A stretch of 64,000 bases of DNA, taken from an uncultured Pseudomonadota bacterium. Its GTDB lineage: Bacteria > Pseudomonadota > Gammaproteobacteria > CAJXQU01. This document shows, piece by piece, positions 1-64,000 of the stretch. Each line of letters begins with the position of its first letter. Within the stretch, counting starts at the first letter, position 1. A model generated the notes under the pieces. It saw only the letters and a list, made by a program, of their open reading frames with translations, was not told the DNA's origin and made no database searches. The translations under genes and the position numbers were made by a program. The stretch covers positions 434,001 through 498,000 of the forward strand of contig CAJXQU010000001.1 of the NCBI GenBank assembly GCA_913058255.1, given 5' to 3'.

Positions 1-116
1 AGGGTAATGTTTGATACTTCATTTTTGCTAGCGAGAAGTCCAAGGACTATTTCTGATCCACCGGGAAGCAGTGTTGATGAAATAAATGCAGAGGCGAAGA
101 GTCCCCAGAGTTCCAT
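1..116 (-). CDS. YqaA-like membrane protein, N-terminal fragment
   Basis: Only the first 38 or so codons lie in the window; the gene continues past the left edge. The ATG is at 116-114 and the protein begins MELWGLFASAFISSTLLPGG, followed by SEIVLGLLAS. A short hydrophobic start followed by a LLPGGSE-type motif is characteristic of YqaA, a small inner-membrane protein distantly related to the DedA/VTT family. Its biochemical role is not well established. The start lies 16 nt after the stop of the small membrane protein gene at 133-390, so the two are probably co-transcribed. The assignment rests on this short N-terminus only. Confidence 0.6.
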   Translation of the reverse strand, partial: MELWGLFASAFISSTLLPGGSEIVLGLLASKNEVSNIT

Positions 117-132
117 TCGGTTTATTTTAAGA

Positions 133-390
133 CTATTCGGGACGTGGTGGCGGGGTGAATATTTCTTTGAGAGTATCACCGTCTAACCCATTACCTATCA
201 ATACATAAGCTAGGGCGAAAGGGGCGATGATATAGACCATGGTGTAAAGAATATTACCGAAAGTATTACCGAGTGTTTTTGTTAAGAAACCGAGGCGGAT
301 GTGTTTTTCTGGCCGTGTAAAGCGGGTAAATAGCATCATCAGGCCATACAGAAGTACGAGGATTCCGAGTCCTGTCGTGGTGGTGTTCAT
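133..390 (-). CDS. Small two-helix membrane protein, unknown function
   Basis: An 85-residue protein that I do not recognise. It has a hydrophobic N-terminal helix (about residues 5-23), a basic stretch (RFTRPEKHIRLG) and a second hydrophobic segment (about residues 47-66), ending in a proline-rich tail (FTPPPRPE). This looks like a two-span inner-membrane protein with a basic cytoplasmic loop. It lies just upstream of the YqaA-like gene on the same strand and probably forms an operon with it. No catalytic motif is visible. Confidence 0.55.
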   Translation of the reverse strand: MNTTTTGLGILVLLYGLMMLFTRFTRPEKHIRLGFLTKTLGNTFGNILYTMVYIIAPFALAYVLIGNGLDGDTLKEIFTPPPRPE

Positions 391-440
391 TTCGTTTTAT
401 GCTCCGTGCGCGAGTGTGAGTTGAGAATAAATATGATAAA

Positions 441-477
441 AATTTTTCGAGACGTAATCGTTCGTTACGCCCCGAAA
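441..477 (-). terminator. Rho-independent terminator after folE
   Basis: Read on the minus strand, a 13-bp stem (477-465 with 457-445, two G-U pairs, 7-nt loop) is followed by AATTTTT. It lies about 60 nt after the folE stop and separates folE from the small membrane protein gene downstream. Confidence 0.75.
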
Positions 478-533
478 TATGTTTTTTCCTAATGTCTGGC
501 CTAATATCAGGTCTAGTATGGAGCTATCTGAAA

Positions 534-1079
534 CTAGTTTTTACGAATCAGATCCAGGAATTCTGAACGGGTGCTTTCATAATGCCGGAAGGTTCCGTTC
601 ATGGCTGATGTGACCATCAGTGAGTTTTGCTTTTCAACGCCACGCATCATCATACAGAAGTGTTTTGCCTCGATAACAACACCGACACCATCAGGCTGTA
701 AAACATCCATTATTGCTTGTGAGATCTGACTTGTTAGACGTTCTTGCACCTGAAGCCGACGTGCGTACATATCAGCTATACGAGCGAGTTTGCTCACGCC
801 TAGCACGCGATTATTCGGGATGTAGCCGATATGAACCTTACCGTAGAAAGGTAGCATGTGATGTTCGCAAAGGCTGTAAAACTCAATATCTTTGACGATA
901 ATCAGATCACGTGATTCAACATTAAATACCGCATCGTTGACCACGTCATCTAATGTTTGCTCATAGCCTCGGTTAAGAAATTTCATGGCTTTAGCGGCTC
1001 GCTCAGGCGTCTTCTGTAAACCTTCACGATCGACATCTTCACCAATCTCTTGAATAATTTGTTTATAAAGTTTGTCCAT
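534..1079 (-). CDS. folE: GTP cyclohydrolase I, FolE
   Basis: Converts GTP to 7,8-dihydroneopterin triphosphate, the first step of tetrahydrofolate (and tetrahydromonapterin) synthesis, in the cytoplasm. At 181 residues it is close to the length of zinc-dependent type I enzymes. The CEHH motif (Cys71, His74) and Cys142 in HFCMMMRG give the three zinc ligands, and the signature [18 protein letters not shown] is intact. It stands alone, with its own terminator downstream and a -10-like TATAAT (minus strand, 1122-1117) upstream. A pteridine-reductase-like SDR that could act on related pterins lies 3 kb away at 3804. Confidence 0.95.
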
Positions 1080-1116
1080 AGTATTTACCTATAATTATTA
1101 ACTGGGTTATGGCGAG

Positions 1117-1122
1117 ATTATA
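1117..1122 (-). promoter_or_regulatory. folE: Probable -10 box of the folE promoter
   Basis: A perfect TATAAT on the minus strand, about 40 nt upstream of the folE start. The matching -35 (TCTGAA, 17 nt upstream) is weak, so the call is tentative. Confidence 0.4.
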
Positions 1123-1191
1123 CCCGATTCAGGAAAAATTCAGATTGTTTATGTTAGGGTCATTTTACTCACCATAAAAAGGAGAAATTTT

Positions 1192-1665
1192 ATGCAGATA
1201 AGAAAAATTATTCTATTCGTTAGTGCCTTTTCATTTGGTTTAATTGTCGCTCCAGCAGCAAATGCAGATATTATTGTGCAATATGTTGTCGGTGATGGCT
1301 ATTCTCATCACGACTCAAAGAGGCATCGGCTAGCTAGCCGAGCGTATAACAACGGTTCACGTTTTAAGCACAACACCTACTCAAGTCATAATGGTTACCG
1401 CAACCGGTATCATGTTCAAAGAGAGCAGCATAGGAGCGATCATTATAGAGGCTACCACCGAACCAAGCAGTACCGAAACAGCTACTATTCAGGTCGTAAT
1501 CATAGAGGTTACAGGCGTGGAGGAGCAGGTTACTCTCATGATGAACGAAAACAAAACCACAGATATAACGACAATGTTGATCGTAGAGGTTATCGTTCTT
1601 ATAGAAATAACGATCGGCACGAAGGTTTGTATAATGATAGACGAGTACACATAACCATCAAATAA
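1192..1665 (+). CDS. Secreted low-complexity basic protein, unknown function
   Basis: A 157-residue protein with a clear Sec signal peptide (MQIRKIILFVSAFSFGLIVA, likely cleaved after APAANA). The mature part has almost no ordinary globular composition. It is dominated by Arg, Tyr, His, Asn, Ser and Gly, with loose repeats such as RGYR, YRNSYY, NHRGYRRGG and RGYRSYRN. A good ribosome site (AAGGAGAAA) precedes the ATG and a terminator follows, so it is a real single-gene unit. Periplasmic or exported metal-, polyanion- or envelope-binding proteins can have such compositions, but no family is recognised. An overlapping frame at 1391-1654 is a shadow. Confidence 0.7.
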   Translation: MQIRKIILFVSAFSFGLIVAPAANADIIVQYVVGDGYSHHDSKRHRLASRAYNNGSRFKHNTYSSHNGYRNRYHVQREQHRSDHYRGYHRTKQYRNSYYSGRNHRGYRRGGAGYSHDERKQNHRYNDNVDRRGYRSYRNNDRHEGLYNDRRVHITIK

Positions 1666-1747
1666 GTCTTGATAATGATGCGGACAAGCGAAACAATACT
1701 CATCATCTATGTAAGTCTTTAAACGGGGTTTACTGCAAACTATCTCA

Positions 1748-1780
1748 AGCCGGAATATCTTTTGGTATTCTGGCTTTTTT
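1748..1780 (+). terminator. Rho-independent terminator
   Basis: A 10-bp stem (AGCCGGAATA with TATTCTGGCT, one G-U pair), an 8-nt loop and a run of T. It ends the unit at 1192-1665 just before the rep start. Confidence 0.8.
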
Positions 1781-1795
1781 ACTGGGAAAATATTC

Positions 1796-3811
1796 TTGTC
1801 AGGTCTAAATCCAAACCAAAACGCTGCTGTTCATCATATTGATACACCTTTACTGGTGTTAGCTGGGGCGGGCAGCGGTAAAACGCGTGTAATCACGACG
1901 AAGATCCTTCATCTTATCGAGAGCTGCGCCGTTGACCCGAAAAAAATCGCCGCGGTAACCTTCACCAACAAAGCCGCTCGTGAGATGAAAGAGCGTGTCA
2001 AAAAAATGTCCGGTGATATTGATATCAAAGGGGTGCGGATTTCGACTTTTCATACGCTCGGCCTGCAAATAATCCAAAAGGAATACCTGCGCTTAGGTTA
2101 TCGTAAGGGTTTTTCCATCTATGATTATCAAGACTGTTTGAACCTGATCGTTGAATTAACCCGTAAAACGCATGGTGACTTTAAGGATTTTGCTGCACCG
2201 ATTCTATCTCAGATATCCAATTGGAAAAATATTGGCCTGACACCTGCGCAAGCGATCTCTACCGCGAATGATGCAGAAAGCTCATTGGCTGCGGAGCTAT
2301 ATAAGCAATACACCCATCATTTACTAACCTATAACGCGGTCGACTTTGATGATCTGATCATGTTGCCAGTATTGTTATTCAGGCAATATCCTGAGTGTCT
2401 AGCCGGATGGCAAGAACGGATAAGGTATTTGTTGGTCGATGAATATCAAGACACCAATGGCTCGCAATATGAGCTGGTGAAAATGATCGCAGGTGATCGA
2501 GGTAAGCTGACGGTGGTCGGTGACGATGATCAGTCAATCTATGCATGGCGTGGAGCTCAGCCTGAGAATCTTAAGCTGCTTAGTGACGATTTTCCTGATC
2601 TGAAAATTATTATGCTGGAGCAAAATTATCGTTCCATGCGTAGAATTCTACATGCAGCCAATACTTTAATTGCGGGAAACCCACATGTTTTTGAGAAAAA
2701 ACTCTGGAGTGATCTAGGCAATGGTGATCGGCTGCGTGTCATGCGTGGCAAGAATGAGGAAGAAGAAGCTGACAAAGTGGTGACCGATCTTTCGCATCAT
2801 AAGTTCAGTAATCGAACGCGCTTTCACGATTATGCGATCTTGTATAGAGGTAATCATCAGGCTCGGATTTTTGAGCGGTTTTTGCGAGAAAGAAATGTTC
2901 CTTACTATTTAAGTGGAGGCATGTCTTTTTTTGATTACTCAGAAATAAAAGACGTGATGGCCTATTTAAAAGTACTCGTCAATCCCGATGATACAAATGC
3001 TTTGTTACGTGTGGTTAATACGCCGAGAAGATCGCTTGGTCCAACTTCCGTAGAGAAAATGGCCAACTTTGCTAACGAGAAAAATATCAGTTTTTTTTCT
3101 GCTATGTTCGACCCAGAATTGGCCAATGCTGTCAGTTCAAAAGCTTTTACGCAATTTTCATATTTCGGAAAATGGTTAAGCAAACTTTCCGAACGAGCAG
3201 AATCAGAATCTCCTATAGAAGTTATACGTGAATTATTAACCGATATTGCCTACGATGATTGGTTAGATCAAACGAGCAAGGATCCGGTTGCGGCTGATCG
3301 ACGAAGAAAGAATGTGGCCGATCTTATCGAGTGGATATCACGCATGCATGCGAAAGATAAAGATGCGAATTTAGGCGAATTATTAAGAAAGATCATGTTG
3401 CTCGATATACTGGATTCCAAGAGTGAAGAAGAAGCGCAAGATAAAGTTTCTTTGATGACGTTGCATGCAGCGAAAGGTTTAGAATTTCCACATGTTTACC
3501 TTGTCGGAATGGAGGAAGGTTTGTTGCCTCATAGAAATAGTATCGAGGCTGAAACCATTGAGGAAGAACGTCGACTCGCCTATGTGGGCATTACACGTGC
3601 GCAGAAAACGTTAACCTTTACGATGGCTTCTCAGCGGCAACGCTACGGTGAAAAAATCGATTGTGAACCTAGTCGGTTCTTAGAAGAATTACCTCAAGAT
3701 GATTTGCACTTTTTGGGTAAAGAGCCGGTTGATGAATCCGATAAAACATCAGGCTTAGCAACTCTGGCAGGTTTAAAAGATTTGTTAGGCGGCAATACCG
3801 TTAATGAATAA
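1796..3811 (+). CDS. rep: ATP-dependent DNA helicase Rep
   Basis: A superfamily 1A 3'-5' helicase that helps replication forks pass protein roadblocks and restart. Its 671 residues match E. coli Rep (673). The N-terminus aligns closely (LNPNQNAAVHH, then LVLAGAGSGKTR as Walker A). DEYQDT (Walker B/motif II), GDDDQSIYAWRGA (motif III), QNYRS (motif IV), VSLMTLHAAKGLEFPHVYLV (motif V) and EERRLAYVGITRAQ (motif VI) are all present. The start is a TTG, supported by alignment with the family's N-terminus. The 3' end overlaps the next gene by 8 nt, implying translational coupling. Confidence 0.95.
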   Translation: MSGLNPNQNAAVHHIDTPLLVLAGAGSGKTRVITTKILHLIESCAVDPKKIAAVTFTNKAAREMKERVKKMSGDIDIKGVRISTFHTLGLQIIQKEYLRLGYRKGFSIYDYQDCLNLIVELTRKTHGDFKDFAAPILSQISNWKNIGLTPAQAISTANDAESSLAAELYKQYTHHLLTYNAVDFDDLIMLPVLLFRQYPECLAGWQERIRYLLVDEYQDTNGSQYELVKMIAGDRGKLTVVGDDDQSIYAWRGAQPENLKLLSDDFPDLKIIMLEQNYRSMRRILHAANTLIAGNPHVFEKKLWSDLGNGDRLRVMRGKNEEEEADKVVTDLSHHKFSNRTRFHDYAILYRGNHQARIFERFLRERNVPYYLSGGMSFFDYSEIKDVMAYLKVLVNPDDTNALLRVVNTPRRSLGPTSVEKMANFANEKNISFFSAMFDPELANAVSSKAFTQFSYFGKWLSKLSERAESESPIEVIRELLTDIAYDDWLDQTSKDPVAADRRRKNVADLIEWISRMHAKDKDANLGELLRKIMLLDILDSKSEEEAQDKVSLMTLHAAKGLEFPHVYLVGMEEGLLPHRNSIEAETIEEERRLAYVGITRAQKTLTFTMASQRQRYGEKIDCEPSRFLEELPQDDLHFLGKEPVDESDKTSGLATLAGLKDLLGGNTVNE

Positions 3812-4553
3812 AGTTGCACTTATTACTGGCGGGGCAAAACGTGTCGGTCGAGCTGTTGCGATAAACTTAGCAAAAGCCGGGATGGATATCGCTTTTACTT
3901 GGCATACTAGCGAGAATGAAACGAAAAGTTTAGAGCAGGAAATAACAGGCTTAGGACAAAAAGTATTAGCTATTCAAGTGGATGTTAGCCAGCCAAATGC
4001 GGTTGAGATTATTGTCGAAAAACTGACTCAAAAATTCAAACGACTTGATGCGTTGATTAATAGTGCCAGTTGTTTTGAATCTACAACAATGGGTTCGGTG
4101 ACGGTTCAACAGTTTGAGCAAACAATGGCGATTAATGCAAGGTTTCCATTAATGCTAACCCAAGCGCTTGCACCTTTACTGGCAGAAAACTATTCGAGTA
4201 ACAAACCTCATAGCACGGGCCGTGTTATCAACTTTATTGATACCCACGTTCTCGGTGAGCCACTACGAGGTTACATTAGCTACAATACAACTAAAGCTGC
4301 ATTGCGAGAGATTACTAGTAGTTGTGCGTTGGAACTAGCACCAGAAATAACGGTCAATGCTATCGCTCCGGGTGTGGTTGCATGGGCATCTTTTTATACG
4401 GAAGAAAAGAAGAAAGAATACCTAGAACGAGTGCCTTTAGGGCGGGTTGGAACCGCTGATGAAGCGGCTAGTGCTGTCAGGTTTCTCGTTCAGGATGCGC
4501 ACTATTGTACGGGGCAAATTATCAAGATAGATGGTGGTCGTCACTTGACCTGA
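3804..4553 (+). CDS. SDR pteridine reductase (FolM/PTR1-like)
   Basis: A 249-residue short-chain dehydrogenase/reductase. TGGAKRVGR at the N-terminus is the NADPH-binding loop, with the Arg typical of pteridine reductases. The catalytic region reads NFIDTHVLGEPLRGYISY then NTTKAAL: an Asp takes the place of the usual SDR Ser, followed by Tyr and Lys, as in PTR1 and FolM. These enzymes reduce dihydromonapterin or dihydrofolate to the tetrahydro form. It overlaps the end of rep by 8 nt. A generic SDR substrate cannot be excluded, but the Asp-Tyr-Lys arrangement favours a pterin. Confidence 0.75.
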   Translation: MNKVALITGGAKRVGRAVAINLAKAGMDIAFTWHTSENETKSLEQEITGLGQKVLAIQVDVSQPNAVEIIVEKLTQKFKRLDALINSASCFESTTMGSVTVQQFEQTMAINARFPLMLTQALAPLLAENYSSNKPHSTGRVINFIDTHVLGEPLRGYISYNTTKAALREITSSCALELAPEITVNAIAPGVVAWASFYTEEKKKEYLERVPLGRVGTADEAASAVRFLVQDAHYCTGQIIKIDGGRHLT

Positions 4554-4758
4554 TCTTAGGTGTTTTTTGAAAATGAATGCCTTATCTAAAAATAAAATAG
4601 ATCTTTGATTTTGGCTCTTCCTTTTCTCCTAAACATCACGATGTACTTTTCTGATAAGAACTCGATTTTAAAAGGTGAATTTATTAATGCTCTCCTCATG
4701 CTTCGCTATAAAGCTTGAGTGTGCTCTTAACAGAGTTCAGATTAAAAGCGAAGAGGTT

Positions 4759-5493
4759 TTAATGACGAATGGCTTTTCTAACTTGACTGAGCAGCCTGCG
4801 ACTGACAGGTAAAGACTCTGCTCGATTTTTTAGTTTTATAACGACACCTTGGCTACTTGTTTTTTCTAATTTTTCTATCGCATTCTTTGCTATTAAGGTG
4901 TTCCGATGAATGCGTATAAATTGTTGATCAAACTCTTCCTCTAAAGACTTTAAAGATTCTTCTATTAAAATCTCCTCATCGGCAGTAAATACGGAGACAT
5001 ACTTTTGATCCGCTTTTAAATAAAGTATTTTCTCAATGGGTATTAGTTGAATATTGCCCTGCACAAAAACACTCAGGTGCGTACGCGTTTTCGGTAGTTC
5101 TTCTTGCAAAGATTGAAGGATAGAGCTGGTCATTTTTTTAGCTCTATTGATGGCATCTTCAAGACGTTCTTTACGGATTGGTTTAAGTAAATAATCGACC
5201 GCATGTGCATCAAAAGCATCGAGTGCATAATCATCATAGGCTGTGGTAAAAATGACCGCTGGAGGATGCTCCATTTCAGCGATATATTTTGCAGCTTCAA
5301 TGCCATCCATCCCCGGCATACGAATATCCATCAAGACAATATCTGGATGTTCTATCTGAATGGCTTCGATCGCTTGTTGCCCATTTCCTGCTTCAGCGAT
5401 GACTTCTCCTACTTCTAACTCTTCGACTAAGGAGCGTAAGCGATTTCTGGCGAGAACTTCATCATCGACAATCAGTGTTTTTAGCATTGTCAT
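4759..5493 (-). CDS. LytTR response regulator, AlgR-like
   Basis: A 244-residue response regulator: receiver domain (residues about 4-120; acidic VDDE, phosphoacceptor Asp in VLMDIRMPGMDG, TTAYDDYA and the conserved Lys in LLKPI) followed by a LytTR DNA-binding domain (about 140-240; FIRIHRNTLIAKNAIEKLE). This architecture is that of AlgR of Pseudomonas, which controls virulence, type IV pili and exopolysaccharide genes. The ATG overlaps the stop of the kinase gene upstream by 4 nt, so the pair is co-translated. As in Pseudomonas, the pair lies next to argH. Targets in this organism cannot be read from the sequence. Confidence 0.85.
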   Translation of the reverse strand: MTMLKTLIVDDEVLARNRLRSLVEELEVGEVIAEAGNGQQAIEAIQIEHPDIVLMDIRMPGMDGIEAAKYIAEMEHPPAVIFTTAYDDYALDAFDAHAVDYLLKPIRKERLEDAINRAKKMTSSILQSLQEELPKTRTHLSVFVQGNIQLIPIEKILYLKADQKYVSVFTADEEILIEESLKSLEEEFDQQFIRIHRNTLIAKNAIEKLEKTSSQGVVIKLKNRAESLPVSRRLLSQVRKAIRH

Positions 5494-6572
5494 AGGCTTG
5501 TTATGTAAGGAAAGGTTAGTGTCACGTTATAACGATTGTTAATTATTTTTGCTTTTAAGGAGCTGCGTTCTTGAAAGAAAAGAGCCAGTCGCTGCCGGAC
5601 ATTGTCTTGTGCAATTTGATTACCATGCTGGCCATTTTTATCATGCTCTTCTTGTAATGGATTTTCGATCAACAGTGATAAATGGTTGCCGGCACGATTC
5701 GCTCGGATCAAAATAGTACCACCGTCGGACAAGGGCTCTATGCCGTGATAAATCGCGTTTTCTAATAAGGGTTGTAGCGTTAGAGCAGGGAGTAAAGCAT
5801 CATCAGGAAAAGCATCAACCTTCCACTCGATGAATAATCGGTTATCGAGTCGTAATTCTTCAATCCGTAAATATTGCTGAGAAAGCTGGAGCTCATCCTG
5901 CCATTTAGAATGATTTTTATTTCCAGATAGATTCGCACGAAATAGATCGGAAAGGTCTAAAACGGTACGTTCAGCTAATGCTGGATCAGAGCGGGTTAGG
6001 CTGGCGATGATATTCATACTATTGAAAAGGAAATGTGGCCGAATGCGTGATTGTAAAGCTTGGACTCTAGCCTCTGCTTCAGCCTTGATCTGCCATTTCC
6101 AATTATGTTGAATATAAAAATATCTCAACAGTAGCGCACTGATCATCGTGGAAATAATTAAGTTTCCCGCAATGAAACCGCTAGGGATGATGGTATCAAA
6201 ATAAGTTTTATCAATCCCTTGCTGCATGAGGTAGAGCACCAGACAGGACAAGGAGCCAGTGATTATTTGAATAGTGAAAAAGGCAATAAAGCCAGCTTGA
6301 ACTTGAGAGAGGTTGCTTAAATACGGGCGAGTCCAACAGAGCAATGCACAGCTAAGTAACACAATCCAAAGAATAAAAAAGGAAATTAATCCAAGGTATC
6401 CAAAACTGGAGGACAAATTCGTATTTCCGGCTAAGGTCAGCAAAATAGCCAACATTTCACCGATCAGAACAACGACAAAAATGCTACGGATACTACAAAA
6501 GTCAGGTAGAAAGAGGTCGTCATTCTTCGATACCGTTTCTTTTTTTACTTTCTTTTGTTTTCGCGGGCTCAT
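5490..6572 (-). CDS. LytS-type sensor histidine kinase, AlgZ/FimS-like
   Basis: A 360-residue membrane kinase. The N-terminal half has four to five hydrophobic helices (about residues 30-165) without an obvious periplasmic sensor. The His_kinase domain contains SRIRPHFLFNSMNIIASL (phospho-acceptor His after RP), and the ATPase part has LLENAIYHGIEPL (N box) and weak G boxes. It belongs to the PF06580 kinases that pair with LytTR regulators. It is divergent from argH, with about 105 nt between the starts. Signal unknown. Confidence 0.85.
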   Translation of the reverse strand: MSPRKQKKVKKETVSKNDDLFLPDFCSIRSIFVVVLIGEMLAILLTLAGNTNLSSSFGYLGLISFFILWIVLLSCALLCWTRPYLSNLSQVQAGFIAFFTIQIITGSLSCLVLYLMQQGIDKTYFDTIIPSGFIAGNLIISTMISALLLRYFYIQHNWKWQIKAEAEARVQALQSRIRPHFLFNSMNIIASLTRSDPALAERTVLDLSDLFRANLSGNKNHSKWQDELQLSQQYLRIEELRLDNRLFIEWKVDAFPDDALLPALTLQPLLENAIYHGIEPLSDGGTILIRANRAGNHLSLLIENPLQEEHDKNGQHGNQIAQDNVRQRLALFFQERSSLKAKIINNRYNVTLTFPYITSL

Positions 6573-6677
6573 TCAGCCTTACCATGAACAAATCATGCCA
6601 ATTTTTCATAGGAATGGGTTAAACTGAAAGTAATATTAATATAACAGCCATTTACATAGACGAAGTAGAAGCAAAAT

Positions 6678-8063
6678 ATGACAGAATCATCAACGAATCA
6701 ATCTTGGGGTGGGCGCTTTAACCAGCCTACAGATGCCTTTGTACAAGAGTTTACGGCGTCGGTGCAGTTCGATCAGCGCATGTATGAATACGATATCCAA
6801 GGTTCTGTTGCGCATGCGACTATGTTGGCCAAAGTCAACGTATTAACGATGGAAGAAAGCACAGCGATCATTGATGGGTTGGAAAAAGTCCGACAAGAGA
6901 TTGAAGCCGGCAAGTTTGAGTGGTTAATCGCGTTGGAAGATGTGCATATGAATATAGAGCGCCGTTTAACGGATATGATCGGTGATGTAGGTAAAAAACT
7001 GCACACAGGTCGCTCGCGTAATGATCAAGTTGCCACGGATATTCGACTTTATCTGCGTGATCAAATAGATGCGATTCAGCTTGAGCTAGAACGTTTAATT
7101 CGTGCGTTGATTGATTTGGCCGAGAAAGAAGCCGATACCGTTATGCCAGGCTTTACCCACTTACAAACAGCTCAACCAGTTACGTTTGGACATCATATGC
7201 TAGCGTGGGTGGAAATGTTGTTTCGTGATCGAGAAAGACTGACTGACTGCCGCAAGCGGGTCAATGTTATGCCTTTGGGTGCCGCTGCATTGGCGGGAAC
7301 CAGCTTTCCGATTGATCGAAACCTGACGGCAGAACTATTGAGTTTTGAAGGGATTGCTGAGAATTCTCTGGATGCCGTTAGTGATCGTGATTTCGCCATT
7401 GAGTTTAATGCTGCCTCAGCATTAATAATGACACATTTATCTCGCTGTTCTGAAGAATTGGTGCTTTGGTGCTCTCAACAGTTTAGTTTTGTCGCCATCG
7501 GAGATGCTTTTTGCACGGGTTCATCGATCATGCCGCAAAAGAAGAATCCAGATGTTCCAGAATTACTACGTGGAAAAACAGGTCGTGTAAATGGAAATTT
7601 GATCGCTTTGTTGACGCTAATGAAAGGTCAGCCGTTGGCTTATAACAAAGATAATCAAGAAGACAAAGAACCCTTATTCGATAGTATCGATACTATTCGT
7701 GGGAGTTTGAAAGTCTTTGCCGATATGGTGCCTGAGATCACAGTAAACAGTGACAACATGCGTGAAGCGGCTAGCAAGGGCTTTGCAACAGCGACGGATC
7801 TGGCTGATTATTTGGTTAGAAAAGGAATCGCTTTCCGTGATGCTCACGAAGTTGTCGGTAAAACCGTCGCGACTGCGGAGCAGCAAGGTAAAGATATCGC
7901 TGAACTATCGCTGCAAGAATTGCAGAGCTTTTCATCGGTGATAGAAGAAGATGTCTATGAAGTGCTGACATTAGAAGGTGCTTTGGCAGCTAGAGACCAT
8001 ATAGGTGGTACAGCGCCAAGACAAGTTAGAGCTGCGGCAAAACGCGCTCGCCTACGTTTATAA
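6678..8063 (+). CDS. argH: Argininosuccinate lyase
   Basis: Splits argininosuccinate into arginine and fumarate, the last step of arginine synthesis. At 461 residues it has the standard length. Visible signatures are [20 protein letters not shown] at the N-terminus, [27 protein letters not shown] (catalytic His) and the fumarase-superfamily loop [20 protein letters not shown]. It is transcribed away from the AlgZ/AlgR-like pair. Confidence 0.97.
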
Positions 8064-8098
8064 ATATTGTTACAAGTTTTGAAAGGGGAAAATTAGAA

Positions 8099-11011
8099 AT
8101 GAAAAAACTGTTAATTGCTATTGGTGTGATCATCGTTCTGTTTGTCGGAGCACTGATTGCTATCCCAATGTTTATTGATCCTAATGATCATAAAGACACC
8201 ATTGTTGAACAGGTGAAAAAGCAAACGGGACGAGACCTGACGATTACGGGGGATCTGAAAATGTCTAAATTCCCTTCGTTGGGTGTAGACATTGGGGCTA
8301 TTGAGCTGAGTAATGCACCGGGTTTTGGTGATGAGCCCATGCTGAAAAGTGGCCGCGCCAGTGTCAGCGTTAAAATTGTACCTATCTTAAAAGCATTGCC
8401 CGGTTTCATTAGCGACAAGGAAGCAGCGATGGCCAATATCATGAATGATGTTGAGATCAGTACGTTGGTTCTAAAAGATGTCTATCTAAACCTTGGTGTT
8501 GATAAATCAGGCAAAACTAACCTTGATGACTTAATGGCCGCAGGCGAAACCAAAGAAGAAAAGAAAGATGATGCTGGAGCGGTTAATCTCGCAGCTTTAG
8601 CCATAGGTGGAGTTGACTTACAGAATGTAAACCTAGTTTGGGATGACCAAAGCCAAGGTAAAAAATATGCAGTTCAAAATTTAAACCTAAAAACGGGCAA
8701 GTTGCAGCTAAACAAACCAATTGATCTAGAATTGAGCCTAGATGTCGATGCTGCTGCGGAAGGTATTGCAGGAAATATCGCGTTGGATGGAACGGTTGAG
8801 TATGACCTAGAAGGTAAAAAATACAGCGTTACGCCGATCAACTTCTTAGCGAAACTGAGTGGAACGGGTGTACCTGGTGGTGCGGCTGATATCAAACTGA
8901 AAGCTTCGTCAGCACACGCTGATCTCACGGCGGGAACAGCGAGTATTGCAGGGCTCGATCTGGATGCCTTAGGCACAAAGATTTCAGGCGATATTGACGC
9001 TTCAAATATTTTTGAAAAAATCCCATTAGCGAATGGGCACATCAACATTAACGCACAATCGATTCCTGATTTGTTGAAAGCGTTAGGGCAAGATCCGAAT
9101 GCGGTTCCTTTGACCAAGCTAACAGCCGATGCGACGTTCAAAAGCAATAAAGACAGCATGACATTTGAGAAGTTAGTCGCGAATGCAACGTTAGAAGGAG
9201 GTATGTTCACCAAGCCAGAAAACGTTAATGTCGATATTGCTGGTGATGTGAATATTGCGAATGAAACCTTGAACCTGACTAAATTATCGGTTGAAGGTTT
9301 GGGGGCGACGGTTAAGGGGAGTATTCAGGCAAATAATATTCTACAACCGATCCCATTGTTAAGTGGGCAGATCAATATTAATGCTGCTGATGTTCCCTCT
9401 ATCATGGCTGCGCTTGGGCAAGATGCTTCTGCAATGCCCGTAAAAAGTCTAATTGCAGATACAACACTAACGAGCACAGCGGACAGCATGAGGGTCGAAA
9501 ACTTGACTGCGAAAGCAGTGTTATCAGGGGATCAAATTCCAAATAGTCCTGTTGAAGTGAACTTGAATACGACTGCGGATGTAAATCTGGCCAAAGAAAC
9601 ATTGAATGTACAAAGCTTTACTATCGAAGGTATGGGGTTAAACATCCAAGGTGCGGCTTCGGGTGCAGACATTGTTAAGAATCCTAACTTGAATGGTTCT
9701 TTGAAAATAGCGCCATTCAATCTTCGTCAAATGGCTAAACAGATGAATATTGAATTGCCAGTGACGGCAGACCCTAAGGTGTTATCGAATTTTGGGTTTA
9801 ACTCAAAATTCAATGCAACTAAAAACTCAGTCAGTTTGAAAGGTATGGGCATAACGTTGGATGATACGAATATTACGGGCGATTTCTCGCTGGTAAATTT
9901 CAGCAATCCTGCACCAAGATTTACGATCAATATTGATGCGATCAATGCCGATCGATACATGGCTCCAGCATCAGAAGGTCAAGTAACACCAGCATCTAGC
10001 GACGCAGCAGCAGGAGAATCCGCTCCTTTACCGATGGATGCACTAAGAAAGCTTAATGCTAAAGGCAGTTTGAATATTGGTAGTTTGATTATTTCAAATG
10101 CAAAATTGAAAAACGTTAAGCTTGGTTTGGATGCAAAAGGTGGAAAAATCAACCTGACACCACTTAAAGCAAACCTATATAAAGGTAGTTTTAACGGTGG
10201 TGTGAACCTCAATGCGACGGGCAGCCAGCCTGCGATTAATGTTTCGAGCGCTTTGAGTGGTGTGCAGATTGCGCCTTTGTTGACTGATCTGACCGGTGAC
10301 TCAAAAATTGATGGAACTTTGGTTGGAAATATCAAGATCAATGCTGTTGGTGCTGATGTTAACGCAATTAAGAAAACGTTAAACGGTACCACTGATCTGA
10401 AGTTTACGAACGGTGCATTACTCGGTGTCAACATCGCAAAAATTATTCGTGAAGCAAAAGCTAAGTTAACAGGCCAAGCGGTTGCTACAACAAATGAAGT
10501 TGAGAAAACGGACTTTAGTGAGTTGAGTGCAAGTAGTACGATTAAGAATGGTTTGGTTTCAAATAAAGATTTCTTGATGAAGTCTCCATTCCTACGTATT
10601 GCTGGAGATGGAACGGCACATTTGGTTAGCGAGAAAGTTGATTACAATGTGAAGACTTCGATTGTGGGATCAGGTAAAGGTCAAGGTGGTGAAGGTTTGA
10701 GTGATCTCAGTGGTTTGACTATTCCGATCAAGGTCTCAGGTACTTTTTCTAATATGAGTTACAAGCCTGATCTTGCTGGTTTAGCACAAGCCAGAGCAAA
10801 GGAAGAGTTGGAGAAACAAAAAGACAAGCTTAAAGAAAAAGCAGTAGAAAAACTTGAAAAAGTACTTCCTAGCAAGCTCAAAGGTCTAGATGGGTTGTTA
10901 AAAGGTAGTGAAGAAAAAGCCGCATCTGGTTCTACGAATGCTGCACCGAAAGAAGAAAAGAAACCCGAAGAAGAGGTTAAAGATAAGTTGAAAAATTTGC
11001 TTAAATTCTAA
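8099..11011 (+). CDS. AsmA family protein
   Basis: A 970-residue protein with an N-terminal membrane anchor (about residues 3-25), then the AsmA opening (MFIDPNDHKDTIVEQVKKQT, then GRDLTITGDL). Long beta-rich repeats follow; segments near residues 295-330, 400-440 and 480-525 resemble one another (IPLANGHININAQSIPDLLK and IPLLSGQININAADVPSIMA). The end is a Lys/Glu-rich tail. AsmA-like proteins span the periplasm and are linked to phospholipid transport and outer-membrane assembly. Its start is 35 nt after argH and a strong terminator follows. The internal repetition fits the beta-groove architecture of bridge-like lipid transport proteins. Confidence 0.88.
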   Translation: MKKLLIAIGVIIVLFVGALIAIPMFIDPNDHKDTIVEQVKKQTGRDLTITGDLKMSKFPSLGVDIGAIELSNAPGFGDEPMLKSGRASVSVKIVPILKALPGFISDKEAAMANIMNDVEISTLVLKDVYLNLGVDKSGKTNLDDLMAAGETKEEKKDDAGAVNLAALAIGGVDLQNVNLVWDDQSQGKKYAVQNLNLKTGKLQLNKPIDLELSLDVDAAAEGIAGNIALDGTVEYDLEGKKYSVTPINFLAKLSGTGVPGGAADIKLKASSAHADLTAGTASIAGLDLDALGTKISGDIDASNIFEKIPLANGHININAQSIPDLLKALGQDPNAVPLTKLTADATFKSNKDSMTFEKLVANATLEGGMFTKPENVNVDIAGDVNIANETLNLTKLSVEGLGATVKGSIQANNILQPIPLLSGQININAADVPSIMAALGQDASAMPVKSLIADTTLTSTADSMRVENLTAKAVLSGDQIPNSPVEVNLNTTADVNLAKETLNVQSFTIEGMGLNIQGAASGADIVKNPNLNGSLKIAPFNLRQMAKQMNIELPVTADPKVLSNFGFNSKFNATKNSVSLKGMGITLDDTNITGDFSLVNFSNPAPRFTINIDAINADRYMAPASEGQVTPASSDAAAGESAPLPMDALRKLNAKGSLNIGSLIISNAKLKNVKLGLDAKGGKINLTPLKANLYKGSFNGGVNLNATGSQPAINVSSALSGVQIAPLLTDLTGDSKIDGTLVGNIKINAVGADVNAIKKTLNGTTDLKFTNGALLGVNIAKIIREAKAKLTGQAVATTNEVEKTDFSELSASSTIKNGLVSNKDFLMKSPFLRIAGDGTAHLVSEKVDYNVKTSIVGSGKGQGGEGLSDLSGLTIPIKVSGTFSNMSYKPDLAGLAQARAKEELEKQKDKLKEKAVEKLEKVLPSKLKGLDGLLKGSEEKAASGSTNAAPKEEKKPEEEVKDKLKNLLKF

Positions 11012-11032
11012 GTTAGCTTACCTTTGCTTACG

Positions 11033-11069
11033 AAAGGCTTTCTTATTGAAAAATAAGAAAGCCTTTTTT
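11033..11069 (+). terminator. Strong Rho-independent terminator after the AsmA gene
   Basis: A perfect 15-bp stem (11033-11047 with 11052-11066), a GAAA tetraloop and a T run. It ends the argH-asmA transcript. Confidence 0.92.
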
Positions 11070-11122
11070 ATTTTCATAATTAATATAGCTTTTTGGCGAT
11101 AAATTCTTAAATAGATTTAATC

Positions 11123-12166
11123 ATGAGCGCTTTCAGCAACAAACTTCTTAATTGGTTTCAACAACATGGTCGTAAAGATCTACCATGGCAGCAACAGCCA
11201 ACCGCTTATCGTGTCTGGATATCAGAGATCATGCTACAACAGACCCAAGTCAAAACGGTCATTCCATACTACGAAAAATTCATGCAAAGCTTCCCTAATG
11301 TGCAAACGCTCGCGGAGACATCAACCGATGAAGTTTTACACCACTGGTCAGGATTAGGTTATTACGCTCGGGCGAGAAACTTACATAAAACAGCACAGCT
11401 GATCTGTGAACAATACTCAGGAGAGTTCCCGCGAGAATTAGATGAAATGCAAGCGTTGCCCGGCATAGGTCGATCAACGGCCGGAGCGATCCTGTCGCTG
11501 GCCTTTAAGCAACGTCAAACCATACTCGACGGTAATGTAAAACGTGTATTAACGCGATATGAAGCCATTGAAGGTTGGCCCGGTAAAGTAGGCGTGCAAA
11601 AAATGCTCTGGAAGGTCGCTGAGCGACATACGCCGACAGATGATATCGAGTGTTACACGCAAGCAATAATGGATTTAGGCGCGACCCTATGCACGCGTAG
11701 TAAGCCCGATTGTGATACCTGCCCAGTACGACTTGAATGTAAGGCAAACCTAACTGGCAGGCAGAAGGAGTTTCCATATTCCAAGCCGAAGAAAGTATCA
11801 CCGACCAAGAAGAAGATTTTTCTTATATTAAGAAATGAAAAGAACGAGATACTGTTAGAAAAAAGGCCGCCAACAGGTATATGGGGAGGATTATGGAGCC
11901 TGCCGGAATGTGAACATGAAGACGATCCAGAAATGGTCTGTCAACAACGATACGGCTGGAATATAAGCGAACAAGAAATGCTGGACATAGTAAGGCACAC
12001 CTTCAGCCACTTTCATTTAGAAATAACCCCATTAGTAGCCAAAGTCGGTGTACAAAAAGCAGTGATCATGGAATCCGAGCAAACACTCTGGTATAACACT
12101 GACCAAGTACATCATATTGGATTAGCGGCACCGGTAGCCGGACTGTTAAAAACATTGCAGGAATAG
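11123..12166 (+). CDS. mutY: A/G-specific adenine glycosylase MutY
   Basis: Removes adenine mispaired with 8-oxoguanine. The 347 residues contain the HhH-GPD core ([20 protein letters not shown] and [14 protein letters not shown], with catalytic Asp in VNGN-type loop [13 protein letters not shown]), the iron-sulfur cysteines [17 protein letters not shown], and a C-terminal NUDIX-like domain ([19 protein letters not shown]) that reads the oxidised guanine. It is followed 4 nt later by yggX, a common pairing. Confidence 0.97.
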
Positions 12167-12170
12167 CGTT

Positions 12171-12440
12171 ATGGCTCACACAGTAAATTGCATCAAACTC
12201 GGAAAAGAAGCAGAAGGTTTAAAGCGAATTCCTTACCCAGGAGATCTGGGCAAAAAAATCTATGAAAATGTCTCACAAGAAGCATGGCAAATGTGGTTAG
12301 GCCATCAAACTATGTTGATCAATGAAAACCGACTGACACCTATCGAACCGAAAGCAAGGGAGTTTTTAAAAGTCGAGTTGGAAAAGTTTTTCTTCGGAGA
12401 AGGTTCAGAAATGCCTGAAGGATACGTCCCTGAAAAATAA
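12171..12440 (+). CDS. yggX: Fe(II)-trafficking protein YggX
   Basis: An 89-residue protein matching the YggX family throughout: [38 protein letters not shown] and a C-terminal GYVPEK. YggX protects iron-sulfur proteins from oxidative damage. It lies 4 nt after mutY, itself an iron-sulfur enzyme, consistent with a shared oxidative-damage role. Confidence 0.95.
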
Positions 12441-12512
12441 ATCAACAAAAAGGCTTGACTCAAACCGTCGCAAACGGTCTAATACCGCGCTCACATTGAT
12501 TCAACACAAAAT

Positions 12513-12591
<79 letters not shown>

Positions 12592-12612
12592 GAAACAAAG
12601 ACTTACATTACA

Positions 12613-13632
12613 TCAAACAATCTTCATTGGTGTCTTGTGCCAGTTTTGTGTCTCTGCAATATTTTCCGCATACTTCACTAAATGACCAGCTGTTAGATGT
12701 GCGTAACGTTTTACCATTTCTGCACTACTCCAACCACCAAGTTCCTGTAACACCGATAAAGGCGTTCCTTCTTGTGCATGCCAAGACGCCCATGTATGAC
12801 GCCAATCATGCCAACGAAAGTCTTCTATACCTGCTCGTTCTAAAGCTTTATACCAAGCACGCGTACTTGCACGCTTTATAGGTTTGCCTTGATAGGTAAA
12901 CACATTAATTTTGTGCTTACCTAATTGTGCACGTAAAACTTCTAAGGCTTCCGTGTTTAAAGGAACACCAATAGCATTGCCATTCTTAGATTCATCAGGA
13001 TGGATCCAAGCTAAGCGTTTACTCATATCAATCTGACTCCATTTCAAGCTAACAACATTATTCATGCGTAGGCCTGTAGTGAAAGCAAACCGAGCCATAA
13101 AGGCCAAGTGTTCAGGTAGTTCTTTTACAAGTCGTTCAGCTTCTGTGCGAGTCAGGAAACGTACACGTTTCTTAGGCTCTTTTCTCATCCTTATTTTGGG
13201 TGCTTTATCTATCCAATCCCATTCAAGCCAAGCAGCTCTGAGAATTGAACGGATCACCGCAAGATAACGATTCACATTAGCTGGACTACTTCCATCAGCT
13301 TCCTTAGCTTCTGCGACAGTTTCAATTAAGTCTCTATCGATTTCATCTAAGTATTGCCCCCGAAGGAAAGGATCAATCCAACGCAATCGAGCGATGTCTT
13401 GTTTGTGTGTGCGTTTATGACTGTGTTCATGTAGCCACTTGACGACACCATCTTCCCACTTTCTACGAGGGCGTTCTTTTAACTGTTGGTTCCGCCAAGA
13501 CTCTAGCTTAAGAGTGTCGTGATACTCCTCAGCTAGGGTTTTGTTTTTAGTCCCAGTAGACTTGCGTATTCGTTGTCCATTGGGAGCTGTGAAACGGATC
13601 CACCAGATTTCTCCGCGTTTATAGAGTGCCAT
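12613..13632 (-). CDS. Tyrosine integrase of the tRNA-Phe element
   Basis: A 339-residue tyrosine recombinase that would integrate and excise the element at tRNA-Phe. An Arm-type N-terminus (MALYKRGEIWWIRFTAPNGQ) is followed by a SAM-like core-binding domain (about 60-150) and the catalytic domain. The catalytic set is visible: Arg189 (TTGLRMNNV), Lys216 (SKNG), His275 and Arg278 (HDWRHTW), Trp301 (GGWSS) and Tyr310 (VKRYAHL). AAGGAG lies 8 nt before the ATG. The gene ends 21 nt from the direct repeat, the usual position for a tRNA-targeting integrase. The preceding HTH gene overlaps its 5' end by 100 nt in another frame. Confidence 0.95.
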   Translation of the reverse strand: MALYKRGEIWWIRFTAPNGQRIRKSTGTKNKTLAEEYHDTLKLESWRNQQLKERPRRKWEDGVVKWLHEHSHKRTHKQDIARLRWIDPFLRGQYLDEIDRDLIETVAEAKEADGSSPANVNRYLAVIRSILRAAWLEWDWIDKAPKIRMRKEPKKRVRFLTRTEAERLVKELPEHLAFMARFAFTTGLRMNNVVSLKWSQIDMSKRLAWIHPDESKNGNAIGVPLNTEALEVLRAQLGKHKINVFTYQGKPIKRASTRAWYKALERAGIEDFRWHDWRHTWASWHAQEGTPLSVLQELGGWSSAEMVKRYAHLTAGHLVKYAENIAETQNWHKTPMKIV

Positions 13633-13853
13633 AAGTTTTTCTCCTTACAGTCACTTTGCGGCGCTTGCCCATAGTTAGAATAGAGTGAACGGAGATATTC
13701 CACAAGATCGCATTCCAAAAACACCCAACACTTTCCGGGTTTAGCTCCTTTGATCCGACCAGTTTTTGCATGTCGTCTAAGAACCCCAGCGGACATGTGG
13801 AGGAAGGCCGCGGCCTCTTCAAGATTGAGTGTATTGTATGATTCATTCGCCAT
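13533..13853 (-). CDS. Small HTH protein, possible excisionase or regulator
   Basis: A 106-residue protein. The first 60 residues form a MerR/AlpA-like helix-turn-helix (LNLEEAAAFLHMSAGVLRRH, then AKTGRIKGAKPGKCWVF, then a wing and helix). Such proteins in small integrative elements act as excisionases or regulators of the integrase. AGGAAG lies 6-7 nt before the ATG. The start overlaps the end of the Rep gene by 11 nt and its 3' third overlaps the integrase start by 100 nt, an unusually tight packing that implies coupled expression. The overlapping tail (after about residue 75) has no recognisable domain. Confidence 0.75.
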   Translation of the reverse strand: MANESYNTLNLEEAAAFLHMSAGVLRRHAKTGRIKGAKPGKCWVFLECDLVEYLRSLYSNYGQAPQSDCKEKNLWHSINAEKSGGSVSQLPMDNEYASLLGLKTKP

Positions 13854-15168
13854 CCTTCATCTTCCTATAAACGTCAGGATCGGTTCCTAATGTATCCTTA
13901 ACCATCTGTTGAGATTTTTCTTCTATGTCAGGAAAAGGCAGGTTGCACTTCTTCGCTTTAATCGCCGCTTTTTCATTAACGTATCGTGTAAAGTCAGCAC
14001 CTGATAACAAACTATTTTTATCATGATACTTCTTAGTGTCACGAAAATATTCTTGTAAGTTTTCTTCCGAGTGGCGGACATTATTAAGCACAAGGTAACT
14101 GGTGTAACCACCGATTCCATTGACGTACATATACTGCTCTGTCGGAGGATTAGAAGAACGAACCGGAATAGATAAGGCTTGGTCTGAACCATTCCATTCA
14201 ATATCGGCGACGGAAGCCCAGACAGGATGTAGTGGCCAACGTGATTGCGTACTATCGGTCTTACTAGGAATGGTCAACTTCAACCATGACAAGGTGGAAT
14301 AAGTCCAAAGAGAACCGAGACGCTCTAATAATTGTGGAACGGTTTCGATACCTCGTTCTTTTAGGAAAGGCCGCATGTATTGAAACTCAGAACGCCAGAC
14401 GGTGTCTTCAGACTCCCAGCCTTTTTCATGCCAGATATCCTTCATGTATTCCTTACCTGACTTCTCTAGTTCTTTGGTTTTGTCATAGAGTCGAAAGGTA
14501 ATATCCCCACCACGACCAATCGAATACCCCGTCGTTTCTCGTGACATGGTGTGATTACCAATGTAGATAGCACGCGAGACCCATTGAGCAGGCGTCAGTG
14601 CATCAAGTGGCATTGTTGAAACATAGTCGAGATATAAGTCTGCACGACTCACTTGGGTTTCACCTTCGATATCGCCAAAGTGCTCAATGATAGGTAGTAA
14701 GTCTCGAACCACCCATTCCACACCATGTTTTAATAGCCAAGTACTTCTAATTTGTACTTGAGCCAATGGCATTTGCTTACCTTTAGTCCCAGAGAGTTTA
14801 ATCAGGTAGGCATTGTTTTGGAGTACAAAAGGAAAGATGCCTGCACCAGCTGCTCGAACTTCAAACTGATGACCTCGAATATTATAAATAGCATAAGCCT
14901 GAGTCAGTAAGTCATCTGACTTAGCTAGGTCTTTTAGTGCTGATAATTCTTTGTGTTTAAAGAAAGCTATTTGCCCTTGATAAGAAAGATATAGGGTATC
15001 GATACCTTGGATTAAAGGAAGTATGGATGATGGTGTAATGCTAGTAGCGGGTACTGTGTTACAGGGTGACGTACCCGAATAAGAACCACCAAGGCAGTTC
15101 GGAGCACTCTGCGAGTGCTTTTCCGAACCTGCTTCATTGGTGTTTGATTTGTTATCTTCATGTTGCAT
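13843..15168 (-). CDS. Replication initiation factor (Rep_trans/RstA-like)
   Basis: About 441 residues from the preferred start. The core resembles replication initiators of small plasmids and filamentous phages such as RstA: SRADLYLDYVS, GRGGDITFRLYDKTKELEKS, then VWRSEFQYMRPFLKERGIET and LWTYSTLSWLKL. Such proteins nick or open an origin to start rolling-circle replication; which residue would act here is not clear. The frame is open to an ATG at 15201, but that ATG abuts a terminator T run and has no ribosome site. The ATG at 15168 follows AGAGGATTACTCCT and is preferred. The presence of Rep suggests the excised element can replicate. Confidence 0.7.
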   Translation of the reverse strand: MQHEDNKSNTNEAGSEKHSQSAPNCLGGSYSGTSPCNTVPATSITPSSILPLIQGIDTLYLSYQGQIAFFKHKELSALKDLAKSDDLLTQAYAIYNIRGHQFEVRAAGAGIFPFVLQNNAYLIKLSGTKGKQMPLAQVQIRSTWLLKHGVEWVVRDLLPIIEHFGDIEGETQVSRADLYLDYVSTMPLDALTPAQWVSRAIYIGNHTMSRETTGYSIGRGGDITFRLYDKTKELEKSGKEYMKDIWHEKGWESEDTVWRSEFQYMRPFLKERGIETVPQLLERLGSLWTYSTLSWLKLTIPSKTDSTQSRWPLHPVWASVADIEWNGSDQALSIPVRSSNPPTEQYMYVNGIGGYTSYLVLNNVRHSEENLQEYFRDTKKYHDKNSLLSGADFTRYVNEKAAIKAKKCNLPFPDIEEKSQQMVKDTLGTDPDVYRKMKDGE

Positions 15169-15201
15169 AGGAGTAATCCTCTTTGATTGAGGACGGCTCA
15201 T

Positions 15202-15227
15202 AAAAAAGCCGTCAATTAAAACGGCTT
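15202..15227 (-). terminator. Rho-independent terminator between cargo and Rep genes
   Basis: On the minus strand AAGCCGT, an 8-nt loop and ACGGCTT run straight into TTTTTT. A third arm, AGCCGT (15197-15192), just downstream could compete for the second arm, so this may be a conditional terminator (attenuator) for rep. Confidence 0.78.
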
Positions 15228-15268
15228 CCTATATTATGCATGGGGAAAACTAAATCGACGACGCTAAA

Positions 15269-16009
15269 TTAGATTTTCATGTCGTACCTTTTCTTCTTCC
15301 AGCGCTGAATGTACCTGAAGAGACTTTTCGGGGCACCGGCTGTATCTGGATATACTTTCAGTTGGACGCAGAACAGATCATATGCAGAAGCTTCAGAGAG
15401 GGTATCAACGGTAAAATCTTCATACATATAAGCCAGTAAAAACTGAAGTTGGGAGTGTTGATCAAACTTGGTAGTCTTCCCTGTTAGAGCCCTAGAAAGA
15501 CGAGAAAAGAAAACTTCATCAGTAGTTTGTTCTGCAATAATGATCCTTTGAGCCAATGGTGGGTATGTAATTAGGCTCTTATCTAGACGAATAGCCTTCA
15601 TAAATTTATCATCATCTGATTGTGCAAGTGAGATTAAAACGTTTAGGCGTTGGCCAAAAAGCCTTAGGCAATCAACTTGTTTATTGATTGTATTATTGAG
15701 CATGGACAGAGTCGCTATGTTAGGTTCTTGATTGTCCATAAATGTTTCAAACTCTTCATATGAGTCAAAGTCTTTGTCCTCGAACTGATAGAGTTTTGAC
15801 ATAAGATTTATGACTGCATCGTGAGTAAGCTGATAAGTATCATGCCAGTCAGAGCCATCACAAACGATATTTTTGAGTGACTCTTCGGAGAGTTTTTTAT
15901 TTCGAGTATCGATATCGGCTCTTGTCTGAAGTTGCTCTTGAAAGTCTGACAGAACAATCCTAAGCTCCTCTACGTTGATTCGTCCAAGTTTCTCATTAGA
16001 AATGGTCAT
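15269..16009 (-). CDS. Unknown helical protein, partner of DUF2235 hydrolase
   Basis: A 246-residue soluble protein of no recognised family. It is predicted mostly helical by eye, with no signal peptide, membrane helix or metal motif. It has an acidic central region (FEDKDFDSYEEFETFMDNQE) and a basic end (RYIQRWKKKRYDMKI). Its ATG overlaps the TGA of the hydrolase gene (ATGA at 16006-16009) and it has no strong ribosome site of its own. Translation should therefore be coupled, at a fixed ratio to the hydrolase. The terminator 40 nt after its stop ends the unit. An inhibitor, adaptor or immunity role for the hydrolase is a reasonable guess from context only. Confidence 0.8.
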   Translation of the reverse strand: MTISNEKLGRINVEELRIVLSDFQEQLQTRADIDTRNKKLSEESLKNIVCDGSDWHDTYQLTHDAVINLMSKLYQFEDKDFDSYEEFETFMDNQEPNIATLSMLNNTINKQVDCLRLFGQRLNVLISLAQSDDDKFMKAIRLDKSLITYPPLAQRIIIAEQTTDEVFFSRLSRALTGKTTKFDQHSQLQFLLAYMYEDFTVDTLSEASAYDLFCVQLKVYPDTAGAPKSLFRYIQRWKKKRYDMKI

Positions 16010-17454
16010 GATTTCTGATAAAAGTTTTCTAGCTTGGGATCATATTTCAACGACTCTGGCCTATAAAGAGTAGATCGACCATGCTTAATTATAGAAGGGA
16101 GAACCAGCCGCTCATGGACTGTTGGGTGATACGGGGCACCGCTAGCATCGTACCTGAACTTTTCTGGCCATGTGTAACGAAGGAAGTTTGGAAACCAGTT
16201 AGGATATACATCTCGAAGGCTTTCTACCTCACAATGTTGCATAGCATCAGCTGAGGGGAAAAGGTTCAACATGCTCTCATTGACAATAAGAGGGTGGGGG
16301 AGGCTTCGTGCTTCTGAGAGCATCCATTCTAGAGTGATATCGGATAGTCTTGATTCATTCTCAGGATAGCTACCTCCAATATCAGAGTGGTTTCCTGCAA
16401 ACCATAACTGAACTAGCCCTGTGGGTTCCCCCTCAGATCTTGAATAGTCTGAACCTTTAAAACCCCACTGGACTCTTGAAAAGTCTTTCCGGGTTTCATC
16501 AATAGCTAAAGCATGCCGAGCATACCTCACACGAGTATCAAGTCCACGGTCGTAGTTTTTCATTTTCCACTTAGCAAAATGAAACCTAAAACTATTCTTT
16601 TCCGGATAGTTACTTATGATTTTGAAAGAAGACTTGAGTGCAACCCGAAACATTGCTGCAATAATCATTAGGCTGACTAAAACAACAGTACTCCAAAAGT
16701 CCCACTCAAAGAATGAAGCAAGAATTTTTGCTAATGAAGTAGTAATTACAACTAGAGTAATAATAGCCATTATGGCCATTCCAAGCCTACGTAAACCTCT
16801 TGCACCAAGAGAAGCGACTGTATCGAAGACTCCTATAAAGTAAGGTGATGCATTAGCATGATCAAACTCTGGTGTTTGTTCATTATTAATTCCTGAGTGA
16901 TACTTTTCTCGAAACCGCCTTGCTTTTTCTTCTCGCTCTTCTTCAAATATCTGTCTATCCCTTCCGGCACCATGTTCATAGACTTTTCGGACAGCTTCAT
17001 CAGCAATTTTTCTAGTCTCGCTAGTGAACAGAGGCAATACTTCTCCCTGACCATTTTCGGTGGGTACACCACATAAACTTAGAACTCTAGCAACGCATCG
17101 TACCGTATAAGCCCCTCGACTAAATCCAAATAAGAAGATACGGTCACCGGGCTCATAGTGGTTAAGGATAGCTTCATAACAATCGGTAATATTTGTCGTA
17201 ATTCCTCGTCCAGTGATGGAACCTAGGTATTTATCAAAAGACTTTTTTATTTTTATATATATATTGCCTGTTGAAGTCTCATCTGTGCCAAGACCTGCGT
17301 CATAAAATGCAATTTGTTCCTTAGGATCTATGATGTTATCCGGTGCGACACGTGAAGCTCTAAAAAGTTTGTAGATATTGCTTAAGCGTTGATCGGGGCG
17401 AAGCCCTCCTGCCTGACCAGTGCCATCTGAAAAAATTAATATGTTCTTACTCAT
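16006..17454 (-). CDS. DUF2235 alpha/beta-hydrolase with inserted membrane helices
   Basis: A 482-residue protein of the DUF2235 (T6SS Tle1-like) hydrolase family. The N-terminus NILIFSDGTGQ is the family opening. Ser112 lies in the nucleophile elbow GFSRGAYT, Asp211 in VFDTVASLG and His356 in FAGNHSDIGGSYPE, so the catalytic triad looks complete. Between Asp211 and His356 are two hydrophobic helices (about 225-248 and 253-271), which would hold the enzyme at the membrane. Related Tle1 enzymes are phospholipases A. No VgrG, PAAR or secretion signal is nearby, so it probably acts inside its own cell. A 15-nt palindrome lies 37 nt upstream of the ATG. Confidence 0.88.
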   Translation of the reverse strand: MSKNILIFSDGTGQAGGLRPDQRLSNIYKLFRASRVAPDNIIDPKEQIAFYDAGLGTDETSTGNIYIKIKKSFDKYLGSITGRGITTNITDCYEAILNHYEPGDRIFLFGFSRGAYTVRCVARVLSLCGVPTENGQGEVLPLFTSETRKIADEAVRKVYEHGAGRDRQIFEEEREEKARRFREKYHSGINNEQTPEFDHANASPYFIGVFDTVASLGARGLRRLGMAIMAIITLVVITTSLAKILASFFEWDFWSTVVLVSLMIIAAMFRVALKSSFKIISNYPEKNSFRFHFAKWKMKNYDRGLDTRVRYARHALAIDETRKDFSRVQWGFKGSDYSRSEGEPTGLVQLWFAGNHSDIGGSYPENESRLSDITLEWMLSEARSLPHPLIVNESMLNLFPSADAMQHCEVESLRDVYPNWFPNFLRYTWPEKFRYDASGAPYHPTVHERLVLPSIIKHGRSTLYRPESLKYDPKLENFYQKS

Positions 17455-17490
17455 GGAGAGCCCTCATTAATTGTATAGTCCCGAGATTGA

Positions 17491-17505
17491 TTAAACTCGG
17501 TTTAA
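17491..17505. promoter_or_regulatory. Palindrome upstream of the DUF2235 gene
   Basis: TTAAAC TCG GTTTAA is a perfect 6-bp inverted repeat, 37 nt before the hydrolase start, in the 69-nt gap between the two cargo units. It fits an operator, but no cognate regulator is identified. A short hairpin (CCGAG/CTCGG) overlaps it. Confidence 0.4.
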
Positions 17506-17523
17506 TAAACAGCTGAGAAATAT

Positions 17524-18585
17524 TTAAGAATCTTCCCTGTCGACAACTTCATCTTTATTTTTGTTCTCTAGTTTTTTAGTGTTAGCCATAGGGGTGGTAA
17601 GATCGAGTGTTTTGACGACGGAGGGAATATTTTTCTTGTTCATTCTGTCTATAACAAGATCCCAGAGTTTCTGCCTCGTCTTTAAGTCGAGCAGACCATC
17701 GAAGCCGGGGCCCTTATTCCCAAAAATCATTGAGTAGCTGATGGCTGCGTATATAACCCATGAGTCTAAGTGAATATTAATATTGCCGGAGAAAAGAGTA
17801 TTCCAGACATCTCCTGGTGAGTGAAAAGCTGCTTGTGTAGTTATAGTCAAACTTCCGTTGAGGGCATATTGATTAAACCGAACATCAAAATTCTCTTCGT
17901 TCAGTTCGTTTTCGAACTCTTTCGAAATTACTTCAATTTCATCTAAAAAACTAAGAAGAGATACAACGGCATAATTTTTAACGTTATCTTCAGTGTTTAT
18001 TCGTGCAGAGAGGTGAAGATTATTATTCTTAATAAATAAAGGATACAAAGAATGGTAAACAGCTGCTGAATGGTCATCAATATTGAATAATGTTTGATGT
18101 GCTCGAAGACTAGTGCGGAGACCGTATGGTAAAACTGTTCGTTTTATACTCGGCCCCCAGACAACCTGTCTTCGGAGATGGTATTTGAGATGAGTATTTC
18201 TACGAGAACTTTGTTCTGTTTTAACTTTTAATAGCTTTTTCGATAGTCTAGGAAGACCTGTCACTCGGCCAAATCTGTAGGAGTAATTTCCAACGGTTAG
18301 AACCCAATCACCAACTTGTATTTCGGATAAAAAAGCTTTGACTTGTTTTATGTGTGTAGTTGTACGCCCTTTATCATGACCCTGAGACTCATGTAGTTTA
18401 CTGAGTTTGTGCTCAATGATGTCGTAGTTTGGTTCAAAAGGTTGCTCTATAGACTCATCAAGGTTTAGACCATCAAGGTGGCCTAGTGCAATAACTTCAT
18501 TATCTATGAAGTGTTCGAAATATTCACCTCCATCTGCTCTTATAACCCAGTATCTTCTACTCTCTGGTACAGTATAAACCTCCAT
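17524..18585 (-). CDS. Protein with EVE/Mrr-N-like N-terminus, unknown function
   Basis: About 353 residues from the ATG at 18585, which has AGGGAG five nt upstream; a GTG two codons earlier is also possible. The N-terminal 120 residues resemble the EVE/Mrr-N-type modules found before restriction and other defence effectors: YWVIRADGGEYFEHFIDNEV, IALGHLDG, then VGDWVLTVGNYSYRFGRVTG. In those families the module is thought to recognise modified DNA or nucleotides. The rest (about 190-340) is not recognised; it has one moderately hydrophobic stretch (SWVIYAAISYSMIFG) and an acidic/basic tail. It is the first gene of the cargo and has its own promoter-like sequence. Confidence 0.72.
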   Translation of the reverse strand: MEVYTVPESRRYWVIRADGGEYFEHFIDNEVIALGHLDGLNLDESIEQPFEPNYDIIEHKLSKLHESQGHDKGRTTTHIKQVKAFLSEIQVGDWVLTVGNYSYRFGRVTGLPRLSKKLLKVKTEQSSRRNTHLKYHLRRQVVWGPSIKRTVLPYGLRTSLRAHQTLFNIDDHSAAVYHSLYPLFIKNNNLHLSARINTEDNVKNYAVVSLLSFLDEIEVISKEFENELNEENFDVRFNQYALNGSLTITTQAAFHSPGDVWNTLFSGNINIHLDSWVIYAAISYSMIFGNKGPGFDGLLDLKTRQKLWDLVIDRMNKKNIPSVVKTLDLTTPMANTKKLENKNKDEVVDREDS

Positions 18586-18628
18586 TTCCACTCCCTTTAG
18601 TGTGACTTGATGTTCAGTTCAGCTTTTA

Positions 18629-18656
18629 TATATACCGTTTTTCAATGATATTGCAA
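18629..18656 (-). promoter_or_regulatory. Promoter of the element cargo genes
   Basis: On the minus strand TTGCAA (18656-18651), a 16-nt spacer and TATATA (18634-18629), about 43 nt upstream of the cargo start. Repeats of AATGATA(C) surround the -35 box. Confidence 0.55.
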
Positions 18657-18754
18657 GGGTGGGTATCATTCGTTTTCAGTGTGTGATACACGTTTCCTTA
18701 TCCAAAAAAGCAGTAAAAGAAAGGTGCTCATCTAAAACTTTGACTCAATGATAC
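18644..18754. repeat. AATGATAC/GTATCATT motif cluster
   Basis: AATGATA at 18644-18650, GTATCATT at 18663-18670, TGATAC at 18684-18689 and AATGATAC at 18747-18754. The first two form a 7-bp inverted repeat next to the -35 box of the cargo promoter. They could be operator sites, or iteron-like sites for the element's Rep protein. The rest of the 18592-18909 gap shows no gene. Confidence 0.45.
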
Positions 18755-18909
18755 GAAGAGTTTTTTTAATAAAGCGAAATTTCATGTGTTTTATTTGTGT
18801 CAATTTTTAGCAGTAGTGATGTTGGCTATATGGTATGTGAAGGATGCAGACTGGTTGGGGAGCACCGCAAGTGACTGATTTATATGTTATTAAATATGCT
18901 GTTTGTGCC

Positions 18910-18957
18910 CTGAAAATCCTTGTGTCGGCAGTTCGATTCTGCCCCGAGCCACCATTT
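18910..18957 (+). repeat. attR: 48-bp direct repeat of tRNA-Phe
   Basis: Identical to 12544-12591: the tRNA-Phe 3' half without its 5' half. It marks the far end of the element and is not a functional tRNA. The remaining bases to 19038 hold no gene; a short open frame crossing the repeat (18844-19056) is not credible. Confidence 0.95.
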
Positions 18958-19038
18958 ATTAATGATGGGTCAATTCTCTCAAACTCTTCTTTAGATTATA
19001 AGAAATCAAGTAGAAGAGGCATTCTCAAAGAAATCAAA

Positions 19039-20877
19039 TCATACTGTCGTTTCTAACGGTTCTTCATCTATCTTGTTTTCAGAAGAGAAGTTTTCTTGGC
19101 TAATGGGCAGCCAAATGTGGAATTCCGTTCCTTTTCCGATCTGACTTTCTACTTCGATCCTGCCATTATGATTTTCAATAATGCCGTAGGAGAGAGATAA
19201 GCCGAGTCCTGTACCTTCACCAACAGCCTTTGTTGTGAAGAAGGGATCAAAGAGATGTTTCATATCTTCTTCTTCAATACCTTTTCCAGAATCTTTTATC
19301 GAAATACAAACCATATCATCGACGAGTCTAGTCGTAATGCGAATTTCCCCAAAGTCATCCATGGCTTGAGCCGCATTAACTAATGTGTTCATAAAAACTT
19401 GGTTGATTTGAGATGGCATACACTCGACGGGAGGTAAGTCTCCGTAATCTTTTGTGATTTCCGCTTTGTACTTTATTTCACTGTGGGCAACATTCATCGT
19501 ACTATCAAGGCCTTTGTGTAAGTCAACTTTTTCCCACTCGGCTTGGTCCATATGAGAAAATGTTTTGAGGTCAATGACGATATTCTTTACTCGTTCTAAG
19601 CCTTCAACAGACTCATCAAGCAATGGAATGATATCTTCTTCTAAGAATTCCATTTCAATATCTTTTTTATATGCATTGATTGATTCTAATTCATCGGAAT
19701 TCAGGATGAGTGAGGTTTCAACACTAGAGTATTTTGAAATAAGTCCAAGAAGCTGATTAACATATGTTTTTAATGAACCAAGGTTTGAGTTGATAAAGCC
19801 AATGGGGTTATTTATTTCATGTGCGACCCCCGCAGCTAGACTACCGATAGAGGCCATTTTTTCAGACTGTAATAATTGTGCCTGAGCATTTTTTAATTCT
19901 TTGATTAGACTTTCTTGTTCGGCTTTTTCTTTTATCAGTGAGTTTTCAAGTAGTTTTTGCTCGGTAATGTCTATCATGACACCGTGCATATGCTGTTTGC
20001 CGTGAGTATCTTCTGAGATAGAAAAGAGATCCCTGATCCATATTATTTCCCCATCACCTTTTATCATTCGGTATTTGATTTCTAGGTCGGTGTTTAAATC
20101 CTCATGATCAGAGTAATACGCCAGTGTCCTTTCTTTATCTTTCGGATGTAGGCGCTCTTCCCAAAAGGATGCTTGCTCGCAGACTTGTTGCGGAAGGCCA
20201 AACACCTGCTCTATTTGGGGGCCTATATAGGTTGGTTTCATGGAAGGTAGTTCCATTTCCCATGGAATGACACGAGAACTTTCAAGCATAAGACGATAGC
20301 TTTGCTCTTTTTCTCTTAATTGTTCTTCAAATTCTTTTCGTATAGAAATATCGGTTAGTGATCCAATCACCAGTGAAACTTCCCCCGTCTCTTCATCCTC
20401 TATTGTGCGAAGTGTGGCATGCATCCATAAGTAGGATTCATCTTTCTTTTTAAAGCGAAGATCGTAATGTTGCTTTTTTTCTTCCCATAAGAAAGGCAGT
20501 CTAGAAAACATTGCCATACGATCATCAGGATGGATATGGTTAAACCAAAAGTCGGCATCATCGAGCACTTCAGAAACATCATGGCCCAGAATTTTTCTGA
20601 CCATTTCGTTGATGTAAGTAATGCGGAAGTCACCAGAGGCAACACTGGCATAGGTGATTGAAGGTGTATTGTTTATGAGTTGCAGTAGCTCTTTATTCTC
20701 AGAGAGCATATCTGAATCAGGTGGTAAATCAGTGGAAGGTAATTCTTTTATTAACTTCGATGTAATGAGTTCTAATTGAGTGACGGGATCATCATCAGGT
20801 TGAAAAACAATAGGGGGCGTTAAAAGCTTGTTGAGCAAATCTATTTGATGGGTTAGTCGCTGTAATTTGTCAGACAT
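19039..20877 (-). CDS. Soluble PAS-domain sensor histidine kinase
   Basis: A 612-residue kinase without membrane helices. An N-terminal unassigned region (1-70) is followed by two PAS domains: about 72-185, with FRITYINEMVRKILGHDVSE, and about 190-310, with RMIKGDGEIIWIRDLFS and its PAC segment. A coiled coil leads to the HisKA region (GVAHEINNPIGFINSNLGSL) and an HATPase_c domain with N box (VNAAQAMDD), DSGKGIEE and GLGLSLSYGI. It lies 12 nt after the response regulator gene upstream and surely works with it. It is the first chromosomal gene beyond attR. Confidence 0.9.
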   Translation of the reverse strand: MSDKLQRLTHQIDLLNKLLTPPIVFQPDDDPVTQLELITSKLIKELPSTDLPPDSDMLSENKELLQLINNTPSITYASVASGDFRITYINEMVRKILGHDVSEVLDDADFWFNHIHPDDRMAMFSRLPFLWEEKKQHYDLRFKKKDESYLWMHATLRTIEDEETGEVSLVIGSLTDISIRKEFEEQLREKEQSYRLMLESSRVIPWEMELPSMKPTYIGPQIEQVFGLPQQVCEQASFWEERLHPKDKERTLAYYSDHEDLNTDLEIKYRMIKGDGEIIWIRDLFSISEDTHGKQHMHGVMIDITEQKLLENSLIKEKAEQESLIKELKNAQAQLLQSEKMASIGSLAAGVAHEINNPIGFINSNLGSLKTYVNQLLGLISKYSSVETSLILNSDELESINAYKKDIEMEFLEEDIIPLLDESVEGLERVKNIVIDLKTFSHMDQAEWEKVDLHKGLDSTMNVAHSEIKYKAEITKDYGDLPPVECMPSQINQVFMNTLVNAAQAMDDFGEIRITTRLVDDMVCISIKDSGKGIEEEDMKHLFDPFFTTKAVGEGTGLGLSLSYGIIENHNGRIEVESQIGKGTEFHIWLPISQENFSSENKIDEEPLETTV

Positions 20878-20889
20878 TTCTATGGTTCC

Positions 20890-22287
20890 TTAGCTTGCTT
20901 CCACTTCCTTTTCTATCGAGCTTTGTTTATTATCTTCTCGTTCTGCTTTAACATAAAAGATGAGACCATTTTCAGAACTTTTCTCAAATTCTTCCATTTT
21001 TTCTATTATTTTTTCAGTTAAGGATTGGCCTTTTCTAATGAGACAGACCCCTTCTCTGTATTCAATATCTTTTGTTATTATCATACCAGGGACAAGATCA
21101 TCAATTGATAACTTGAGTTCAGAGACGTAACTGTTGGTGTCAATATTTTTACTTAAAACATGTTCAAAGGCTTTAACACAGTTGGGATCGTAACGTTTAT
21201 GTGAATTCTTTTTAATAAATGCGATCGCTTCTTCTTGACTGACTTGCTCACCTAAAAATATTCCTGTTTGCAAAGCATCGAAGTCACGAGCGATGGCGAG
21301 TAACCTTGATCCTGCAGGGATACTGTTACCGATCACTCCTGCAGGAAATCCAGCTCCATCAAAACGTTCACTTTGAGATCGTATGATCTTTCCGGCTTCT
21401 GCTAGTTCATCAATGGGTGCGAGTACGGCTTGTCCAATGACCGGATGGGTATGGTATTCGTTACGCTCATCTTCAGACAGCCCACTATAGGGGGTTCTTA
21501 TGAGATGATCAGTTAAACCCATTTTGCCGATCTTATGCAGTAATGCGGCGTTATATATATTGGTCTGTTGTTCTTCGTTAAGCTTGACGGCTGCAGCCAT
21601 TGACTTTGCTAGTTCTGCGATACGTAAACTACTACCAGCAGCAAGACCTTCACGTAGTTCAATAAGCTTGGCAAAGATTGGAATGGTTTCTTGATGACTA
21701 TGCTTGAGTTGCTCGTGAGCAACTTCTAAAAATTGATGTGTTTGCTTAATCTCTTCAGTTCGTTGTTGAACTTTAATTTCTAGCGATTTGTTAAGATCGG
21801 CTAATGTTTCATTTTGGTTCTCAGTGAGTGTTTGAAGACGTTCTTTTTCACGTTTGAGGAATTGTTGTTCGAGCCCCTGCTTAACAACCTGTTTAATTTC
21901 ACTATCATCCCACGGTTTACTGACGTATCGATAAATACCGCCATCATTTACGGCAGATATAGTAGAGCTAATATCTGCATAACCAGTGAGCAATACCCGT
22001 ACAGTATCAGGCCATTTTTTTGCAACTTGTGTTAGAAATTCAGCCCCGTCCATTTCGGGCATACGCATATCTGAAATAATAAAATCAACGGAGTTTTCCT
22101 CAAGTATCTCAAGGCCTTTTGCAGCGCTTTCTGCTAATAATATGTTGTATCCACCACTTCGTAATAGGCGACGTAAGGAGGATAAAATATTTTTTTCATC
22201 GTCCACACACAGTATTGTGATGGGCTGAATATCTTCTTTCGTTTTTTCGTTTTCGACGACGCTCTCTTCAACGACTGTATCATGCAT
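20890..22287 (-). CDS. Response regulator with degenerate HD-GYP domain
   Basis: A 465-residue protein. The receiver domain (about 22-140) has Asp73 in ISDMRMPEMDG and Lys124 in SKPW. A coiled coil (about 145-200) leads to an HD-GYP-type domain (about 200-385). HD-GYP enzymes degrade cyclic di-GMP, but the metal-binding HD is His251-Lys252 (LLHKIGK instead of LLHDIGK) and the HHE-GYP segment reads SQSERFDGAGFP. Catalysis is therefore unlikely, and it may bind a ligand or partner instead. A C-terminal module (about 395-450; DDLVPGMIITKDIEYREGVC) is also seen in related RpfG-like regulators. It is the first gene of a two-gene operon with the kinase. Confidence 0.88.
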   Translation of the reverse strand: MHDTVVEESVVENEKTKEDIQPITILCVDDEKNILSSLRRLLRSGGYNILLAESAAKGLEILEENSVDFIISDMRMPEMDGAEFLTQVAKKWPDTVRVLLTGYADISSTISAVNDGGIYRYVSKPWDDSEIKQVVKQGLEQQFLKREKERLQTLTENQNETLADLNKSLEIKVQQRTEEIKQTHQFLEVAHEQLKHSHQETIPIFAKLIELREGLAAGSSLRIAELAKSMAAAVKLNEEQQTNIYNAALLHKIGKMGLTDHLIRTPYSGLSEDERNEYHTHPVIGQAVLAPIDELAEAGKIIRSQSERFDGAGFPAGVIGNSIPAGSRLLAIARDFDALQTGIFLGEQVSQEEAIAFIKKNSHKRYDPNCVKAFEHVLSKNIDTNSYVSELKLSIDDLVPGMIITKDIEYREGVCLIRKGQSLTEKIIEKMEEFEKSSENGLIFYVKAEREDNKQSSIEKEVEAS

Positions 22288-22674
22288 CCAATTAACCTCA
22301 TTATCAGAATGGAGTAGCAGGTGCTACGTTATCGGCAGATTGATGAGTAACTTTAGATAAGGATGAGGGTTCATGATTGCTTCAATAAGGAAGCTTAAGA
22401 GCACTAACTATGTTGAAAATTATTTTCTTTTTCATCGATATTAAATTAGCTTAACGAGCTAGAAGGAAAAGGGAACCTTCATGAGTTGAAGTCAGACATA
22501 ACATAAATTTTTGTAGCAAAACTGAGCAATTGTATGATCATAGTTTATAGAAACTCTTGAGTAGAGTTTATGCAAGTAATCTTTCTTTCCTTAAACGGAG
22601 AGTTCTTTATTAATTTTGTTAATAAAGTCCGTCGTATTCTATTGTTTGTGAAGGTATGCTTTGAATTTAATCGG

Positions 22675-22869
22675 TTAGAAAGAAAAGAAATATGAAAGGT
22701 GTTGATTCTCTAGAAGTTTGAGTGAACAGAAGTTTCTTCGCCCCCCTGTTTCAAGTATAACAAGCTCAAAGTCATCCTGTTCAAGTAATGAATAGTCCGG
22801 ATCAGAAGCTATTAACGAAAGATCAAAAATGTTGTGGTAGAAGCGTGCAAGTTCACCAAGTTTAGTTGG
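22675..22869 (-). pseudogene. Remnant of a glyoxalase/VOC-family gene
   Basis: In the 620-nt gap between nadE and the response regulator, one minus-strand frame reads KLGELARFYHNIFDLSLIAS, then DPDYSLLEQDDFELVILETG. This resembles the first half of a VOC (glyoxalase/bleomycin-resistance) domain. The frame has no start codon (a stop precedes it) and ends after 64 codons without the second half of the fold, so it looks like a decayed gene. The rest of the gap (22288-22674 and 22870-22906) shows nothing I can support. Confidence 0.45.
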
Positions 22870-22906
22870 TTAAATGCCCCATCCAGATTTTAACATCTGA
22901 GAAGTT

Positions 22907-24544
22907 TTAAAATTCTTTATACCCTGAAGTGATCGGGTAACGACGATCGCGTCCAAAAGCGCGTTTAGTAATCCTGACGCCAGGTGCAGCTTGACGACGT
23001 TTGTATTCGTTGCGATCAACTAAGGAAATGATCCGTTCGACTGTTTCAGGCTCAAAACCCTCGGCGATTAGTTGTTCTGGAGTTTCATCTTTTTCCACAT
23101 AAGCTTCCAAGATCGGATCAAGGATCTCGTAAGGTGGTAGGCTGTCTGAGTCTTGCTGATCAGGCGCGAGTTCTGCTGAAGGTGGCCGATCAATTACGCG
23201 TTGCGGAATGACTTGCGAGATTGTATTTCGCCAAGAAGATAATCGATATACTAATAATTTAGAGATATCTTTGATCGGTGCAAAACCACCGTTCATATCT
23301 CCATAGAGTGTCGCATAACCCACAGCCATTTCACTCTTATTGCCAGTTGTTAGTAGTAACTTACCTGTTTTGTTTGAAATAGCCATGAGCAAAACACCAC
23401 GACAGCGAGCCTGGATATTCTCTTCGGTGGTGTCAGGCTCTGTTCCTGAAAAGACGTCAGCCAGGCTTTCTGTGAAGGCTTCAAACGGCTTTTTGATCGG
23501 TATAGTGTGATATTGAATACCCAGCGCTTCGGCTTCTAAGATCGCATCTTCATTACTCATGTCGGCAGTGTAGCGTGAAGGCATGAGTATGCCTTCAACG
23601 TTTTCTGAACCTAACGCATCGACAGCAATAGCGGCTGTCAAAGCGGAGTCTATTCCTCCTGATAAACCTAAAACAGCGCCTTTAAAACCATTTTTATTGA
23701 CGTAATCTCGGACGCCAGTGACTAAAGCTTGATAGATATTTTCTTCCGGTAATTGCAATGCCGAAAAGGTCGGATAGTTGTGAGTGATTTCATTTTCTGC
23801 GTTGATCTCGATGACATAGACGCCACTTTCAAAGTTAGGCGCACGGAAGCAATACCTAGCATTTGCATCCATAACCAAAGAACCGCCATCAAACACCAGC
23901 TGATCTTGGCCGCCGATCAGATTGACGTAAACCACCGGCATTTGGCTTTCTTTGATATTCGCTTCCAGCGCGGTCTGTCGTTCACCTGACTTATCTTTGT
24001 GATAGGGCGAAGCATTGAGGTTGAATATTAGATCTGCCCCAGCTTCACGGGCTTGCTTGCCAGTGCCTGCTGTCCAGATGTCTTCACAGATACTGAGGGA
24101 GGCCGATGTGCCTTTTATGTCGACAACGAGTGGTTTATCTCCAGCTGTAAAGTAGCGTTTTTCATCAAACACACTGTAATTGGGTAGGTGCTGCTTGTCA
24201 TAAGTTGCAATGATTTTTCCATTGCGAATGAGTGAGCAGCTGTTGAATAGCTCCACGCCCGACTTTCGAGGGTAACCCACAATTAGATCAATACCTTTTG
24301 CCTCTGAACAGATACGCTCTAAGGACTCTTTAACCAGTTGATGAAGATGCGGCCGTAGCAACAGGTCTTCGGGTGGATAGCTGGTTATGCTGAGTTCAGG
24401 ATAAATAATGACATCAGCTTTTAACTCATCGCGCGCCTTGATTGCAGCAGTGATGATTTGATCAGTATTGCCCTGAATATTTCCAACATGCAGGTTGAGT
24501 TGCGCTAAGGCAACACGAATAGTCGAACGTGAAGCTTTTGCCAT
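22907..24544 (-). CDS. nadE: Glutamine-dependent NAD+ synthetase
   Basis: Makes NAD+ from deamido-NAD+, ATP and glutamine. The 545 residues hold an N-terminal nitrilase-type glutaminase with the Glu-Lys-Cys set (YPELSITSYPPEDLL, YDKQHLPNY, SICEDIW). The C-terminal synthetase has the PP-loop LGLSGGIDSALTAAIAVDAL, and LTTGNKSEMAVGYATLYGDM then NGGFAPIKD. Its ATG shares one base with the sucD stop (TAATG), so it is the last gene of a sucC-sucD-nadE operon. Confidence 0.96.
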   Translation of the reverse strand: MAKASRSTIRVALAQLNLHVGNIQGNTDQIITAAIKARDELKADVIIYPELSITSYPPEDLLLRPHLHQLVKESLERICSEAKGIDLIVGYPRKSGVELFNSCSLIRNGKIIATYDKQHLPNYSVFDEKRYFTAGDKPLVVDIKGTSASLSICEDIWTAGTGKQAREAGADLIFNLNASPYHKDKSGERQTALEANIKESQMPVVYVNLIGGQDQLVFDGGSLVMDANARYCFRAPNFESGVYVIEINAENEITHNYPTFSALQLPEENIYQALVTGVRDYVNKNGFKGAVLGLSGGIDSALTAAIAVDALGSENVEGILMPSRYTADMSNEDAILEAEALGIQYHTIPIKKPFEAFTESLADVFSGTEPDTTEENIQARCRGVLLMAISNKTGKLLLTTGNKSEMAVGYATLYGDMNGGFAPIKDISKLLVYRLSSWRNTISQVIPQRVIDRPPSAELAPDQQDSDSLPPYEILDPILEAYVEKDETPEQLIAEGFEPETVERIISLVDRNEYKRRQAAPGVRITKRAFGRDRRYPITSGYKEF

Positions 24545-25413
24545 TACAGTAGTTCTACCAAGGTTGAGCCGAGTTCGGCAGGAGAACGAGTGGTTGCGAC
24601 ACCTGCAGACTCCAACGCAGCAAACTTATCTTTTGCTGTGCCTTTGCCACCGGCGATGATCGCGCCAGCATGTCCCATGCGCTTGCCTGGAGGGGCTGTT
24701 ACACCAGCGATATAACTAACGACGGGTTTTGTTACATTGCTAGCGATAAACTCAGCAGCTTCTTCTTCTGCACTACCACCAATTTCACCAACCATGATGA
24801 TACCTTCAGTATCAGGATCTTCTTGAAACAGAGTCAGACAATCGATGAAGTTCATGCCATTTATGGGGTCACCACCAATACCGATACAAGTACTCTGGCC
24901 TAAACCACGTTGGGTTGTTTGATGAACAGCCTCGTAGGTCAGCGTGCCTGAGCGAGAGACAATACCTATCTTACCGGGGTTGTGAATACTGCCGGGCATA
25001 ATGCCAATTTTACATTTTCCTGGAGAGATGACTCCTGGGCAGTTTGGTCCGACTAAGATCGCATCAGGATATTGCATCAAACTAGTTTTAACCTTCATCA
25101 TATCCAGAACTGGAATGCCTTCAGTGATACAAATGATCACTTTAACGCCAGCTTCCGCAGCTTCGATAATGGCTTCTGCCGCGAAAGGAGGGGGCACTAG
25201 AATCATGCTGGCATCTGCATTAGTTTCTTCTAAGGCTTTATAAACCGTGTCAAAAACAGGCAAATCTAAGTGGTTTGAACCACCTTTGCCTGGGGTTACA
25301 CCGCCCACCATTTTGGTTCCATACTCAATGGCTTGTTGAGAGTGGAAGGTACCTTGTGCACCTGTAAAACCCTGACATATTACTTTGGTGTTTTCATCGA
25401 TTAAAACAGACAT
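24544..25413 (-). CDS. sucD: Succinyl-CoA synthetase, alpha subunit
   Basis: A subunit of the TCA-cycle enzyme that converts succinyl-CoA to succinate with NTP formation. The 289 residues show the CoA-binding Rossmann part ([20 protein letters not shown]), [20 protein letters not shown] and the phosphorylated His in [20 protein letters not shown]. It starts 2 nt after the sucC stop. Confidence 0.97.
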
Positions 25414-25415
25414 TT

Positions 25416-26582
25416 TTATTCTCCCTTTGCAGCCGCAACCGCTTTGAGCGCCGCATCGTTTAGATCATCAGCAGTGATTACATCCAGACCACTGTCGCGT
25501 AGCAAGGCTTTACCTTGATCAACATTGGTACCTTCCAAACGCACAATGACTGGAATGTTTATACCAACCTCTTTGACTGCCTTGATCACGCCATCAGCGA
25601 TTAGATCACAACGTACGATACCTCCAAAAATATTCACCAAGATAGCTTTAATTTTTGGATCTGCAACGATAAGTTTGAATGCCTCTGCAACTTTTTCCGC
25701 GGTAGTACCGCCACCGACATCAAGGAAATTTGCAGGCTCACCACCATGCAGCTTAATGATATCCATAGTTGCCATAGCCAAGCCGGCGCCATTAACCATA
25801 CAACCAATTTCGCCATCGAGACGAACAAAACTCAGATCAAAACGTTTAGCTTCACTTTCTACTGGATCTTCTTGTTCTAGATCACGCCATTCGTTCAAGA
25901 CTGGTTGACGGTAAAGCGCGTTATCATCGATGGTTACTTTTGCATCCAGAGCCTGCAAATTGTTTTTATCATCAATAATCAAAGGATTGACCTCGATCAA
26001 ACTGAGATCTTTATCTAAAAATAATTGATAAAAAGCTTTTAGCATGCTGTCTAGCTGTTGTCGTTGAGCTTTGTTCAAGCCCAATGCGTGGCCCAGTTGA
26101 CGACTTTGATATGCTTGCAAACCCATAAGCGGGTCAATTGATAAAGAGAAAATCTTCTCAGGTGTTTCTTCAGCGACTTCTTCTATATTGACTCCACCTT
26201 CGGTCGATGCCATCACGGCAATGCGTTTCGTTGCACGATCAACCAACAAGCTGAGATAGAGCTCTTCTTTGATTTCAGCTTTAGTCTGGATTAATACACA
26301 GCGAACGGGTTGTCCTTCTGGCCCAGTTTGAGGTGTCACCAAGTTTTTACTTAACATCTCACCGGTCAGTTGCTCTACCTCTTTAAGATCATCGGCCAGC
26401 TTTACACCGCCGCCTTTACCACGACCACCAGCATGAATTTGGGCTTTTATCACCCAACCGTTGCCTGGAACGGCCTTTGCTGCGTTTAGTGCTTCTTCAA
26501 CGGAACGAGCGGGTTTACCTTCCGGAACAGGTACCCCATAGTCAGAGAAAAGTTGCTTTGCCTGGTATTCGTGTAGGTTCAT
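25416..26582 (-). CDS. sucC: Succinyl-CoA synthetase, beta subunit
   Basis: 388 residues, as in E. coli SucC. ATP-grasp domain from the N-terminus ([40 protein letters not shown]), [10 protein letters not shown], and the C-terminal ligase part ([34 protein letters not shown]). First gene of the operon with sucD and nadE. It is not linked here to sucAB; the sucCD-pilSR neighbourhood is also seen in Xanthomonas-type genomes. Confidence 0.97.
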
Positions 26583-26669
26583 GTTAGAAGTTCCTGTAGA
26601 TTGTTTGCATGGAATTTGCTAAGTATTCGTGTGGCAGCTTTATATTACTTGAAGGAAAGGGGAAATGCA

Positions 26670-26915
26670 GTGTTTGGAGTCGTTCGTTTAATCATTTTGG
26701 GTCTCTTAATCAGCTTTGCTCTGAAACTATTTAAAAAGTTTCAAGAAAACCGTTTAACGAGGACCCAAAAAAAATCAAAAAATAATAATAAACCCACTGC
26801 GAAAAAAACGGTTCGTTGTGATCATTGTGGCATTTATGTACCGAGTGATGAAACCATTAATGACGGTGGGAAAAACTTTTGTAGTCTAGAACATCAGTCG
26901 GAGCATCGTAAGTGA
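26670..26915 (+). CDS. PP0621-family small membrane protein
   Basis: About 81 residues from a GTG at 26670, preceded by GGAAAGGGG; the open frame extends to 26601 but without a better ribosome site. One N-terminal membrane helix (VVRLIILGLLISFALKLF), a Lys/Asn-rich linker, and a zinc-ribbon-like C-terminus (CDHCGIYVPSDET, then FCSLEHQSEH). PP0621-type proteins of this form are common beside pilS in Pseudomonas and relatives; function unknown. It overlaps pilS by 4 nt. Confidence 0.75.
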   Translation: MFGVVRLIILGLLISFALKLFKKFQENRLTRTQKKSKNNNKPTAKKTVRCDHCGIYVPSDETINDGGKNFCSLEHQSEHRK

Positions 26916-28516
26916 GAGAACATTTTGAGAGTAGTTCTCAAGTTTTAACGGCATGGAAAGCATTAAAACTTTTTAGTTTCTACCGAGTTGTTCTTGCTGG
27001 ATTCCTGTGGGTACTTATTTTATCAGAAAACTTGCCCGATCCTTTTGGAAAATATAATCCAGACTTCTTCTCGATAGGGGTCATTTGTTATCTAGTTATC
27101 TCGATTGTTTTATTGTTTCTAGTTAAATATCAGCGCCCTGTATTTGGACGACAGGTCTATATCCAAATTCTTGCCGACTTCATTATTTTTGGCATGTTGA
27201 TGTACGCCAGTGGTGGTGTTGGTAGTGGTATTGGCTTACTTCTGGTGATGAGTGTTGCTGCAGGCAGCTTATTGTTAGTTGGGCGAATAGCCTACTTGTT
27301 TGCCGCCATCGGTGCATTAGTTCTTTTGTTAGTGGAGCTGATGATCCTGAATAGTGCTGAAGGTCACGTGACGAATTTTACCCAAGCCGGATTATTAGGA
27401 GGTGTTCTGTTTGCAACGGCTTCTTTGTCGCATGTATTAGCAGGACGGATCAGAGAGAGTGAAGCGCTAGCAGCAAAGCGTGGGCAAGATTTAGAAAGCC
27501 TTTCACGAATGAACGCAAGAATCGTTCAGCGCATGCGCTCGGGGTTATTGGTGTTGGACAGCAAAGGTACTGTGTATCTCGCCAATGTTGCAGCCACCAG
27601 TTTTTTAGGCATAGCGGGGAAAATTGAAGGGATTTCTTTAGTAAAAATTGCCCCCGAACTACATAAGCTCTTGAAGCTGTGGCTACAAGGGCAAAAAACG
27701 ACGAGCTTGTTAAGCTCTCGAACGGGTTTAACCGACGTTCAAGTGTCTTTTACTTTTTTAGGAGTAGGTAAAGCATCCGATATTTTAGTCTTTATGGAAG
27801 ACGCAGCGACGATGCGGCAAAAAGCTCAGCACTTAAAGTTAGCATCATTGGGGCAATTGACAGCTAGTATTGCTCATGAAATTCGTAATCCACTAGGGGC
27901 GATCAGTCATGCGGGCCAATTGCTTTCAGAATCACCGCAATTAGAAGGAGCGGATCTACGTCTATTACAGATTATTAATGACCATTCTTCACGGGTGAAC
28001 AAGATCATTGAGAATATCTTGAAGCTAGGTCGTAGAGATGACTCCATACCTGAAAGCTTCTTGATTCGTCCATGGTTGGAGACATTTATTACAGAGTTCA
28101 GAATTCAGCATAGTATCTCGTCAGGGGAGGTTATTTTTTCTATAGAGCCCGAGAATGTTCGAGTGACGATGGATCAAAGTCAATTACACCAAATAGTGAC
28201 TAACTTATGTGAAAATGCGCTGCGTTATAGCTCGGGGCTACCCAAGATTGAAATACGTTGTGCGGTGAATGATGAATCCGAACGTCCTTACCTTGAAGTT
28301 ATCGATTCTGGCTCAGGGATTCCTGACGATCAGGTGGACCAAATTTTTGAACCTTTTTTTACCGATCATAGTGCAGGAACAGGTCTTGGCCTTTATATTG
28401 CTAGTGAATTATGTGAAGCAAACCAGGCACTTTTAGCCTTACATAAAAACACGCAAAAGGGATGTTGCTTTCGAATTACGTTCGCACATCCTAATAAGCA
28501 AATTCATATTGATTGA
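26912..28516 (+). CDS. pilS: Type IV pilus sensor histidine kinase PilS
   Basis: 534 residues with six hydrophobic helices in the first 180, a PAS-like domain (about 200-300; RMRSGLLVLDSKGTVYLANV), then HisKA (LTASIAHEIRNPLGAISHAG) and HATPase (NLCENALRYS, DSGSGIPDD, GTGLGLYIASELCE). PilS senses pilin levels in the membrane and phosphorylates PilR. The start overlaps the preceding gene by 4 nt and pilR follows after 6 nt. Confidence 0.93.
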   Translation: MREHFESSSQVLTAWKALKLFSFYRVVLAGFLWVLILSENLPDPFGKYNPDFFSIGVICYLVISIVLLFLVKYQRPVFGRQVYIQILADFIIFGMLMYASGGVGSGIGLLLVMSVAAGSLLLVGRIAYLFAAIGALVLLLVELMILNSAEGHVTNFTQAGLLGGVLFATASLSHVLAGRIRESEALAAKRGQDLESLSRMNARIVQRMRSGLLVLDSKGTVYLANVAATSFLGIAGKIEGISLVKIAPELHKLLKLWLQGQKTTSLLSSRTGLTDVQVSFTFLGVGKASDILVFMEDAATMRQKAQHLKLASLGQLTASIAHEIRNPLGAISHAGQLLSESPQLEGADLRLLQIINDHSSRVNKIIENILKLGRRDDSIPESFLIRPWLETFITEFRIQHSISSGEVIFSIEPENVRVTMDQSQLHQIVTNLCENALRYSSGLPKIEIRCAVNDESERPYLEVIDSGSGIPDDQVDQIFEPFFTDHSAGTGLGLYIASELCEANQALLALHKNTQKGCCFRITFAHPNKQIHID

Positions 28517-28522
28517 TAAAGC

Positions 28523-29839
28523 ATGACCTCAAAAACACTTATCGTTGACGACGAGCCAGATATTCGTGAGCTACTCACCATTACGTTACAACGTATGGAT
28601 ATTCCGAGCAAAGCCGTAGCTGATCTAAGTGAGGCGCGAGCCTTATTAGAGCAGGAAGATTTTGATCTGTGTTTGACCGATATGCGACTACCTGATGGAA
28701 ATGGCCTAGAACTTGTCGAACATATTCAGCAATGTTATCCAGATTTACCCGTCGCCGTAATTACGGCACATGGCAGTATGGAAACTGCGATCGATGCACT
28801 GAAAACTGGCGCTTTTGATTTTGTGACCAAACCGGTCGATCTAGAAAGTCTGAGGAATCTCGTTGCCAACGCCCTTAAATTAGCGGCGAAGCGATCACAA
28901 ACAGGTCACGCTATTATTGGCGAATCTGATCTGATCATTAAGTTACGTAAAACGATTAAAAAGCTCGCTCGTAGCCAAGCACCTATTTATATAAGTGGAG
29001 AGTCTGGAACGGGTAAAGAGCTGGTTGCGAGAATGATCCATGAACAAGGGGCACGTTCCGATCATTCTTTTGTTCCGGTGAACTGCGGCGCGATCCCCGC
29101 GGAACTAATGGAAAGTGAATTCTTTGGACATAAAAAAGGCAGTTTCACCGGAGCGAATACCGACAAACAAGGATTGTTCCAAGTGGCCAATGGTGGAACA
29201 CTGTTCTTAGATGAGGTCGCAGAACTACCATTAGTGATGCAGGTCAAGTTATTACGCGCTATTCAAGAGAAGGCCGTTCGTCCCGTGGGTGGTCATAAAG
29301 AAGAATCAGTCGATATTAGAGTGCTCAGCGCAACGCATAAAGATTTGGCGAAAATGGTTGCGGATGGCGAATTTCGTCAAGATTTGTTCTATCGAATAAA
29401 TGTCATCGAACTAAAAGTTCCTCCTTTAAATGAACGAGGCGATGACGTCTTACTCTTAGCTGAACATATTCTTTCTGATCTCTCTGTCACGATAGGAGAA
29501 ACATTAAGTCTATCTATGACAGCGAAGCAGGCTCTTAAAAAATACGCCTTCCCAGGTAATGTCCGCGAGCTAGAAAATATTCTAGAGCGCGCCATGACGC
29601 TTTGCGATGGAGAGGTTATTGAAGCAGATGATCTGCACCTTCCAGAGGATACGGGCTCAGCTGTTCCAACAGGTTTAGAAGGGAGCATGTACCTAGAGCC
29701 TTATCTAGATTCCATCGAACGCGAAAGAATCGTTGCTGCATTAGAACAAACCCGCTGGAACAAAACGGCTGCGGCGAAAGTATTGGGGATTAGTTTTCGA
29801 GCATTACGCTATCGTTTAGAGAAGCTAGGGCTAGATTAA
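28523..29839 (+). CDS. pilR: Sigma-54 activator PilR
   Basis: 438 residues: receiver (VDDEPDIREL, Asp in CLTDMRLPDGNG, TKPV), AAA+ sigma-54 domain (GESGTGKELVARMIH, GTLFLDEVAELPL, FPGNVRELENILERAM) and a Fis-type HTH (TRWNKTAAAKVLGISFRALR). The sigma-54 contact loop reads GSFTGAN, a small variant of GAFTGA. It should activate the -24/-12 promoter of pilA that lies 180 nt downstream. Confidence 0.95.
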   Translation: MTSKTLIVDDEPDIRELLTITLQRMDIPSKAVADLSEARALLEQEDFDLCLTDMRLPDGNGLELVEHIQQCYPDLPVAVITAHGSMETAIDALKTGAFDFVTKPVDLESLRNLVANALKLAAKRSQTGHAIIGESDLIIKLRKTIKKLARSQAPIYISGESGTGKELVARMIHEQGARSDHSFVPVNCGAIPAELMESEFFGHKKGSFTGANTDKQGLFQVANGGTLFLDEVAELPLVMQVKLLRAIQEKAVRPVGGHKEESVDIRVLSATHKDLAKMVADGEFRQDLFYRINVIELKVPPLNERGDDVLLLAEHILSDLSVTIGETLSLSMTAKQALKKYAFPGNVRELENILERAMTLCDGEVIEADDLHLPEDTGSAVPTGLEGSMYLEPYLDSIERERIVAALEQTRWNKTAAAKVLGISFRALRYRLEKLGLD

Positions 29840-29841
29840 TC

Positions 29842-29880
29842 GTCACATTTAAAAGTAAAAGTGACAATCTACGTCACATT
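29842..29880. promoter_or_regulatory. Possible PilR binding sites upstream of pilA
   Basis: GTCACA (29842-29847), GTGACA (29861-29866) and GTCACATT (29873-29880). TGAC-N7-GTCA is an inverted repeat lying about 150 nt before the -24/-12 box, a suitable distance for a sigma-54 activator site. The rest of 29881-30232 is the AT-rich promoter and leader region of pilA. Confidence 0.45.
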
Positions 29881-30015
29881 CTGCCGAAATAAAGAAGAAT
29901 ATCTTGTCAAAATATTCAATTAAGTTTTTCGACGCTAGAAATCTAAAAATCTAAAAACATAAATAAACAAATAAAATCAATGTTCTATATTGTTTTTAGG
30001 GTGTTTTTATAAAAC

Positions 30016-30031
30016 TGGCACACAACCTGCA
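30016..30031 (+). promoter_or_regulatory. pilA: Sigma-54 promoter of pilA
   Basis: TGGCACACAACCTGCA matches the -24 GG / -12 GC consensus with correct spacing. It is preceded by AT-rich DNA and followed by a leader of about 190 nt before the pilA ATG. Confidence 0.85.
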
Positions 30032-30232
30032 AATACTTCGATAACTCACAATGATGAGTTGTGGTAAAGACGTATTAAGTTGTTTTTAGCGACCAAGCTA
30101 AAGGTTACGAGACAACAAGCCAGAGTATGAGTTTGTACTCAAGCAATACGCGCCTCGACCATTTTTACTTAACTGGACGTGTCGTCAAGAAAGACCACAC
30201 CGACAAACAAATGATATCTGGAGATACTTATC

Positions 30233-30658
30233 ATGAAAAAGGTACAACAAGGTTTTACACTAATCGAATTAATGATCGTAGTTGCAATCATTGGTATTCT
30301 TGCTGCAGTTGCGATTCCTGCTTATCAAGATTACACAAAACGTGCACATGTTACTGAAGGAATGGGACTTGCAGGAGCTGCTAAAGTAGGTGTTGCTGAA
30401 TACTACTCTAGTGAAGGGATTCTTCCGGGTTCAAATTCGATTGCAGGCCTTACTTCTGCATCCAATATTACTGGTAATGCGGTAACTAGTGTTGGTGTTG
30501 GTGCAAGTGGCGTGATTACAGTTACGTATAACACTAAAGTAGATACTGGTAAAATTATGAAACTTACTCCAGATGCTTCTAGTGGTGGTTCTATTGAATG
30601 GGATTGTGCAACAGGAAGTACTGTTGCTGCTAAGTACCGACCTAGTCGATGTCGTTAA
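30233..30658 (+). CDS. pilA: Type IV major pilin PilA
   Basis: A 141-residue prepilin. MKKVQQG is the short leader cut by PilD before Phe1. The mature N-terminus [20 protein letters not shown] has the conserved Glu5 and the hydrophobic assembly helix. Two C-terminal cysteines (WDCATGS and PSRCR) would close the D-region disulfide loop. The rest of the globular domain is short and rich in Gly, Ser, Thr and Ala, a type often glycosylated. Sigma-54 controlled, with its own terminator. Confidence 0.95.
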
Positions 30659-30690
30659 GCCTTTAGTTTAATTATTTTTAGGTTTAAAAA

Positions 30691-30716
30691 AAGCCCCTCA
30701 AGAGAGGGGCTTTTTT
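30691..30716 (+). terminator. Rho-independent terminator after pilA
   Basis: AGCCCCTC, loop AAGA, GAGGGGCT and six T. Ends the pilA transcript before the glycosyltransferase genes. Confidence 0.93.
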
Positions 30717-30828
30717 GATCTATGCCGTAATAAAATTAAATATATCTTTAGTTTGAAAGGTTTAAGTTTTTATATTAACTCAAATTTTGAATATAGTTTA
30801 TGAATTCATATAAATGTTAGGGGGAGGC

Positions 30829-32727
30829 ATGGTGCTTACCAAAAGCTGGAAGCTAATAGTGTTAGTCATGTCAGCTTTTATTATTTATCTGCCAGGATTG
30901 CCTGGAGGGTTTCTTTTCGATGACTTCTGGAATATTCTGGATAACCCTCTAATTACATCAAAAGGATTTAGTCTTGAGGGAGCTTGGGGGGCATTTAAGT
31001 CTGGCGAGTCAGGACCTTTAGGACGTCCTTTAGCGATGCTAAGCTTTTACCTCAACTACCAAATCTCAGGCGTATCTCCTTTGGGGTTTAAATTAGTCAA
31101 TATTACTATCCATGCATTGAATAGTGTATTGGTTTTTTTGATCGTTCAGCGTTTTTATATGGGGTTAAGCGGGCCTTATAAATCAGGCATAAGTGATAAG
31201 TTTCAATGGCTAGCTTTTTTTGTAGCTCTTCTTTGGGCTGTTCATCCGATCAATCTCACAACGACTCTTTATGCCGTTCAGCGAATGAATGGGCTTTCAG
31301 CTTTGTTCATTTTGATGGGCATTTTATTTTATCTGAAGTTAAGGCAGTCAGAATCTCTTAGTAATACCCGCTTTATTTTTGGACTGTTAGGCGTGGCTCT
31401 ATGCGGTTTACTCGCTGTATTGTCTAAAGAAAATGGGGTGTTATTATTTTTGTACCTTTTTGTTATTGAGTGCATGATTTTTAATTGGCGAACAAGCTCA
31501 ATAGTCAGGAAGCGTTTATTGGTCAGCTGTTATGTCCTTGTATTACTACTGCCGATCATGGTGGTTTTACTATTTTTTAGTGACCGTCTCTTTGATGGAT
31601 ATGAGGTAAGGCCGTATAGCCCTGTTGAGCGTCTTTTAACCCAGGCGAGAGTTATTTGGTTTTATATTTACCAGATCTTTTTACCTCAGGCCGGATCTTT
31701 TGGGCTTCATCATGATGATTTTCGGATCTCGCATGGTTTATTTACCCCCATAAGTACTTTTCTATCAATAGCAGGGCTTGTGATTTTGTTTTTTGGAACA
31801 GTTTGTTTAAGAAAAATAAGCCCCCTATTTTCGTTTGGCATTATCTGGTTCTTTTGTGGACATGCCATGGAGTCGACTGTATTGGCTTTGGATATGGTGT
31901 ATGAGCACAGAAATTATCTGCCAGCAATAGGGCTTGTTATGATCATAGCAGGCGTCATTGAAAAACTTTTTGATAAAGGCTATGTCCTTAGCTCAAAATT
32001 TGTGTGTATAGCGCTGGTAATGTTATTTGCTCTAATAACGGCACAGAGAGCTTATGATTGGCGAGACCCCATAATTTTGGCTGAACGAACAGCTCAGCAA
32101 CACCCTAACTCAGTGAAGTCACAGTATGCTGTTGGGTATAATTACATGAAGTTATTTCAGTTAACAGGTGAACAGCAGTACGTAGATAAGAGTGTTGAAG
32201 CTTTAAAGAAAACTATGGCAGTGAGTAAATCGGAGAGCTTACCTTTTCTTGCAATGGTTTATACGTCGGTATTAAATAACATTGAGGTAGATGATAGCTT
32301 ATTACAGGAGGTATACTTGCGCTTGAAGACTTACCCTGTAGGGCAACCAGAACTAAATACAATTACAGAGATGGCAAAGTGTCATCTGAAAGAAAAATGT
32401 CCCTTATCAGAAGATGTTCTTCTTAACATATTCGGTTCTTTATTTGCTAATAAATACCTTACGGATAAAAGGAAAGATTCGATGCTTGAGAGTTATGGCG
32501 TTTACCTCTACTCGATACCAAAAAAGCAAATTGAAGCCGTCAATGTGTTGAGAGGTGTTGCTAGTCGTAATCCAGACATTTTACAATACCGTATAAACTT
32601 GGTTGAAGTTTTGATGGATTCAGCTGAAGTTTTAATGGCTTCAGGTCAGGTGTCAGAAGCAAATTTATTGATGAGAGAGTTGAAAGAAAAATTTGGTATT
32701 GGGGGCTCGAAAAACCTTAAACAATAA
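30829..32727 (+). CDS. GT-C-type membrane glycosyltransferase with TPR-like tail
   Basis: About 632 residues from the ATG at 30829 (AGGGGG upstream); an ATG at 30814 lies inside that ribosome site. Ten or so membrane helices occupy residues 5-415. The first periplasmic loop has the acidic pair in GGFLFDDFWNILDNPLI and GPLGRPLAMLSFYLN, as in TMTC/PMT-type lipid-linked sugar transferases. The C-terminal 200 residues are soluble and TPR-like (QHPNSVKSQYAVGYNYMKLF). Placed directly after pilA, it may glycosylate pilin from a polyprenyl-phosphate sugar; this is inferred from position and fold. Confidence 0.7.
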   Translation: MVLTKSWKLIVLVMSAFIIYLPGLPGGFLFDDFWNILDNPLITSKGFSLEGAWGAFKSGESGPLGRPLAMLSFYLNYQISGVSPLGFKLVNITIHALNSVLVFLIVQRFYMGLSGPYKSGISDKFQWLAFFVALLWAVHPINLTTTLYAVQRMNGLSALFILMGILFYLKLRQSESLSNTRFIFGLLGVALCGLLAVLSKENGVLLFLYLFVIECMIFNWRTSSIVRKRLLVSCYVLVLLLPIMVVLLFFSDRLFDGYEVRPYSPVERLLTQARVIWFYIYQIFLPQAGSFGLHHDDFRISHGLFTPISTFLSIAGLVILFFGTVCLRKISPLFSFGIIWFFCGHAMESTVLALDMVYEHRNYLPAIGLVMIIAGVIEKLFDKGYVLSSKFVCIALVMLFALITAQRAYDWRDPIILAERTAQQHPNSVKSQYAVGYNYMKLFQLTGEQQYVDKSVEALKKTMAVSKSESLPFLAMVYTSVLNNIEVDDSLLQEVYLRLKTYPVGQPELNTITEMAKCHLKEKCPLSEDVLLNIFGSLFANKYLTDKRKDSMLESYGVYLYSIPKKQIEAVNVLRGVASRNPDILQYRINLVEVLMDSAEVLMASGQVSEANLLMRELKEKFGIGGSKNLKQ

Positions 32728-32761
32728 TGCACATTTGGGATAGGGAAGTAATTAAGAGACA

Positions 32762-33649
32762 ATGAATCATAATGAACAGTTAAGTATCATCATGCCAGCA
32801 AAGAATGAAGCTGAGGGTCTAGCATTATTTTTGCCTAAACTAACAAGCTTATATCCTAATGCTGAAATAATCGTTGTTAATGACGGCTCAACAGATAAGA
32901 CTGAATCGGTCTGTATCGAAAATGGCGTTAAAGTAGTGTGCCATACATACTCATTGGGAAATGGCGCAGCAATTAAATCAGGAGCGCGTGAAGCCTCGGG
33001 TGATATTTTGGTCTTTATGGATGCGGATGGTCAGCATAAGGTTGAGGATATTGCCGCCCTGTTGGAAAAAATGGAAGAGGGTCATGATATGGTCGTCGGA
33101 GCTAGGAGTTCTGTTACTCAGGCTTCAGTTGCACGCCGTTTTGCAAACTTTTTTTATAACCGTTTAGCTTCGATTATGACGGGGCATAAGATTGAAGATC
33201 TTACATCAGGTTTCCGTGCTGCAAGAGCTCGTCACTTTCGTAAATTTTTATATTTACTACCGAATGGTTTTTCATATCCAACTACGAGCACAATGGCATT
33301 CTTTAGATCTGGGTTAACCGTCGCCTATGTTCCTATTGAAGCGGGGAAAAGAGCAGGTAAAAGCCATATTAAAATCTTTAGGGATGGTTTTCGTTTCTTC
33401 GTGATTATATTAAAGGTTGGCGCCTTGTTTTCTCCCATGCGTTTCTTCTTACCTATTAGTGCATCTATATTTTTGACTGGGCTTTTTTACTATAGCTACA
33501 CTTTCTTCACGATGGGTCGTTTTACCAACATGAGTGCAGTACTCTTTATATCAGCACTGTTAGTATTTTTAATGGGTATTTTGTCAGAGCAAATCTCTTC
33601 TCTTCATTATAAGGATATTGAAGGCTCTCAGCGAAGGGCCAAAAGATAA
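32762..33649 (+). CDS. Polyprenyl-phosphate glycosyltransferase, GT2 family
   Basis: 295 residues. The GT-A domain (LSIIMPAKNEAEGLALFLPK, IIVVNDGSTDKT, GNGAAIKSGAREASGD, FMDADGQHK with the DxD motif) resembles dolichol-phosphate mannose synthases. Two C-terminal membrane helices (about 220-245 and 255-280) follow. It could make the lipid-linked sugar used by the GT-C enzyme encoded 34 nt upstream; both are on the same strand. Confidence 0.85.
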   Translation: MNHNEQLSIIMPAKNEAEGLALFLPKLTSLYPNAEIIVVNDGSTDKTESVCIENGVKVVCHTYSLGNGAAIKSGAREASGDILVFMDADGQHKVEDIAALLEKMEEGHDMVVGARSSVTQASVARRFANFFYNRLASIMTGHKIEDLTSGFRAARARHFRKFLYLLPNGFSYPTTSTMAFFRSGLTVAYVPIEAGKRAGKSHIKIFRDGFRFFVIILKVGALFSPMRFFLPISASIFLTGLFYYSYTFFTMGRFTNMSAVLFISALLVFLMGILSEQISSLHYKDIEGSQRRAKR

Positions 33650-33772
33650 GAGTAAATTTATAAACTTGTCTCTGAGTGAATAACGTTCTCTTATATGCAA
33701 GGGGCTTGTAAGGTTGCAGCTATAAACAACGAGTGCAGACTAGAATGGTTATTAAAGAGTGTGAATTTTTTT

Positions 33773-34960
33773 TTATGTATGTTTCTTTGAAAAAACTTCT
33801 GAAGTAAATAAGGTTAAATACTTCCTAAATACTTTATTATTAGCAAGATTTTCTTTGTAATAGAGCGCAGATTTTTTAGCATAAAACTCTCGAATATCTG
33901 CGGAAGAAGCAAGTTTTTTAATCATATTTACTAGAGCATCTGAATTATCGGCAGGTATTGATACATATGGAAGATCTTTATTTTTTTCATAGTTTGGTAA
34001 GCAGCTGGTTTCTTGTGAAATGATAGCTCGGCCGACTCGCATACTTAAGTAGTTTTTAAATGGCCACACTCTTGAGGCCTTAGCAGTTTTTCCGAAGATG
34101 CCGAGGCAGATATCCGCATTGGCAATTAATTCATTGATGACTTTGGGTGATTGCCAGTCTACCAGCCATGTGACGTTTGACTTGCTTTGAGAAAGTATGT
34201 TTTTAACCTTCTCTGAAGTTTGGCCATGACCGATTAGAGTGAAGTGTATTTTGGGGTTTTTAGCTAATTTAATTGCGGCCTCTGCAATAACCTCAACACC
34301 TTGCAAGGGAACAAATGTTCCAATAAAAAACACTTCAATAGTACTATCTTTTTTCTTTGAGTAAGAGGTAGGGAGGTAATTTTTCTCATCAGTCATAAGT
34401 GGAAAAGGAATTATCTTCTCGTTACTAATTCCTAATAGATTAGAAAGGTAGAGTGCTGAACTCTCAGTATCAACAATTATTTTTTTCGTACTATGTAAAG
34501 ATCTTTTTTCAAACCAAAGCAGTAATTTTGCTAAGACATTATTGGCCTTAAGTAATTGTCTATCAAGAACAATAGAGTCATAAAGTGAAATAAAACAGTC
34601 CATGAAGGTAGGAGGTCTTAATGGTTTCGGGACAAAAGAAAGTATGAATAAGGAAATGTGAGCAGGGTAAGGAGCATAAACAAGGTCAATTTTGTTTTTA
34701 TTATAAAGATAGAGGCAAGTAAATAAACTAACTATAGACTTGTAAGCTAGATAAGTTAAGATCAAAATTAAATCAAATTTCGATTTTCTACTTTGATTTA
34801 ATAGACCTGACTTTTCTTTTTTTACGTTATTAAATTGGCCGAATATAATTTCAACCTCAGGGGAAAGTTCCATGCTTTCTAAGAGCCATTTAACATTTGG
34901 ATAGCCATCGGAAGTTGAATAAGCTCCCATCAAACCAATCTTTAAAGTGTGCTTAAGCAT
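33773..34960 (-). CDS. GT4-like glycosyltransferase
   Basis: A 395-residue GT-B enzyme. The N-terminal domain has a Rossmann start (LKIGLMGAYSTSDGYPNVKW). The C-terminal donor-binding domain has VFFIGTFVPLQGVEVIAEAA, HFTLIGHGQTSEKV and a late region around ADICLGIFGKTAKASRVWPF. Acceptor and sugar are unknown. It starts within the last 8 nt of the flippase-like gene, in an operon with it and the methyltransferase. Confidence 0.8.
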   Translation of the reverse strand: MLKHTLKIGLMGAYSTSDGYPNVKWLLESMELSPEVEIIFGQFNNVKKEKSGLLNQSRKSKFDLILILTYLAYKSIVSLFTCLYLYNKNKIDLVYAPYPAHISLFILSFVPKPLRPPTFMDCFISLYDSIVLDRQLLKANNVLAKLLLWFEKRSLHSTKKIIVDTESSALYLSNLLGISNEKIIPFPLMTDEKNYLPTSYSKKKDSTIEVFFIGTFVPLQGVEVIAEAAIKLAKNPKIHFTLIGHGQTSEKVKNILSQSKSNVTWLVDWQSPKVINELIANADICLGIFGKTAKASRVWPFKNYLSMRVGRAIISQETSCLPNYEKNKDLPYVSIPADNSDALVNMIKKLASSADIREFYAKKSALYYKENLANNKVFRKYLTLFTSEVFSKKHT

Positions 34961-35864
34961 TCCCCCCCCATACTTTCATCAATGTAAGAGAAAGTAAAAT
35001 ACTCAGAATCTCAGCCAGAAGTATCAAGAGCCTAGGCAATAAAACGATACTAACAGCAACTTCTCCATCAACTCCCTGAGTATTTAAGTAGGCAATTATG
35101 GCTCCTTCCCTAATTCCTAAACCACTGGGTACAAATATAGCGATAAATCCTAAAAAAGTTGCAAGCATTACAATACCAATAAGATTTATTAAGTCAGGAT
35201 TACTAGTGTAAACATAAGCAGAGTAGTAATAGCCTACAGCATAGAGAAGCATTGAGATTAAGTGAAGAGCAAAGATATTGTAGTGCTGGAGTTTGGATAA
35301 ATATTGAATTTTATGTTTGTTAAACAGGCTGAAAAAAAAATTTATGAGCTGAATAAGTATTCGAGGGAAGGCTAGGCTAATCACGAGTATTAGTGTTAAT
35401 ACCGAAGCCCAGTTTTCTAATGAAAAATTTGTTACGTCAGTGAAGGTGGAAGGGCGATACCAGAAAACGATAACGATAATTAGCAAGCAAGACAAAATTG
35501 CTATGCTTTGCTCAAGGTATAATGTGGATAACACTCTTTTCGCATCCCCACCTTTTTTAACAACGGCTAGAAACCGGCCGGCTATATGCCAAACTCCTCC
35601 TGGCAAGTACCGAGATAGTAATGAAATAAAATGGATCACGGCACTTTCTTTTTTCGAAATATTGATATCGTAATAATTAAGCGAAGTGGCCCATGCAAGA
35701 TAAATAATCAATCCATGACTAAAGAAAAAGAGAAAGCTTATGAATGCATTTCCCCAATGAGCATTTTTTTGAGTATTGAATAGCTGATCAAAGGATTGAA
35801 TCTGAGTACTTACAACAAGGATTAAAATAATGACACCGATAAAAAGTGAGATTATGCGTCGCAA
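34953..35864 (-). CDS. Flippase-like membrane protein (LPG synthase TM family)
   Basis: 303 residues with about eight hydrophobic helices and no soluble domain. Features of the UPF0104/lysylphosphatidylglycerol synthase membrane family are visible: LLSRYLPGGVWHIAGRFLAV and FVPSGLGIREGAIIAYL. Such proteins accompany glycan synthesis genes. The gene lies 2 nt after the methyltransferase and overlaps the glycosyltransferase. Confidence 0.75.
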   Translation of the reverse strand: MRRIISLFIGVIILILVVSTQIQSFDQLFNTQKNAHWGNAFISFLFFFSHGLIIYLAWATSLNYYDINISKKESAVIHFISLLSRYLPGGVWHIAGRFLAVVKKGGDAKRVLSTLYLEQSIAILSCLLIIVIVFWYRPSTFTDVTNFSLENWASVLTLILVISLAFPRILIQLINFFFSLFNKHKIQYLSKLQHYNIFALHLISMLLYAVGYYYSAYVYTSNPDLINLIGIVMLATFLGFIAIFVPSGLGIREGAIIAYLNTQGVDGEVAVSIVLLPRLLILLAEILSILLSLTLMKVWGGNA

Positions 35865-35866
35865 TG

Positions 35867-36580
35867 TTATGGCTCGTTTACCAGTCTACTTTTCTTACAG
35901 CGGTGTAAATATTGAAAAGTAAAAAAAGGCCGGAAAGGCCAAAAGTCGAGTAATTTCCCAGGGATGTTTGTCCAAGAGAGACTTTCTATGAGACGAACGT
36001 TACGAGATTCTTTTTCTATATCTAATCCTTCTTTTTCTAAAAGGTTTACTATATTTTTTTTAGTGAAAAATTGTAAATGAGTACTATCGTGTATGCCTCT
36101 GCTATTTTGAGGCCAGCGACCCATTATGTATAAGCTGACGAAGGTAGAGTAGTGCCTTATGTTAGGAAGGCTAGTAATTACATGTCCATTTTGTGAAAGA
36201 TGAGATTTGAGTTGATTTAATATTTTTTCAGGGAAAATCAGGTGCTCAAGGATGTCAGCTAAAATGATTAAGTCAAAATCTTTGTCAAGCAGGTTGTTTG
36301 TTAGATCCTCAAGACTGTTGAGGTTTAGTTGAATTACTTGGTCGCAATATTCTGATGCTTTTATAGCTAACTCAGGATCGGCTTCTAGTCCTGTAACCTT
36401 ACAATTTGGATATCGGCTCTTAATCTCCTTTGCTAAAAGGCCTGCACCACAACCGACATCTAATATTTTGGAGGGCTGTGTATTAATAAGCTTAATGATG
36501 TCCGGTCGAAATCCACTATAGCCTTGAATAAAGTCAGATAGGTCTTTTTGTGGACGTAAATTATTTATAAATTTCATCAT
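35867..36580 (-). CDS. SAM-dependent class I methyltransferase
   Basis: 237 residues. The SAM-binding motif ILDVGCGAGLLAKEI and the acidic loop VTGLEADPE are clear, followed by FDLIILADILEHL and GHVITSLPNIRHYSTF, a form common in polysaccharide clusters. The first gene of a three-gene minus-strand operon. Substrate unknown, probably a glycan or lipid intermediate. Confidence 0.85.
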   Translation of the reverse strand: MMKFINNLRPQKDLSDFIQGYSGFRPDIIKLINTQPSKILDVGCGAGLLAKEIKSRYPNCKVTGLEADPELAIKASEYCDQVIQLNLNSLEDLTNNLLDKDFDLIILADILEHLIFPEKILNQLKSHLSQNGHVITSLPNIRHYSTFVSLYIMGRWPQNSRGIHDSTHLQFFTKKNIVNLLEKEGLDIEKESRNVRLIESLSWTNIPGKLLDFWPFRPFFTFQYLHRCKKSRLVNEP

Positions 36581-36815
36581 AAGTTAGGTTGGCTGTACAT
36601 TTACTTTCTACTTATACTACTATTAACAAACAGGGTAACTTTTAGTTATCTAAATTCTAGATTAACTTTAGATTCAAATCATGGTTTCAGTAGAGATAAT
36701 AGACTAAATCAATACTCAGGGAATAGTTCCGAATCTATTTATAAGCTTTTCAATTAGTGAATAATAGGAAAGCTTAAGCAAACTTTATTCCAGCCAGACG
36801 TTGAAAAATAGAAGG

Positions 36816-37616
36816 TCAAGCTTTATGAAGTCTCTGAATCATCTCTTTAAACACCTTCGGGTTCCCTGCAACTACACTACCTTTTTTCATGTGTTCACTG
36901 CCTCCATCCATGTCACCGACGATTCCACCAGCTTCTTGGAGCAATAAAACGCCTGCGGCCATGTCCCAAGGTTGGAGGTGCATTTCCCAGAACCCATCTA
37001 AACGACCGGCTGCGACGTAAGCGAGGTCAAGCGCGGCTGAACCAGCTCTACGAATTCCTGCGGTGTCTTTAAACATGACTTTGAAAGTTTCTAGGTAGGC
37101 ATCGAGCTGATCGTGATTTCTGATCGGAAAACCAGTGCCGACGAGCGCGCCATTTAGGCCGATACGTTTTCCGACGCGAATTCTGCGGTTGTCTAAGAAA
37201 GCTCCGCGACCACGTGATGCGGTAAATAGCTCAGATCGAACCGGATCATAAATAACCGCTTGATCAAGAATTCCCTTGTGTTTCAAAGCGATAGAAACGC
37301 AGTATTGTGGATATGTGTGTAGAAAGTTTGTGGTGCCATCGAGCGGATCGATAATCCACTGATATTCAGGATTACTATTCTCTGGATTTATTTCTCCAGC
37401 TTCTTCGGCAAGAAATGTGTGATCTGGGAAAGCATCGCTAATGATGCCAATAATGATTGATTCTGCCAGCTTATCAGCTTCGGTAACAAAGTCGTTGTGA
37501 CCTTTGGTCGTAATCTCCAGATCAGCAACTTGATCTTGGCTACGGTAAATAGTATCGCCTGCTTTGCGGGCAGCGCGAACGGCGATGGTTAACATCGGAT
37601 GCATGGCAAATCTCAC
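36816..37616 (-). CDS. suhB: Inositol-1-monophosphatase SuhB
   Basis: 266 residues. The metal and substrate motifs of the family are intact: FLAEEAGE, WIIDPLDGTTNFLHTYPQY and QPWDMAAGVLLLQEAGG. SuhB dephosphorylates inositol phosphate and also assists rRNA antitermination in E. coli. The frame begins with MRFAMHPML; the second Met (MHPMLTIAVRAAR, residue 5) matches the usual SuhB start. It is divergent from trmJ, as in many gammaproteobacteria. Confidence 0.93.
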   Translation of the reverse strand: MRFAMHPMLTIAVRAARKAGDTIYRSQDQVADLEITTKGHNDFVTEADKLAESIIIGIISDAFPDHTFLAEEAGEINPENSNPEYQWIIDPLDGTTNFLHTYPQYCVSIALKHKGILDQAVIYDPVRSELFTASRGRGAFLDNRRIRVGKRIGLNGALVGTGFPIRNHDQLDAYLETFKVMFKDTAGIRRAGSAALDLAYVAAGRLDGFWEMHLQPWDMAAGVLLLQEAGGIVGDMDGGSEHMKKGSVVAGNPKVFKEMIQRLHKA

Positions 37617-37724
37617 TTTGAAAAGAACGTTGAAGCGAGGATTCTAACCTAAAATTATAGAATGGTCGTGTCCTAAGCTTAGGTTTTAGCGAATATTAAG
37701 TGATTTTCACGGTATTATAAGCGG

Positions 37725-38504
37725 ATGAATCAAACTCTATTTAAAAATATTCGTATTGTTTTAGTAGGAACATCACATCCAGGCAATATTGGCGCGGCTG
37801 CGCGGGCGATGAAAACAATGGGGCTATCACGCTTATATCTGGTTGAGCCAAAGCAATTTCCTGATCACGAAGCAACGGCAAGGGCTTCTGGCGCCGATCA
37901 TCTTTTGACTAGCGCGCAGGTTTGTACGTCATTACCAGAAGCCTTGGAAGGTTGCAGTTTAGTGATCGCGACGACGGCTCGTATGCGAACATTGTCTTGG
38001 CCGATTATGGAGCCTCGAGAAATGGGTGCTAAAGTGGTTGAGGTTGCAGCGGAGAATGAGTGCGCAATCGTTTTTGGTAGAGAGCGGACGGGCTTGACGA
38101 ATGAAGAACTGGAACATTGCCGCGCGGCTGTGAAGATCCCAACGGAGGCCGATTTTAGCTCGTTGAATTTGGCGGCGGCTGTACAAATTTTGTCCTATGA
38201 GGTTCGTCAAGCTGCACTTGAAATAGGCCAGCAGGAAGTTGCTCCTGAGAAAGAGGTGGGCTCAGTCGAACTAGCGACTTCTGATCAGCTAGAAGGGTTT
38301 TATGGCCACCTTGAACAAACAATGATCGATATCGAATTTTACGATCCAACGAAGCCTAAATATCTGATGCGCCGCTTCCGTCGTTTATTCAGCCGAACCG
38401 ATATGGAAAAATCTGAAGTACAAGTGATGCGTGGGTTGTTGACGGCAAGTCAAAAAATGGTGCAAAAAGCTTCAAAAAAGACAGAGAACAAGAAACAATC
38501 TTGA
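37725..38504 (+). CDS. trmJ: tRNA (Cm32/Um32) methyltransferase TrmJ
   Basis: 259 residues of the SPOUT family: IVLVGTSHPGNIGAAARAMK, TMGLSRLYLV, FGRERTGLTNEEL and FSSLNLAAAVQILSYEVR, the trefoil-knot SAM motifs. It methylates the ribose at position 32 of tRNAs. Divergent from suhB; rph follows after 45 nt. Confidence 0.94.
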   Translation: MNQTLFKNIRIVLVGTSHPGNIGAAARAMKTMGLSRLYLVEPKQFPDHEATARASGADHLLTSAQVCTSLPEALEGCSLVIATTARMRTLSWPIMEPREMGAKVVEVAAENECAIVFGRERTGLTNEELEHCRAAVKIPTEADFSSLNLAAAVQILSYEVRQAALEIGQQEVAPEKEVGSVELATSDQLEGFYGHLEQTMIDIEFYDPTKPKYLMRRFRRLFSRTDMEKSEVQVMRGLLTASQKMVQKASKKTENKKQS

Positions 38505-38549
38505 TCTATAATGCACGCCACTTTTCCCCGAATACAGGACAGAAATATT

Positions 38550-39263
38550 ATGCGACCAAGCGGCCGACAAGCTAACGATTTAAGAGACATTTCATTTACA
38601 CGTAATTTTACCTGTCATGCAGAAGGATCAGTTTTGGTCGAGTTTGGTGGTACGAAGGTGCTATGTAATGCAAGCGTCGAAGAAAAGGTTCCTCCTTTTT
38701 TACGAGGTAAAGGCCAAGGTTGGGTAACAGCTGAATATGGCATGTTGCCGCGATCAACCAATAGCCGTATGCGACGTGAAGCTTCTGCTGGAAAGCAGGG
38801 TGGGCGTACGCAAGAGATCCAGCGCTTAATTGGCCGTTCATTACGTGCTGTGGTTGATCTTGAAGCACTCGGCGAGCGGACCATTGTTATTGATTGCGAT
38901 GTTATTCAAGCCGATGGTGGCACTCGAACGGCTTCTATTACCGGTGGTTATGTTGCTTTGATGGACGCGGTTCAAACATTATTAGAGAGCAAAAAGCTTA
39001 AAAAAGATCCCACAATAGGAATGATCGCTTCGATCTCTGTTGGGATCTACAAAGGTGAGCCCGTTTTAGACTTGGACTATGCCGAAGATTCTAACGCCGA
39101 AACCGATATGAATGTAGTGATGAACGATGCGGGTGCTTTTATCGAAGTGCAAGGTACGGCTGAAGGCCATGCTTTTCAGATGGAGGAGTTACAGGCGATG
39201 CTTGATCTGGCGAAAGATGGTATTAGTACGATTATTGAAAAACAACGCGAAATATTATCGTAA
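38550..39263 (+). CDS. rph: Ribonuclease PH
   Basis: 237 residues from the ATG at 38550 ([20 protein letters not shown]), which matches the family N-terminus; an upstream in-frame ATG at 38511 is not preferred. Trims tRNA 3' ends by phosphorolysis. Signatures include [32 protein letters not shown] and [20 protein letters not shown]. Full length, so probably active, unlike the E. coli K-12 allele. Confidence 0.96.
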
Positions 39264-39267
39264 GCTT

Positions 39268-39888
39268 ATGGCAAATCAACGAATTGTTTTGGCCAGTGGC
39301 AATAAGGGGAAACTAAAAGAGTTGAATGCGATGTTGGCCGGCTCAAGTTTGGCCAACGTTTCGGTAGTCGCTCAATCGGAATTTGATCTTGATACACCGG
39401 AAGAAACTGGCCTGACATTTGTTGAGAACTCTATCCTCAAAGCTCGTTATGTAGCGGAGCAAACAGGCTTGTCAGCGATCGCTGATGATTCGGGCCTCGA
39501 GGTCGATGCGTTGCAAGGTGAACCGGGGATCTACTCGGCTCGATATGCAGGTGAAGAAGCATCCGATCAAGATAACCTCAACAAGTTGTTGGAAGATATG
39601 CGGGACATTCCTGATGGGCAAAGGCAATGTCGGTTTCATTGCGTGATTGTTTATATGCGTTTTTCGACGGATCCCACGCCGATTATTTGTCATGGTGTTT
39701 GGGAAGGTTTTTTATTGAGGGGGGCTGTTGGTGAAAATGGGTTTGGGTATGACCCTATTTTCTATGTTCCTGAGCATGATTGTTCATCGGCGCAACTTTC
39801 GCCAGAAGTAAAAAATAAGATTAGCCATCGCGGCCAAGCCTTGCAGGAGTTGGCTCTTAAGGAGTTGACAAGATCCATCAATGTTTGA
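39268..39888 (+). CDS. rdgB: XTP/dITP pyrophosphatase RdgB
   Basis: 206 residues from the ATG at 39268, 4 nt after the rph stop; an open frame upstream overlaps rph and is not used. Hydrolyses non-canonical purine triphosphates. Motifs: [52 protein letters not shown] and [12 protein letters not shown]. The stop overlaps the hemW start by 8 nt. Confidence 0.96.
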
Positions 39889-41029
39889 GTTGGCTAGCAT
39901 ACCGCTGAGTCTCTATGTTCATTTTCCTTGGTGTGTTCAAAAATGTCCTTATTGCGATTTTAACTCGCATACTTTAAAAACGCCGATCCCAGAAGAAGAA
40001 TACATTGCAACATTGTTGGCTGATCTGGATCAAGATTTAGAACTTATCTCAGGCCGATCAATAAATACTATCTTCTTTGGTGGCGGTACCCCGAGCTTGA
40101 TGAGTGGCGCGGGTATGGCGTTATTTTTATCGGAATTAAGACAGAAGGTCTCATTAATTCCAGATGCCGAGATTACGCTGGAATCGAATCCTGGGACGGT
40201 TGACTCGAGTCATTTCGCTCAATATAGAAAGGCGGGAGTGAACCGCTTGTCGATCGGCGTGCAGAGTTTCCGAGATCATCAGTTAGCTAAACTAGGTCGC
40301 ATTCATTCCGCAGAAGAAGCCGTTTTGGCATTTCAGGTAGCGCGCGAAGCTGGTTTCGACAATATTAATTTAGATCTCATGTTTGGTTTACCCGATGACG
40401 ATAGCGAAGGTAGCTTATCTGATCTGGAAAGAGCAGTAGCCTTAGAACCCGAACATCTTTCATGGTATCAACTGACGATGGAGCCGAATACTTTGTTTTA
40501 TAAACAGCCTCCGATATTACCGAACGATGATCAGATCTGGGCATTCCAGGAAGCGGGACAGTCGTTATTAACTAAAGCGGGTTATCAACAATATGAGATT
40601 TCTGCTTATGCACAAGCAGGGCAGCAATGCCAACATAACCTCAATTATTGGAAATTTGGTGACTATCTTGGGATCGGTGCGGGGGCGCACGGAAAGGTTA
40701 GCCGGATAGAGCAATCTAAATTAATCGTTGAGCGAATTACAAAACCGCGACACCCAAAACAGTATTTAGATCTTGCAAATCAAAAAAGACAGGGCAGAGT
40801 TTTAGAGCAAGATGATATCACTCTTGAATTTATGATGAACGCGCTGAGGTTAAAGCAGGGTTTTTTGAAGCAGGATTTTGAAGTGACGACAGGTATGCCT
40901 TTTACTGTTTTAGAGCCAATGCTTGCAGAAGCACAAGAAAAAGGCCTTCTGGTGGTTACAGGAAATGAGATTGCCCCTTCAGAAAAGGGGCTAATGTTTC
41001 TCAATGATCTGTTGGCTATTTTTTCATAG
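39881..41029 (+). CDS. hemW: HemW heme chaperone, radical SAM family
   Basis: 382 residues. The iron-sulfur motif CVQKCPYC (CxxxCxxC) lies near the N-terminus, with [16 protein letters not shown] and [20 protein letters not shown] following. A C-terminal HemN_C domain is present. HemW transfers heme to respiratory enzymes and lacks the fourth-cysteine arrangement of coproporphyrinogen dehydrogenase HemN. It overlaps rdgB, ending the trmJ-rph-rdgB-hemW run. Confidence 0.93.
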
Positions 41030-41048
41030 CCGAACCTTGGATTATTTC

Positions 41049-43196
41049 TTAATCTTTATGAATAACGAGTTGAGGTTTTACCGCTGGGTCAGACTTGCCA
41101 TTGATCAAGTCATGTAGAATTCTAGCGGCTTCTATCAACAAAATATCCTTAGATTCAGGTTTATGATCATCATCCTTCTTAGTCTCTGCAGGCTTACGGT
41201 GATTCTCATGTTTTATTAGTGTTGGTAAAGTCTTTGCGATATCTTCATGACGAACTTCACGTTGTTTATTTTTCAGCTCAATATCATCACGCTCGGTTTT
41301 ACGTATAAGCTCACTCAGAGAAACAGACTCTCTATCTTGTAACTTCTTGATCGTTTGCATTTCTTCCATGAGTAGTTTGAAAGCGGGATCAAGCGCAATC
41401 CTTTGTTCGTGTTGATAACGGGCGGCTTCAAATGCTTCTACTGGTGCTAGTGCTGCTCGATAGGTTGCTGGAGTTACGCTAGCCCAAGGCAGAGCGTTCT
41501 TATAGGACTTTTCGCCATAATCAGCATTATCGAGAGCGGTAGGAAAGATAATGTCAGGAACGACGCCACGGTGCTGTGTGCTGTTGCCACTGACACGGAA
41601 GAATTGCGCAATGGTTGTTTTTAAATGGCCAAGCGTATTTTCAGATCGGTCGTCAAACCTATTTAGATCGATTAGGTTCTGGACAGTACCTTTACCAAAA
41701 GTGGGCTCCCCAATAAGAACACCCCGACGGTAATCTTGGATCGCGCCAGCAAAAATTTCCGATGCCGAAGCACTATATCGGTTGACGAGTACCGCCAGAG
41801 GCCCTGTATAGGTAATTGTAGGGTCGGAGTCGTCATTGATTTCAATTCGACCGATGGCGTCTTTAACTTGAACGACAGGACCTGTTTCAATAAACAGCCC
41901 TGTAAGGCTTGTGGCTTCAAGTAAGGATCCGCCGCCATTGCTGCGTAGGTCAATGATTAAGCCTTCGATGTTCTCTTTACGTAAGTCTTCGATCAGCTTT
42001 TTAACGTCACGAGTACTACTTCTATAATCTTTTTCACCACGCGATAGAGCTGCGAAGTCTAAGTAAAAAGTCGGAAGATCAATGATACCGATCTTTTTAG
42101 TCGTTTTACCTTGGGTGGTAGGGTTTGTAACGGGTAAGTCGATCAGATAGCTTTTGGCGGCCTGTTCTTCAAGGTTGATCTTATTACGCTTGAGACTGAT
42201 TACCTTTCTTGCACCGCCCACACCAGCAGCTTTAGGTAGAACTTCTAATCGAACATGACTGTCTTTCGGGCCACGGATTAGATCAACAACGTCGTCAAGA
42301 CGCCAGCCGACAACATCAACAATCGGTTCTTTAGTCCCAGTCCCTTGACCAACACCGACAATTTTATCTTCAGCTTGTAATTCTTTATTGAGATCAGCAG
42401 GGCCACCGACGATGATTTCCTTGACCAAAGTGTGTTCATCATCAGACTGCAATACTGCACCGATGCCTTCCAAAGATAAGCGCATCTGAATATCAAAGTT
42501 TTCTGATGTACGAGGAGAAAAGTAAGACGTATGTGGTTCAATGCTGGTTGTGTACGCATTCATGAAGAATTGAAAAACATCTTCAGAGTTAAGCTGATGG
42601 GTGCGTCGAGCCAAGCTGTTATAGCGTTTCTTCAGAACATCACTCAGTTTATCGGTTTTTTTATCAGACAACTTAAGGCTGAGAATGTCATTTTTAAGAC
42701 GCTTGCGCCAAAGCTCGTCAAGCGCTTGTAGATCCTTCGCCCAAGGTGCTTCTTTACGATCAAAGAAATATTCTTCATCAACCGCAAAATCTTGCTCTTT
42801 CTTGAGCTGCTGCAAAGAGAAGTTAACTCTTTGATCCACTCTGATCCGGAAGACCTTAAAGATTTCAAAGGCTGGTGATAAATCGGCACCACGTAGCGAG
42901 TCATCAAGCTGTGTTCTGTACTTTTGGAAACTGTTGATGTCTTCTTCGATAAAATAAGATCGGTTTGGGTCGAGGGATTCGATGTACTTATCTAGGATCC
43001 TGCTAGAGAGCTGATCGTCTAGCGGTGTCTTTTTGTAGTGATAATTACTAATAAAATGAGTAATTAGGTCCGTTGCTCTTTTATGAGCAAGTGTAGGAGA
43101 AAGAGAGGTCATCTCGATCTCTTTTGTTAACGAAAGGCTGGCTTGGTTCCAAACCAATAGTGCAACAAATGTTGATATAGCTAATCTTCTTTTCAT
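41049..43196 (-). CDS. prc: Tail-specific periplasmic protease Prc
   Basis: About 715 residues from the Met at 43196, where a signal peptide begins (MKRRLAISTFVALLVWNQAS); the frame extends 19 codons further upstream. N-terminal helical region, PDZ domain (about 210-320; LEGIGAVLQSDDEHTLVKEI), and the S41 protease core with LRSNGGGSLLEA and the Ser/Lys dyad in NRYSASASEIFAG and GEPTFGKGTVQ. A Lys-rich C-terminal domain follows. Prc degrades periplasmic proteins by their C-termini and trims envelope proteins such as lipoproteins and peptidoglycan hydrolases. Confidence 0.93.
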   Translation of the reverse strand: MKRRLAISTFVALLVWNQASLSLTKEIEMTSLSPTLAHKRATDLITHFISNYHYKKTPLDDQLSSRILDKYIESLDPNRSYFIEEDINSFQKYRTQLDDSLRGADLSPAFEIFKVFRIRVDQRVNFSLQQLKKEQDFAVDEEYFFDRKEAPWAKDLQALDELWRKRLKNDILSLKLSDKKTDKLSDVLKKRYNSLARRTHQLNSEDVFQFFMNAYTTSIEPHTSYFSPRTSENFDIQMRLSLEGIGAVLQSDDEHTLVKEIIVGGPADLNKELQAEDKIVGVGQGTGTKEPIVDVVGWRLDDVVDLIRGPKDSHVRLEVLPKAAGVGGARKVISLKRNKINLEEQAAKSYLIDLPVTNPTTQGKTTKKIGIIDLPTFYLDFAALSRGEKDYRSSTRDVKKLIEDLRKENIEGLIIDLRSNGGGSLLEATSLTGLFIETGPVVQVKDAIGRIEINDDSDPTITYTGPLAVLVNRYSASASEIFAGAIQDYRRGVLIGEPTFGKGTVQNLIDLNRFDDRSENTLGHLKTTIAQFFRVSGNSTQHRGVVPDIIFPTALDNADYGEKSYKNALPWASVTPATYRAALAPVEAFEAARYQHEQRIALDPAFKLLMEEMQTIKKLQDRESVSLSELIRKTERDDIELKNKQREVRHEDIAKTLPTLIKHENHRKPAETKKDDDHKPESKDILLIEAARILHDLINGKSDPAVKPQLVIHKD

Positions 43197-43552
43197 AGTT
43201 TTTACACCACATTGATGAGTGGTAGTCGTTCCTTTTAGTACTAAGCAGTGCATGATAGTTCCATAACTAACATGCCGAAGTTTAACACCCTACGGCTTCT
43301 AGCCGAAATCTTCCACAGTATTGATAAATATAAGGTAAATAGAGACCTGATTTTACAAAATTATATAATTAGAGTTATCAATGTTGATAAGACAGGTGAG
43401 TTTACCCGCTGATGAGTGAATAAAAGCTGAAAATAGGAAGCTTGAATATTAGGTGCAGAAGTTAATGTCGTGTCACGGATTAATTACTGTAGGAACTGAG
43501 CTGTGAGGATGAGAAATGTGTCTGAAATAAGTTACTGAAGGAACGGTAAGAC

Positions 43553-43579
43553 CTTGAGGCTGTAGTAAACAGCCTCAAG
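43553..43579 (-). terminator. Strong hairpin after rpsI
   Basis: A perfect 11-bp stem (43579-43569 with 43563-43553) and a 5-nt loop, 12 nt after the rpsI stop. There is no T run, so it may act as an RNA end/stability hairpin rather than a classic terminator. The rest of the 43197-43552 gap shows no gene. Confidence 0.6.
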
Positions 43580-43591
43580 AAATAATTCGGA

Positions 43592-43984
43592 TTAACGTTT
43601 CGAGAACTGAGGACGTTTACGTGCTTTATGTAAACCAACTTTCTTCCGCTCAACTTCACGAGCATCACGAGTAACGAAGCCTGCTGCTCTTAATGGTCCA
43701 CGAAGCTCTTCTTCGTAAGCCATTAGTGCACGAGTGATACCGTGACGAATTGCGCCAGCTTGGCCAGAGATACCACCGCCAGTTACTGTGCAATTGATAT
43801 CAAAACCATCGGTCATCTCAACAGTTACTAGTGGTTGCTTAACGATCATTCGAGCCGTTTCACGACCGAAGTATTCTTCAAGACTGCGTGAGTTGATAGT
43901 GATGCTTCCAGTACCTTTCGTCATGAACACGCGAGCGCTTGAGCTTTTGCGACGACCAGTACCGTAATATTGTTGAGCTGCCAT
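43592..43984 (-). CDS. rpsI: Ribosomal protein S9
   Basis: 130 residues from the ATG at 43984, the standard length. [34 protein letters not shown] and the C-terminal [17 protein letters not shown] are diagnostic; the C-terminal Lys-Arg tail reaches the P-site tRNA. Starts 4 nt after rplM. Confidence 0.98.
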
Positions 43985-43988
43985 AAGA

Positions 43989-44417
43989 TTATAATTCCAG
44001 TGGTTGTGGTTGCTGAGCAGTATGTTGATGCTCAGGACCTGCATAAATTTTTAGTTTACGAAACATGTCACGACCCAACGGGCCTTTAGGCAACATGCCT
44101 TTAACAGCACTTTGAATAACACGCTCTGGCGCTTTTTCAATTTGCTTGTCGAATGTGATCGATTTTATCCCACCTGGAAAACCTGTGTGATGGAAATACG
44201 TTTTATCGGTCTTTTTATTACCAGTTACGCGAATTTTTTCAGCGTTGATGATAATAATGTAGTCACCTGTGTCGACATGAGGTGTATAGATTGGTTTATG
44301 TTTTCCACGCAATCTACTAGCAACTTCAGTGGCAAGTCGACCAAGCACTTTATCAGTGGCGTCGATAACGAACCAGTCACGTTGAACTTCTGCTGGTTTA
44401 GCGGTAAAAGTACTCAT
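43989..44417 (-). CDS. rplM: Ribosomal protein L13
   Basis: 142 residues, as in E. coli. [38 protein letters not shown] and [19 protein letters not shown] are the family signatures. First gene of the rplM-rpsI operon, with a near-consensus sigma-70 promoter upstream. Confidence 0.98.
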
Positions 44418-44453
44418 CTGTTGTATTCCAGAACTGAATTAAAAAGAGGCGAA

Positions 44454-44482
44454 ATTCTACGGATTAGAATGTAGAATGTCAA
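44454..44482 (-). promoter_or_regulatory. rplM: Sigma-70 promoter of rplM-rpsI
   Basis: Minus strand: TTGACA (44482-44477), a 17-nt spacer and TAGAAT (44459-44454), about 37 nt before the rplM start. One base from full consensus. Confidence 0.8.
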
Positions 44483-44527
44483 TGCCTTTGAGGTATATTC
44501 GCAATAAATAATAGGATTAATTTTAGA

Positions 44528-45151
44528 ATGCTCGATCAATTAATAATAAGTTTTGATAAAGGACTACAAACTATTTTTGGGAATCCTATCTCGACAGGAC
44601 GTTCGAGTCCAGCGGAAAGTATTGTTGATCAGGGGCTTAGCAAAGATGAGCAGCGAAAGAGTGAACGCTTGTTCCGGGTTAACCATGCTGGAGAGGTTAG
44701 TGCTCAAGCGCTTTACCAAGGCCAAGCTCTGGTTGCACGAAATGAGAGCATTCGGCTTCGCTTATCAGAATCTGCCGAGGAAGAGAATGACCATCTCATT
44801 TGGTGTGAGTCTCGGCTGGATGATTTAGGCGGACACAAGAGTTATTTGAATGCTTTTTGGTATTTTGGTTCATTTGCGACAGGATTCGTAGCCGGTTGTG
44901 CGGGTGATAAGTGGAGTTTGGGCTTCGTTGTCGAAACAGAGTATCAAGTTGCAAAACATCTTGATGAACATCTTGTACAGTTACCACTAGCTGACGAGAA
45001 GGGGCGTGCGATATTAGAGCAAATGAAGGTTGATGAACTACATCACGCTTCTGTCGCTTTAGAGTCTGGTGCTGCAGAGTTGCCGAGACCTATTAAAAAA
45101 TTGATGATGTTGCAGTCCAAAGTTATGACGACTTTGGCTTATTGGATCTGA
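44528..45151 (+). CDS. coq7: Demethoxyubiquinone hydroxylase Coq7
   Basis: 207 residues. A di-iron monooxygenase that makes the last ring hydroxylation in ubiquinone synthesis. Two ferritin-like EXXH-type ligand sets are visible (FRVNHAGEVSAQALYQGQ, AEEENDHLIWCESRL; VVETEYQVAKHLDEHL, VDELHHASVALESGA). The enzyme is the Coq7 type found in Pseudomonas rather than the flavin-dependent UbiF of E. coli. Divergent from rplM. Confidence 0.95.
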   Translation: MLDQLIISFDKGLQTIFGNPISTGRSSPAESIVDQGLSKDEQRKSERLFRVNHAGEVSAQALYQGQALVARNESIRLRLSESAEEENDHLIWCESRLDDLGGHKSYLNAFWYFGSFATGFVAGCAGDKWSLGFVVETEYQVAKHLDEHLVQLPLADEKGRAILEQMKVDELHHASVALESGAAELPRPIKKLMMLQSKVMTTLAYWI

Positions 45152-45209
45152 TATTGGTAAATACTCAAATGGGAGGAGCAAAGTTCTCTTCCTCCCTCTC
45201 CCATAGATG

Positions 45210-46676
45210 TTAACTTTTCTTTGCGGCGAGTTTCGCTTGAACCTGCTGGACAAGCGTTAGGTCGTCTAATTTTTTCTTCATCAGCTTTGCTGTGACTTGG
45301 TGATATTGTTTGAATCGTTGCTCAATTTCAAACTCCAGCTCTTTTTGCTTCAGAATAAACAGATCATTAATTTCTTTACGGATTTGTTGTTCAATATCTA
45401 GAGAAAGGTTTTGCATGTTCTTTGTAATTGCTGCCGTATTCACTTTTATTTGTGGTGTTTGCTCGATTGTTAACTCCAGAGTGCTCTCAGCTTGCGTAGC
45501 AAGGGGTATTTCATCAGCAACGGTAGATTCTAATACGGGGATAGGGATTGCTTCTTGAGCAACCTTCTGGATGCTCACCTGAGCATCTGTATTTGAGGCT
45601 AGATACGCTTTAATACTAGATGATAGTGAGTAAACGGTAAAACCATGGATAGACAGTAAAAATGCGCTCGTCATCGCATGAGACTCGGAATTACCACAAA
45701 GGATATACGTCTTGTTTGGGCTCAAATCTTTGATTGCGGTATATAGGTTTTCGAGATCAATATTGGTGCTGTCTTTGATTGCTTGTGTTTGATATTCCGC
45801 TTTAGTACGAACATCGATCCAAGCTGCACCTTCAGAGATAAGCGTGTTGGCTTTTTCTATCGATACAGTATTAAGTAATGGTTGTTGTACAAGTTGGTTG
45901 AAACTTTCTTTTGGAAGCATCATTAATATGCCGTCTGATTTCATTTCAACCGAGATATCTGAAGCTGCTCCAGAGATTAAAGAACGTTCACCAAAGGTTT
46001 CTCCAGAACTTAAGTGAGAGAGTACTTTCTTCACGCCACTTGCATCTTGCTGAGTGATGACACACTCACCATGCTGGATTAAATAAAAATTCTTGCCTTG
46101 AATACCTTGTTCGACAATCGTTGTGCCAGCGGCCACCTTTGAAGTATCCATATTGATGAAAATCTTCTGTAGATTCTCAGGAGGTAGGCTTGAAAAGACG
46201 CTGGAGCTCAGCATGCTTAGCATCCAGTTACCAGAACCTTCCATTTCTATCTCGTTAACTTCCACTTCCGGAATTGCTTGTTTTCCGGCACTTGCTGAAT
46301 TTAGAGTGTCAGAAAAAGTTCTCCGTGTGACAAAAACCTTACAATTTTGAGTAGCTTTAGCAGTATAGATCCTTGGGCGGTGGTGATCGATTAATTCAAG
46401 TGATTGTTCTCCTGAATGTTCTAGGGTCTCAACAACACGTCGGCTTCCATCAATAAACTGGACAGCGCCTTCAAGCAGGTAGAAATCATCTTCGTCATCC
46501 GCCTCGATCACGAAAATAACTTCGCCGGCAGAGAACTCTTTCACTTTTGAACGGTTGAGGATCTCATCTTGATATCGTTTAGGAAGGCTCTTAATTGGCG
46601 CCCACTCATTGAGTTTCAGCCCCGTTTTTGTTGCCGAAAGGCTTGTTGACTCACGATTTAGTAATTGATTTAGCAT
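45210..46676 (-). CDS. Two cNMP-binding domains plus rhodanese domain
   Basis: 488 residues. A first cyclic-nucleotide-type beta roll (about 25-120), a second (about 158-270; GTTIVEQGIQGKNFYLIQHG, SSGETFGERSLISG), then a rhodanese-like domain (about 278-365; AAWIDVRTKAEYQTQAIKDS, ILCGNSES) and a C-terminal coiled coil (about 420-485). The rhodanese loop keeps a Cys but is not the usual CRxGxR form. It lacks an HTH, so it is not a Crp-type regulator. Similar proteins occur in marine gammaproteobacteria without assigned function. Confidence 0.8.
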   Translation of the reverse strand: MLNQLLNRESTSLSATKTGLKLNEWAPIKSLPKRYQDEILNRSKVKEFSAGEVIFVIEADDEDDFYLLEGAVQFIDGSRRVVETLEHSGEQSLELIDHHRPRIYTAKATQNCKVFVTRRTFSDTLNSASAGKQAIPEVEVNEIEMEGSGNWMLSMLSSSVFSSLPPENLQKIFINMDTSKVAAGTTIVEQGIQGKNFYLIQHGECVITQQDASGVKKVLSHLSSGETFGERSLISGAASDISVEMKSDGILMMLPKESFNQLVQQPLLNTVSIEKANTLISEGAAWIDVRTKAEYQTQAIKDSTNIDLENLYTAIKDLSPNKTYILCGNSESHAMTSAFLLSIHGFTVYSLSSSIKAYLASNTDAQVSIQKVAQEAIPIPVLESTVADEIPLATQAESTLELTIEQTPQIKVNTAAITKNMQNLSLDIEQQIRKEINDLFILKQKELEFEIEQRFKQYHQVTAKLMKKKLDDLTLVQQVQAKLAAKKS

Positions 46677-46885
46677 TTCGATATCTTCTCTAAATTGATA
46701 GCTATTTATAACTTTTTAAGTTCATGTTCGACTCAAAAAATAGGTAGTTGTATAAGTACTATCGGCATCGACTGTAAAAGGTTTAAGAATATTCTGTGAA
46801 TAATTCGATTGAGTGATGCAGGAGATTTCTCATAAGGTAGAATATTCGATATGAATATATATTTTTGTTTAGGAAGGGGTTGTAA

Positions 46886-48304
46886 ATGCATTCTGAAATA
46901 ACGAGGGATAATGTTTGCCGGTATAGTTTTTTGCTCAATTGGCGTCAATGGAGTTTATTGGGAGTTTTACTGGTGTTCTCTGTTACTGTCGCTATCGCTT
47001 GGGCGAGATTGCCGAGTGAAGTGAATGGTGACTCATTACCTAGTCTTGCACCCATGGTGGAGGAAGTTACACCTGCGGTTGTGAATATTGCGACAGAAGG
47101 TAGTGTTCAAGTACGTCAGAACCCGCTTCTGAACGATGAATTCTTTAAGCGCTTTTTTAACATTCCAGAACAACCTCGCGAGCGAAAAACTCAGAGTTTA
47201 GGGACTGGGGTCATCATTGATGCCAAAAGAGGGTTGGTGGTGACGAACAATCATGTCATCGCAAATGCGCACCAGATCACTGTGAAATTGCGTGATGGTA
47301 GAAAATTACAAGCCGAATTAGTAGGGACTGATCCAGAAACCGATGTTGCGGTGATTCGAATCCCAGCGAAAAACCTAACCGCGGTGAAGTTGACCAACTC
47401 TGATGAATTACGAGTCGGTGATTTCGTCGTCGCTATCGGTAATCCATTTGGGTTAGGGCAAACCGTTACGTCAGGCATTGTTAGTGCGCTTGGCAGGACG
47501 GGGTTAGGCATCGAAGGTTATGAAGACTTTATTCAGACCGATGCTTCAATCAACCCAGGAAACTCTGGAGGAGCATTAGTGAATTTGCGAGGTGAACTTG
47601 TGGGGATCAATACTGCTATCTTTTCTCAAAGTGGCGGCAATGTTGGAATTGGTTTTGCGATACCAATCAACATGGTCAATATGGTGACAGAACAGTTGGT
47701 TGAACATGGCGAAATTCATCGAGGGTTGATCGGCGCGCAAACTCAAGATCTAGATCCTGACCTAGCTGAAGCGTTTGGACTTCAACAGCGAACAGGTGCG
47801 GTTGTTGTCGACATTATTCCCGAGTCGCCAGCTCAAAAAGCGGGCTTGACACCTGGAGATGTGATCATTGAAGTTAATGGCAAAAAAGTCCGCAGTTCTA
47901 GCGATGTGAGGACTCGGATTGGTTTGATGCGAGTCGGTGAAAAGGTCAAGTTTCGAGTGGTTCGTGATACTAAAAAGCTTAATCTAGTTGCAACGGTAGC
48001 GGATAGTAAAGAGGTTGCTAGCACTTCAGAGTTAAAAAATCCACGGCTTGCGGGCGCTACTTTTGGAGATATTCCTGAGAATGCTCCTGCTTATGGCCAT
48101 CTAAAAGGTGTGGTTCTGTTTGAGGTTGAGCGAGGTAGTCCACTATGGGTGGCAGGCTTGCGAGACGGTGATATTATTACTTCGGTGAACCAACGTGCGG
48201 TTGACGACCTGACAGCTTTCTTGCAAATCGTCAACACTACCGAGGGACAGATGTTATTCCGGATCAGACGTGGAAACCAAGCGGCCTACGTTGTAATTAA
48301 GTAA
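46886..48304 (+). CDS. HtrA/Deg-family periplasmic serine protease
   Basis: 472 residues. A membrane-anchor or signal segment (about 22-40) leads to a trypsin-like domain with His123 (VVTNNHVIA), Asp153 (DPETDVAVIRI) and Ser227 (NPGNSGGALV), then two PDZ domains (about 275-365 and 385-470). With two PDZ domains it is of the DegQ/DegP/MucD type rather than DegS, though the single anchor without a clear cleavage site recalls DegS. The LA loop is short. GGAAGGGG precedes the ATG. Likely role: envelope protein quality control. Confidence 0.9.
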   Translation: MHSEITRDNVCRYSFLLNWRQWSLLGVLLVFSVTVAIAWARLPSEVNGDSLPSLAPMVEEVTPAVVNIATEGSVQVRQNPLLNDEFFKRFFNIPEQPRERKTQSLGTGVIIDAKRGLVVTNNHVIANAHQITVKLRDGRKLQAELVGTDPETDVAVIRIPAKNLTAVKLTNSDELRVGDFVVAIGNPFGLGQTVTSGIVSALGRTGLGIEGYEDFIQTDASINPGNSGGALVNLRGELVGINTAIFSQSGGNVGIGFAIPINMVNMVTEQLVEHGEIHRGLIGAQTQDLDPDLAEAFGLQQRTGAVVVDIIPESPAQKAGLTPGDVIIEVNGKKVRSSSDVRTRIGLMRVGEKVKFRVVRDTKKLNLVATVADSKEVASTSELKNPRLAGATFGDIPENAPAYGHLKGVVLFEVERGSPLWVAGLRDGDIITSVNQRAVDDLTAFLQIVNTTEGQMLFRIRRGNQAAYVVIK

Positions 48305-48305
48305 T

Positions 48306-49244
48306 TTAGAGTGGTTGGTTAGACTTTATAACACTACTTAAAGGCGTCTCTTGAACGGCTTCAAAAATGGCCTTAACAGCTTCTTCTCTGGGGAAGCTGT
48401 TACGCCAAACTAAAACGACTTCTCGGCTGGGGATAGGGGCAGAAAAAGGTTTAATTGCTAGCAAACCATTTACGTCCATACCTTTACCCGCAGAAGTACA
48501 GGGTAATACTGTAATGCCAACTCCAGAAGCAGCCATCTGACGCATCGTTTCTAATGAGCTACCCTCTAGCGTTTGTTGCATGCTGCTTCCTTGAGGATTG
48601 GCACTGGCTATGCACTCAGGGCAAGCCACTAAGACCTGCTCTCTAAAACAATTTCCTGCACCGAGTAGTAGTAATGTTTCTTCTCCCAGCTCCCCCGGAT
48701 GAATACTTTTTCTTTCTGCCCAGCGATGACTTGAAGGTAGGGCTAGCACAAAAGGTTCAGTATAAAGTTTATGTGTTTTTAGACTGGGTTCTTCAAAGGG
48801 TAGAGATAGAATAGCGACATCGATTTCGCCATTTTTTAAGGCCGAGCGTAAGTTTTCGGTGAAATCTTCTCGAATGATCAACGGCATTTCAGGTGCGGCT
48901 TGATGTAATACGGGAATTAAATGAGGTAACAAGTAAGGACCTATCGTATAAATGACGCCAAGTCGAAGAGGTTCTTTAAGCTGTTCTTTACCCTCATAGG
49001 CTAGCTGTTTGATCCGTTCTGCTTGTGTGAGAACTTGTTGCGCTTGTTCGATTATTTTTATTCCGACCGATGTGGGTTGGATTTCGCTTAAACCACGTTC
49101 AAATAAGGTTACGCCGAGTTCTTCTTCGAGTTTTTTGATCGCGACACTCAGAGTTGGTTGGCTGACGAAGCATGCTTCGGCGGCTTTTCCAAAGTGAAGG
49201 GTATGGCTCACAGCGACGATGTAGCGTAATTCGGTTAAAGTCAT
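48306..49244 (-). CDS. oxyR: Peroxide-sensing regulator OxyR
   Basis: A 312-residue LysR-type regulator. HTH at the N-terminus (LHFGKAAEACFVSQPTLSVA). Redox cysteines Cys199 and Cys208 (GAGNCFREQVLVACPE) lie at the E. coli positions, so it should sense hydrogen peroxide by disulfide formation. It is convergent with the Deg protease (1 nt between the stops). Confidence 0.95.
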   Translation of the reverse strand: MTLTELRYIVAVSHTLHFGKAAEACFVSQPTLSVAIKKLEEELGVTLFERGLSEIQPTSVGIKIIEQAQQVLTQAERIKQLAYEGKEQLKEPLRLGVIYTIGPYLLPHLIPVLHQAAPEMPLIIREDFTENLRSALKNGEIDVAILSLPFEEPSLKTHKLYTEPFVLALPSSHRWAERKSIHPGELGEETLLLLGAGNCFREQVLVACPECIASANPQGSSMQQTLEGSSLETMRQMAASGVGITVLPCTSAGKGMDVNGLLAIKPFSAPIPSREVVLVWRNSFPREEAVKAIFEAVQETPLSSVIKSNQPL

Positions 49245-49402
49245 AGACTAAGTGTGCCAGTCATCAGGCGCGCTGACCAGTGATAAAGCGATTGTAAATG
49301 GAGATGGAATTATTATGCTAATGTTAACTCTAACAAACGTGAGAGTCTGGAAATTTTTGATCGTAATATGTTGACCAAGCTGTCAAAGAAGGGAGTAGTA
49401 AT

Positions 49403-49960
49403 ATGAAAGTTAAAATGTTCTGGTTGTTTGCGCTATTTTTTCTGGGCGGGTGTGCTAGTAATTTACCGATAGAAATTACTTCACCAATTGAGTCCAGTCC
49501 ATCACTCTCAGAAGCAAGGCAAGATATTGAGTCTCACCAAGGTAAGTTAGTCCGCTGGGGAGGCTCAATCGCGGCAGTTGAAAATAAAAATGATGAAACT
49601 TGGTTGGAAGTTGTTTCGCGAAAGTTAAACAGTAACGGTAAACCTCAAAAGAGTGATCAAACAGAAGGCCGGTTTTTACTAAAAGTTAGCCAGTTTTTGG
49701 AACCTGAGGTCTATAGCAAAGGTCGATTGATCACGGTTTATGGCTCCATAATCGGAGAGCAAGAAGGTAACATCGGTGAACAGCCCTATCGTTTTCCTGT
49801 TGTTCAATCTGAAAAAGCCTATTTATGGGTAGAATATAAAGAGCCAGAGCCCTACCCGTTTTATCGTAGATCCTATTACGATCCTTTTTGGGATCCATAC
49901 TGGGACCTTCATTGGCGGCGACATTTTTTCTATGGTCGAGGTTTACATCGCTGGCATTAA
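49403..49960 (+). CDS. Slp-family outer-membrane lipoprotein
   Basis: 185 residues. A lipoprotein signal with lipobox LGGC, then the Slp core: LSEARQDIESHQGKLVRWGG, FLLKVSQFLEPEVYSKGRLI, TVYGSIIGEQEGNIGEQPY. The C-terminus is rich in Tyr, Trp, Arg and Pro (SYYDPFWDPYWDLHWRRH). Slp proteins are stress or stationary-phase outer-membrane lipoproteins of unknown biochemical role. Confidence 0.88.
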   Translation: MKVKMFWLFALFFLGGCASNLPIEITSPIESSPSLSEARQDIESHQGKLVRWGGSIAAVENKNDETWLEVVSRKLNSNGKPQKSDQTEGRFLLKVSQFLEPEVYSKGRLITVYGSIIGEQEGNIGEQPYRFPVVQSEKAYLWVEYKEPEPYPFYRRSYYDPFWDPYWDLHWRRHFFYGRGLHRWH

Positions 49961-49987
49961 GATTTCTGTTTCACGTGAACAGGAATC
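49961..49987. terminator. Hairpin between converging slp-like and HAD genes
   Basis: A 10-bp stem, GATTTCTGTT with AACAGGAATC (one G-U pair), around a TCACGTG loop, lies just after the Slp stop and before the HAD gene end. No T run follows on either strand. Probable shared end signal. Confidence 0.45.
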
Positions 49988-50013
49988 TAGTTCATGTGAG
50001 CTGATTATAACTT

Positions 50014-50829
50014 TCAAGCGCATTGATGAATATTTGCTTCATGAAACTGAGTTTCAGCAACAACCTGCTGGAATAAATCGGCAGAAACATGCTTAATTCC
50101 ATTGGCTTCAATATAGGCAAGCAGTTCCGAATCGCCGTTGGATATTTGAAAGGCTTCATCAGGTTCGCCTAGCGTATCAACCACCAGCGGTGCACCCGTA
50201 AAATCATTGTTTTGAGTAAAATAATGCGTCGTAATGACGGTTTGAATACCGGCAGCTTGCCCAGAAAGAAAACCATTCCGAGTATCTTCAAGGGCAAGGC
50301 ATTCTTTGGGAGATACGTTCATTTGTTCCATGACGTATTGATAAACTGCAGGAGAAGGTTTCTTGGCTTCAACAATATCGCAGCTAGCAATGATTTCAAA
50401 CCAAGAGCGCCAGTCCGAAGGTAAGTTGTTTTCTAATAAGGTATCAACATTAGTCAACTGAGAAGACGTGGCTATTGCTAGCCGAAAACCCGCTTCTCGA
50501 CACTCATCGATGATACGGCGAACGCCTGTGCGTAACTTCACATGACCTTCAACGAGCATGCGTGCGTAATGAGTGGTTTTCAATTTGTGAATACCTGCCA
50601 CATATTCATCGAGATCAGGAGGCATTTTAAACTTTTCGTCATCTAGTGCATATTGCCGCATTCGTTCACGACCACCAGAGATAACCAATAGTTCTTCATA
50701 CTCTTTTCTGGACCAATGCCAGTCAAGGTTAAAATCATCAAAGGCGAGATTGAATGCTTGGCGATGGACCTCTTCGGTATCAGCCAAAGTGCCGTCCATA
50801 TCGAATATCACACTGGTCAATTTAGCCAT
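50014..50829 (-). CDS. HAD-superfamily phosphatase, CbbY-like
   Basis: 271 residues. Motif I VIFDMDGTLADTEEVHRQAF with the nucleophile Asp and acid/base Asp, a helical cap, motif II IATSSQ, motif III Lys in AKKPSPAVYQ and motif IV ALEDTRNGF. The CbbY-type form suggests a sugar-phosphate phosphatase or phosphomutase, but the substrate is not predictable. Confidence 0.88.
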   Translation of the reverse strand: MAKLTSVIFDMDGTLADTEEVHRQAFNLAFDDFNLDWHWSRKEYEELLVISGGRERMRQYALDDEKFKMPPDLDEYVAGIHKLKTTHYARMLVEGHVKLRTGVRRIIDECREAGFRLAIATSSQLTNVDTLLENNLPSDWRSWFEIIASCDIVEAKKPSPAVYQYVMEQMNVSPKECLALEDTRNGFLSGQAAGIQTVITTHYFTQNNDFTGAPLVVDTLGEPDEAFQISNGDSELLAYIEANGIKHVSADLFQQVVAETQFHEANIHQCA

Positions 50830-50917
50830 TAACCTGTTTCCCTAAGAGAAGTTTTGATAGTAGCTGTCAAAATATTATGTTGATTGTTATGATTGTAGTT
50901 TAATTGCATGATAGATA

Positions 50918-52282
50918 TCAATTATTTTTTGTATTTCTGTCGGCTTCTAATTTCTTTGTCAACGTTTCATCTAGCTCAACCCGTTCAATTTGATCAAAAC
51001 GTGCGCTAATTTTTTTAGCGGACGTATTCACTTGTTGAACATCTTCATGGGCTTGCTCTATATGCCGAGCTAGACCATCCATGCGTTTTTTGAACCGATC
51101 AAAATCCTCAGCTAGCAAACCTAAATGTTCCTGAATCAGATCAACCTGCTCACGCGTGGCCGCATCTTTTAATACCGCTCTAGCGGTGTTCAAAATTGCC
51201 CACAGGGTCGTCGGTGATACCATCCATACATGCGAACGGTGTGCCAGATCGACTAAATCAGGATGATGAGCTTGAATTTCTGCAAAAACAGCCTCAGCAG
51301 GAATAAACATCATTGCGCCATCTGAGGTTTCATCTTTAATAATATATTTAGTCGAAATATCATTTATATGCTTTTTAATGTCGGCTTTGAACTGTCTTGT
51401 CGCTTGCTGGCGTTCAGTATTTGGAAGATCAATATTTGTTAACTTACGGAAAGATTCCAAAGGAAATTTAGCATCTACAGCAACATTCCCCGTTGGTTTA
51501 GGGAGTAGCAATAGACAGTCAACACGTGTTCCATTACTTAAACTATGTTGAAAAGAAAAGCTTTTCTCTGGCAAGATATTTCTGATCAGGGAGTTGAGTT
51601 GTACCTCACCAAAAGCTCCTCGACTGCGTTTGTCTGCTAGGATTTCTTGGAGGCTAACAACATTGCTGGATAGTTCTGTTATTTTCTTTTGTGCCTCATC
51701 GATCATCGCAAGGCGCTTGATCACGTCAGCAAAAGTCGCCGTCGTTTTATCAAAACCATCGGCTAAACGTTTGTCGACCTGCTCACTGATCGAACGTAAA
51801 CGTTGATCGGTTTGCCGAGTTAGTTGCTCAAACCGCAGCCCAAGATCTTGATTGTTTTGTGTCAGAGTGTTGGCTAACTGACTTTGCATCGTCTGCAGGT
51901 TTTTCCATAAACCTTCATTGAGTGAATTCGTGGCTTCATTTTGCCGTAATTCAAATTGCGTGTGTTGTCTGGAAAAGTTCTCGCCGAGCTGTTCGCGCAA
52001 CATGGAGAGCGAGCCTTGCACCTTATCATTACCCAATGAGAGTCTATCCATTACTTGCTCACGAGTTGTACTTGATGCTTGTATTTGATCTGTTTGCAGA
52101 CGGATTATCAGTTGTTCTAGGGAATCCAAGTGCCCTTGTAAATTTTCCATGTGGGTATCAATTCTTAGCAAACGATCGTGGTCGCGCATTTGTTGAATTG
52201 ATCTGATGACTAACCAAAGTATTAGAATAAACAATAAGATAACTAATATTTCAAACAGTACAGGGCTTAGCAGGGTTGACAT
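50918..52282 (-). CDS. rmuC: DNA recombination protein RmuC
   Basis: 454 residues: an N-terminal membrane anchor (about 5-25), a long coiled coil (30-190) and the RmuC nuclease-like domain (about 205-400) with RGAFGEVQLNSLIRNILPE, VDCLLLLPKPTGNVAVDAKF and MMFIPAEAVFAEI. RmuC limits inversions at short repeats. Confidence 0.93.
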   Translation of the reverse strand: MSTLLSPVLFEILVILLFILILWLVIRSIQQMRDHDRLLRIDTHMENLQGHLDSLEQLIIRLQTDQIQASSTTREQVMDRLSLGNDKVQGSLSMLREQLGENFSRQHTQFELRQNEATNSLNEGLWKNLQTMQSQLANTLTQNNQDLGLRFEQLTRQTDQRLRSISEQVDKRLADGFDKTTATFADVIKRLAMIDEAQKKITELSSNVVSLQEILADKRSRGAFGEVQLNSLIRNILPEKSFSFQHSLSNGTRVDCLLLLPKPTGNVAVDAKFPLESFRKLTNIDLPNTERQQATRQFKADIKKHINDISTKYIIKDETSDGAMMFIPAEAVFAEIQAHHPDLVDLAHRSHVWMVSPTTLWAILNTARAVLKDAATREQVDLIQEHLGLLAEDFDRFKKRMDGLARHIEQAHEDVQQVNTSAKKISARFDQIERVELDETLTKKLEADRNTKNN

Positions 52283-52326
52283 TGGTTCTCCACGAGAAAG
52301 GTTTTACAAATGTAAAAGTTACACGT

Positions 52327-52881
52327 ATGAGTGAGGTTTCTCCAGAAAATACTGTAAATGACACAAAGTTTGTGCATAATAGAGCGTTCAGATTGAAGAT
52401 GAAGAATAGGAATATGCAGGAAGCAAATATCCAAATCTATCCGCACACGGAAAGTCGCAATAAGTCAGATCGTCGAACGTTTACACTATCGACAGCTATC
52501 AAAAGTGTTACCCAATCTCGCAGGAAGCAACATCGTCGTTATGACGAAAGCCCAGATGCTCAACGTGACTGGTACCATCCAAGGTTATTTGCACTGGTTG
52601 TGGGCGTCATGCTGTTGTCTATTCTGGATGCCTTTTTCACTTTGAACTTGCTTGCTAAAGGCGCCATTGAAACAAATCCAGTGATGGATTATTTCTTGAA
52701 CCTTGGGGTGTCTGCATTTGTCATTTCAAAAATGATTCTCACGGGATCATGCATTATATTTTTGACGGCACTTTCGAGTTATCTTTTTCTAAACCGTTTT
52801 ATGATAGGAAAGTTGATCACCATGAGCTTTATTGGCTACATGGTTTTGATCGGTTATGAACTGCTCTTATTGAGCCTCTAA
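52327..52881 (+). CDS. DUF5658-like membrane protein
   Basis: About 184 residues from the ATG at 52327; later in-frame ATGs at 52399 and 52414 are also possible, and none has a strong ribosome site. A basic soluble N-terminal part is followed by three to four membrane helices. LLSILDAFFTLNLLAKGAIE and TNPVMDYFL match the DUF5658 signature, an Asp and Glu-x-Asn-Pro pair of unknown role. It is divergent from rmuC. Confidence 0.7.
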   Translation: MSEVSPENTVNDTKFVHNRAFRLKMKNRNMQEANIQIYPHTESRNKSDRRTFTLSTAIKSVTQSRRKQHRRYDESPDAQRDWYHPRLFALVVGVMLLSILDAFFTLNLLAKGAIETNPVMDYFLNLGVSAFVISKMILTGSCIIFLTALSSYLFLNRFMIGKLITMSFIGYMVLIGYELLLLSL

Positions 52882-52919
52882 GTGGTAAAAGTTGGCGTTT
52901 GGTATGATAATGTCGGCTA

Positions 52920-54668
52920 ATGATCGAGTTTATTCCACGACTGCAACAACGCTATCGAAGTGTTCAACAAGCAGATCCTTCTAATAACGAGTTATTCCAA
53001 TCTTATACTGGTGCTTTAAAGACACTGGTGCTTGCGGAGACTTTGTTGTTGAAGGAGAAGCTGATTGCATCAGGTCAAGATATTCCTCTAAATCTTGTGA
53101 TCTTCGGACCGACTCAGGCGGGCAAAAGTACCTTAGTTAATGCTCTATTACCGGAACCTTTGGCTGGGGTTAGTCCGTTGGCGGGCTATACAGTTCACCC
53201 TCAAGGCTTTGCGATCGGGCAACGAAGAACAAGTACTGCATGGCTTGAAACTTTACTTCCAAAATTTAAACGATACGAACAGGAGCACCTCCATTCAGCA
53301 AATTTTGAGAGTTATTCTTTTTCTGAAATAAAAGCGCCTAGCTTATTTCAGAATCAACAAGCCACAGTGGTCTGGGATACACCGGACTTTGATTCTGTTG
53401 ATGCACATGGATATATCGATGGAGTCCTTCGAACGATCGGAATGGCGGATATTTTGATCTTAATGGTGAGCAAGGAAAAATATGCAGATCAGTCCGTTTG
53501 GAGTATGTTGGAATTGCTGGCACCTATCGGGCTACCCTTAATTGTTTGCATCAATAAATTGGGTGAAGATGAAGAACAAACCTTATTTCGATCATTCCAA
53601 AACCGTTTTAAAGTAGAAATTTCTGAGACTTCAGTTCCAGTATTGGTATCGTTACCGTTCGTTGAGAATGAAATAAAGCTGAAGACGGACCACGTCATTC
53701 AAGCCATTGATTTACAAATTAATAGTCTTGTTGGGCAACCGAAATCTCAACACTCAAAAAAACTCATTGAGCTTTGCTGGCAAGATTGGATTCAACCGAT
53801 TAATGATGAGATTGAAGGTGATCTAGCATGGCAATCGAGTCTGCAGGAGTCGGTTAATATGGCGATGCAAAGCTATCAAAGTGAATTTTTAGAGCATCCA
53901 GATTATTACGATACCTTCCAGCGAGCGATGGCAGAATTATTAGATCTGCTGGAAGTGCCGGGTGTTGGTCAATCGTTGGGGAAAGCACGAGAGTTGATCA
54001 CTTGGCCAGTGAGGACATTAATTGGTTTCGGAAAATCCGTCATAACATCAGAACCAGATGATGTTTCTCTCCGAGATAAAAATTACGAAGCGAATCTACT
54101 ACGACAGCTGATTGATCAAATGATCACTGATTTAGCAAGTAGCAACCTATCCGATCAAGATAGTGAAGGCCCATCGGAAGAATGGAAACAGGCATTTCGA
54201 GGTGTTCTGGGCCAATCTAGACCAAAGATTACTGAAGGTTTTGAGCAGAAAATTTCACTTTATCAGTCGGACTTTGAGCAAGAAATACAAGATGCGGCAA
54301 AAGTACTTTATATACAATTAGAAGATAAGCCCGTACTACTCAATAGCCTGCGAGCTGCTAGGGTGACAACCGATGCGGCGGCAGTGGTGTTCGCTCTTCA
54401 CTCGGGAGGGATCAGTTTGAATGATTTTATTTTGGCTCCTGCGATGTTGTCTTTGTCGTCGATGTTGGCAGAAAGCTCTGTTGGCCAGTACATGAATACC
54501 GTCAAAGCAAGATTAAAAGCTCGGCAATATGATTTAGTTAAAGACATTTTTTTCGAATATTTACAGCATGATTTGAATAAATTGCGTGATCAGACAATGT
54601 CAGACAGTCGGTTTTCTATACCAGCAGCAATGATTGAGGAGGTTGAAAGTGAGTTCTTTGGAAGGTAA
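52920..54668 (+). CDS. Dynamin-like GTPase, first of a tandem pair
   Basis: 582 residues. The G domain (about 55-270) has G1 FGPTQAGKSTLVNALL, G3 WDTPDFDSV and G4 CINKLGED. Long helical regions follow (about 280-560), with an amphipathic or hydrophobic stretch around ALHSGGISLNDFILAPAMLS. No N-terminal signal. Its last 20 nt overlap the next gene, which encodes a second GTPase, so the products are probably made together and act as a pair. Confidence 0.78.
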   Translation: MIEFIPRLQQRYRSVQQADPSNNELFQSYTGALKTLVLAETLLLKEKLIASGQDIPLNLVIFGPTQAGKSTLVNALLPEPLAGVSPLAGYTVHPQGFAIGQRRTSTAWLETLLPKFKRYEQEHLHSANFESYSFSEIKAPSLFQNQQATVVWDTPDFDSVDAHGYIDGVLRTIGMADILILMVSKEKYADQSVWSMLELLAPIGLPLIVCINKLGEDEEQTLFRSFQNRFKVEISETSVPVLVSLPFVENEIKLKTDHVIQAIDLQINSLVGQPKSQHSKKLIELCWQDWIQPINDEIEGDLAWQSSLQESVNMAMQSYQSEFLEHPDYYDTFQRAMAELLDLLEVPGVGQSLGKARELITWPVRTLIGFGKSVITSEPDDVSLRDKNYEANLLRQLIDQMITDLASSNLSDQDSEGPSEEWKQAFRGVLGQSRPKITEGFEQKISLYQSDFEQEIQDAAKVLYIQLEDKPVLLNSLRAARVTTDAAAVVFALHSGGISLNDFILAPAMLSLSSMLAESSVGQYMNTVKARLKARQYDLVKDIFFEYLQHDLNKLRDQTMSDSRFSIPAAMIEEVESEFFGR

Positions 54669-56346
54669 CACTTCGTTGCTTGATATTGAGCGGCAGGTTG
54701 ATCAACTTTATGAGCAAGCCGATCTTTTTGCCAAGAGTGCACTTGCAGACAAGGTTTTTTCTCCAGCTCAAGCAAATCTACTTCATTCCAACGAGTCAAT
54801 AAAACCAGAACATTTATTTGGGATGGCTGAGGCTCAACGTCCACTCGTGGTAGCCTTTTTTGGGGGCACTGGAGTTGGAAAAAGCACCCTGTTAAATCGT
54901 TTTGCGGAACAATCAGTCGCACGCACAGGGATTGAGCGGCCAACGTCTAGAGAAGTGACTATCTTTGTACATCGCTCAGTAGAAATCAAACAGTTACCTA
55001 AAGATTTTCCATTGGATAAAGTCAATATTCGACAGCATCAAGATGAGACAAAACGTCAGGTGATGTGGGTTGATATGCCGGATATCGATAGTGTAGAGAC
55101 GGAAAACTTGGAGATTGTTCGAGACTGGGTTCCTTACATTGATGTCTTGTTATACGTTGTTAGTCCTGAGCGATATCGAGATGACCGCGGATGGCAGTTT
55201 TTATTGGATCAGGGCTATAAGCATGCCTGGTTATTTGTGATCAACCAATGGGATCAAGGTGATGAGAAAGTCAGTCAGGATTTTGATGCTTTGCTTCAAC
55301 AAGCAGGATTTGAGCAGCCCTTAATGTATAGAACGGATTGCCTGTCTGCCCAGCAAGGTAAGACAAATGGTGACGATTTTGACGAGCTTACAGAAAATTT
55401 GTTGAGTTTAGCAGACAAGCACATCATCAATGAGCTTGATCGTCGTGGTACATGGAATCGCGTGCAAGCATTGCAATCTGTTTTACAACAGCAAGCTGAA
55501 TTCATTGGAAAGCCTGAGTCATTTGAGCTGTTAGAAGATAGTCATGCAAGAGCTTGGGCACAAACATCCCTAGACCTACAGCAACATTTCGAGCTGCCTA
55601 TCCAAAGAGCAGCAATGAAATTTTCTCAGCCTTCACTGTCTTTATTCGAAAGATTTAAGTCGAGTAAAAAGGCAAGTGAATTACCCGAAGGAACAACTGA
55701 TGATAGTGATTCTGTGTGGGACTCGCGTGGGGAGACTATGCTTCAAAGTGTGCTGGACAAGTTGATTCTTGATGCTGATAATCTTGGCCTATCATTGGAG
55801 CAGCTAAAAGAAGGACTCAATGACGTTCGGCTTGAGATCGAAGAGAAAATGAACCAAACAATGCAAGCTGGTTTGCAACAAGGCTTAGCGAATCCGGGAA
55901 ATAGATTACACCGTCTGATACACAAGGTTTTTGGGGCTTTGACAACCTTACTGCCTGTCTTAGCATTATCTTGGATCGCATATAGAGTGATTTCTATTTT
56001 TTACACTGGTGAAGGAAGTCTCTACCTAGGCGCTAACTTTGCAATCCATAGTTGCTTATTAACGGTTGTTGCATGGTTGATCCCATATCTTTTACATAAA
56101 AAAATGCAGCCGTCGGTACAAAAAGCAGCGAAAAAAGGATTGGAAAATGGTTTGAGTGAAGGGTTATCCTATCTTGAAGTTAAGATAGACTCTATTTTGA
56201 GTAAAAATAAGCAGCTTCAATTAGGCTTCCTCAATACTGCAACCGGACTGATCAAAGCTTCTGCTTCAATAAGACCGATGGAACATTCGATTTCAGATAC
56301 GAAGTTGACGAGAATGTTGCAAAAAAATGTTGCACTGCGTGGTTAG
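54649..56346 (+). CDS. Dynamin-like GTPase with membrane helices, second of pair
   Basis: 565 residues from the GTG at 54649, six nt after a perfect AGGAGG; an upstream TTG (54634) lies before that site and is not preferred. G1 FGGTGVGKSTLLNRF, G3 WVDMPDIDSVE and G4 VINQWDQGD (an NQxD variant). After a helical middle region, two hydrophobic helices (about 425-445 and 465-485) would insert in the membrane, followed by a helical tail. Paired bacterial dynamin-like proteins commonly form membrane-remodelling complexes. Confidence 0.78.
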   Translation: MSSLEGNTSLLDIERQVDQLYEQADLFAKSALADKVFSPAQANLLHSNESIKPEHLFGMAEAQRPLVVAFFGGTGVGKSTLLNRFAEQSVARTGIERPTSREVTIFVHRSVEIKQLPKDFPLDKVNIRQHQDETKRQVMWVDMPDIDSVETENLEIVRDWVPYIDVLLYVVSPERYRDDRGWQFLLDQGYKHAWLFVINQWDQGDEKVSQDFDALLQQAGFEQPLMYRTDCLSAQQGKTNGDDFDELTENLLSLADKHIINELDRRGTWNRVQALQSVLQQQAEFIGKPESFELLEDSHARAWAQTSLDLQQHFELPIQRAAMKFSQPSLSLFERFKSSKKASELPEGTTDDSDSVWDSRGETMLQSVLDKLILDADNLGLSLEQLKEGLNDVRLEIEEKMNQTMQAGLQQGLANPGNRLHRLIHKVFGALTTLLPVLALSWIAYRVISIFYTGEGSLYLGANFAIHSCLLTVVAWLIPYLLHKKMQPSVQKAAKKGLENGLSEGLSYLEVKIDSILSKNKQLQLGFLNTATGLIKASASIRPMEHSISDTKLTRMLQKNVALRG

Positions 56347-56412
56347 CAGCCCTAGAATTTAGTTGTTCAGGGCCATCCTGATATTATCTTTTTAAACCTA
56401 AAGGAGAGTTAC

Positions 56413-56616
56413 ATGACTATAGCAAGCGTTACTGAAGTTACATCATCGTCAAAGAAAAGTTTTGAGGATGCATTACAGACAGGTATAGAACGTGCTAATA
56501 AAACATTGAATAATGTTAAAGGTGCTTGGGTTCAAGAGCAGAAAGTTATCATCGATGATGGTAAAATAGTTGAATACCGAGTCAATATGAAAATTAGCTT
56601 TGTCTTGAAAGACTGA
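56413..56616 (+). CDS. Dodecin
   Basis: A 67-residue flavin-binding storage protein. SKKSFEDALQTGIERANKTL, NNVKGAWVQEQKV and GKIVEYRVNMKISFVL match the dodecin family throughout, including the flavin-stacking Trp and the Gln. It forms a hollow 12-mer that sequesters riboflavin or FMN. AAAGGAG precedes the ATG. Confidence 0.95.
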   Translation: MTIASVTEVTSSSKKSFEDALQTGIERANKTLNNVKGAWVQEQKVIIDDGKIVEYRVNMKISFVLKD

Positions 56617-56690
56617 GACATGCTGTTTAATAAGGGATCTTCTGTATAGTGAAGATCCTAGTTTTTTTAACGTGGAGTTTTAAAGCCCTC

Positions 56691-57296
56691 ATGAAATACA
56701 TACACTTTTCTTTGGTTGTACTATTTTCTTTCACTAGTGTTATGGCGCAGGCAGAAGGTGATCCTGTCGCAGGAAAAGCGAAATCGGAGGCATGTGTTGC
56801 ATGTCATTCTGCCGACGGAAACAGTGTTATGCCGGATTGGCCAAAACTGGCAGGGCAAGGTGCAAAATATATTGAGAATCAGCTGAAGGCATTTAAATCA
56901 GGTGATCGTACTAATGCATTAATGTCTCCGGTGGCAGAGGCTCTTAGTGAACAAGATATGGCTAACGTGGCGATTTACTTTTCTAGTCAGAAAGTAGTCA
57001 TTGGTAAGGCGGACCCAGCATTGGTTGAAGCCGGAGAGTCATTGTACCGTGGTGGAAATTCTGAACGAGGGATTCCTGCTTGCATGGCATGTCATAGCCC
57101 TACAGGGGCTGGTAATCCGGCTGCTGCTTTTCCAGCACTGCAAGGTCAACACGCCGCTTACACCCAAACTCAATTGAAAGCATTTCGATCTGGAGAACGA
57201 ACAACGGATGCTCAGAGTGTGATGCGTGATATCGCCGAGAAAATGAAAGACAGTGATATTGAAGCAGTTGCTTCATATATTTCAGGGCTTCATTAA
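56691..57296 (+). CDS. Diheme cytochrome c4
   Basis: About 201 residues from the ATG at 56691, which begins a signal peptide (MKYIHFSLVVLFSFTSVMAQ); a GTG at 56649 would add 14 residues. Two heme sites, CVACH and CMACH, each in a half-domain of similar sequence (KLAGQGAKYIENQLKAFKSG and ALQGQHAAYTQTQLKAFRSG), with axial Met in ALMSP and SVMRD. Periplasmic electron carrier to the terminal oxidase. dsbA follows, a link that fits cytochrome c maturation needs. Confidence 0.94.
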   Translation: MKYIHFSLVVLFSFTSVMAQAEGDPVAGKAKSEACVACHSADGNSVMPDWPKLAGQGAKYIENQLKAFKSGDRTNALMSPVAEALSEQDMANVAIYFSSQKVVIGKADPALVEAGESLYRGGNSERGIPACMACHSPTGAGNPAAAFPALQGQHAAYTQTQLKAFRSGERTTDAQSVMRDIAEKMKDSDIEAVASYISGLH

Positions 57297-57407
57297 GGAA
57301 CCTTTATAACACAGGATACTCTAATGAAAGTCATTCCTGTTTATTCAGCTAGTGTTTACACAAGTTGAGAATAATCCTGTATTTATACAAAAAGTGTGAG
57401 AAGAATA

Positions 57408-58085
57408 ATGTCAGTTAAAAAAATACCTACTTTGTTTGCCATTTTGGCTTTATGTCTAGCCTCATCGGTTATTACTGCGGAAGAAGTTAAGTCAGAGCCG
57501 GCTGAATTTGCAGCGATTGCTGGGCATAATTATGAAATGGTGACGCCTGCTCAGCCAACACAGTCTGAAGATAAGATCGAGGTGTTAGAAATTTTTTGGT
57601 ATGGCTGCCCACACTGTTATGATTTTGAGCCAGCGTTAGAAGCTTGGCTTGAAGAGAAGCCTGATGATGTCGAATTCAAACGTATGCCAGGTATTTTTCG
57701 TAAAAACTGGATGCCTCATGCTCGCGCGTTTTATGCGGCAGAAAAGTTAGGTATTCAAGATAAGATTCATACGCCTCTATTCGAAGCGATTCATCGTGAT
57801 AATAAGCTCTTGTCTACCGATGATGCTGTGTTAGATTTTGTCGAGAGCTTGGACGATGTTGATATGGCTGCTTTTCGTAAAGCATTCAAAGCCTACTCGG
57901 TTGAAAGTAAGGTCAAACAGGCTACTAGAATGAGCCGTGCTTATGGGATTAAAGGTGTGCCTGCCATTATTATTAACGGCAAGTATTGGAGCTCAGGTAG
58001 TCTTGCGGGAAGTTATCCAGAATTACTAAAGGTTGTTGATGTCTTGGTCGATAAAGAAAGGAAGAAGGCTGTAGGGGGCAAATAA
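57408..58085 (+). CDS. dsbA: Thiol:disulfide interchange protein DsbA
   Basis: About 225 residues from the ATG at 57408. Signal peptide (IPTLFAILALCLASSVITA), then a thioredoxin-fold with active site CPHC (Cys67 and Cys70) and the cis-Pro in IKGVPAIIINGKYW. Introduces disulfides into periplasmic proteins, such as the pilin encoded in this window. A hairpin follows before the GGDEF gene. Confidence 0.95.
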   Translation: MSVKKIPTLFAILALCLASSVITAEEVKSEPAEFAAIAGHNYEMVTPAQPTQSEDKIEVLEIFWYGCPHCYDFEPALEAWLEEKPDDVEFKRMPGIFRKNWMPHARAFYAAEKLGIQDKIHTPLFEAIHRDNKLLSTDDAVLDFVESLDDVDMAAFRKAFKAYSVESKVKQATRMSRAYGIKGVPAIIINGKYWSSGSLAGSYPELLKVVDVLVDKERKKAVGGK

Positions 58086-58099
58086 GTTTAGTTTTTACT

Positions 58100-58131
58100 C
58101 CTGCGGTTGTTTCAAGAATAAACAACGCAGG
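58100..58131 (+). promoter_or_regulatory. Hairpin covering the diguanylate cyclase ribosome site
   Basis: A 12-bp stem with one bulged G (58100-58112 with 58120-58131), a 7-nt loop and no T run. Its 3' arm contains the first bases of AGGAAG, the ribosome site of the TTG start at 58143. It may end the dsbA transcript or hold the ribosome site closed. Confidence 0.45.
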
Positions 58132-58142
58132 AAGCAATAAAA

Positions 58143-59714
58143 TTGGATAAGAATCCCGACTGGAAGCAACTCTATCAAGATAGCAAACGAGAGCTTGATT
58201 ATCATAATTTGCAGCTAATTGAGTTGCAAAAAGGTTTGCTTAGGCTATCTCTCGGGTTTATTGGTCGTAACCCTGAGTTTGATAAACTACTTAGGCTGAT
58301 CACAAAAACAGTGCGAGCAAATAACCCTTCAGAAGCCATCATTGAAGGTAAGTTGCTTGACGTTATCAACAAAGTTACCCAGTTTAGTAAGGATGATAAA
58401 GCCCTTTTAACCGGTTTGGCTGATCAAACACCTACCAATAAATATGAAGAAGAATTTCCTGTTGTTACACTAGAGAATCTTGCAAGTTTTTTTCAAAAAA
58501 TCCCATCAGATCTGGAACAACAAGCGGAAGTTGAAATTCTTGTTGGAAAAACAAAACTTACTCGAACGGATGAAGAGCTAGGTATACTACTCGATGAAGC
58601 CGCATCTGTTTTTGCAGAGTATTGTCAAGGCTCATTAAAACGAGCTCTAGCTGACACGACTTCTAGCAATGAGGAGTTTATTCAGTTGCTTGAGTGTCTT
58701 AACTTCGATGAAAAACTCCTACCTAAGATCAATCAAACAAAGTCGATACTGGCAAATAGAAGAGCAAATGATACTGAGCCTGAATCTTATAGTTTAGTCG
58801 CAAATTTAATTAACCAGTCTGTGATTCAAGACGAGAATTTTGATGAAGTCGGTGATTTTTTGAAAAAAATGACTCAGCGATTAGAGAGTTTGCATCAATA
58901 TTTGAATGAGAGTGACTTGATCAGTAGTGATCACTTTACAGAATCGGCATCTTTTAGCCAAGATTTAGATGAGCAGTTCAATGAACTTAGGGGAGGGCTT
59001 GAAAGTTCTGGTTCAATTACGGCTATGAAATTTAATATAGAAACTCACCTTGATTACCTGAATAAAAATGTTTCTGAGTATGTCAGGAAAGAAAAGGAGA
59101 GGATGAAGTTTGCTGAAGAAACAATGGGAGCATTAAACACTCAGCTCGGCGAACTGCAGGTGGAAGCGGAAGTGTTAAAAAAATCTGTTGTAGAAGAGCA
59201 GGTTAAATCATTAACTGATGCGTTGACGTCGATAGCGAACCGCCGTGCTTATGAAGAAAGACTCGAAATAGAAATTACGCGCTGGAAGAGACACGGTGGC
59301 AATTTAAGTTTAATGGTTTTTGACTTAGACAAGTTTAAGAATATAAATGATAGTTTCGGTCACGTCGTTGGAGACAAGGTGTTACGCGGACTTACAGGTA
59401 CGTTTCAGCGAGAAATTAGACGTACTGACTTCCTCGCACGCTACGGTGGTGAAGAATTCGTTATGATCATGCCAGAAACAGCGGTTAGTGAAACGATGAC
59501 AATTGCTAATAAATTACGTCAAGAAGTTGAGCAGTGCGTTTTCCGGTACCAAGGTGAAATTGTTCCTGTAACCGTATCGATAGGGGTTGCTGAATTTCAT
59601 GAAGGAGACACTGCAGAAAGTGTTTTTCAGCGTGCTGATCAGGCCTTATATTTAGCGAAAAATTCGGGTAGAAATATCTGTCGTAGTGAAGAAGATCTGC
59701 TCGAGCCAAGCTAA
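58143..59714 (+). CDS. Diguanylate cyclase (GGDEF domain)
   Basis: 523 residues, starting at a TTG (AGGAAG 8 nt upstream). A long helical N-terminal region (1-345; no known sensor domain) includes a coiled coil. The GGDEF domain (about 355-515) has DALTSIANRRAYEERL, FDLDKFKNINDSFGHVVGD and active site RYGGEEF. The RRTD motif lies five residues before it, the normal inhibitory I-site. It should make cyclic di-GMP with product feedback. The degenerate HD-GYP at 20890 cannot balance it. Confidence 0.93.
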   Translation: MDKNPDWKQLYQDSKRELDYHNLQLIELQKGLLRLSLGFIGRNPEFDKLLRLITKTVRANNPSEAIIEGKLLDVINKVTQFSKDDKALLTGLADQTPTNKYEEEFPVVTLENLASFFQKIPSDLEQQAEVEILVGKTKLTRTDEELGILLDEAASVFAEYCQGSLKRALADTTSSNEEFIQLLECLNFDEKLLPKINQTKSILANRRANDTEPESYSLVANLINQSVIQDENFDEVGDFLKKMTQRLESLHQYLNESDLISSDHFTESASFSQDLDEQFNELRGGLESSGSITAMKFNIETHLDYLNKNVSEYVRKEKERMKFAEETMGALNTQLGELQVEAEVLKKSVVEEQVKSLTDALTSIANRRAYEERLEIEITRWKRHGGNLSLMVFDLDKFKNINDSFGHVVGDKVLRGLTGTFQREIRRTDFLARYGGEEFVMIMPETAVSETMTIANKLRQEVEQCVFRYQGEIVPVTVSIGVAEFHEGDTAESVFQRADQALYLAKNSGRNICRSEEDLLEPS

Positions 59715-59719
59715 GTCAG

Positions 59720-61513
59720 TTAGGTATCGGTAGGTTTCTTAGGTTGGAAAACGATGATCGTATCTCCAACTTTAGGGCTTTGTTTTTTCTCGGCGCTTCT
59801 GAAAACTAAGCTACCATCTTGTTTGACGATGACGATCTCCATAGCATCTTCTTGGTAGTTGGTTAAGCAAGCATCGTAATCAAACTCTTCTGTTATACGT
59901 GTTTTATTGAATCTCCAGCCGAAAAAGTAACGTCTGATCAAGTCCTCATAAAAAATATCATCACCTAAAATCTGCCCACGAATGGTTGGACTGAAACCAT
60001 TCGGATCAACTTCTGAAATGGAAGGCAGTTGAAAAACATTGCTTCGTCCTAGTTCAGGCCCAAATCGCGTACAAACCAATGCGTTAAAAGCATCGTTGTC
60101 TGTTGCTGCTAGTAAATAGCCTATTTGATTAAATTCGATAGAGTGTTCTGCACTTTCAGAAAGAATTTGTCCAAAGTAAACCTTGATACCTGCCAGTCGA
60201 GCATGGCGTAATCTATGCCAAGAGTTATCGACAATAGTCACTTCTTGTTCAAGTTCTTTTAAGATCAGTGCTAAGTTTATACTCCAAGGTGAAGCTCCGA
60301 CGATGATCAGTCCGCTACTATTGGAAGAAGCTAGATCGAGTTTTCTTGCTACCCAACCGATACTTAAACCATGCAAAACAACCGTGCACACGATTAAGGT
60401 GAATATCAGCGGTACAAGTTGCTCAGCTCCGCCGTAGCCTTTTTCCATGAGCGCTGGGGCAAAAGCACCAGCAACGGCGGCTGCAACAATCCCACGAGGA
60501 GCGATCCAGCCGACGAGAAGCTTCTCTTTAAAATCAACATCAGAGCCGAGCAAGGATAAAAATACGGCAACGGGTCTTGCGACAAAAATAATAAAGGCGA
60601 TAAGTGCAGCGCTACGCCAATCTAATTGGTTGAGAAGCTGCGGATCGAGATCCGCGGTCAGCAGAATAAATAAGCTGGAGACTATAAAAATAGTGAGATA
60701 CTCTTTATGTCTACGCATCTCATCCATGCTCGGGAGGTTTTGATTTCCCATGACGAGACCAAAAACGGTCGCGGATAATAGCCCTGCTTCTTCTTGGAAA
60801 AAATTTGCGCCACCGAAGACAACCATAACAGCGGAAAGTATTACTGGCGATTTTAGGTATTCTGGAACCCAACCTTGCTTGAAGGCGTGGCCTAAGAAGA
60901 AAGCAACGCCCGCACCAAGCACTATACCGGTTAATAAGGTCCAAGAAACGCCACCGATGATATCGTTTACGGCGCCACCGGTTTCAGCTTGAGAAAAATA
61001 GCCAAAGATTAAAACTGCCAACAATGCGCCGGTTGGATCGTTGATAATCCCTTCCCATTTTAAAAGTGATGCGGTACTACGTTTTAACCGGGCTTGTCTT
61101 AACAAGGGAATGATCACTGTGGGACCTGTAACGACGACTATTGCGCCGAAGATTAATGCCACTGGCCAAGAAAGTGCTCCAATATAATGGGCCCCTAGAC
61201 CACCCAAGGCCCAGCTGAATACAACGCCGATGGTAACCATTCGCTTAACGCCTGATGCGGCTTCCTTTAGCTCATGCAAACGTAAATTTAGCCCACCCTC
61301 AAAAAGAATAATAGCGACACCGAGTTGGATAATGGGATGAAATAGATCGCCAAAGTCTTGAGAGGGGTGAAGTACACCAAATGTTGGCCCAATAAGAATG
61401 CCTGCAATAGTGAGAAGAATGATCGCTGGGATCTTAAAGCGCCACGCGAGCCATTGCATGCTGATGCCTAAAACAGCGATTAGGATTAAAAGTAAACTGA
61501 GATGGTGTTCCAT
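59720..61513 (-). CDS. CPA1-type Na+(K+)/H+ antiporter with TrkA-like domain
   Basis: About 597 residues from the Met at 61513 (MEHHLSLLLILIAVLGISMQ); the frame continues to 61630 but that would overlap the divergent ABC gene. Around twelve helices with the antiporter motifs GGLNLRLHEL, VVTGPTVIIPLLRQARL and INDPTGALLAVLIFG, then a cytoplasmic Rossmann-like domain (about 405-500; GLIIVGASPWSINLALIL) and a C-terminal domain like TrkA_C (about 530-590). Probable monovalent cation/proton exchanger controlled by a nucleotide. Exact ions unknown. Confidence 0.88.
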   Translation of the reverse strand: MEHHLSLLLILIAVLGISMQWLAWRFKIPAIILLTIAGILIGPTFGVLHPSQDFGDLFHPIIQLGVAIILFEGGLNLRLHELKEAASGVKRMVTIGVVFSWALGGLGAHYIGALSWPVALIFGAIVVVTGPTVIIPLLRQARLKRSTASLLKWEGIINDPTGALLAVLIFGYFSQAETGGAVNDIIGGVSWTLLTGIVLGAGVAFFLGHAFKQGWVPEYLKSPVILSAVMVVFGGANFFQEEAGLLSATVFGLVMGNQNLPSMDEMRRHKEYLTIFIVSSLFILLTADLDPQLLNQLDWRSAALIAFIIFVARPVAVFLSLLGSDVDFKEKLLVGWIAPRGIVAAAVAGAFAPALMEKGYGGAEQLVPLIFTLIVCTVVLHGLSIGWVARKLDLASSNSSGLIIVGASPWSINLALILKELEQEVTIVDNSWHRLRHARLAGIKVYFGQILSESAEHSIEFNQIGYLLAATDNDAFNALVCTRFGPELGRSNVFQLPSISEVDPNGFSPTIRGQILGDDIFYEDLIRRYFFGWRFNKTRITEEFDYDACLTNYQEDAMEIVIVKQDGSLVFRSAEKKQSPKVGDTIIVFQPKKPTDT

Positions 61514-61598
61514 GAGGTGATGAGGATTCTTTTGTATTCGAATGTGCATAATATAGTACAATTTTTTGATTTGATAGATCCATCCAGCGGCAACACTT

Positions 61599-62510
61599 AT
61601 GCAAGCACTAGAATTGAAGAATTTAAGCAAAACTTACAGCAATGGTTTCGTTGCTCTTAAAGGTATTGATTTAAGCGTAGAAGAGGGTGATTTTTTTGCT
61701 TTACTGGGGCCTAATGGCGCGGGTAAATCAACAACTATTGGAATTATCTCTTCGTTAGTGAATAAGACGGAGGGCGAGGTTAAGGTCTTTGGTGTTGATC
61801 TCGATGTTGATAGTGAAACAGCAAAATCTTTCATCGGCTTAGTACCGCAAGAGGTCAACTTCTCTCAGTTTGAAACTCCTGAACAAATCGTTGTAAATCA
61901 AGCGGGTTACTATGGAATCGAGCGTGAATTAGCTTTGCTGCGCGGAGAGAAATACTTGCGCCAGTTAGACTTATGGGAAAAACGCCATGAGGCTTCGCGG
62001 ACATTGTCTGGCGGTATGAAGCGTCGATTAATGATCGCTCGCGCACTAGTTCATCAGCCCAAGTTATTGATCCTCGATGAACCAACCGCTGGAGTTGATA
62101 TCGAATTAAGACGATCAATGTGGGACTTTCTAACCAAGATCAACGAGCAGGGAACGACAATCATTTTGACGACACATTATTTGGAAGAAGCTGAAAGTCT
62201 ATGTCGAAATATTGGGATTATTGATCAAGGTGAGCTGATTAAAAATTCATCGATGAAGTCATTGCTTGGTCAATTACACATTGAAACGTTTGTCTTGGAT
62301 TTGACGACAGCAGTTACCGAGGTACCGAAAATAGAAAATTTTCAGATGAAACTTCTCGATAGCATGACCTTAGAAGTCGAGATTGAAAAGCAACACTCTT
62401 TGAATGATCTCTACTCGTCACTAACAGATAAGGGAATTCGAGTTTGCAGTATGCGAAATAAATCGAATCGTTTAGAAGAGTTATTTCTTCGCTTATTGGA
62501 GAAAAACTAA
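61599..62510 (+). CDS. ABC transporter ATPase, YadG-like
   Basis: 303 residues. Walker A GPNGAGKSTT, signature TLSGGMKRRLMIARAL, Walker B LLILDEPTAG and the switch His in TTHYLEEAE. The C-terminal part resembles YadG. It is 2 nt from the permease gene and is divergent from the antiporter. Confidence 0.93.
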   Translation: MQALELKNLSKTYSNGFVALKGIDLSVEEGDFFALLGPNGAGKSTTIGIISSLVNKTEGEVKVFGVDLDVDSETAKSFIGLVPQEVNFSQFETPEQIVVNQAGYYGIERELALLRGEKYLRQLDLWEKRHEASRTLSGGMKRRLMIARALVHQPKLLILDEPTAGVDIELRRSMWDFLTKINEQGTTIILTTHYLEEAESLCRNIGIIDQGELIKNSSMKSLLGQLHIETFVLDLTTAVTEVPKIENFQMKLLDSMTLEVEIEKQHSLNDLYSSLTDKGIRVCSMRNKSNRLEELFLRLLEKN

Positions 62511-62511
62511 T

Positions 62512-63276
62512 ATGAAATATTGGGTTGCTTACAAAACGATTGTCTACAAAGAAGTTTCGAGGTTTGTTCGTATCTGGCCACAGACTATTTTACCGCCTGC
62601 GGTGACGATGACATTATATTTTTTGATCTTCGGTAATTTGATCGGATCAAGAATCGGCGAAATGGGCGGCTTTAGTTACATGGAATATATTGCCCCAGGT
62701 ATTATTATGATGTCGGTAATTACAAACTCATACTCGAATGTAGTTTCATCTTTTTATAGCTCCAAGTTTCAGAAACATCTGGAAGAAATGCTGGTCGCTC
62801 CCGTACCAAACTGGGTGATTCTAGCCGGATATATTACCGGAGGTGTCACTCGAGGATTGATGGTCGGTTTTGTCGTCACCTGTGTTGCAATGATTTTCAC
62901 CCAACTACACGTACACTCAATGCTGATAATGCTCTTAACCGTTCTATGTACATCAATATTATTTTCATTGGGCGGATTTATCAATGGAGCCTACGCAAAA
63001 AGTTTTGATGATGTATCAATTGTTCCCGTCTTTATTTTGACCCCATTAACCTATTTAGCTGGCGTTTTTTATTCGGTCGACTTGCTCCCTGAGTTTTGGC
63101 GGCAAGTCTCTCTGTTCAATCCTATTCTGTATATGGTGAATGCTTTCCGCTTCGGAATTCTTGGTCAGTCGGATATCGGAATTTCAGCAGCATTTCTGGT
63201 GATAGGAGGCTTTATAGCCGTACTTACTTGGGCTGCAATGTGGGTTTTGGGCAAAGGTGCAGGGATTAAAGATTAA
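62512..63276 (+). CDS. ABC-2 type permease, YadH-like
   Basis: 254 residues with six membrane helices, ABC-2 motifs (YIAPGIIMMSVITNSYSNVV, FILTPLTYLAGVFYSVDLLP, NPILYMVNAFRFG). Partner of the ATPase just upstream, forming an exporter of unknown substrate. The stop overlaps the spoT stop region by 4 nt (convergent). Confidence 0.92.
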   Translation: MKYWVAYKTIVYKEVSRFVRIWPQTILPPAVTMTLYFLIFGNLIGSRIGEMGGFSYMEYIAPGIIMMSVITNSYSNVVSSFYSSKFQKHLEEMLVAPVPNWVILAGYITGGVTRGLMVGFVVTCVAMIFTQLHVHSMLIMLLTVLCTSILFSLGGFINGAYAKSFDDVSIVPVFILTPLTYLAGVFYSVDLLPEFWRQVSLFNPILYMVNAFRFGILGQSDIGISAAFLVIGGFIAVLTWAAMWVLGKGAGIKD

Positions 63277-64000
63277 CCACTGCGAGATACTTTCGAAACC
63301 GATTTAAGTGGCCGTAATGCTTTGATCACTTGTGCTAAATGATGACGATCTCGGACGGTGATAATAAAGGTAATACCGATATATCTCCCTTCTCCATCAG
63401 ACATGGATACATCTTCAATACTGGCACTTTTATTGGCGATAACCGTTGCAATAGTTGCCAGCGCACCACGTTGGTTGGAGTTTTCAATTTTTATCGCTAC
63501 AGCATAGTCTCCTTCAACTTCTTTTTCCCATTCAACATCGACCCACTTCTCAGGATGGTTTCTAAACTCGGCCAAGTTTTTACAGGTTTTTCTATGGATA
63601 ACGATACCGCGTCCAGCTGAAACGTAGGCGAGGATTTCATCACCGGGAATGGGGTAACAACATTTGGGGAAAGTCAGCACCATACCTTCGGTGCCTTTGA
63701 TGGCAAGGGGGGTATCTTTGCTTGAACCGCTCTCTGTTTTCTTTGTTGCGTCAGGGACAAGATGTTGCGCAACAATGGTTGCAAGACGATTTCCAAGACC
63801 AATTTGAATTAAAAGATCATCAGGTTCTTCGAGGATGAATTCCTTCAGAACACTTTCGAGGTTTGCGTAAGGAATCTCTGCAAGCTCGGTATCATATCGT
63901 TCCAGTTCGCGACTCAACATCCTGTGACCTAAGATCTTGGCTTCATCTTCTTGCAGGTGATTTAGAAAATGGCGGATCTGCGATCGTGCTTTTGCCGTGA
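63273..64000 (-). CDS. spoT: SpoT-type (p)ppGpp synthetase/hydrolase, C-terminal part
   Basis: Only the C-terminal 242 or so codons are in the window; the frame runs in through TAKARSQIRHFLNHLQEDEA at the right edge. The conserved-cysteine region (MVLTFPKCCYPIPGDEILAY, VSAGRGIVIHRKTCKN) and the C-terminal ACT/RRM domain (QRGALATIATVIANKSASIE) are those of SpoT. The TARAR-type segment favours SpoT over RelA. The catalytic part lies beyond the window. Confidence 0.88.
   Translation of the reverse strand, partial: TAKARSQIRHFLNHLQEDEAKILGHRMLSRELERYDTELAEIPYANLESVLKEFILEEPDDLLIQIGLGNRLATIVAQHLVPDATKKTESGSSKDTPLAIKGTEGMVLTFPKCCYPIPGDEILAYVSAGRGIVIHRKTCKNLAEFRNHPEKWVDVEWEKEVEGDYAVAIKIENSNQRGALATIATVIANKSASIEDVSMSDGEGRYIGITFIITVRDRHHLAQVIKALRPLKSVSKVSRSG

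Follow-up and report, generated by a model that had tools for sequence, protein, structure and literature searches.

A 6.4-kb integrative element in tRNA-Phe that carries a Tle1-like hydrolase as a plausible phage-defence gene

Background

Tle1 leaves the cell through the type VI secretion system (T6SS), comes with VgrG, an adaptor and an immunity protein, and has amphipathic domains that anchor it to membranes (PMC13133936). The hydrolase described here, HYD, shares with the Tle1 family (PF09994; P. aeruginosa Tle1, structure 4o5p) the alpha/beta hydrolase domain, the Ser-Asp-His triad and a match of its family profile to 4o5p (4.8e-6), but differs from Tle1 in its hydrophobic segments between Asp and His, in having no T6SS context and in having relatives with defence neighbours. 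A second likeness is to CBASS operons with a downstream DUF2235 gene (type I with CD-NTase and 2TM; type III with NucC), where relatives of HYD follow directly in the same orientation (L127, L136, L138, L139 and L144), whereas the element in the window, the whole stretch of 64,000 nucleotides that was analysed, has no CD-NTase and its genome no SMODS match. Our literature search found no paper naming both CBASS and DUF2235, which is not proof of novelty.

The element that carries HYD resembles the PICMI phage satellites (PMC10803314), which are likewise very small integrative elements in which an integrase and an AlpA/HTH_17 protein are accompanied by a replication gene, by one small conserved gene of unknown function and by a slot where the defence cargo varies; the integrase (PF00589) and AlpA-type gene (PF12728) are both in the window element. 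It differs from PICMI in being integrated in the 3' end of tRNA-Phe and not at fis, and in having a rolling-circle-type Rep with no Pfam match to the DUF3987/DUF5906 primase that PICMI has. No evidence of phage packaging came to light for the window element. The tRNA-integrated defence islands of E. coli (PMC12458937) share with it the tRNA target, direct repeats, a prophage-like integrase, an AlpA-like excisionase, a rolling-circle initiator and defence cargo, but those islands have 16-20-nt repeats and large cargo, whereas the present family is about 6.4 kb with repeats mostly of about 45-59 nt and is set apart from them by a common core of two genes, P246 and REP.

Results and discussion

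The element and its family

The locus is an integrative element of 6,366 bp bounded by a 48-bp exact repeat of the tRNA-Phe 3' half, and it consists of six genes on one strand. The preliminary description had seen two of these, HYD and the 246-aa ORF, as a pair; both ORFs are real, but they sit in this larger element together with a third gene, S02, that had been overlooked. The features are as follows.

12513..12588, plus strand: tRNA-Phe (GAA), the integration target (ARAGORN)
12544..12591: direct repeat copy 1, tRNA 3' half, int-end boundary of the element
12613..13632, minus strand: int, tyrosine integrase (PF00589, 3.5e-34)
13533..13853, minus strand: xis, HTH_17 excisionase-like protein (PF12728, 1.4e-9; phrog_2907 excisionase, 6.8e-12)
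13843..15201, minus strand: REP, rolling-circle replication initiator-like protein
15269..16009, minus strand: P246, all-helical core protein of 246 aa, encoded upstream of REP in the family
16006..17454, minus strand: HYD, DUF2235/Tle1-like alpha/beta hydrolase of 482 aa (PF09994), cargo
17524..18591, minus strand: S02, PDC-S02-like protein with a candidate role in defence, the other cargo gene
18910..18957: direct repeat copy 2, far end of the element

When REP was searched for in 369 genomes of the class, relatives were found in 11. A scan of species genomes gave 189 relatives, from which 80 loci were retained, and one locus from viral contigs brought the set to 81. Repeats of at least 35 bp bound 39 elements, namely the window element and 38 related ones, and these measure 4.5 to 11.4 kb with a median of 6.4 kb. 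An adjoining tRNA (Arg, Asn, Phe, Lys, Met, His, Leu or Thr) was called in 36 of the 39, and wherever one was called the repeats of the related elements sit at its 3' end. An empty-site comparison with two genomes of the same genus is weak because the right flank was not found; mutY-tRNA-Phe is kept in one of them, and the element is absent from both within the DNA examined. Promoter and terminator sites in the scan were no more numerous than in shuffled sequences. The int and xis genes overlap out of frame by 100 nt (13533-13632), and overlaps of 88-100 nt are seen again in L030, L031 and L033.

REP has no Pfam match above the cut-off. Its structure model (pLDDT 84.9) matched 4cij in Foldseek (3.7e-10, probability 1.00, TM-score 0.34 by query and 0.55 by target) and 4cwe (4.0e-8), both of which are rolling-circle initiators, and Tyr239 within RLYDKT, which is invariant across 41 REP sequences, is the candidate catalytic tyrosine. 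From the modelled fold, REP is most likely a rolling-circle-type initiator.

P246 is a core gene of the element and is accompanied by changing cargo. An HMM built by iteration found a P246-family gene immediately upstream of REP in 50 loci out of 69 that had sufficient sequence on that side, counting the window, with a median gap of 88 bp. The P246 model is all-helical (pLDDT 87.1). As the preliminary description had held, the protein is of no recognised kind: it has no match in Pfam, PADLOC or PHROGs, none in the plasmid, phage and viral collections, and no credible match by sequence or fold in the PDB, and a BFVD fold search gave none either. The best reading is that P246 serves replication or mobility, a role suggested by its place beside REP. 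In nine loci (L040, L044, L046, L059, L062, L067, L076, L097 and L108) a second family of about 250 aa ('LSLWEIAHYW...') replaces P246 upstream of REP, for example at L044 8021-8815, L046 7966-8805, L062 7986-8756, L067 7911-8648, L076 8049-8795 and L097 7944-8681.

No cargo gene other than HYD and S02 is recognisable in the window element, and S02 lies 69 bp upstream of HYD on the same strand. S02 matches the PADLOC family PDC-S02 (1.6e-14) and phrog_10226 (1.3e-30), and it has no match in the PDB. Neither HYD nor S02 was found by tblastn in the related element loci (0/81 each). Among 91 scanned cargo proteins of the elements were six reverse transcriptases with matches to retron families, three C5 methylases, two N4/N6 methylases, RloB, Vsr, two PRTase-CE and AAA proteins; defence genes are thus frequent in the cargo slot, though many cargo genes are without annotation.

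The hydrolase and its relatives

HYD matches PF09994 (T6SS_Tle1-like_cat) at 3.7e-67 and 227.1 bits against a curated cut-off of 27. The parts of the gene that matter here, all on the minus strand, are these.

17119..17121: Ser112 codon, in the GFSRG motif
16822..16824: Asp211 codon
16636..16797: hydrophobic insert at about residues 220-273 with predicted membrane segments (Kyte-Doolittle maxima of 1.8-2.2 in 19-residue stretches)
16387..16389: His356 codon

All three triad residues are invariant in an alignment of HYD with nine relatives, and the GxSxG motif is present, so the complete triad that had been proposed from the sequence holds. A hydrophobic insert is there as well between Asp and His, where membrane helices had been proposed. 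A hydrophobic Asp-His stretch occurs in nine of the nine aligned relatives, with one to three 19-residue segments per protein above the hydropathy threshold, some of them overlapping, which makes it a trait of the family and not of the window's HYD in particular. These membrane segments are predicted from hydropathy. The single HYD sequence found no match in the PDB and a family profile was needed, which also matched a second Tle1 structure, 9j3f (0.0057). HYD has no obvious export signal.

Full-length relatives of HYD (about 37-50% identity) are found mainly on alphaproteobacterial plasmids; they are rare in genomes at strict cut-offs (5/398 and 4/385) and none was found in phages. Several of them have CBASS genes next to them. 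At L127 HYD is the last gene in a run of CD-NTase, HORMA, TRIP13 and NucC; the order CD-NTase, 2TM/SLATT, HYD with gaps of 3-30 nt is seen at L136, L138, L139 and L144; and at L142 HYD is beside a CBASS with ThiF/JAB genes. Other relatives are beside Hachiman (L008, L137), 15 nt from an OLD-like ATPase (L129), with ThsB-like TIR proteins (L134, L140), near GajA of Gabija (L141) or after an E1/JAB-like protein (L005), and five loci (L007, L010, L013, L128 and L143) have no recognised defence gene nearby. As a control, other regions of three of the same plasmids, about 147 kb in all, had no such defence system in the annotation, a comparison that is small and based on annotation text. Nor are all of these contexts independent, because many of the related plasmids belong to Rhodobacterales and have a backbone in common. 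HYD relatives thus recurrently adjoin anti-phage systems, which is suggestive and not a formal test, and HYD is a plausible phage-defence gene. At L133 a protein of 2069 aa is encoded upstream of the HYD relative (8943-15152); its N-terminal stretch resembles, by eye, a restriction-type nuclease domain, and it has no PADLOC match.

Proposed role and alternatives

Taking the element and the relatives of HYD together, we infer, with a probability of about 0.6, that REP copies this tRNA-Phe element, of which P246 is a core gene, and that HYD, which fills the cargo slot together with S02, is a membrane-held anti-phage lipid hydrolase. The integrase and excisionase would move the element and REP, as a rolling-circle-type initiator, would copy it, while P246, encoded just upstream, would most likely assist or regulate REP or excision. 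HYD is probably defence cargo whose target is the membrane of its own cell, either by itself or jointly with S02, the gene upstream: the helices inserted between Asp211 and His356 would hold it in the cell's own inner membrane, where, when activated, it would cut phospholipids and damage the membrane as an anti-phage effector. The trigger may be intrinsic, or S02 or other defence systems of the same cell may supply it. P. aeruginosa Tle1 has its toxic effect only if it is sent to the periplasm (PMC13133936), so the compartment matters for HYD too, and HYD, in which no export signal is obvious, need not harm its own cell from the cytoplasm.

The preliminary description had suggested P246 as a stoichiometric inhibitor, adaptor or sensor of HYD. 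In its favor are the same orientation of the two genes and the 4-nt overlap, which is as had been described, the two ORFs sharing ATGA at 16006-16009. A reading of P246 as an inhibitor, antitoxin or adaptor specific to HYD is nevertheless very improbable, and we reject it as a dedicated antitoxin or immunity partner because co-occurrence fails in both directions: 49 of the 50 element loci with P246 have no hydrolase, HYD being absent from the related loci, and the P246 HMM had no match in 25 HYD loci (0/25), whereas the positive control set gave 54. The P246 family is found with many other cargoes, and junctions of P246 with unrelated cargo are tight or overlapping at L061, L098 and L089, the -4 overlap itself recurring at L061 with an unrelated 462-aa cargo protein that ends in hydrophobic segments. 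Most likely, therefore, the overlap arose where cargo was inserted against a core gene and does not mark a fixed partnership. That HYD could be delivered into competitors as a T6SS effector like Tle1 is suggested by its membership in PF09994 and by the profile matches to Tle1 structures, but this is the least probable of the readings and hardly to be expected here. The VipB sheath gene (PF05943, the one T6SS family searched) is absent from the host genome, which is 96% complete, making T6SS delivery unlikely; VgrG and PAAR genes are missing from the element, as had been noted earlier, and so are adaptor and immunity genes. Association of HYD mainly with T6SS genes, which would have spoken against the earlier proposal, was looked for, and no annotated HYD neighborhood names a T6SS gene, VgrG, PAAR, adaptor and immunity genes included. 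HYD is, moreover, carried as cargo alongside a defence candidate. A role for HYD as a CBASS effector in the host genome was also rejected, there being no SMODS match; a CD-NTase is in the same operon in HYD relatives and not in the window element.

HYD and S02 could be the two halves of one defence system, S02 as the sensor of infection and HYD as the executor, as they are adjacent, in the same direction and the sole recognisable cargo genes, and S02 matches a candidate defence family of PADLOC. This is unlikely, however, since phage relatives of S02 have no adjoining hydrolase and an S02 relative was found in none of the 25 HYD loci (0/25). HYD could also modify lipids or serve the maintenance of mobile DNA, its defence neighborhood reflecting shared hotspots, since presence in a defence hotspot does not make a gene a defence gene. 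Several HYD relatives have no defence neighbor, and on some Rhodobacterales plasmids HYD is fixed at one backbone site while the defence neighbors vary (L008, L137, L139 and L142). Against this are the operon-like junctions of a few nucleotides between HYD and CBASS genes in more than one lineage and the clean local plasmid control. We regard a non-defence role as somewhat unlikely, and prefer HYD as an anti-phage effector.

A wider proposal is that membrane-anchored, non-secreted Tle1-like hydrolases may be a plug-in effector or accessory of several unrelated anti-phage systems (CBASS types I-III, Hachiman and OLD/TIR) that also travels without them on minimal rolling-circle-type elements; we put it forward only tentatively. 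If it is true, a lipase domain of T6SS type has changed from a weapon for export into an antiviral effector inside the cell, following CBASS and other systems. The element family is itself compact and widespread, carries defence genes and has an uncharacterised protein in its core, so new defence systems may be sought in its cargo slot. Four retron-type reverse transcriptase look-alikes were picked out by eye at L040 7040-8074, L059 2411-3361, L077 5602-6648 and L089 6937-7875. Relatives of S02 occur in Gram-positive temperate and satellite phages between the repressor and the integrase, like an accessory exclusion gene.

Follow-up and report, generated by a model that had tools for sequence, protein, structure and literature searches.

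The window, by which we mean the whole 64,000-nucleotide stretch that was analysed, holds five genes between the terminator of pilA and suhB. Genes for a GT-C membrane glycosyltransferase and a GT2 synthase on the + strand converge on an operon of GT4, flippase-like and methyltransferase genes on the - strand. The features of the locus are:

26912..28516, + strand: pilS (flank), sensor kinase in the pair that regulates pilA; open reading frame, with a syntenic pilS in congener G002
28523..29839, + strand: pilR, NtrC-type regulator (flank); open reading frame, with relatives upstream of pilA in 24 of 80 loci
30233..30658, + strand: pilA, major type IV pilin and proposed acceptor; PF00114 (E 3.7e-23), N_methyl (1.3e-10)
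30687..30716, + strand: intrinsic terminator of pilA; perfect 13-pair stem, 4-base loop, T-rich 3' arm, -20.9 kcal/mol
30814..32727, + strand: GT-C membrane glycosyltransferase with C-terminal TPR domain, proposed pilin O-glycosyltransferase; AF2 model, fold matches, invariant residues
32762..33649, + strand: GT2 polyprenyl-phosphate-sugar synthase of DPMS/GtrB type; PF00535 (1.3e-29), PDB relatives
33773..34960, - strand: GT4-type glycosyltransferase, proposed to elongate the glycan in the cytoplasm; PF00534 (9.1e-7)
34953..35864, - strand: MprF-flippase-domain-like membrane protein (LPG_synthase_TM), proposed lipid-linked-sugar flippase; PF03706 (1e-17), model
35867..36580, - strand: SAM-dependent methyltransferase (Methyltransf_23), proposed to O-methylate the sugar; PF13489 (1.5e-19)
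36816..37616, - strand: suhB-type inositol monophosphatase, right border; PF00459 (6.5e-70)

Open reading frames and Pfam matches place all genes where an earlier note on this DNA had put them. That note began the GT-C gene at 30829; its start is ambiguous, there being one in-frame ATG at 30814, a second at 30829 and a GTG at 30832. The sensor kinase is presumably PilS, its name being assigned from the order pilS-pilR-pilA. The terminator of pilA was recognised by visual inspection and from its fold, and promoter and terminator scans gave scores no better than those of shuffled sequence.

In congener G002 (locus L032) a pilR 80% identical to that of the window lies beside the syntenic pilS, and the suhB counterpart, identified by eye, follows pilA directly, so that the site is empty and the five window genes are an accessory island. 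GT-C and GT2 were found in neither of the two congeners searched, and the family-level and order-level searches covered three genomes each. The G+C content, taken over 2-kb intervals, is 0.36-0.39 between 30 and 37 kb, with 0.42 (28-30 kb) and 0.46 (37-39 kb) in the flanks. A second stretch of low G+C content (0.38-0.40) lies at 17-23 kb. No convincing repeats were seen at the island borders, and a plasmid search gave no match.

Linkage of the GT-C gene to pilA in related genomes

Of 369 sampled genomes, 110 have a relative of the GT-C protein with E no worse than 1e-3, a few of these matches being weak. Of 80 related loci, 70 have a pilA homologue on the same strand upstream of the GT-C gene and none has one downstream, and in 46 it is within 700 bp; a pilin motif check agrees (71/80). 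Marinobacter mobilis (L085), for example, has pilA, GT-C and GT2, and Methylomonas fluvii (L084) is a further case of the arrangement. Three comparison genes in the locus counts were NAD synthase and two succinyl-CoA ligase subunits. Four loci with 8 kb of upstream sequence (L082, L086, L090 and L108) have no pilin by either test. As pilR is found in only 24 loci, it is pilA, and not just the pilRS cluster, to which GT-C is linked. Tandem GT-C copies are frequent behind pilin genes. The median pairwise identity is about 33% for GT-C, 31% for the pilin head and 62% for GT2, and the distances of GT-C and pilin correlate when that of GT2 is partialled out (partial Mantel r 0.235, permutation p 2e-4, n = 36). 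Divergent GT-C and pilin together with a stable GT2 would be expected if GT-C follows its pilin and GT2 goes on making the same donor.

The pilin was described in the earlier note as rich in Ser and Thr, and these residues do make up 22.6% of it beyond residue 28, versus 14.5% in the pilin of the island-free congener. The Ser+Thr content is 24.0% in GT-C-adjacent pilins (n = 47) and 19.4% in pilins of genomes lacking GT-C (n = 30, p 1e-4), or 19.9% for the latter when averaged per genome (n = 23, p 6e-4), a modest excess between sets drawn from different sources. Of 112 genomes searched, 38 lacked GT-C and had a PF00114 match; the control pilins were 30 sequences from 23 of these, and those left out were mostly weaker PF00114 matches. 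The window pilin ends in Arg and not in Ser or Thr; a C-terminal Ser or Thr is present in 9 of the 47 GT-C-adjacent pilins and 5 of the 30 controls.

The GT-C protein and its partner synthase

The AF2 model of the GT-C protein (pLDDT 93.7, pTM 0.93) predicts 11 transmembrane helices, with the active side probably periplasmic, followed by a helical-repeat tail, the TPR domain, at about residues 419-637. The best PDB fold matches (VIA) were STT3 (Z 19.5; 8agb_A, rmsd 4.5, 321 aligned) and Pmt2 (Z 19.3; 6p25_B, rmsd 4.8, 339 aligned), with PglB at Z 16.9 and ArnT at Z 16.5 (5f15, rmsd 4.5, 318 aligned); the first TPR-only match came at Z 10.9. Foldseek alone gave no match to the model with E <0.001. 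At the level of the superfamily the modelled fold is thus that of STT3/PMT/ArnT. Eight residues, D36, D37, R71, P72, R157, K205, E206 and R366, are identical in all 74 aligned GT-C sequences, and H300 (72/74), D301 (72/74), D302 (70/74) and Y368 (71/74) are nearly so; the model would place the acidic D36 D37 motif in the first extracytoplasmic loop.

Sequence searches with the window protein gave nothing in Pfam and NCBIfam at E 1e-3 and only chance-level Pfam matches up to E 10, and phmmer against the PDB returned only two TPR-type matches (E 2.5 and 2.6). TPR_19 is matched by 48 of the 74 aligned sequences, which include the window protein, itself without a match; its TPR tail is too diverged for Pfam and is recognised in the model only. 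When the PDB was searched with a profile of the family, the best 60 matches listed showed TPR and other helical-repeat proteins, since the TPR part far outscores the GT-C part. The PMT (GT39) domain PF02366 is not matched by the window protein up to E 10 and is matched by 1 of the 74 sequences (best E 2.6e-6). Neither DUF1736 (PF08409) nor the O-antigen-ligase domain (IPR007016, which we take to be Pfam PF04932) is matched by the window protein up to E 10 or appears among the 25 of 31 families listed for the 74 sequences. An O-antigen-ligase (WaaL) structure does not appear among the best 50 fold matches listed, which is not evidence of absence. By Pfam's DUF1736 the protein is not a TMTC; the GT-C fold, the TMTC-type motifs and the lack of a detected O-antigen-ligase domain nevertheless bear out the view that it resembles TMTC more than PilO/TfpO.

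The GT2 protein is, by homology, a polyprenyl-phosphate-sugar synthase, with PfDPMS (1.1e-14), GtrB sll0501 (1.2e-14, residues 4-281) and ArnC (4e-14) as PDB relatives. Class searches used thresholds of E 1e-3 for GT-C and the flippase, 1e-40 for GT2, and 1e-10 for GT4 and the methyltransferase. GT-C is present in 88 of the 90 genomes carrying GT2, phylogeny not being factored out, and G146 is one of the two without it; conversely, 14 of 102 GT-C genomes lack GT2 at E 1e-40. The latter count and the Fisher odds ratio for co-occurrence (~740) assume that the set of 339 genomes is G000-G338. GT2 lies directly downstream of GT-C in at least 64 of the 90 genomes. Such adjacency counts are lower bounds, because 105 of 150 GT-C places were entered, those omitted being mostly further copies and genomes without GT2. 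At the level of loci, GT2 is found in 50 of 80 (56-70% identity); 7 of the 30 loci lacking it end within 300 bp of GT-C. The association of GT-C with pilin and with GT2, noticed earlier at this one locus, therefore holds class-wide, and these linkage counts argue that the arrangement is not due to chance.

The convergent operon

The model of the flippase-like protein (pLDDT 77.7) matches the MprF flippase domain with Z 18.8-22.2, the next match being at 6.1, so that the protein has the MprF flippase-domain fold and a possible role in transport. Nine of the 13 flippase matches other than the window's own (274 genomes) are within 10 kb of GT2, and the best three of seven such GT4 relatives (G024, G166 and G146) are no more than about 2 kb from GT2 or GT-C; in G166 the flippase search reports a frame that greedy ORF picking masks. 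Relatives of the methyltransferase are mostly unlinked, with a copy beside GT2 in 1 of 29 genomes other than the window's own. A search for the PF03706 family was rejected as a linkage test for being too broad, with matches in 180 of 339 genomes, both congeners included.

Profile matches in the 80 GT-C loci lie downstream rather than upstream (methyltransferase 27 vs 0, flippase 8 vs 0, GT4 13 vs 1), these counts including 3 methyltransferase, 4 GT4 and 5 flippase training loci. The flippase count was reproduced with a model not trained on these loci. As the flippase is recognised in only 8 loci, another protein must do the flipping elsewhere. All three profiles match downstream in only 2 of the 80 loci, both of them training loci. 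The methylated glycan suggested in the earlier note is the weaker part of its proposal: the flippase and GT4 linkage and the downstream methyltransferases speak for it, the mostly unlinked methyltransferase relatives against it.

Generic glycan genes also follow GT-C in many loci, namely GT-B transferases (15 and 14 of 80 loci), an epimerase (13), other GT2s (12 and 12), DegT (11) and a polysaccharide transporter (7), and these would suit LPS or EPS equally well. In G146 the GT2, flippase, methyltransferase and GT4 genes stand in one row directly after an STT3-family transferase (PF02516, 7.2e-22), with no pilin motif within 19 kb of the cassette. The same genes tied to lipopolysaccharide, with no pilA nearby, had been named earlier as evidence against a role in pilin modification; the generic genes and the lack of a pilin motif near the G146 cassette go some way in that direction, but that cassette lies behind an STT3-family transferase.

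Proposed pilin glycosylation and comparison with known systems

Our preferred reading, to which we give a probability of roughly 75%, is that the island is a pilin-dedicated three-component system for extracytoplasmic O-glycosylation. Judging from its family, GT2 would load undecaprenyl phosphate at the cytoplasmic face with a hexose-type sugar taken from a nucleotide sugar, and the MprF-domain-like protein, from its fold, may turn the lipid-linked sugar to the periplasmic face. The fold, the invariant catalytic residues and the class-wide pilA linkage suggest that GT-C then transfers the sugar to internal Ser/Thr of the inner-membrane pilin, whose head might be gripped by the periplasmic TPR domain. 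GT4 and the methyltransferase could form a variable cassette by which the glycan is extended and methylated, either ahead of flipping or in the form of another lipid-linked donor. If only one sugar is transferred by GT-C, it is not obvious what acceptor GT4 would use. By analogy with TfpO and TfpW, the benefit may be a shielded or changed pilus surface, for instance against pilus-binding phages.

The GT4/flippase-like/methyltransferase operon may instead be an independent fragment of a surface-polysaccharide locus, only GT-C and GT2 acting on pilin. We hold this possible, if on the doubtful side: the operon is a separate transcription unit on the opposite strand, its three profiles seldom occur together behind GT-C, and methyltransferase relatives are mostly unlinked and PF03706 is common; the nearness of most flippase matches and the best GT4 matches to GT2 or GT-C, and the four genes in a row in G146, point the other way.

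It is unlikely, in our view, that GT-C acts on many periplasmic proteins of which pilin is merely the most abundant. The strong one-sided linkage to pilin, the frequent tandem copies behind pilin genes and the co-variation with pilin argue against such general O-glycosylation, to which the four loci without a nearby pilin would conform, as would PglL-type general enzymes, which, in excerpts of PMC12645811, modify pilin and much else, and whose homologues may nonetheless be encoded near pilin (21 of 31 in the excerpted PMC3643930). Class-wide pilA linkage likewise makes it very improbable that the genes decorate LPS or exopolysaccharide in an ArnT- or Gtr-like manner and lie beside pilA by accident, despite the ArnT fold common to GT-C, the resemblance of GT2 to GtrB and ArnC, and the generic polysaccharide genes downstream in many loci. 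The TPR domain also speaks against this, being to our knowledge unusual for a polysaccharide-decorating enzyme. Finally, TfpY-type accessories occupy the same pilin-accessory slot (PMC11841053, in excerpt), but that GT-C is a non-catalytic pilin-assembly accessory of this kind is hardly credible given catalytic residues identical in all 74 sequences and a linked donor-making GT2.

The core of this gene set is seen again next to pilus genes in many relatives and seems to be a kind of protein glycosylation not yet described; none of the titles and abstract openings listed by searches of open-licence PMC papers described this GT-C family beside pilA. It is tempting to go further and to propose, with evenly balanced confidence, a class of bacterial protein O-glycosyltransferases in many Gamma- and Betaproteobacteria that have the two-domain plan of animal TMTC (GT-C and TPR), are each dedicated to a neighbouring pilin and are fed by one conserved Und-P-sugar synthase, often in tandem copies, maybe for different pilin sites, and with an exchangeable flippase/GT4/methyltransferase cassette changing the pilus surface. 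If so, pilin glycosylation in this class of bacteria would be far commoner than the TfpO, TfpM and PglL cases suggest, and the animal O-mannosyltransferase plan would have a counterpart in bacteria whose acceptor is evident, which would help in learning how a TPR tail picks its substrate. The co-diverging pilin/GT-C pairs would be natural material for studies of acceptor specificity and glycoengineering, and the empty site of G002 allows the island to be studied against a congener that lacks it.

Among known systems, TfpW is encoded beside pilA. According to excerpts of PMC11841053 and PMC11127046 and the title of Kus 2008, TfpW is the pilin accessory of group IV P. aeruginosa, a GT-C enzyme that glycosylates pilin with D-Araf at multiple sites from a polyprenyl-phosphate-linked sugar. 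Compared by description and not by sequence, the island likewise has a GT-C enzyme encoded adjacent to pilin; unlike TfpW, which uses a PRPP-based pentose route, its donor maker is a DPMS/GtrB-type GT2, and its GT-C carries a TPR tail. TfpO/PilO, TfpM, PglL and PglS share the proposed periplasmic transfer to pilin and a gene near the pilin gene (TfpO, TfpM and PglS being encoded near their targets in the excerpted PMC12645811, and PglL homologues in 21 of 31 cases), but their O-antigen-ligase domain was not detected in the island GT-C, and TfpO and TfpM act on a C-terminal Ser/Thr of the pilin, whereas the window pilin ends in Arg.

The animal O-mannosyltransferases TMTC1-4 (GT105), which take mannose from a polyprenyl-phosphate donor, also have a GT-C domain followed by TPRs, and the motifs DD, RP, KE, an acidic EL4 and R..Y in EL5 appear, by eye against Table 4 of PMC7801869 (seen in excerpt, where uncharacterised prokaryotic relatives are noted), in the same order and with similar spacing. 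Unlike in TMTC, M2 keeps only RP and M3 only R, the full SHKSYRP and RxD not being kept, there is no DUF1736 match, and the pilin partner and bacterial operon are new. Three-component systems (GtrA/GtrB/Gtr, Citrobacter undP-pentofuranose and LTA), as excerpts of PMC11127046 and PMC5836110 describe them, combine an Und-P-sugar synthase, a flippase and a GT-C enzyme. The island resembles them in having such a synthase by homology and a GT-C protein, and differs in that the proposed acceptor is pilin and that the candidate flippase is of the MprF-domain type and not SMR (GtrA) or MATE.

The accessory block between pilA and suhB

The earlier note had described a pilA terminator followed by two glycan genes and a converging three-gene operon, and this arrangement is present in the window as claimed. 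Along the window, pilS-pilR-pilA and a strong terminator are followed by two genes on the same strand, then by three genes on the opposite strand and suhB:

30233-30658, plus strand: pilA, major type IV pilin
30814-32727, plus strand: GT-C, membrane glycosyltransferase with a C-terminal TPR domain, proposed pilin O-glycosyltransferase
32762-33649, plus strand: GT2, polyprenyl-phosphate-sugar synthase
33773-34960, minus strand: GT4, glycosyltransferase
34953-35864, minus strand: flippase-like PF03706 membrane protein
35867-36580, minus strand: methyltransferase
36816-37616: suhB

The host genome comprises 2.78 Mb in 33 contigs. In the congener G002, suhB lies 47 bp after pilS-pilR-pilA with no gene in between, and neither of two congeners gave a match to GT-C or, at the search thresholds used, to GT2, the flippase, the methyltransferase or GT4; another PF03706 protein is present in both. 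The five genes therefore form an accessory block, rich in A+T, that separates pilA from suhB. Elsewhere in the window, the protein encoded at 16006-17454 contains a phospholipase catalytic domain resembling that of T6SS Tle1 (PF09994, 3.7e-67).

Linkage of GT-C to pilA and GT2

GT-C relatives were found in 110 of 369 genomes in the class search. Of 593 candidate stretches that a scan led by the alignment picked out in named genomes, 587 were confirmed, hence at least 587 relatives; the best 80, from Gamma- and Betaproteobacteria by their titles, were kept. Of these best 80 loci, 70 have a PilA homologue upstream of GT-C and on its strand, no more than 700 bp away in 46, and none has one downstream; additional tandem GT-C copies separate the two genes in many of the remaining PilA-linked loci. 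Of the ten loci without a PilA match, five have less than 1.5 kb of upstream sequence and L094 has pilin-like genes by motif, while L082, L086, L090 and L108 have no pilin in the 8 kb upstream. The GT-C gene belongs to pilA, and since pilR occurs in only 24 of the best 80 loci, its tie is with the pilin itself, not just with the pilRS cluster.

In 30 of the best 80 loci GT-C is matched more than once, often as tandem copies, e.g. in L041, L060, L080 and L087, which in some loci follow two or three pilin genes; such copies may serve different pilins or different sites. In G166 (L174:6454-9401) the genes on both sides of GT-C are short and carry a prepilin N-methylation motif, and in L090 two further large proteins follow GT-C, the first of which matches PMT_2 weakly, below the cut-off.

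GT2 is the partner of GT-C. It was found in 90 of 339 genomes at E 1e-40, 88 of which have GT-C, and in at least 64 of the 90 it lies at most 1.2 kb downstream of GT-C on the same strand. Only G146 and G199 have GT2 without GT-C. In G146 (L173:7751-9919) GT-C's place directly before GT2 is taken by a protein that carries an STT3 oligosaccharyltransferase domain (PF02516, 7.2e-22) and gives no match to the GT-C profile; flippase, methyltransferase and GT4 come after GT2. The STT3-family neighbour suits a GT2 donor destined for protein glycosylation, but the 19 kb read around this row yielded no pilin motif.

The closest PDB relatives of GT2 are dolichol-phosphate-mannose synthase, GtrB and ArnC, and its motif M86 D87 x D89 G90 Q91 H92 is near-invariant in the aligned sequences. 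In 36 loci that contain GT-C, GT2 and pilin, pairs of GT2 sequences share a median identity of 62%, pairs of GT-C sequences 33% and pairs of pilin heads 31%; the distances of GT-C and of pilin remain correlated after removal of the GT2 distance (r 0.235, p 2e-4). This conservation of GT2, together with the correlated divergence of the other two, points to one common donor used by pilin-specific transferases.

The proposed transferase and its proposed acceptor

The structure search proposed in the earlier note places the GT-C model (pLDDT 93.7) with STT3, PMT, AglB, PglB and ArnT, with Z scores of about 16-19.5; the first TPR-only match, at Z 10.9, is well under these. The donor- and metal-binding residues that Eisenhaber et al. 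(PMC7801869) assign to TMTCs, animal O-mannosyltransferases, have counterparts in the same order in the window GT-C: D36D37, R71P72, R157, K205E206, H300D301D302 and E364HRNY. D36, D37, R71, P72, R157, K205, E206 and R366 are identical in 74 of 74 aligned GT-C sequences. Neither DUF1736 nor an O-antigen-ligase domain was matched by the window GT-C, and both are absent among the family matches shown for the 74 sequences; we therefore file GT-C under neither TMTC nor TfpO/PglL, the latter known pilin O-oligosaccharyltransferases. The likeness to TMTC over PilO/TfpO noted earlier is borne out by the motif counterparts and the missing O-antigen-ligase match, and from motifs and model GT-C is predicted to work like a TMTC-type transferase. 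Within the TPR part, a CX5C pair (residues 523 and 529, kept in 56 and 58 of 74) suggests a disulphide in a periplasmic TPR domain and would fit the oxidising periplasm.

Beyond residue 28, Ser+Thr content is 24.0% in GT-C-adjacent pilins (n=47) vs 19.4% in those from genomes that lack GT-C (n=30; p 1e-4), or 19.9% when controls are averaged per genome (n=23; p 6e-4); the excess is mostly from Ser, and Asp+Glu is lower. A C-terminal glycosylation site as used by TfpO/TfpM is unlikely judging from the sequences, since the window pilin ends in Arg and only 9 of 47 GT-C-adjacent pilins, against 5 of 30 controls, have Ser or Thr as their last residue. Internal sites are expected. The pilin is the proposed acceptor of GT-C, and any role against phages is a proposal too.

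Neighbouring glycan genes and known systems

The PF03706 protein model (pLDDT 77.7, built from 9 sequences) matches the MprF flippase domain at Z 18.8-22.2, the following match reaching only Z 6.1. A search of 274 genomes at E 1e-3 gave 13 non-own relatives of this protein, all weak (20-38 bits), and 9 lie within 10 kb of GT2. For GT4, 7 non-own relatives reach E 1e-10, and the top three, in G024, G166 and G146, are no more than about 2 kb away from GT2 or GT-C. All three operon genes occur together in G146, L045 and L093, and spread out in G024. In the best 80 of at least 587 loci, with similar amounts of DNA scanned downstream and upstream of GT-C (502 and 547 kb), the methyltransferase model matched downstream in 27 loci vs none upstream, the flippase model in 8 vs none and the GT4 model in 13 vs one. 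Counting against linkage, the methyltransferase's nearest class relatives are mostly unlinked, beside GT2 in only 1 of 29 non-own genomes. Also downstream in these best 80 are two groups of GT-B transferases (15 and 14 loci), two other GT2 groups (12 loci each), epimerase (13), DegT (11) and polysaccharide transporter (7) genes. Such genes may diversify a pilin glycan or may serve LPS or EPS. For the system as a whole, gene content, linkage, co-occurrence, motif conservation and the empty site in G002 are observed and the folds are modelled; enzyme activities, sugar identity, flipping and methylation are predictions.

Searches of the open-licence literature listed no description of a system of this type, though one may exist in subscription papers or preprints. 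PglL homologues are pilin-adjacent in 21 of 31 cases, and this adjacency accompanies a pilin-modifying enzyme tested by experiment in A. baylyi (PMC3643930). For O antigens and teichoic acids, three-component Und-P-sugar systems have been described (PMC11127046, PMC5836110), and TfpW of P. aeruginosa is a GT-C pilin arabinosyltransferase (PMC11841053). The system in the window combines these ideas, with a different donor synthase, its TPR-tailed GT-C and its MprF-type flippase.
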